A DNA stretch of 20,755 nucleotides, taken from a virus. The position numbers and the translations under genes are program-made. The notes under the pieces were generated by a model. That model saw only the letters and a list, made by a program, of their open reading frames with translations, did not search any database and was not told where the DNA came from. Shown here in pieces: positions 1 through 20,755 of this stretch. The stretch covers positions 1 to 20,755 of the IMG/VR virus record IMGVR_UViG_3300046777_000361; one strand, 5' to 3'. The first letter of the stretch is position 1. Each line of letters starts with the position of its first letter.

Positions 1-850
1 CACTGGTTTGTGTTACACGAGCATAGGTATTTGCTACTGGGTCAATGATGCTCCAATAGGTTTGGTTATGCGGAGAACAATAAAGTTTACCATTCTTACC
101 ATTGAATATACCTTGGTGTGCTTGGCTACCAATTGTTGTGCCATAGTTCCATGCATTAGCAACGTTTGCTGTGGTATCAATGCTTAATACGGTTGTACTT
201 AAATATGGAGCAAAATATAGTTTACCATTTGCTGTGCTTCTTACAGCACCACGCCAACGGTATCCAGTTGTAGTACTAGGTATAACACCACCAAAGTTTT
301 GCACACTAGCAGTATTTGCTACTGGATCAATTACCAAGCATCCTGGTTTGCCCACACAATAAATTTTTCCGTCGCCACCTAATACAGCATTATCATACAA
401 ATCAGTACCAGTGATTGTTAAACCAAAGTTTGTTCTAACACTGGTTTGTGTTGCTGGATCAATAATTAGTACGTTAGATGTGTTTAATGGTGGATAGTAA
501 ATTTTACCATTAGGAGCAAGTGCGCCTGCGATATAACTAGCGGCATTAAGTGTTAGGCCGCTTACACCAAAACTTACAATGCTACTGGTGTTGTTAGCAG
601 GATCAATTACAAGAATATTTCCAGTGCTAGCACTAGGCGCAACATAAATTTTACCATCTGCACCTTGCACAGCGCCTCTGTAAGGACCACTGGTTGTGCC
701 AGCATGACTTGCACTAGTGTTAAATGTTGTTAAACTAGGTGTGCCACTACTGACCCAACTGCTTAATGCTGTATTAACTTCACTGGCAGTATAGTCATAC
801 CAATTTATTGATACAGCAGCATTAACAAAGCCACCACGTGCCGCAAACAT
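1..850 (-). CDS. Beta-propeller-repeat tail protein, 3' end cut by window edge
   Basis: The reading frame opens at an ATG at 850 and stays open for 283 codons to the left edge, so the C-terminus is missing. Its start overlaps the stop of the 1695-aa fibre gene by one base (TAATG), which suggests translational coupling. After about 55 residues, five repeats of roughly 40-50 residues begin near residues 57, 107, 152, 198 and 245. Each has a pattern like GAx(x)xxGKIYxxP, then a VLxIDPxxNT strand. Examples are GALAPNGKIYYPP and NVLIIDPATQT. These resemble blades of an NHL/Vgb-like beta-propeller and match the repeats of the 633-aa protein at 6565-8466. No signal peptide or catalytic motif is visible. 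Position at the end of the fibre cluster and a carbohydrate- or receptor-binding fold suggest a host-contact tail protein; this role is inferred. Confidence 0.8.
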   Translation of the reverse strand, partial: MFAARGGFVNAAVSINWYDYTASEVNTALSSWVSSGTPSLTTFNTSASHAGTTSGPYRGAVQGADGKIYVAPSASTGNILVIDPANNTSSIVSFGVSGLTLNAASYIAGALAPNGKIYYPPLNTSNVLIIDPATQTSVRTNFGLTITGTDLYDNAVLGGDGKIYCVGKPGCLVIDPVANTASVQNFGGVIPSTTTGYRWRGAVRSTANGKLYFAPYLSTTVLSIDTTANVANAWNYGTTIGSQAHQGIFNGKNGKLYCSPHNQTYWSIIDPVANTYARVTQTS

Positions 851-3800
851 TATGCATAGCCCTTGCTTAGTGCGGCATATACTGTTGTGCCGTCTGTAAA
901 GAAACTAATGATATCGATTGCGTTAGCAGTTGTAGTTAGTGTCTTAGATGCACCAGCAAATTTCCAAGCACTTGTGGTTGTTAGTGTCTTGCCACCTGTG
1001 CCATCTTGTGTAATGATTAGCGTACCACTTGCACCAACACCAGCATTGCTTAGTGCAATGTTGCTGATACTGCTGGTTGCTGTCATTGCAAAGATACTAC
1101 CATTAGCCATGTTAAGCGTAATGTTACCACCTGTGCTGCCTAAGTCGACACGTGTCTCTTGGAACTGCTTAAGCGTAATATTGCTGTTGGTTACAGTTGT
1201 GCCAAAGTTTTGGTTAACCCACAATGTATTGCCGCTGTTACGGAATAATATGTCATTTGGCTGAACATTGTTTACATTAACATCATGTATTTCATCTAGT
1301 TCAAAACCGTTCTGTACACGTACCAATACTTGACCGTTGCCTGCGTTAGCACGTTCAACAACACCAATGAACACATAGTGTTCTGGTGATTGAGGTTTAA
1401 CATTAGTAAATGTGCCTGCTACGTTGCCTAGGTATAGTTTGTCACCTGCGGTATAACTGCCTAAGTTCAATCCATCAACAACACCTTGGCTTACAATGTA
1501 ACCCAGTTGACCAGCGGCAATATCACTCTTAACAATACCAATTGTGGTTGCGCTGTTGTTGTCACTGTTGTTGATTGCACGGTTAACAGTTGCATGATTA
1601 CCGTTAGCCCCACTGATGAATACTACTTCACCTTTGCTTAGTGTATTTGCTTCATTATTAACAGCATACACAACAAGGTCTTGACCCATAAGCATGACAT
1701 TGCTGCCATTGAGACCTGTTTGGAATGTACCATAATCAGTGTTGTAGCGGATTTGACCTGTGCTTGGAACAATATTGCTTGCATTAAATGTAACACCATT
1801 TACAATTGTGTTACCAGCAGTGATGTTGCCTGTGGTTACAATTGTATTGCTGCCGTAGTTTGCAAGGAAGGTTGCAACTTCTGCGTTACCATAACCACCA
1901 GTTGATTGGAATGTAATAGTATCTGTAGCAGCATCTGTGGTAATAACCATGCCACTGCCAGCAACTAATGTCATTGTGTCACCAGCAGTATCTGCAACTA
2001 CATTACTTTGGCCTGCTACAGCAAATGTTGTAAATCCTAACGCACTTACGTTAGTTAAGTTGCCACCATCGCCATAGAACGCTGTAGCAGTAATGTTGCC
2101 ACCGCTAAATGTTGTTCTTGTTACACCATCTTCAGCAAGTATTAAACTGTTGCTGCTTTGTGGTAGAACCCAACTCCATTCCTTAGCAGTTACACCGTTA
2201 TTACGTGTATATTCAAATGTGCCGGGACCGCCTTGAACGTTGCCAACACCTAGGTTAACAGCACTGGTTAACCCACTGTCATAGTATAAATCAAAGCCAA
2301 CATAACCGGCAGCATCATTGCGCTTAACGTAAAATACATTACCATTTAGTGCGGCTGCTATAGTAGCATTGGTAAAGTTATTAATTGTTACTGCGGTTCC
2401 ATCAACTAATCCGTCAGGTGCAAATGTAAATCTTACACGGTCTGGATTCAAACTACCGTTGTAGTTTGTGCCACCAGTTCTCACACGCACGTTTGCATTT
2501 GCACTGGTTAAGTTTCTATCTAAACTTAGAACAATGTTGCCTTCGCGCTGTGTGGTTGAGTTGTTACCATTGGTAACACTTACCTTAGCACCAGTTAATG
2601 CACTAACGTTATTGTAGTTAATCTGTGCAAAGTGTGCACCACTGGTTTGGATTGTTGTAATATTAGGATCACTACCGGTAATAGTTTGATTGTATAGTAA
2701 TGCGCTGTTACCTTGGCTGCTACCAACATATGAAGGTGCAAAGATAATTGGTCTATGAGAACCCGTGCTGTCCTGAGCACTTGCAATTAGCGTATTACCC
2801 ATGCTGCTGGCAAGATACAAACTTCTATTGAAGTTATTTGTATTTGGACTGATACCAAAATACATGCCAACACCACTGTTATTGGTTAGATTATCTTGAC
2901 CAGTTACACCACTGATCCATGCTGGAGGGCCACCGGTACCTAAGGCTGGTTCTTGCTGTGAAGGACTCCACCAAGCAATACGACCTAGTTCTAAGTTCTT
3001 TCTAGGATAGGTAGTAACATATGATTGGTTTTTGTTACCTTCACTTGCTGTAAAGAATATTCTAGGACCAAAGTTAGTTCTTAAATCTGCTTGTAAGTTA
3101 TTATCAGTATAGTTCTTAATCAACAACTGTGTTAATGGTGTACCCTCACCATATTCTGCACTAGTGCTTAAACCATCCCATAGAATGTTCATACCAAAAC
3201 TTGGTAAACCATCATTTTCGGCGCGGTTAGTTAAGTCAGCATCACCAACTGTTAAACCACGTGGGAAGTTCATTATAGTTCTTGGTGCTTCAAACTGTGT
3301 TCTAGCATTTAGAAAGTTAGTATTCATTGTGCCTGTGGTTGAATAATTACCAACTGTATCAACACTATAAACAAAGTCTGCGGCTGTGGGACCTGAGGCA
3401 GGATAACCATACTTGCCTGCGGTCATAACTGCTTGGTCTGAAATGGTTGTTTTACTGCCACTACCTGCACCACTATATGGAGTAATTAATCCTAATAGTA
3501 ATCCTGTGTTAGCATCAAATGCACCAGGCCACATACCTGGAACAATATTCTGCGGTAACAATATATCTTGATCAAGATCGGTTGTTGCGGCGGCGGCCTG
3601 ACTCATTGTAATAGTGCTGTTACCAGCATCCACACTTTGAACATATGTTCCAGGAGGGAATGGGAATGATTGACTTAAACCTAAGTTATAATCCCATGCA
3701 TAATATTGTGTAACAGCACTTAAACTTAATGGCGTTACTAAGTCTACAACATCAACTAGAGAAACACCTGTAATAACGTTGCTACCACTGGTTGTGTTAC

Positions 3801-5937
3801 CAGTTAAAAATGCAAATGCAGTTAATTCGGTAGTCCCGCTGTGAGCAAGTATTGCACCTGGTGAGCCATTGCCTACAAATAAAGCATAACCATTGCCATT
3901 GATGTTGCCTGTGTTGGTTGTAACACCTTTGATGCGATCTGTAAGAATTAATCTTTGATCGGTATTAATAGTAAAGTTTGTACCAGTGGTTGTAGTAATA
4001 CTGTTTACATTGGCTAAACTATTAGCCATACCAATAACACCGGTTGTGCTATTGTAGGTTAAATTTTCTGCAACACTAATATTACCACGTGCTCTTGCTG
4101 GGGTAAAGTATAGGTTTGTACCTTCATTTACATAAGTTGTTAATAAACCTGTAATGCCACTGCCATCACCTGCTAGCGCACCCGCAGTGATTGTACCTGT
4201 TGTGGTAATATTATTACTACCATAACCATTTACTAAGAAATTAGCAACGTTAGCATTTCCATATGCGCTTGAAGCAACAATACCAGTTAAGAATCTACCG
4301 TTACCTAAGAAATAACCACTTGGTGCGCTAATATTGCCACCAGCAGTTATATCATTTAGTGTATTAACGATGCGGCCATAGATTTCACCATCTTTCTTAA
4401 TGTATGCATTGCTGTTATCAGGTAGTGGATCTTCCAAACCAATCCAAATATTACCAAATACTCTTACGTCAGCATCTGGTGAACTTGAACCACTACCACC
4501 TTGATATGAACCTACTTGGAACAGTACGTTGCCTGTGGTCTTTTGTTTGATAGCAAATCTATCTGTGGTTGCATCATCACCAATTACAACATTAACGCTA
4601 TCAAATCTAATTGTAGCATTTTGTGATGCAACACTTTCATCGCCAATAATAGTTGGGCTTGTACCGGATAAGCGTAAATTCTTACCGCTTGCTACGGTAA
4701 CGTTGGCAGTACCTGATGTTAATGTAGTACTGCTTAGTGTGCCAGCAGTAATTGTACCAGTTGTGGTAATGTTGTTGCTACCATAGCCGTTGGCTAAGAA
4801 GTTTGCAACGCTTGCGTTACTATATGTTGCTGGTAAACCAGTTAGTAAACTACCATTACCTAAAATAAATCCACCACTGATGTTACCAGTAGTTGTAATG
4901 TTTGCTGTACCACTTAGGCCAATTGCACCTGTACCACTGTTATAGGTAATTGGGCTTGTGCCACTTAGTAAGTTTCTAATATCGCTGTCTGCAGGACCAG
5001 TGTATGTGAATACACCAGTAGTATTACTGTATGAGAATGAACCTAAACCGCCTGCATCTGATGCACTGATATTACTGCGTACTCTTGCCGCAGTAAAATA
5101 TAAATTTGTATTTTCAGCAATATTTGCTGTGGTTAGTGTTGCACTTGAACCTAATGGTATTGTTATACCATTGATAATAACATTGCTGTTTGCAAGTTGA
5201 CTGTTAGGAATCAAATCACCAGCCGCATTGGTTAACACACTTAGATGATAGAATTCGCCATCATACACAATGCCCAAGTAACTGATACCATTGGGTGCAG
5301 CATTTAATGCTGTATCATTGTTAACAAACTTCCAATTGGTCCAATTGCTGGCAAATGTTGTGGTATCTAGATATGCTAGACCTATTGCGTCTTGTTCTAG
5401 TACTAATAATAAACTTGTGCCTACTGCAAGATTAGGAATACTGATACCAGTGATGTTACCAGTAATGTTTGCTTTGTGCATGGCGCCGTTGGCAACATCA
5501 ATTGATACGTTACCGCTGATGTTACCATTGTCATAAACAGTATCTTGATACTTCTTTAATGTAATGTTACCATTAAGTATTGAAGTTGGTACACGATTAT
5601 CTACTCTAGTGTTTGTAAAATAAAGATTTGTAGTACCTTCAGCAAGGTCGTCTGTGGTCTTGCCACTGAATGCAGCATTACTATCAAAACTAAAGATACC
5701 AGTGCTTACATTATATAGGATAGGTGCAGTATTGCCTAATGCAGCACGAACGTCTGCATCACTAACTGCGGCAACTTCAGCAACATTGATAATATTTTCA
5801 GTTGTGCCAACTGCAATATTATTGTCAATAACAGTAATGTTTGATACAATAACACCGTCATCGCTGACAGTAATGTTACTGTATGTTGTACTTACATTAA
5901 TGTTGCTAACGTTAGTATTAACGGTCACATTAGCCAT
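850..5937 (-). CDS. Large modular tail fibre protein (1695 aa)
   Basis: A very long Asn/Thr/Ser/Gly-rich beta-type protein with no visible membrane segment, typical of a trimeric phage fibre. Modules in order: an N-terminal NxT/NxS-rich stretch (1-60); an ADVRAALGNT-type unit (60-85), echoed near 320; NLYFTxxRxR units near 100-113, 270-286 and 603-616; a GxANITLK-type module (124-235) that recurs at the C-terminus (1586-1695); GYGSNNITTTGTITAG cassettes near 371-392 and 558-580, with a degenerate copy near 1349; a unique central part (about 650-1150); a region near 1420-1555 running from LVVYAVNNEANT to VRVQNGFELDEIHDV; and a W-N linker near 1553-1580. The latter modules are common in marine phage fibres, from memory. 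The start has a GGAG site a few bases upstream, 12 bases after the 174-aa gene. It probably forms the receptor-binding or side fibre; the receptor cannot be read from the sequence. Confidence 0.9.
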   Translation of the reverse strand: MANVTVNTNVSNINVSTTYSNITVSDDGVIVSNITVIDNNIAVGTTENIINVAEVAAVSDADVRAALGNTAPILYNVSTGIFSFDSNAAFSGKTTDDLAEGTTNLYFTNTRVDNRVPTSILNGNITLKKYQDTVYDNGNISGNVSIDVANGAMHKANITGNITGISIPNLAVGTSLLLVLEQDAIGLAYLDTTTFASNWTNWKFVNNDTALNAAPNGISYLGIVYDGEFYHLSVLTNAAGDLIPNSQLANSNVIINGITIPLGSSATLTTANIAENTNLYFTAARVRSNISASDAGGLGSFSYSNTTGVFTYTGPADSDIRNLLSGTSPITYNSGTGAIGLSGTANITTTGNISGGFILGNGSLLTGLPATYSNASVANFLANGYGSNNITTTGTITAGTLSSTTLTSGTANVTVASGKNLRLSGTSPTIIGDESVASQNATIRFDSVNVVIGDDATTDRFAIKQKTTGNVLFQVGSYQGGSGSSSPDADVRVFGNIWIGLEDPLPDNSNAYIKKDGEIYGRIVNTLNDITAGGNISAPSGYFLGNGRFLTGIVASSAYGNANVANFLVNGYGSNNITTTGTITAGALAGDGSGITGLLTTYVNEGTNLYFTPARARGNISVAENLTYNSTTGVIGMANSLANVNSITTTTGTNFTINTDQRLILTDRIKGVTTNTGNINGNGYALFVGNGSPGAILAHSGTTELTAFAFLTGNTTSGSNVITGVSLVDVVDLVTPLSLSAVTQYYAWDYNLGLSQSFPFPPGTYVQSVDAGNSTITMSQAAAATTDLDQDILLPQNIVPGMWPGAFDANTGLLLGLITPYSGAGSGSKTTISDQAVMTAGKYGYPASGPTAADFVYSVDTVGNYSTTGTMNTNFLNARTQFEAPRTIMNFPRGLTVGDADLTNRAENDGLPSFGMNILWDGLSTSAEYGEGTPLTQLLIKNYTDNNLQADLRTNFGPRIFFTASEGNKNQSYVTTYPRKNLELGRIAWWSPSQQEPALGTGGPPAWISGVTGQDNLTNNSGVGMYFGISPNTNNFNRSLYLASSMGNTLIASAQDSTGSHRPIIFAPSYVGSSQGNSALLYNQTITGSDPNITTIQTSGAHFAQINYNNVSALTGAKVSVTNGNNSTTQREGNIVLSLDRNLTSANANVRVRTGGTNYNGSLNPDRVRFTFAPDGLVDGTAVTINNFTNATIAAALNGNVFYVKRNDAAGYVGFDLYYDSGLTSAVNLGVGNVQGGPGTFEYTRNNGVTAKEWSWVLPQSSNSLILAEDGVTRTTFSGGNITATAFYGDGGNLTNVSALGFTTFAVAGQSNVVADTAGDTMTLVAGSGMVITTDAATDTITFQSTGGYGNAEVATFLANYGSNTIVTTGNITAGNTIVNGVTFNASNIVPSTGQIRYNTDYGTFQTGLNGSNVMLMGQDLVVYAVNNEANTLSKGEVVFISGANGNHATVNRAINNSDNNSATTIGIVKSDIAAGQLGYIVSQGVVDGLNLGSYTAGDKLYLGNVAGTFTNVKPQSPEHYVFIGVVERANAGNGQVLVRVQNGFELDEIHDVNVNNVQPNDILFRNSGNTLWVNQNFGTTVTNSNITLKQFQETRVDLGSTGGNITLNMANGSIFAMTATSSISNIALSNAGVGASGTLIITQDGTGGKTLTTTSAWKFAGASKTLTTTANAIDIISFFTDGTTVYAALSKGYA
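853..1182 (-). repeat. C-terminal copy of a duplicated fibre module
   Basis: Residues 1586-1695 of the large fibre, opening with NITLKQFQET and ending at its last codon. It shares the order of motifs with residues 124-235: NITLK..Q, a GN(I/V)-x-ANG strand, a Q-D turn, a WKF strand and a final DG..Y strand. The copies are diverged at the DNA level, so this is an old duplication. Confidence 0.65.
5233..5568 (-). repeat. N-terminal copy of a duplicated fibre module
   Basis: Residues 124-235 of the large fibre, opening with NITLKKYQDT, then GNVSIDVANGAM, LLVLEQDAIG, NWKFVNN and VYDGEFYHLSVL. It parallels the C-terminal module at 853-1182 motif by motif. Confidence 0.65.
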
Positions 5938-5949
5938 GGGTTATACTCC

Positions 5950-6474
5950 TTATACCAGGCTTACGAAGCCGCCATTTATACTGACATTTGTTTCTAACCT
6001 CGGATTACCAATTCGACCTCCTGTTCGAGGATCAAATCGTTCAATGATTGCCCAGCGATGTAGATCTTTTCTTGCTGTGCTGGCTGTGCTTGAATCCCAT
6101 TGGAATGATAATACAGTGATTGCTACGTTTGCTCGAGCATTTGGGAAAATGTTACCTGTGTAACGATTTTCAGGAATAGTTAATGTTACTGTACCTACTG
6201 TTGCGTTTGATACGCTAATGTACGAGTTGCCTACTACTCCAACGTTAGCAAAGTAACCTACTACTGTTGAATCTGTAAAGTTTGGGTTGCCAGTCTCACG
6301 ATCGTAACTCATTTGGTCAATAACAATTGTTTGGTAATCTGCGCTAAACACATAACCAGTAACGTTGGTATTGAAACTATAGGTGAAAGTCTTTTGACTT
6401 CGGGGGAATAACTCAATTACTTGAGTATCGGGCGAACCAATGTAGTTCGCAAAATCTAACAATCGATTTGACAT
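5950..6474 (-). CDS. Hypothetical fibre-associated or adaptor protein (174 aa)
   Basis: Not recognised as a named family. The sequence begins MSNRLLDFANYIGSP and is predicted by eye to be mostly beta strand, with alternating hydrophobic residues (TFTYSFNTNVTGYVFSADY) and a conserved-looking basic end (RWAIIERFDPRTGGRIG). It sits between the propeller protein and the large fibre, 12 bases upstream of the fibre start, so an adaptor or baseplate/fibre attachment role is plausible. The layout of an N-terminal Ig-like or BppU-type strand region would fit, but this is inference from position only. The ATG is preceded by CAGGAG about 7 bases upstream. It follows the only sizeable intergenic gap of the window, so it may head its own transcription unit with the fibres. 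Confidence 0.8.
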   Translation of the reverse strand: MSNRLLDFANYIGSPDTQVIELFPRSQKTFTYSFNTNVTGYVFSADYQTIVIDQMSYDRETGNPNFTDSTVVGYFANVGVVGNSYISVSNATVGTVTLTIPENRYTGNIFPNARANVAITVLSFQWDSSTASTARKDLHRWAIIERFDPRTGGRIGNPRLETNVSINGGFVSLV

Positions 6475-6533
6475 GACGACTCCTGAGGGATCTTTCTCAC
6501 AGACTGAGGCCTGTGAAACTTAATTTGCTTTAC

Positions 6534-6541
6534 TATTTATG
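6534..6541 (-). promoter_or_regulatory. Possible late promoter element (CATAAATA)
   Basis: The 90-base gap 6475-6564 is the longest unassigned stretch between genes here. On the minus strand it contains CATAAATA, one mismatch from the T4-type late promoter TATAAATA, beside a perfect TTTTGCAAAA palindrome (6544-6553). A weak hairpin follows (TCACAG at 6497-6502 pairing with CTGTGA at 6511-6516), then the ribosome binding site of the 174-aa gene. An 8-base AT-rich match is expected by chance in such DNA, so this is only a candidate. Confidence 0.2.
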
Positions 6542-6564
6542 CGTTTTGCAAAAATAGTGTTGTT

Positions 6565-8466
6565 TTAGTACTTGTTATAGTATGAACTTAACATCCAATG
6601 TCCTGGGTCTACTGATCCAATATTTAAGTTAATCTTTAACACGGGTGTATTTGGTCCTGTAGGTATGCAATAAATGCTGCCATCTTGTCCTAATGTACCA
6701 CCCCACCATTTTATTTCGCTACCAAATGTGCCTATTGTGCTTGTGGTATTGCTGCTTGGATCATATACTAAAACATTTGTTGCTTTATATGGTATAAAAT
6801 AAATTTTACCATCTGGTGCAGCCACAGCACCACTATATTTTTCTGTGCCAGCAGTGACACTTATTGAACTAGCACTACCATCTGCTCTTAATCTATAGAT
6901 AACATTAGATGTGTATGGTGCAAAATAAATGCTACCATCATTGCCTAAGCAACCACCACTCCATTTTTGTCCGCCTAATCCACTAATTGCAACAAATTGT
7001 TTAGCAGCAGTAGTTGGATTAACCTCTACATAACTAGTAGAATTATGTGGGATGAATACAACATTACCATTGTTTCTTAACACAGACCCTTGCCACATGA
7101 CATTGCCTGAACCATAAGTTTCTACAAATGGTGGTGTTAAGAACATTCTTGTTCTTTGATTATTTTGCCAAGTTGTTATAGTTTCGCCAACTATTGAACC
7201 AAATGGTCTAGGCTCATAAGTATAATCACCATCTGGTGGAGACGCAGTATATGAACCATAATTTTCTACTAATAATCTATTTCTTTCACCAGGTGCAACA
7301 AAGATGTTACCTTGGTATGTTTGGTAGATATTAGAAGTTGGTGTTAGTACTGAGCCACCAAATTTACATGTACCAACACCACCACCAAAGATTTCTAAAG
7401 TTCTTGTTGACGATGATGTATCACCACTTCTTCTTACAATTGATATACTGTCGTTAACTGGGTTGATTGATAGGAAAGCATTAGCACCGCTATTTCCATC
7501 ACCACCTGGAGCACAAACAATTTGGTTAGTTGAAGTATTTGGTATAGTTCTTAATGTACCGCCAGTCCAACCAGCATAGCCAGTGCCACTGGGTAAATTA
7601 ATAATACTTGTTGTGCCAGCAGTTGTATTGATCTTAAGAACAGTATTACTGTTAGTTGAATTACCTGATGGCGCATAAATGTTACCACCTGGTGCAAGTA
7701 CAGCACCTCGATACACATTTGATCTTGAAACACTAATATTGCTTAGTGTAGGTGAACTTGCAACGTTTGCTGGAGGTGTGTAACTACCTCTGCTCGGATG
7801 TAGTGCAAAGTATTCTGGTGAACGCACACCTATATAGTTGCTGCTGGTTGCAATTACTCTACCAGTAGGACTTAGTGTACGCAACTGCACAGCAATGGTT
7901 GCTTCTGTATAATATTGTGTGGCTGGATCAATCGTTAATGGCAAACTGATATTGCCACCAGCACCTACCACAGCACTACCGGTGTTAGCAGTAAAAATAC
8001 CTGTGTTAGTACCTGACAGGCTCCAATATACTGTTGTGCCAACTGGTAATATACTGTTAACAATAAAATTTGCATTGTTATAAAATGGTGAACTAACATT
8101 GCTAAAGGTATAATTGATATTTTGCACAGTGACATTTGCACTGGTTGCTAATGTTTTGTCTGCATACTTTAACTGTAATGCAAATTGTGCGTCATCATAA
8201 ACTTGTCTTGTAATTGTACCAATGCCGGCGCCATTTGGTATAACAGTACCAGTTGTAGTATTGTCTATGAAAATATTAGCAGTTTCATAGAGTGTATCCC
8301 ACGTTAACGTTGGACTGGTTGTTAATGATGTTGCAACATTGAACACAGCATTTACGTTGCCATTTACAATACTAGTGGCTGGACTAATTGAAAAAGTCGC
8401 AAGGACTGGAGTAGTCTCACCTACTTTTTTCTTTCTAAAGAATGTAAACTTTTCTGTAAATGGCAT
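6565..8466 (-). CDS. Seven-repeat beta-propeller tail protein (633 aa)
   Basis: Residues 1-15 are basic (FFRKKKV). Residues 20-245 form beta-rich, probably Ig-like domains (for example TFSISPATSIVNGNVNAVF and VGTTVYWSLSG). From about 250 to the end there are seven repeats opening near residues 252, 297, 367, 456, 500, 542 and 585. The core is (W/Y)xGGxLxxDGxIYxxP followed by xVLxxxP, best seen in KYSGAVAAPDGKIYFIPY and WWGGTLGQDGSIYCIP. Repeats two and three are expanded to about 70-90 residues. Seven copies fit a closed seven-bladed propeller. The same repeat is found in the protein at 1-850. The ATG follows CTGGAG closely after the 51-aa ORF. A surface-exposed fibre or tip protein that binds a receptor is the likely role; no enzyme motif is seen. 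Confidence 0.85.
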   Translation of the reverse strand: MPFTEKFTFFRKKKVGETTPVLATFSISPATSIVNGNVNAVFNVATSLTTSPTLTWDTLYETANIFIDNTTTGTVIPNGAGIGTITRQVYDDAQFALQLKYADKTLATSANVTVQNINYTFSNVSSPFYNNANFIVNSILPVGTTVYWSLSGTNTGIFTANTGSAVVGAGGNISLPLTIDPATQYYTEATIAVQLRTLSPTGRVIATSSNYIGVRSPEYFALHPSRGSYTPPANVASSPTLSNISVSRSNVYRGAVLAPGGNIYAPSGNSTNSNTVLKINTTAGTTSIINLPSGTGYAGWTGGTLRTIPNTSTNQIVCAPGGDGNSGANAFLSINPVNDSISIVRRSGDTSSSTRTLEIFGGGVGTCKFGGSVLTPTSNIYQTYQGNIFVAPGERNRLLVENYGSYTASPPDGDYTYEPRPFGSIVGETITTWQNNQRTRMFLTPPFVETYGSGNVMWQGSVLRNNGNVVFIPHNSTSYVEVNPTTAAKQFVAISGLGGQKWSGGCLGNDGSIYFAPYTSNVIYRLRADGSASSISVTAGTEKYSGAVAAPDGKIYFIPYKATNVLVYDPSSNTTSTIGTFGSEIKWWGGTLGQDGSIYCIPTGPNTPVLKINLNIGSVDPGHWMLSSYYNKY

Positions 8467-8477
8467 TTCAACTCCAG

Positions 8478-8633
8478 TTAAACTGTGCCTTCGCTTACGA
8501 TGCGATATTCGTGTGCAGTACTATTTTCCATAACTGCTTCTATTTGTGCAATACAATCTGCTCTATCAGTGCCAGTAACAGTTGTTTCCATTGTTAAACT
8601 TGCATGAACATATTCTACAACGATCTTATACAT
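8478..8633 (-). CDS. Small hypothetical protein (51 aa)
   Basis: A short frame starting MYKIVVEYVHASL and ending VSEGTV, with TAA at 8478. A good ribosome binding site (ATGGAG, seven bases before the ATG) supports translation, and it fills the gap between the 128-aa gene (15 bases upstream) and the 633-aa gene (11 bases downstream). The composition suggests a small alpha/beta fold: a beta strand (KIVVEYV), a second strand, a helix (RADCIAQIEAVMEN) and a last strand (EYRIVSEG). I do not recognise a family. A small tail assembly or fibre accessory protein would fit the position. Confidence 0.6.
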   Translation of the reverse strand: MYKIVVEYVHASLTMETTVTGTDRADCIAQIEAVMENSTAHEYRIVSEGTV

Positions 8634-8648
8634 TTATTTCTCCATATC

Positions 8649-9035
8649 TTATGGTTGTGCGGGCCACACAACATCTGCAAAACTATTTACACCGCCTTGT
8701 TCATCTGGTAGATCCCTTAAGGCTTGACGATATGCAGCCCATTCTGCTTTCTTTTCTGGTGTTAGTGGACTGTCAGCACCTTGTGTCCAATCGGAACCTT
8801 GAAGTAAAAATATTCTACGCTCTCTGATTAGGTCTGCTACAGTAGGTTGTGGAACTGGTATCAATTCAATCTTCATTGTTTGTAAATTGACTCTGTTCTT
8901 ACCAATACCATCAACTGCCTTATACAAAACACCCCAATTAGGATTGTTTGCTAAGATAGTTTGTACTTGTTCTTCGCTCATGCGGCGACAACTTAGTATT
9001 TCACCTGAGGTTTTATCATAGAAAGTTTTAAACAT
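8649..9035 (-). CDS. Phage tail assembly chaperone-like protein (128 aa)
   Basis: The C-terminal part (residues 72-110) has the pattern RRIFLLQGSDWTQGAD, then PL, KK, W and YRQALRDLP. This is the signature I associate with the Phage_tail_APC type family (PF16778), found next to tail fibres and hubs in many phages. The N-terminal half (FKTFYDKTSGEI...) looks like a small beta domain. The ATG overlaps the stop of the 848-aa hub gene by one base (TAATG), so the two are probably translationally coupled. The family's role is presumed to be assisting fibre or tail-tip assembly; the biochemical function is not established by sequence. Confidence 0.75.
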   Translation of the reverse strand: MFKTFYDKTSGEILSCRRMSEEQVQTILANNPNWGVLYKAVDGIGKNRVNLQTMKIELIPVPQPTVADLIRERRIFLLQGSDWTQGADSPLTPEKKAEWAAYRQALRDLPDEQGGVNSFADVVWPAQP

Positions 9036-11581
9036 TATGGTTCTACCTGACTATCATTAATTTTAAACAAGTTAACTTTTGGATCACCAAAACTTCTGCT
9101 ATACACGGCATTTGATAATGTGCTATAACCTTGAGCCCAAACATTTGCACTGACTGGTTCCATATCTAACGCAATACTTGGATTAATGCTGTTTAGATAA
9201 GGCACATCAATGAAAATGCTTCTACTATCTACTAGTGTTGGCATGATTGTACTGGTTGTTAGTACAACGCCACCACCGCCATAAGTTACAGTTGCTTGGT
9301 GTGTGGTATTTGCAAATAACACATTTGCATTGCTCTTAAAACCTAACTGAGCACCACTGTAATAACTACCACTTGGAAACGCACTACCATCTAAAATATA
9401 TTCACCTTGGTCAATACCAGTTAGGTCATAGGTAATTGGTGTCATTAGATTAGTATATGTTGCAGCAGTATTTGCTAAGTTAGGACTTGCATCAGCAAAA
9501 TTTTCTAACTGCGTACCTGCACCATATGGAGCAATTTGTTTGTTATCAATAATATTTTCAACGTTGATATGAATAGGAGGTGTAGTAACAACATTACTGC
9601 GTGTGCCTGTCATACTATCTTCCAAATGGACCTGGAATCTAAAGTCATCACCGCCGTTTAAATTTGTAAAGTTTCTTAAATCTCTTGTAAAATTAAATGT
9701 GTCACCTGGGTTAAAGTATGGGAATCCACCCGGTGGTGTTACAATTGTTGTTGTTGTACCGTTTGTGGTATTAGCATTACTGGTACTGTTATTGATAACT
9801 TCGACTACTGCGGTATCAAACGTTGTGTTTGAAGGCACAGTGATAGGAATATTAACCCATGGTGAAGTGTTACCAAAGTTAATGTTACCATTTGTAATTG
9901 CAGTATCAATATTGATGTTAGCAACTACGTTACCTGTATTTGGATTGTAGATGTTTGCGTTACTGCCATACACAACATTGCTGGCAATGGTAATGTTGCC
10001 TAAACTGATGTTGGCGTTTGCGTTAAATGCCCACCAGTTTGGAATGCCGCTAAAGTCTGGTGGTATACTACTGTTTTCTACTGTTTCAGTGTAAACACTA
10101 TCATCATATTCTAATAACAATATGTCAACACTGAGCATACCATCTGGATCTTCTACTTCAGTGGTACGCATCACGCGGAACAGTTTATCTGTAAAGCCAT
10201 AGATTTCGTTGGTAACTTTTACAACATCACCAACGTCTACTTGTAGTGCTTGATAGTCTGCTCTAAACTGTAATACTGTGCTGAAACGACTTTGTCTCAA
10301 ATCAATGTTTGCAAGATTAATTGCTCGCGCACGATCATTGACTAAATCCAAACGTACATTTAGTTTATTGTCTGGCTCGTTGATGTTTCTACTGCCACTG
10401 GGTACTTCTAAGAAGACTGTGTCAGTTTGATCCTTTTGTACATAACTCGGAAACTCTACTTCCATTTGATTGTACAAGTTAAACAAGTCAGTGTTGGTTA
10501 GTGTTATCTTGCTGATGATGTTGTTATCATTGAACACATATGCATTGGCTTTTTCACCAGTGGTTGCTGCACGGTTAACCACAACGCCAAACTTACCTGT
10601 CTTGTTGTTGTAGGTAAAGAATGAACCACTGTTGCGACAAATTTTATCAATGTTGTCTTTGCAGTTGTTGAATGTGCTGATGATACCATCAATGCTGTAA
10701 CGTGGATGACTCTGCAACACGTTTGCACTATCATAATAATTTACACTGGTGTTTGCATAAGTGAAGAATGCATTGAAACTGTCAGTGTCAATATATGTGT
10801 TAGCAAGGTCACAACCATAACGATCATTGCGTAGATAATCCAACATAACGTTTGCTGGATTGCTTAAACTGTTTTGAATATCAAAACTAATTGTGTCTAG
10901 GTTAACAAGATTGTTCTCTGGATCATAATCAATTTCAAAGATAGCAAACACAAGGTTTGCCATGCCATTGCTAGCACTCCAGTTGCTGAACTGACCTGTG
11001 CCACTGCCATAGGCATTTACTTTGTTTGTTGTTGGAAAAATTTGATAGGTGCTGCTGCTACCACCAGCATACACACGACAACGAATCTTACCGTTTGGGA
11101 AATTCTTTTGAATGCCCACGCTGTTTGTTGCTGTGCTGTTGCTGTCAATGATACTGCTTACAATATGATTTTGAGTACTGGTATAACCAAACACTAGTTC
11201 ATTGTCACCGCGATAGATTTTGTTTACACTCCAAGTTTCGCCTGGTGTGTATTCACTGATGACCAATGCGTAAGTCATTGTTTTGTTTTGATTTTTAATT
11301 TCTGCGTCTATGATGATGCCACTCATAAAGTTGCGACCATATAGTTTTGCAACCTTATTGTCTGTGCCTGGTGGCAACTGTACCTTAGCACCCGGATCTT
11401 CTGGCTTAGGTACTTTACCTACACCAAGTATCTTAGCAGTACCATATGCAAGGCCAGCGGCAACCGTACCGGCAACAATTGTACCAGCAATACTTAGACC
11501 TACACCTGCAATGGTCGCAAATGTACCTGTTAAACCAACTGCACCTGCAATTGCTGCGCCTATCGCTGTAAAGACTGCCAT
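9035..11581 (-). CDS. gpJ-like central tail hub / tip protein (848 aa)
   Basis: The first ~50 residues are strongly hydrophobic and Gly/Ala-rich (AAIAGAVGLTG, IAGVGLSIAGTIVAG), as in lambda gpI-type tail assembly proteins. The rest resembles lambda gpJ-class hubs: KLYGRNFMSGIIID and YALVISEYTPGETW near 80-120. A typical hub segment lies at about 414-498 (RFSTVLQFRADYQALQVDVGDVV, LFRVMRTTEVEDPDGMLSVDILLLEYDDSVY, given here in part). Residues 510-848 are Asn-rich beta sequence that may form the distal tip. Residues between about 690 and 848 are less recognisable. The start abuts the GNAT stop (TAAATG) with GAGGGTGAG upstream. It likely plugs the tail tube and anchors fibres, and the hydrophobic N-terminus may act in membrane contact during DNA entry (inference). 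Confidence 0.8.
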   Translation of the reverse strand: MAVFTAIGAAIAGAVGLTGTFATIAGVGLSIAGTIVAGTVAAGLAYGTAKILGVGKVPKPEDPGAKVQLPPGTDNKVAKLYGRNFMSGIIIDAEIKNQNKTMTYALVISEYTPGETWSVNKIYRGDNELVFGYTSTQNHIVSSIIDSNSTATNSVGIQKNFPNGKIRCRVYAGGSSSTYQIFPTTNKVNAYGSGTGQFSNWSASNGMANLVFAIFEIDYDPENNLVNLDTISFDIQNSLSNPANVMLDYLRNDRYGCDLANTYIDTDSFNAFFTYANTSVNYYDSANVLQSHPRYSIDGIISTFNNCKDNIDKICRNSGSFFTYNNKTGKFGVVVNRAATTGEKANAYVFNDNNIISKITLTNTDLFNLYNQMEVEFPSYVQKDQTDTVFLEVPSGSRNINEPDNKLNVRLDLVNDRARAINLANIDLRQSRFSTVLQFRADYQALQVDVGDVVKVTNEIYGFTDKLFRVMRTTEVEDPDGMLSVDILLLEYDDSVYTETVENSSIPPDFSGIPNWWAFNANANISLGNITIASNVVYGSNANIYNPNTGNVVANINIDTAITNGNINFGNTSPWVNIPITVPSNTTFDTAVVEVINNSTSNANTTNGTTTTIVTPPGGFPYFNPGDTFNFTRDLRNFTNLNGGDDFRFQVHLEDSMTGTRSNVVTTPPIHINVENIIDNKQIAPYGAGTQLENFADASPNLANTAATYTNLMTPITYDLTGIDQGEYILDGSAFPSGSYYSGAQLGFKSNANVLFANTTHQATVTYGGGGVVLTTSTIMPTLVDSRSIFIDVPYLNSINPSIALDMEPVSANVWAQGYSTLSNAVYSRSFGDPKVNLFKINDSQVEP

Positions 11582-12040
11582 TTACTCACCCTCATAAACA
11601 TAATTTTTTTCTACTGGACGCCAACCAAAACGCTCTAAGTCTCTGATTGGACTGTCCATTAGTGTTGTAATTGTAAAATTACTTATTGCACCTGTGTCTT
11701 GTCCCAGTTTACCTACTCTAATATATTCTTTGAGTAATCTATAACCTAAACTGGTATTTCTGTACTCTGGTTCAACCCACCATGCCATTTCTTTCAGTGT
11801 ACGAATATGTGGCAACCAAGGATTACTGTCCACTGCTGCTATAATCATACCCTGTATCTCGCCTTCTACCTCGCCTACAATAATTGTTCCTGCTGCTAGT
11901 ACTTTAGTTAAGAAGTGCTGTACTCCTCGATAATTGTACTTAGGATTATGATAATCCTCAACTGGTGCGGCATTGGCGAAGTTAATCATCAATGCCATTA
12001 TCCTATCAAAATCTTTTATACCTGCAAATCTTATCTTCAT
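11582..12040 (-). CDS. GNAT-family N-acetyltransferase in tail-tip cassette (152 aa)
   Basis: The length and layout match the GNAT fold: N-terminal IRFAGIKDFDRIMALM, central strands (TIIVGEVEGEIQGMIIAAV), motif A at 84-111 (EMAWWVEPEYRNTSLGYRLL), and a C-terminal FGWRPVEKNYVYE motif B. The acetyl-CoA loop normally reads (Q/R)xxGx(G/A); here it is R93-N-T-S96-L-G98, so the first Gly is Ser but the second is kept. The family transfers acetyl groups from acetyl-CoA to amines; the substrate here cannot be read. The gene sits where lambda has K and I (between L-like and J-like genes), starts 7 bases after the previous stop with AGGTG upstream, and abuts the hub gene. It could be packaged or could modify a virion or host protein. 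No sign of frameshift or decay. Confidence 0.8.
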   Translation of the reverse strand: MKIRFAGIKDFDRIMALMINFANAAPVEDYHNPKYNYRGVQHFLTKVLAAGTIIVGEVEGEIQGMIIAAVDSNPWLPHIRTLKEMAWWVEPEYRNTSLGYRLLKEYIRVGKLGQDTGAISNFTITTLMDSPIRDLERFGWRPVEKNYVYEGE

Positions 12041-12047
12041 TTTACAC

Positions 12048-12722
12048 CTAATTCAAATTGATATTGAAATCTTCAAAGCCGCCGCGGCCTCCGCCGCCAC
12101 CATAGAATCCGCCTCCATTGGTGCCACCATAACCAGTACCACCTGTGTATTTCTTACCAAAGTCAAAACTAATACCTTGTAAATCTTTTACACGGTCAAA
12201 ACTTATATCGCCTGGATAAAATTTCTTACGGTCACTGCCATTGGTGCGTTCACCACTAATTTTATTTTCTAACAATTGGTTAAGACTTGCACAACTGATA
12301 ATCACTGTATGTGTTCTATCACCAGTGAAAGGATCATTTACTTCTTCTACGTTAAAGTTTGTAATGATACCAGTGTAACGTGTGTACACTTGTCCACTGA
12401 TTATTTCATCAGTGTTAGTATCAAAGAAACCACGTTTGATAACAACGTTACCACCTTTGATTGCTGTGCCTAATACAATATTAACTAATGTATTGGGTAC
12501 ACCACTCAAACTAATCTGCATGTCATTGTTATTACTTTTAAGATCATCTTGCATACTGCCTGCCTGCAAGAAATAACCTAATTGGTTATAGGTATTTGAT
12601 CCAATAGTAATAGGCTTGTATGCACTACTAACATAGTATGTTGTGGTGCCAAGAGTAATGTCCATGAACAACGCATGGCTAATATTATTCTTTCCGTTGA
12701 CTGCACTAATCGTTGTTGACAT
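12048..12722 (-). CDS. Minor tail protein, gpL / DUF2163-like (224 aa)
   Basis: Residues 15-145 are beta-rich and resemble phage minor tail or hub-N-terminal proteins of the gpL/DUF2163 kind: HALFMDITLG, PITIGSNTYNQLGYFL, DDLKSNNNDMQISLSGV, and VVIKRGFF. Residues 158-185 (ERTNGSDRKKFYPGDISFDRV) match the conserved segment often seen near the end of such proteins. The C-terminus then departs from the usual form: residues 194-215 are almost all Gly with Tyr/Asn/Phe. A single Cys (144) is seen, so the Fe-S motif of lambda gpL is absent. It lies between a Dit/gpM-like protein and the acetyltransferase, with a 1-base gap from the upstream gene. Likely a tail-tip ring component. Confidence 0.65.
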   Translation of the reverse strand: MSTTISAVNGKNNISHALFMDITLGTTTYYVSSAYKPITIGSNTYNQLGYFLQAGSMQDDLKSNNNDMQISLSGVPNTLVNIVLGTAIKGGNVVIKRGFFDTNTDEIISGQVYTRYTGIITNFNVEEVNDPFTGDRTHTVIISCASLNQLLENKISGERTNGSDRKKFYPGDISFDRVKDLQGISFDFGKKYTGGTGYGGTNGGGFYGGGGGRGGFEDFNINLN

Positions 12723-12723
12723 C

Positions 12724-13374
12724 TTAACTATCCGTAATAATTTCTACAAGTTGGAACTCACTGTCCCATTGAATTCTGTCGTAGGGTACAATTGTGTACG
12801 TTGGCTTCTTAAACATCTTTACACGCCAAGTAACATTGCTGCCTACCTTAATGCTTTTACCAGCAAAGGTATAACCTGTTTGACTGATCACAGGACGATT
12901 GACTGGAATGGTTACGTTGCTTGAAGTAGTGTATGCAACATCTGCTGTAACAGTATAAGGATAACGATAACTGCTACTGGGTTGAATATAATCACCCTTC
13001 TTAAACAAGTAACCACTGCCTGCGCCAATGCTACTGCAATTCAAATAGATATTGCTGCCACTAACGCTGTTAATGGTTGCACTGGTAAGTGTTGCATCAC
13101 CTTGATAACGTGTAATGTACGCAAGACCAGTATTTGTTAAACCAATGTTGATTTCTTCTTCAATGGTTCTATCTAATCTGTCAATTTCTTCTGTGATTGC
13201 ACGATTAGTAGAATAGGCCAAACCATTATGCATTTCAATGGTGAAGAACCAAGGAATATTACTAGCAAGTTCTGCTGTGCGAACTATTCCACTGCGACTA
13301 ATGGTTTGACCGCTGGTCTTGTGACGGTCGATTGTAATGCTGCTTGCGTTATTTACGATTGTTTGTATACTCAT
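12724..13374 (-). CDS. Distal-tail / gpM-like minor tail protein (216 aa)
   Basis: Starts MSIQTIVNNASS, with a segment IVRTAELASNIPWFFTIEMHN and then EEIDRLDRTIEEEINI, a pattern I associate with phage distal tail proteins that cap the tail tube after the tape measure protein. The second half is beta-rich (SGYLFKKGDYIQPSSS, VTIPVNRPVI, WRVKMFKKPTYTIV) and may be an Ig/OB-like domain. The ATG overlaps the tape measure stop by one base (TAATG). Position directly after the tape measure gene matches lambda M or Dit genes of other siphophages. The family assignment rests on position and weak patterns. Confidence 0.6.
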   Translation of the reverse strand: MSIQTIVNNASSITIDRHKTSGQTISRSGIVRTAELASNIPWFFTIEMHNGLAYSTNRAITEEIDRLDRTIEEEINIGLTNTGLAYITRYQGDATLTSATINSVSGSNIYLNCSSIGAGSGYLFKKGDYIQPSSSYRYPYTVTADVAYTTSSNVTIPVNRPVISQTGYTFAGKSIKVGSNVTWRVKMFKKPTYTIVPYDRIQWDSEFQLVEIITDS

Positions 13375-15854
13375 TATCTCACACCTGCTTTTCTGCCGCC
13401 TACTTGTGTAACACTATAGATAAACTGCGGATCACTGCTTACCAATTGTTTGAAACTTGGAGCGTCAACAGCACTGATGTTGTAAATCACATTTGTTGAT
13501 CCGCCACCCATGCCACCTGACTCCATTGCAATGTTTGGATACACATAACCAGCACGACCAAAGCGAACCATTTCAGGTCCACGTTCACCAACTAGATATG
13601 TTTTACCTGCTTGTACTGGACCACCTGCTGCTCTTGCACCACCAAACAAACTTGCAAATGGATTTGTTGCACCACCAAAGATAGAACCAAAGATACCTTT
13701 GACAATATTCTTTGCTGCAAGTTTAGCAATGTCTGCAAGTATGCTGTTGATTAGACTCTTGAAACTTAGTTTGCCTGTCATTACAAAGTTTGTAAATGCA
13801 TCTTCTAGGCCTTGTGTTAGATTACTAAACTGAGTCTGTGCATAGCCTGCCATATCTTCTGTGCTTTGCATCCACTGGCCATATGCTTGTTCCCAACCAT
13901 AACTGAAACTGCGCTGTGTTTCAGCAAACTTTAGTTTCTCTGGTGTTAGGTCATCAAATGCTTTTAGTGTAGCAGTTTTACGTTCTTCTAGACGTGCAAG
14001 ATCTTCTTGTAATTCTTTGTCGTTTTGATCTTTGTATTGACCACGTAATTTTGCTGCTTGTAAGAAGAAGTCATTTTCAATACCAAAGCGTTCTGCTAAA
14101 CGTTCTTTCTTAGCACTATTGAATTCACCATCCAATTGCATCATCTGCTCAAACTCTCGGCGAGCAACTTCTGCATTAGCACCAATGATTTTTAATTCTT
14201 GATTTTGTGTAAATGCTTTTTGTGCGGCATCAATCTTCTTAAGTGATTCTTGTGCAGTATCACCTAATGTCTTATATAATTCTTGTGCTTCAGTTAGTGC
14301 TTTGTTTCTATCTGCGGCACTGAGATTTTCAATGCTGTTGATCTTTCTTAATGTTTCATTGAGATCTTCTTGATTCTTTAATCTTGCTTCTTCTAGTTTC
14401 TTAGCAAGTTCACCAACACCAATGTTCTTTAGTTCGCTGTCTGTGCGATCATTGAGTGCTTTGATTTGATCACGTATTGCCTGTACGTATTCTTCTGCTT
14501 TCTTACGAGCATTCTCCATACGTTCGGCAGCACGTTTTGCATCCTTATCTTCTTTGCCTGCACCCAATTGAACTGGCATGTTGCCAATGTCACGTGGCTT
14601 CTTGCCTTCTGGCTTAGGCACAGCAACATCAAATAATGGAATTGGACCTTGTGCAGTTACAACTGCTTTGGCTTTGTTAAATGCATTAACAACACCATTC
14701 TTAAGCATTTCAACTGTGCTTTGATCACTGAATGGGTTGATAGCATTGACAAATGCTTTGCCTAACACAGGCAATATTTCACCCATAAAGGTAAAGAAGC
14801 CTCGGAAGGCTTGAATCAATGTGTTAACAGCACCAATGCCATAGTTGGCCATTATCTTCAATGCATTGCTGAAACTACCTGTTTGCTGTGTTAGTTCATA
14901 CAACGTTGCACCAACTATAGCAATTGCTGTGGCAATAGCAGTGAATGGGTTACGCATCATCAATGCTTGTACTGTTCTAAAGAATTTGGTGACCATTGCA
15001 ATTGCTGCTGGGCCAAATGCTGCTGTTAGAACAATTAAGAAACTGCTTAGGTTATCAGCAACAAACTGTATTGCACCAGCAATAGCAGAGAAAATACCTG
15101 TGTTGGCTTCTAGTTCGCCAAACAAACTAATAAAACTGTTTTTCAATTGTGTTAGACTTTGACCAATGGTAGGACCCATCTTACCATATTGTGTGTCAAT
15201 GTCCTTGCTCATTTGTAGCGCGGCGGCTGCTAATAGTTCACTGGTTAATTTGCCTTCACTGGCTAATTCTTTTAGGTTAACTTTGCTGTTACCAGTGGCC
15301 TTACTAACTGCTTCGCGCAATTTGTTCATAAACACAGGACTGTTTTCCATCAATGAACGGAATTCGTCACCGTTTAGGCGTCCTGCTGCCATTGCTTGGC
15401 TAAACTGCAACATGCCTGCCGCGGCTTCTGCTGTGCTTGCACCACTTAACTGTGTGGCTTTGGCAAAAGTTTCAGTAATTTGTGCAACTTGATCTTGACT
15501 TAGACCCAAGTCTCTACTGGCAATGCTTAATCTTGTGTAAAGTTTACCTGTTTCTTCGAGTCCTGTACGTGCTGATGCGGCAATATCTTGAATATCTTTG
15601 AATTTGCTGTTTGCTTCTGCTTGGTCTACGCTGAATGCACGCAATCTATTCTGTAGATTGGTATATGTGTCAGCGTAATCGATTACACTTTGTGCTGCAA
15701 TACCAGCAAACAAGCCTTTGAATGCACCACTGATGCTGTCACTGGCGCTGGTTGCACGTTGCTTTAGTGTATCAACTGCTTTGGTTGCACGACCAATACC
15801 AGTTTCAAATCCTCTGGTATCAAGTGTTAATAGGACTTTGATTTCTTTTGCCAT
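13374..15854 (-). CDS. Tail tape measure protein (826 aa)
   Basis: The N-terminal region carries the tape measure hallmark (about 60-180): YTNLQNRLRAF, LYTRLSIASRDLGLS, then GRLNGDEFRSLMENSP. Hydrophobic stretches near 267-290 and 299-319 (AAFGPAAIAMVTKF and FTAIATAIAIVGATLYEL) could enter the membrane during DNA delivery. Residues 430-600 are charged and helical, a likely coiled coil. The C-terminal part resembles lambda gpH: FSNLTQGLEDAFTNFVMTG, then a Gly-rich GGPVQAGKTYLVGERGPEMV. It sets tail length; at lambda's ratio (853 residues for a ~135-150 nm tail) it predicts roughly 130 nm, an estimate. Its start overlaps the previous stop (TAATG). Confidence 0.93.
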   Translation of the reverse strand: MAKEIKVLLTLDTRGFETGIGRATKAVDTLKQRATSASDSISGAFKGLFAGIAAQSVIDYADTYTNLQNRLRAFSVDQAEANSKFKDIQDIAASARTGLEETGKLYTRLSIASRDLGLSQDQVAQITETFAKATQLSGASTAEAAAGMLQFSQAMAAGRLNGDEFRSLMENSPVFMNKLREAVSKATGNSKVNLKELASEGKLTSELLAAAALQMSKDIDTQYGKMGPTIGQSLTQLKNSFISLFGELEANTGIFSAIAGAIQFVADNLSSFLIVLTAAFGPAAIAMVTKFFRTVQALMMRNPFTAIATAIAIVGATLYELTQQTGSFSNALKIMANYGIGAVNTLIQAFRGFFTFMGEILPVLGKAFVNAINPFSDQSTVEMLKNGVVNAFNKAKAVVTAQGPIPLFDVAVPKPEGKKPRDIGNMPVQLGAGKEDKDAKRAAERMENARKKAEEYVQAIRDQIKALNDRTDSELKNIGVGELAKKLEEARLKNQEDLNETLRKINSIENLSAADRNKALTEAQELYKTLGDTAQESLKKIDAAQKAFTQNQELKIIGANAEVARREFEQMMQLDGEFNSAKKERLAERFGIENDFFLQAAKLRGQYKDQNDKELQEDLARLEERKTATLKAFDDLTPEKLKFAETQRSFSYGWEQAYGQWMQSTEDMAGYAQTQFSNLTQGLEDAFTNFVMTGKLSFKSLINSILADIAKLAAKNIVKGIFGSIFGGATNPFASLFGGARAAGGPVQAGKTYLVGERGPEMVRFGRAGYVYPNIAMESGGMGGGSTNVIYNISAVDAPSFKQLVSSDPQFIYSVTQVGGRKAGVR

Positions 15855-16144
15855 TATAGTTTACCCAAATCTCGTTCGAGAATGTTCTCATAGTATTGGA
15901 TAGTTGGGTCACTCATGCCACCTGGTGCTTGACGACTAAACCCTTCATCTAGTTTGCTGGCATAACCATAGTTTGCATTTATAGTTTTGCCCTTTGTAGA
16001 TGTGTTGCGTTTAGCGTTACCAGTATCAATTGGTGTAATCTTACGAAAATGGGTACCAGCACGATCCCAATCCGCCATAGCAGTTTTCATAATATCTCGG
16101 AGTAAACCTTTGAACTCCTTGTCATCAACTTTTAAACTTGCCAC
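15854..16144 (-). CDS. HK97-gp10-like tail/neck protein, GTG start (96 aa)
   Basis: Contains FRKITPIDTGNAKRNTS (residues 33-49) and NYGYASKLDEGF (58-69), the usual core of the HK97-gp10-like family, whose members act in head-tail joining or tail completion. The start is GTG at 16144, supported by GGAG seven bases upstream, and lies inside the end of the frameshifted chaperone extension, an overlap of 20 bases. The stop overlaps the tape measure ATG. The gene is out of its common place: in HK97-like genomes this family lies before the tail tube gene, whereas here it lies between the chaperone and the tape measure. Function is inferred from family memory. Confidence 0.7.
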   Translation of the reverse strand: MASLKVDDKEFKGLLRDIMKTAMADWDRAGTHFRKITPIDTGNAKRNTSTKGKTINANYGYASKLDEGFSRQAPGGMSDPTIQYYENILERDLGKL

Positions 16145-16672
16145 GTGCGTTCTCCATTAACTTTTGCAATTGATCTTGGCTGGCCTTTGGTGCTTTTCCT
16201 TGTTCTTTAGCATTAATATGCTCTCGATAAGAAACAGCAATATCGAACACCCAAATATCTACGGTATTAGCAGTTGCCAATACCTGTGAAGGGAGCATAC
16301 CATACCGTTCGCCCAGCGCATCTAGCATTAAACAAGCATGTAGTTCTGCGCTCCCTTCATTGAGCGAACTACCTGTTACTTTCCCAACTGCTCCACAACT
16401 TTGTTAACGCACTTCATTAACAAGCCAGCAGGCAACACTTGGCCATCCGTCATGACCTTATTGCCATCACTGTCTAAAATGAGGTCGCTACAAAATTCAA
16501 TGATTTTACCGTAGTCTTCTTCGCCGGCACCGGCAAACTTTACAAACTTTTCAATGGGTTGCTTGTCGTACACCCAAAACTCTACGGCTTCGCCATACTT
16601 CTCGATGGTATCTTCATCATCGAGTGTGACTTTTACTAGTTGAGGTTTACTTGCTAAATTCTTTAAGTTCAT
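16125..16672 (-). CDS. Tail assembly chaperone, long frameshift product (GT-like, 182 aa)
   Basis: The product joins the 98-residue chaperone to an 84-residue extension by a -1 ribosomal shift at GGGAAAG (16385-16379), as for lambda gpGT. The frame read after the shift continues with GTA at 16379-16377 and runs without a stop to TGA at 16125. The extension begins VTGSSLNEGSAELHACLML and contains LDALGERYGMLPSQVL, then a helix ending YREHINAKEQGKAPKAS. The separate ORF that seems to start at an ATG at 16328 is best read as this extension: it has no clear ribosome binding site and the frame is open upstream into the slip site. In lambda the T part recruits tail tube protein to the tape measure. 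The same role is inferred here. Confidence 0.85.
16340..16385 (-). promoter_or_regulatory. Programmed -1 ribosomal frameshift signal
   Basis: The slippery heptamer G GGA AAG (16385-16379) is placed in the right phase directly before the TAA of the short chaperone and is identical to the lambda G-T heptamer. Six bases later a hairpin follows (16372-16340): GTAGTTC pairs with GAACTAC, and inside it GCTC pairs with GAGC, with GCA bulged on the 3' side and an eight-base loop. The spacing of six bases is the classic distance for a stimulatory structure. The -1 frame is open until 16125. Confidence 0.85.
16376..16672 (-). CDS. Tail assembly chaperone, short product (G-like, 98 aa)
   Basis: A small acidic alpha/beta protein (VTLDDEDTIEKYGEAVEFW, then KFVKFAGAGEEDYGKIIEF) ending VVEQLGK at a TAA that is the third codon after the start of the slippery site. 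Size, position before the tape measure gene, and the frameshift at its end fit the siphophage tail assembly chaperone that coats the tape measure protein until the tail tube polymerises around it. The start ATG overlaps the stop of the 57-aa ORF (ATGA), so translation is probably coupled. Most ribosomes should make this form and a few percent the long form, as in lambda; the ratio cannot be read here. Confidence 0.85.
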   Translation of the reverse strand: MNLKNLASKPQLVKVTLDDEDTIEKYGEAVEFWVYDKQPIEKFVKFAGAGEEDYGKIIEFCSDLILDSDGNKVMTDGQVLPAGLLMKCVNKVVEQLGK

Positions 16673-16842
16673 ATCTTCATATCCTTCTTTAAATAATGCA
16701 CAGCGGTTAGTAAGAAACTAATTCTGCTGCGACTTTTATCAATATCTGCTTGAGCGCATTTTAATTCATTCTGCGCTTTCGCTAATTCCTGTTCCAACGT
16801 GTGAACTAATTGTTCCTTCGTTAGATTCTCCCACATCTGCAT
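16669..16842 (-). CDS. Small coiled-coil-like protein (57 aa), overlapping its neighbours
   Basis: This frame starts MQMWENLTKEQLVHTLEQEL and ends LKKDMKI. The ATG at 16842 follows GAGGAAG eight bases upstream; a second ATG lies at 16836. The first 77 bases overlap the end of the 81-aa ORF in another frame, and the TGA overlaps the chaperone ATG (ATGA). The protein is largely helical with heptad-like charges (EQELAKAQNELKCAQADIDK) and a short hydrophobic end (ISFLLTAVHYL). I do not recognise it. It could be a regulator or assembly cofactor for the chaperone, or simply a leader that couples translation to it. Confidence 0.6.
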   Translation of the reverse strand: MQMWENLTKEQLVHTLEQELAKAQNELKCAQADIDKSRSRISFLLTAVHYLKKDMKI

Positions 16843-17011
16843 GATCTTCTTCCTCTATAACTGTAGTATTTATTTGTTTTTCAATTTTACCATCAATCTT
16901 GGCTTCAAATTCTTTTGTTGTGTATAGTACACCTTCACTGAGGAATTTGTCACCGGGCTTGGCAGTTGCCTTCCAAGCATGATAGCGTTCAATTGTTGTT
17001 GACTTTACCAT
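16766..17011 (-). CDS. Hypothetical protein in tail shaft cluster (81 aa)
   Basis: A small protein starting MVKSTTIERYHAWKATAKPG, with KFLSEGVLYTTKEFEAKI, then an acidic low-complexity tail (EEEDHADVGESNEG). The ATG is preceded by GGAG seven bases upstream. It lies just after a strong hairpin that follows the tail tube gene, and its 3' end overlaps the 57-aa ORF. No family recognised. The YHAWKA and GVLYTTKEFE segments look like a folded N-terminal domain of about 50 residues; the tail after that is probably disordered. Function unknown; a tail assembly role is suggested by position alone. Confidence 0.65.
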   Translation of the reverse strand: MVKSTTIERYHAWKATAKPGDKFLSEGVLYTTKEFEAKIDGKIEKQINTTVIEEEDHADVGESNEGTISSHVGTGISESAE

Positions 17012-17028
17012 TTGCTACTCCATATAAG

Positions 17029-17054
17029 CAATGAGGGGGTTTCCCCCCTCATTG
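17029..17054 (-). terminator. GAAA-loop hairpin after tail tube gene (possible terminator or attenuator)
   Basis: Two perfect 11-base arms, CAATGAGGGGG and CCCCCTCATTG, enclose GAAA when read on the minus strand. The hairpin starts about 14 bases after the tail tube stop. No run of T follows (the next bases are CTTATATGG), so it is not a standard rho-independent terminator. A partial terminator, RNA-stabilising end or processing hairpin would fit the large excess of tail tube over downstream proteins. Confidence 0.5.
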
Positions 17055-17068
17055 TGGTTTATTGTACC

Positions 17069-17551
17069 TTAAACGGTAGTTGTACTACCGAAGTCACCAT
17101 CTACTTCAATGGTAACCGGTGTCACCCATAAAGGCGCATCCGGATTAACTGTTGGAGCAAGACCGCTGATGAAACCAGAACCGCTTAGGAAGCGTGAACC
17201 AGCATCGGCGCCATTGAATCCAACTTGGAAGTAAACTCTTGTTTTGTTACGGCTAGCACCATATAGACCATCCTTGACAATAGCATCGCCTGCACTAGCG
17301 TTACCAAAGAATGCTGTAGTGTCTACTACAACGTTCAATGTAACCTGGTTAGTTGCAGGTGTTGTTGCTGCTGATTCAGCGGTTGAGTCTAGGGTTTTCC
17401 AGCGAAACACACCAGTTGAGTTATTGATGGTGATATCTTGCATGTAAGGTACTGTAAGACCGTTTGTGGCTGCTGCAATGTTTGCATTTGCAGCACTTGC
17501 GCCGAGAACTAGAATTGCCTCGTTGCCTGCGCTTACGTTAATTACTGCCAT
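17069..17551 (-). CDS. Probable major tail (tube) protein (160 aa)
   Basis: An Ala/Asn/Thr/Gly-rich beta protein without Cys or membrane segment, starting MAVINVSAGNEAILVLG. Strands such as TVPYMQDITINNSTGVFRW, NQVTLNVVVDTTAFF and NKTRVYFQVGFN alternate with loops, as in tail tube proteins. The size is in the normal range and the place after the terminator-like gene and before the chaperone is the expected one. It is preceded by AAAGGAGATATC, a strong ribosome binding site, and followed by a stable hairpin, both of which suit a highly expressed subunit. Annotation is by position and composition; the family is not certain. Confidence 0.65.
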   Translation of the reverse strand: MAVINVSAGNEAILVLGASAANANIAAATNGLTVPYMQDITINNSTGVFRWKTLDSTAESAATTPATNQVTLNVVVDTTAFFGNASAGDAIVKDGLYGASRNKTRVYFQVGFNGADAGSRFLSGSGFISGLAPTVNPDAPLWVTPVTIEVDGDFGSTTTV

Positions 17552-17566
17552 TTGATATCTCCTTTG

Positions 17567-17959
17567 TTAAACAGTTGTGAAATTATATTCAAGCGTATAC
17601 GTAATAATATCTGCGTCTATTTGAGAAGTAACGTCGACTGTGCTTGCAACCGCTGATATATTGTTTTTAGCCAACATAGCAGCATTGATTGTTGCTGTAA
17701 TATTACCGGGCTCAGTCTTAGCATCGTGACTCATATAAACATTTACAATAGTTTCGGTTTTGTCTAATACCGCATTGTCCAACGTAGAAAATATTTCAAC
17801 AAAAGCAGGTTCTGCTTGGTCGGCATAAAATGTACGTAGATTTTTGCGGTATAGAGTTACACCATCCGGACTAGTAGGATATTCGCTGGTTATTCTAAAA
17901 TTAGAATAAGGAGCAATTCTATTTCCTATTGCGGTAATTAAATCATCTCTAATTGCCAT
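17567..17959 (-). CDS. Probable tail terminator / tail completion protein (130 aa)
   Basis: A 130-residue protein with helix-strand layout: an N-terminal helix (IRDDLITAIGNRIAPY), then strands (GVTLYRKNL, PAFVEIFSTLD, TETIVNVYMSHDA), a helix (ITATINAAMLAKN) and a closing strand (DIITYTLEYNFTTV). Length and layout resemble tail terminators such as lambda gpU (131 aa), which cap the tail before head joining. It lies just before the tail tube gene, 15 bases away. Its start overlaps the previous gene's stop by one base (TAATG). The role is inferred from layout and position. Confidence 0.55.
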   Translation of the reverse strand: MAIRDDLITAIGNRIAPYSNFRITSEYPTSPDGVTLYRKNLRTFYADQAEPAFVEIFSTLDNAVLDKTETIVNVYMSHDAKTEPGNITATINAAMLAKNNISAVASTVDVTSQIDADIITYTLEYNFTTV

Positions 17960-18528
17960 TACCTAATCCTTACAACATTGCGCTTACTACGGGTTCTGCG
18001 ATTCATATAATAACTTACAGCCTTTTCACTGTCTTGAACACTACCGCTTGCATCGAAGTCATACCAGTCAGCAATTGAAATCAACTCGTTGTAGAGATCT
18101 TCAAATTTGCGTCCATAGTAATCAATCTTTGTAATGTCGGCACTACCATCACCAAACTGTGCTACTAACGGAAGGATATATTCCTTGATCGTGTAGTAAA
18201 CACAAAGATCTGTGAACTGTTGGCGGCGGCCCAGTAAGTTGCCTGGATCAATAAGATTAGGATTTACACTGGGCAGCACGTTCAAGTCGGAGATAGGATT
18301 ACCCATAAAACTGTTGTAACCCTGCCACCAAGTGCTGGCTTTGATTTTTAATAGAATGCGCTGTGTACCCTTTTTCAGCATGTCTTCTATAAAGTCTGGA
18401 ATGGCCGTAAACCCGCTTTCGGCGGGAATACGGATCTCATTCTCTTCGAGAAGGCGCTGGTCCTTCTGCAGAACATCTGTGTATTCTGCAAAACTTACAA
18501 CGTTACCTGATACTACAATAAATGCCAT
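17959..18528 (-). CDS. Probable head completion / neck connector protein (189 aa)
   Basis: Not matched to a named family by eye. The protein begins MAFIVVSGNVVSFAEY, then has helical segments (IPDFIEDMLKKGTQRILLKI, DLCVYYTIKEYILPLVAQFG, FEDLYNELISIADWYD) and a basic Arg-rich end (RRTRSKRNVVRIR). A helical adaptor between the major capsid protein and the tail terminator gene is the common place of head-tail connectors. The Arg-rich end could contact DNA or the portal. The ATG follows AGGAGAACGGCG. Its stop is shared by one base with the downstream ATG, so the two are probably coupled. Confidence 0.5.
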   Translation of the reverse strand: MAFIVVSGNVVSFAEYTDVLQKDQRLLEENEIRIPAESGFTAIPDFIEDMLKKGTQRILLKIKASTWWQGYNSFMGNPISDLNVLPSVNPNLIDPGNLLGRRQQFTDLCVYYTIKEYILPLVAQFGDGSADITKIDYYGRKFEDLYNELISIADWYDFDASGSVQDSEKAVSYYMNRRTRSKRNVVRIR

Positions 18529-18556
18529 CGCCGTTCTCCTCTATAAACTAGAACTA

Positions 18557-19471
18557 TTAAGAGTTGCCTACTGGTAGGTTGTTTGAACGATACCAACTCA
18601 TACCTGCTGCCTGGCCAATTAAGCCTGTTAGCAATGAGCGGTTACCGATGTCACTTAGGTTACCAACGGCAGCCTGTGTAACGCTGTTCAACTGGCTAGC
18701 AATTGCGTATTCAGTGGCTGGGCCAACGAATGCAACGTATAGACCATCTTGACCAACTGGTGCGTTAACAGCACGTAGGTTGCTCACTGACTTAGCAAAG
18801 TTTGCTAGTGTTAGTGCGCTTGAACCAATTACTGAAGAACCGTTTAGTTTACGTACGAAAGTTGGGTAAATGTTGTTGAAACCGTTACGAACTGTTGCAC
18901 GGAACTGGTGAGTGTCTAGATCTGGGTCAAACCACATCTTAACAGTTGGAGCACGCTTTTCAGCATAGCCTAGGGCCATTGGGCTGATAACGAAGTTAAC
19001 TTCTGAGTTTGTTGAAGTTACGTTTGCGTTACCGTCCTGCTGTACAGTTGTGTTACCTGAAGCACCACGTAGTGTTACGAAACCTTCAATGTCTGTTGCC
19101 TGAGCAAGACCTGTTGAAAGTTGTGTTAGTAGTGCGTTGCGAACTGTTGATAAACCACCATCTTCTAGTGATTCTTCTGTTACGTCGCCTGCAACACCCT
19201 TCTTAGTCATTGTGATGTTGACGTTTGTTGGTGCTACGTTTGTTTCAGCGGCAGCAATAATTGATGTGCCTTCTGAAACTGATGCGCCTTGTGTAAAGGC
19301 ATTTAGTTTTGGTACGCGAACCACGTAGCCTGTTTCGCCAGCAATGCTAAAGCGATTTAGGATGAATGGTGCGTTAGGTAGGAGTACCTGGTCAGAGAAG
19401 AACGGCATAAGATCGGTTACGATATCAGTATACAGTTGCTGAACAGTACTCTGTGTTGTTGGTGTTGGCAT
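18557..19471 (-). CDS. Probable major capsid protein (304 aa)
   Basis: A Thr/Ala/Asn-rich soluble protein of 304 residues with a size and place typical of HK97-fold major capsid proteins: directly after the scaffold-like gene. It has an N-terminal helix region (VQQLYTDIVTDLMPFF), a long central part with repeated beta strands (FILNRFSIAGETGYVVRVP, VNITMTKKGVAGDVTEES), a region with KMWFDPDLDTHQFRATVRNG and a C-terminal part (GLYVAFVGPATEYAIASQLN). The sequence GDVTEES followed by a helix recalls the P-domain of capsid proteins. No Cys is seen. CAGGAGATT precedes the ATG. Named by context and composition. Confidence 0.75.
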   Translation of the reverse strand: MPTPTTQSTVQQLYTDIVTDLMPFFSDQVLLPNAPFILNRFSIAGETGYVVRVPKLNAFTQGASVSEGTSIIAAAETNVAPTNVNITMTKKGVAGDVTEESLEDGGLSTVRNALLTQLSTGLAQATDIEGFVTLRGASGNTTVQQDGNANVTSTNSEVNFVISPMALGYAEKRAPTVKMWFDPDLDTHQFRATVRNGFNNIYPTFVRKLNGSSVIGSSALTLANFAKSVSNLRAVNAPVGQDGLYVAFVGPATEYAIASQLNSVTQAAVGNLSDIGNRSLLTGLIGQAAGMSWYRSNNLPVGNS

Positions 19472-19508
19472 TTTAATCTCCTGTTCGGTTAATTATTTGT
19501 GCGGAAGC

Positions 19509-20363
19509 CTATCCGCGGGCCTTACGAGCCTTGTCGATTTGTTTCATTACCATATTATGTGTAATGTCGCTTCTACTTAGACTTGGCTGATATTGCCTAA
19601 TCTGCATATAAGCATTTCTATATTCTGTATCACTGGCTAGTTTTGAATCATCTACTGCTTTCACAGTATTTGGGCTTTCGCCTAGATCAATACCAGATTC
19701 AGCGTTAACAACATTTACGCCCTTCTTACCAAAGTTTAAGCCCAGTGTACGACCAACTGTTTCCACAGCGGTAGCATAGTCTGGTCTCTCACCATCAACA
19801 GTGAAGAATTCTTCACCATTGCGTAATTGGAAACTGTTGCCCTCGATTGCAAACATATTGCGTGCCTTCATTAGGTCCACAACTGCTGCTTTTTGTTCTT
19901 GGGTCCAACTTCCAGGCATAGCACCATGTAGATTGCTCATGTGATCTTTTAGCAGCAACTCTGTTTTTAGTTGACTTACTGTTTTTTGCAGTTCGTCTAC
20001 TGTGGCTTCGCGTTTGGCAACCGCTTGCTTGAGTGCTTTGACATCTAATGTATGACTACCATCCTCTGTGAGGGGTGCAGTCTTTAGTGTCTTGATCACA
20101 TCCTTAACATTGTCCAAACTATCAACTTCTAGTTCTCTGAGAAAACTATTCATTGCTTCGTTTTTGGCGTTGCTGGCAATTTTATTTGTATCATCACGAG
20201 TATAAATTCTCTGACCATTCAAATAGAACTTACCGTCACGCTGTTCAATCTTGGGTGCGTCTGTTGTTGATTCAGATTTAGTGTTTGCTTTTGCAACCTC
20301 AGAATCTGTAACTGATGCAATTTTATCGGTTTGCACTTCCGTAACTGTGGAATCTACTTCCAT
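19509..20363 (-). CDS. Probable head scaffolding protein (284 aa)
   Basis: Placed directly upstream of the probable major capsid gene. The N-terminal ~60 residues are polar and low in hydrophobics; residues 110-145 form a probable coiled coil (ALKQAVAKREATVDELQKTV); the C-terminal end is helical and basic (RSDITHNMVMKQIDKARKARG, in part), the arrangement seen in scaffolds that bind the coat protein through a basic C-terminal helix. The middle contains a short folded-looking part (NMFAIEGNSFQLRNGEEFF). AAGGAGAGAG precedes the ATG. No protease motif is seen, so a fused prohead protease is unlikely. Confidence 0.65.
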   Translation of the reverse strand: MEVDSTVTEVQTDKIASVTDSEVAKANTKSESTTDAPKIEQRDGKFYLNGQRIYTRDDTNKIASNAKNEAMNSFLRELEVDSLDNVKDVIKTLKTAPLTEDGSHTLDVKALKQAVAKREATVDELQKTVSQLKTELLLKDHMSNLHGAMPGSWTQEQKAAVVDLMKARNMFAIEGNSFQLRNGEEFFTVDGERPDYATAVETVGRTLGLNFGKKGVNVVNAESGIDLGESPNTVKAVDDSKLASDTEYRNAYMQIRQYQPSLSRSDITHNMVMKQIDKARKARG

Positions 20364-20399
20364 TTTCTCTCTCCTTTTATTCGCTGAGTAGGCGTATTG

Positions 20400-20755
20400 T
20401 TATAAACTGTTCTCCGAGAAACTTGAATCAATCAACTGCTTCATGCGAGTTTTGATCTTTTCTTTCATTTCTTCTAGGAATTCGTGATCAGACTCTTCTG
20501 ACTCCATGCCATTGGATTCCGATTCTTCTGATTCATATTCTTCTGACTCCATTGCAGGTGCATTGGCGTCTGTGATTGGTCCACCTGCGACCCATGCGTC
20601 ACAGGTTCTGCTGCTGGCACACTTGAAGTCAAATGCTTCACAGTAACCTAAGTCACCGGCTGCAACTGTGTCCCATTCACCACCAGTGACACCACCGGCA
20701 GCAAGGCCACTTTCGATGCAACCCAGCATCTTACTTGTTTGAATAAATGCAGCAC
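20400..20755 (-). CDS. Cys-motif head protein with acidic tail, 5' end cut by window edge
   Basis: The frame is open to the right edge: upstream of the ATG at 20729 it still reads AAFIQTSK, so the true start is outside the window. The visible part has a Cys pattern, MLGC and then LGYCEAFDFKCASSRTCDAW (Cys at 4, 30, 37 and 43 counted from that ATG), followed by WVAGGPITDANAP. After this comes an acidic repeat-like stretch (ESEEYESEESES, then MESEESDHEFLEEM) and a basic helix (KEKIKTRMKQLID). The Cys spacing could bind a metal or an Fe-S cluster, but I cannot assign it to a family. Position before the scaffold suggests a head or core protein. Confidence 0.6.
   Translation of the reverse strand, partial: AAFIQTSKMLGCIESGLAAGGVTGGEWDTVAAGDLGYCEAFDFKCASSRTCDAWVAGGPITDANAPAMESEEYESEESESNGMESEESDHEFLEEMKEKIKTRMKQLIDSSFSENSL

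Follow-up and report, generated by a model that had tools for sequence, protein, structure and literature searches.

A lambda-type −1 frameshift signal through which one gene very probably specifies two tail assembly chaperones in a family of uncultivated phages

The G and G-T products of phage lambda are about 140 and 279 aa long. Lambda makes gpG and gpGT at the heptamer G_GGA_AAG (PMC7618472), and the ratio of gpG to gpGT is near 30:1 (PMC7618472; PMC5009743). The binding partner of gpG is the tape measure protein, and that of T is the tail tube protein (PMC5009743). In an assay, frameshifting in two HK97-like chaperone genes was 6–7%, and the layout of dnaX, in which a slippery heptamer is followed by a stem-loop at short spacing, offers a second point of comparison (PMC3711429).

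We analysed a −1 frameshift locus in IMG/VR record IMGVR_UViG_3300046777_000361, which comes from an uncultivated tailed phage; the window is the whole stretch of DNA that was analysed, 20,755 nt. All elements of the locus (the ORFs, the slip site and the hairpin) are carried on the minus strand, and their coordinates are collected in the table. At the level of sequence the locus has every hallmark of a tail chaperone frameshift of the lambda G/G-T type. It shares with lambda the G_GGA_AAG heptamer, the −1 direction, a short and a C-terminally extended product, and a gene placed between those for the major tail protein and the tape measure protein (PMC5009743; PMC7618472). It differs from lambda in that the chaperone has no recognisable similarity to its lambda counterpart at the sequence-profile level, its 98- and 182-aa products are shorter, the stop codon abuts the heptamer, a conserved gp10-like gene precedes the tape measure gene, and the clade of this phage has a specific downstream hairpin. 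With dnaX-type −1 sites it has in common a heptamer followed by a stem-loop at short spacing, whereas the gene and the heptamer are different and the phage lacks an upstream Shine-Dalgarno-like stimulator.

Table. Features of the putative frameshift locus and its neighbours, in window coordinates
Feature	Position	Strand	Support
Zero-frame ORF, likely a short, gpG-like tail assembly chaperone, 98 aa	16376..16672	−	61 distinct family sequences; fold matches
Slip site G_GGA_AAG, in the phase that a −1 shift requires	16379..16385	−	GGGAAAN in 60/61 distinct sequences
Zero-frame stop TAA abutting the slip site	16376..16378	−	same placement in 55/61 sequences
Hairpin, 7 + 4 pairs interrupted by a 3-nt bulge, 6 nt 3′ of the slip site	16340..16372	−	near-clade comparison
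Extension in the −1 frame, 84 codons and a stop, putative T-like C-terminal part of a 182-aa fusion	16125..16379	−	third-position bias in the −1 frame
gp10-like gene, 96 aa, GTG start	15854..16144	−	weak match to tail completion/Neck1 (HK97 gp10-like)
Tape measure protein, 826 aa	13374..15854	−	PF20155, E 6.7e-55; PF09718, E 5.5e-18; PHROG 339, E 7.8e-86
Probable major tail protein, 160 aa	17069..17551	−	position and conservation upstream in relatives; no profile match

The zero frame (16672-16376, 98 codons) ends in ...GTT GTG GAG CAG TTG GGA AAG TAA. The heptamer GGGAAAG at 16385-16379 stands in the X_XXY_YYZ phase, the stop codon at 16378-16376 follows it directly, and upon a −1 slip the codons GGA AAG can re-pair as GGG AAA. 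The first-pass annotation had placed the heptamer in the correct phase just before the zero-frame stop, leaving the minus strand unstated, and had called it identical to the lambda G-T site; we agree on both points (PMC7618472). GGGAAAG occurs once in the window, and about 1.1 copies of the bare word are expected by chance. Thus, the word by itself is no evidence; what counts is that the heptamer is in phase and conserved, lies at the stop and is accompanied by an open −1 frame.

To describe conservation we used 61 distinct junction sequences, window included, that came from two scans of viral contigs and group into 44 clusters when cut at 80% identity. In pairwise comparisons within this set, the short products share a median identity of 48% and the extensions one of 35%. 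The split into a zero frame and a −1 extension (79–96 codons) is common to all 61. The heptamer is in phase in every one and reads GGGAAAG in 53, GGGAAAA in 5, GGGAAAC in 2 and GGGGAAG in 1; the proposed search of homologues for a conserved slip site thus returned GGGAAAN with a −1 extension in 60 of the 61, and only one sequence, in a mild way, kept the split while departing from the heptamer. That sequence, L055 (junction after 565-858), retains the stop and the −1 extension, and its GGGGAAG might slip via G-U pairing, as has been proposed for GGGGGAA sites (PMC10885494), or might be a sequence error. The stop lies directly behind the heptamer in 55 sequences. In the other six (L043, L063, L075, L079, L087 and L091) it comes 24–45 nt farther on, which gives the short product a longer tail, and the heptamer, the −1 frame and the extension are retained. 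Leu-Gly-Lys is conserved at the site; as GGA makes up 17% of Gly codons, AAG 35% of Lys codons and G-ending codons 28% of Leu codons elsewhere in the ORFs, coding for these residues alone would give the exact GGGAAAG in only about 2% (0.28 x 0.17 x 0.35). A Shine-Dalgarno-like stimulator 5′ of the site, of the kind seen in dnaX, was rejected, being present in 4 of 61 sequences versus a background of 8%.

The chaperone locus sits between the major tail protein gene, identified by its position, and the tape measure gene, with the gp10-like gene intervening. From its profile matches, the tape measure assignment is firm. Relatives with enough flanking sequence nearly always have the order tail-terminator-like, major-tail-protein-like, chaperone, HK97 gp10-like, tape measure. 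The gp10-like gene overlaps the end of the extension in the window and lies between chaperone and tape measure in almost every relative; it may be coupled translationally to frameshifted ribosomes. A gene like that of a GNAT acetyltransferase (PF00583, E 2.8e-5) was also found within the tail gene cluster, at 11582-12040 of the window. Neither the short product (of the window and of one more distant relative) nor the extension of another relative matched the named phages of INPHARED, and no match was found in bacterial and archaeal genome contigs, so that no host or prophage can be assigned.

The family escapes Pfam and PHROG profiles: searches with the window proteins and with whole alignments gave no tail assembly chaperone match above the cut-off, and one of 39 relatives reached PF16459 in a profile search (E 0.0044). 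A search with the sequences of solved structures gave nothing solid. The short product was modelled with AlphaFold (pLDDT 86), and the best named match of the model in BFVD is A0A6J5LPC3 from an uncultured Caudovirales phage, a close fold match (TM 0.81/0.71, E 1.1e-7, 31% identity) that is called ‘Tail assembly chaperone’ by annotation only; judged from the models, the two proteins probably belong to the same family. The top match among solved structures is the HK97 tail assembly chaperone gp13 (PDB 2ob9; Z 4.5, 79 aligned residues, rmsd 5.0), but this is weak, at 10% identity and a Foldseek probability of 0.23. These fold matches support the identity that had been proposed from the sequence, although gene order and the split gene weigh most, and we conclude that the 98-aa protein is likely to be a tail assembly chaperone.

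The −1 frame is open from 16379 for 84 codons, up to a stop at 16127-16125, and these coordinates confirm the predicted product lengths of 98 and 182 aa (98 + 84) that the first-pass annotation had given. The fusion junction would read ...EQLGK|VTGSSLNEGSAELHACLMLDALGER, with the extension beginning VTGSSL. The extension is predicted to be an 84-aa helical domain. Fold searches with its model gave no informative match, those in the PDB being only common helical arrangements. Four of 29 extensions matched PHROG 6541, which is of unknown function (best E 0.00045); from these matches, PHROG 6541 may represent T-like portions of tail chaperones that were annotated as genes of their own.

Downstream of the heptamer, a spacer of 6 nt (16378-16373) leads into the hairpin, in which 7 pairs (16372-16366 with 16346-16340) and 4 pairs (16365-16362 with 16353-16350) are separated by a 3-nt bulge. 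This is the bulged 11-pair structure described from the sequence alone. On the coding strand of the window it is unremarkable on its own (z = −1.33 against dinucleotide shuffles over 81 nt; z = −0.64 against codon shuffles) and stands out solely in the family comparison. Folding 16330-16385 as had been suggested gave z = −4.3 on the plus strand, but this is the wrong strand, and the value has no bearing on a gene encoded on the minus strand.

The family comparison rests on a near clade of the 17 nearest sequences, which align without gaps over the hairpin region. A 5-pair core (16370-16366 with 16346-16342; columns 16-20 and 40-44) is whole in 15 of them; one pair is broken in L030 and two in L009, which folds into a different hairpin, similarly placed. 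Pairing in the near clade is 85% and drops to 31–54% when the partners are slid by 1–3 columns. The hairpin also covaries. Pair 15-45, at which both bases are third codon positions, is U-A in 8 sequences and C-G in 6, and by parsimony its joint state has changed at least 7 times on the near-clade tree. Pair 21-39, again at two third positions, is A-U, U-A, C-G or U-G in 12 of the 17; the window and the two sequences nearest to it lack this pair and form a shifted inner stem instead. A family-wide hairpin was rejected, since the 44 more distant sequences make 2.18 of 7 pairs versus 2.34 expected. Thus, the stem is found in the near clade and is missing from distant relatives that have the slip site, which makes the hairpin a clade-specific accessory. 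The description of this frameshift as canonical holds for the slip site and fails for the structure, which is limited to the nearest 17 sequences. Four distant relatives (L041, L045, L060 and L064) have another short predicted hairpin of the AGGA...TCCT type at a similar distance 3′ of the slip site (z −2.4 to −3.1), which is perhaps an independently gained structure.

A reader could take the locus to be two separate genes, with ribosomes reinitiating at a start codon within the downstream ORF, for instance ATG 16328, where a 67-codon ORF does open, and with the heptamer being mere Gly-Lys codons. The −1 frame, however, is conserved as protein 5′ of this ATG (VTGSSLxEGSxEL), and in most members protein-like sequence (V-T-x-S...E-L) already begins with the first residue of the extension, upstream of any start codon. 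The position of the first start codon varies among relatives, and a Shine-Dalgarno-like word precedes the start in only 11 of 61. Differences in the −1 frame between close pairs fall mainly at third positions (11, 10 and 21 for W/L001; 5, 3 and 19 for L026/L032). Independent initiation explains neither this bias nor the conservation before the first start codon, and GGGAAAN in nearly every member would not be expected of independent genes. We therefore consider two separate genes very improbable; the pattern argues that the extension evolves as protein and is translated as part of a fusion. A sequencing or assembly error that split an ordinary single gene might come to mind for an uncultivated contig, but many independent metagenomes supplied the 61 distinct sequences that have this split and heptamer, which makes this explanation negligible.

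The core of the hairpin codes for Ser-Ser and Glu-Leu, whose codons can be complementary, and the hairpin could be an accident of protein coding that has no role, the slip site alone being sufficient. Coding constraint thus had to be tested by synonymous recoding, in which each sequence was randomly recoded with the clade's own codon use over 5000 trials. In 11 near-clade representatives 89 of 110 pair cells were paired, versus 55.0 +/- 6.1 under this null, and none of the 5000 trials reached as high a value, although the sequences are related and so the hairpin numbers are not independent. The compensatory changes at the paired third positions 15-45 and 21-39 also speak against an accident. 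On the other side, single near-clade sequences reach only p ~0.02–0.26 for the outer stem, the window's fold is unexceptional against codon shuffles, and the distant relatives manage without a stem. We regard a purely accidental hairpin as unlikely, though a reading to be taken seriously. From its pattern of conservation, the near-clade hairpin is probably a frameshift stimulator that raises or tunes slippage.

We propose a model in which one gene very probably gives rise to two tail assembly chaperones through programmed −1 ribosomal frameshifting. Most ribosomes would terminate at the TAA and release the 98-aa protein. We infer that slippage occurs at G_GGA_AAG, with an efficiency that would shift a minority of ribosomes back by 1 nt, as tRNA-Gly and tRNA-Lys re-pair to GGG and AAA. 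The slipped ribosomes would pass the stop and make the 182-aa fusion with its 84-aa helical domain. The second part of the model concerns the roles of the products, for which lambda gpG/gpGT serves as the analogy: the common part would bind the tape measure protein, whereas the rare fusion would recruit the major tail protein. The last part concerns the hairpin 6 nt downstream, a probable means of raising or tuning slippage in the near clade, window phage included.

The device is already known in kind from lambda G/G-T, and the slip signal, kept as it is in diverse relatives, is almost certainly real. Uncultivated phages with a tail chaperone that is invisible to profiles can now be annotated as having one gene with two products. 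Related sites with and without the downstream hairpin form a natural series for gauging what a hairpin contributes to a tail-chaperone frameshift. We lean towards the view that the window's clade combines a universal GGGAAAG with a stimulatory hairpin, held at a fixed spacing of 6–8 nt and kept by compensatory silent changes, and that its sister lineages use the bare site. If this is true, a frameshift stimulator would have been gained or lost recently inside one chaperone family, and the ratio of short to long product would be tuned differently in each lineage.
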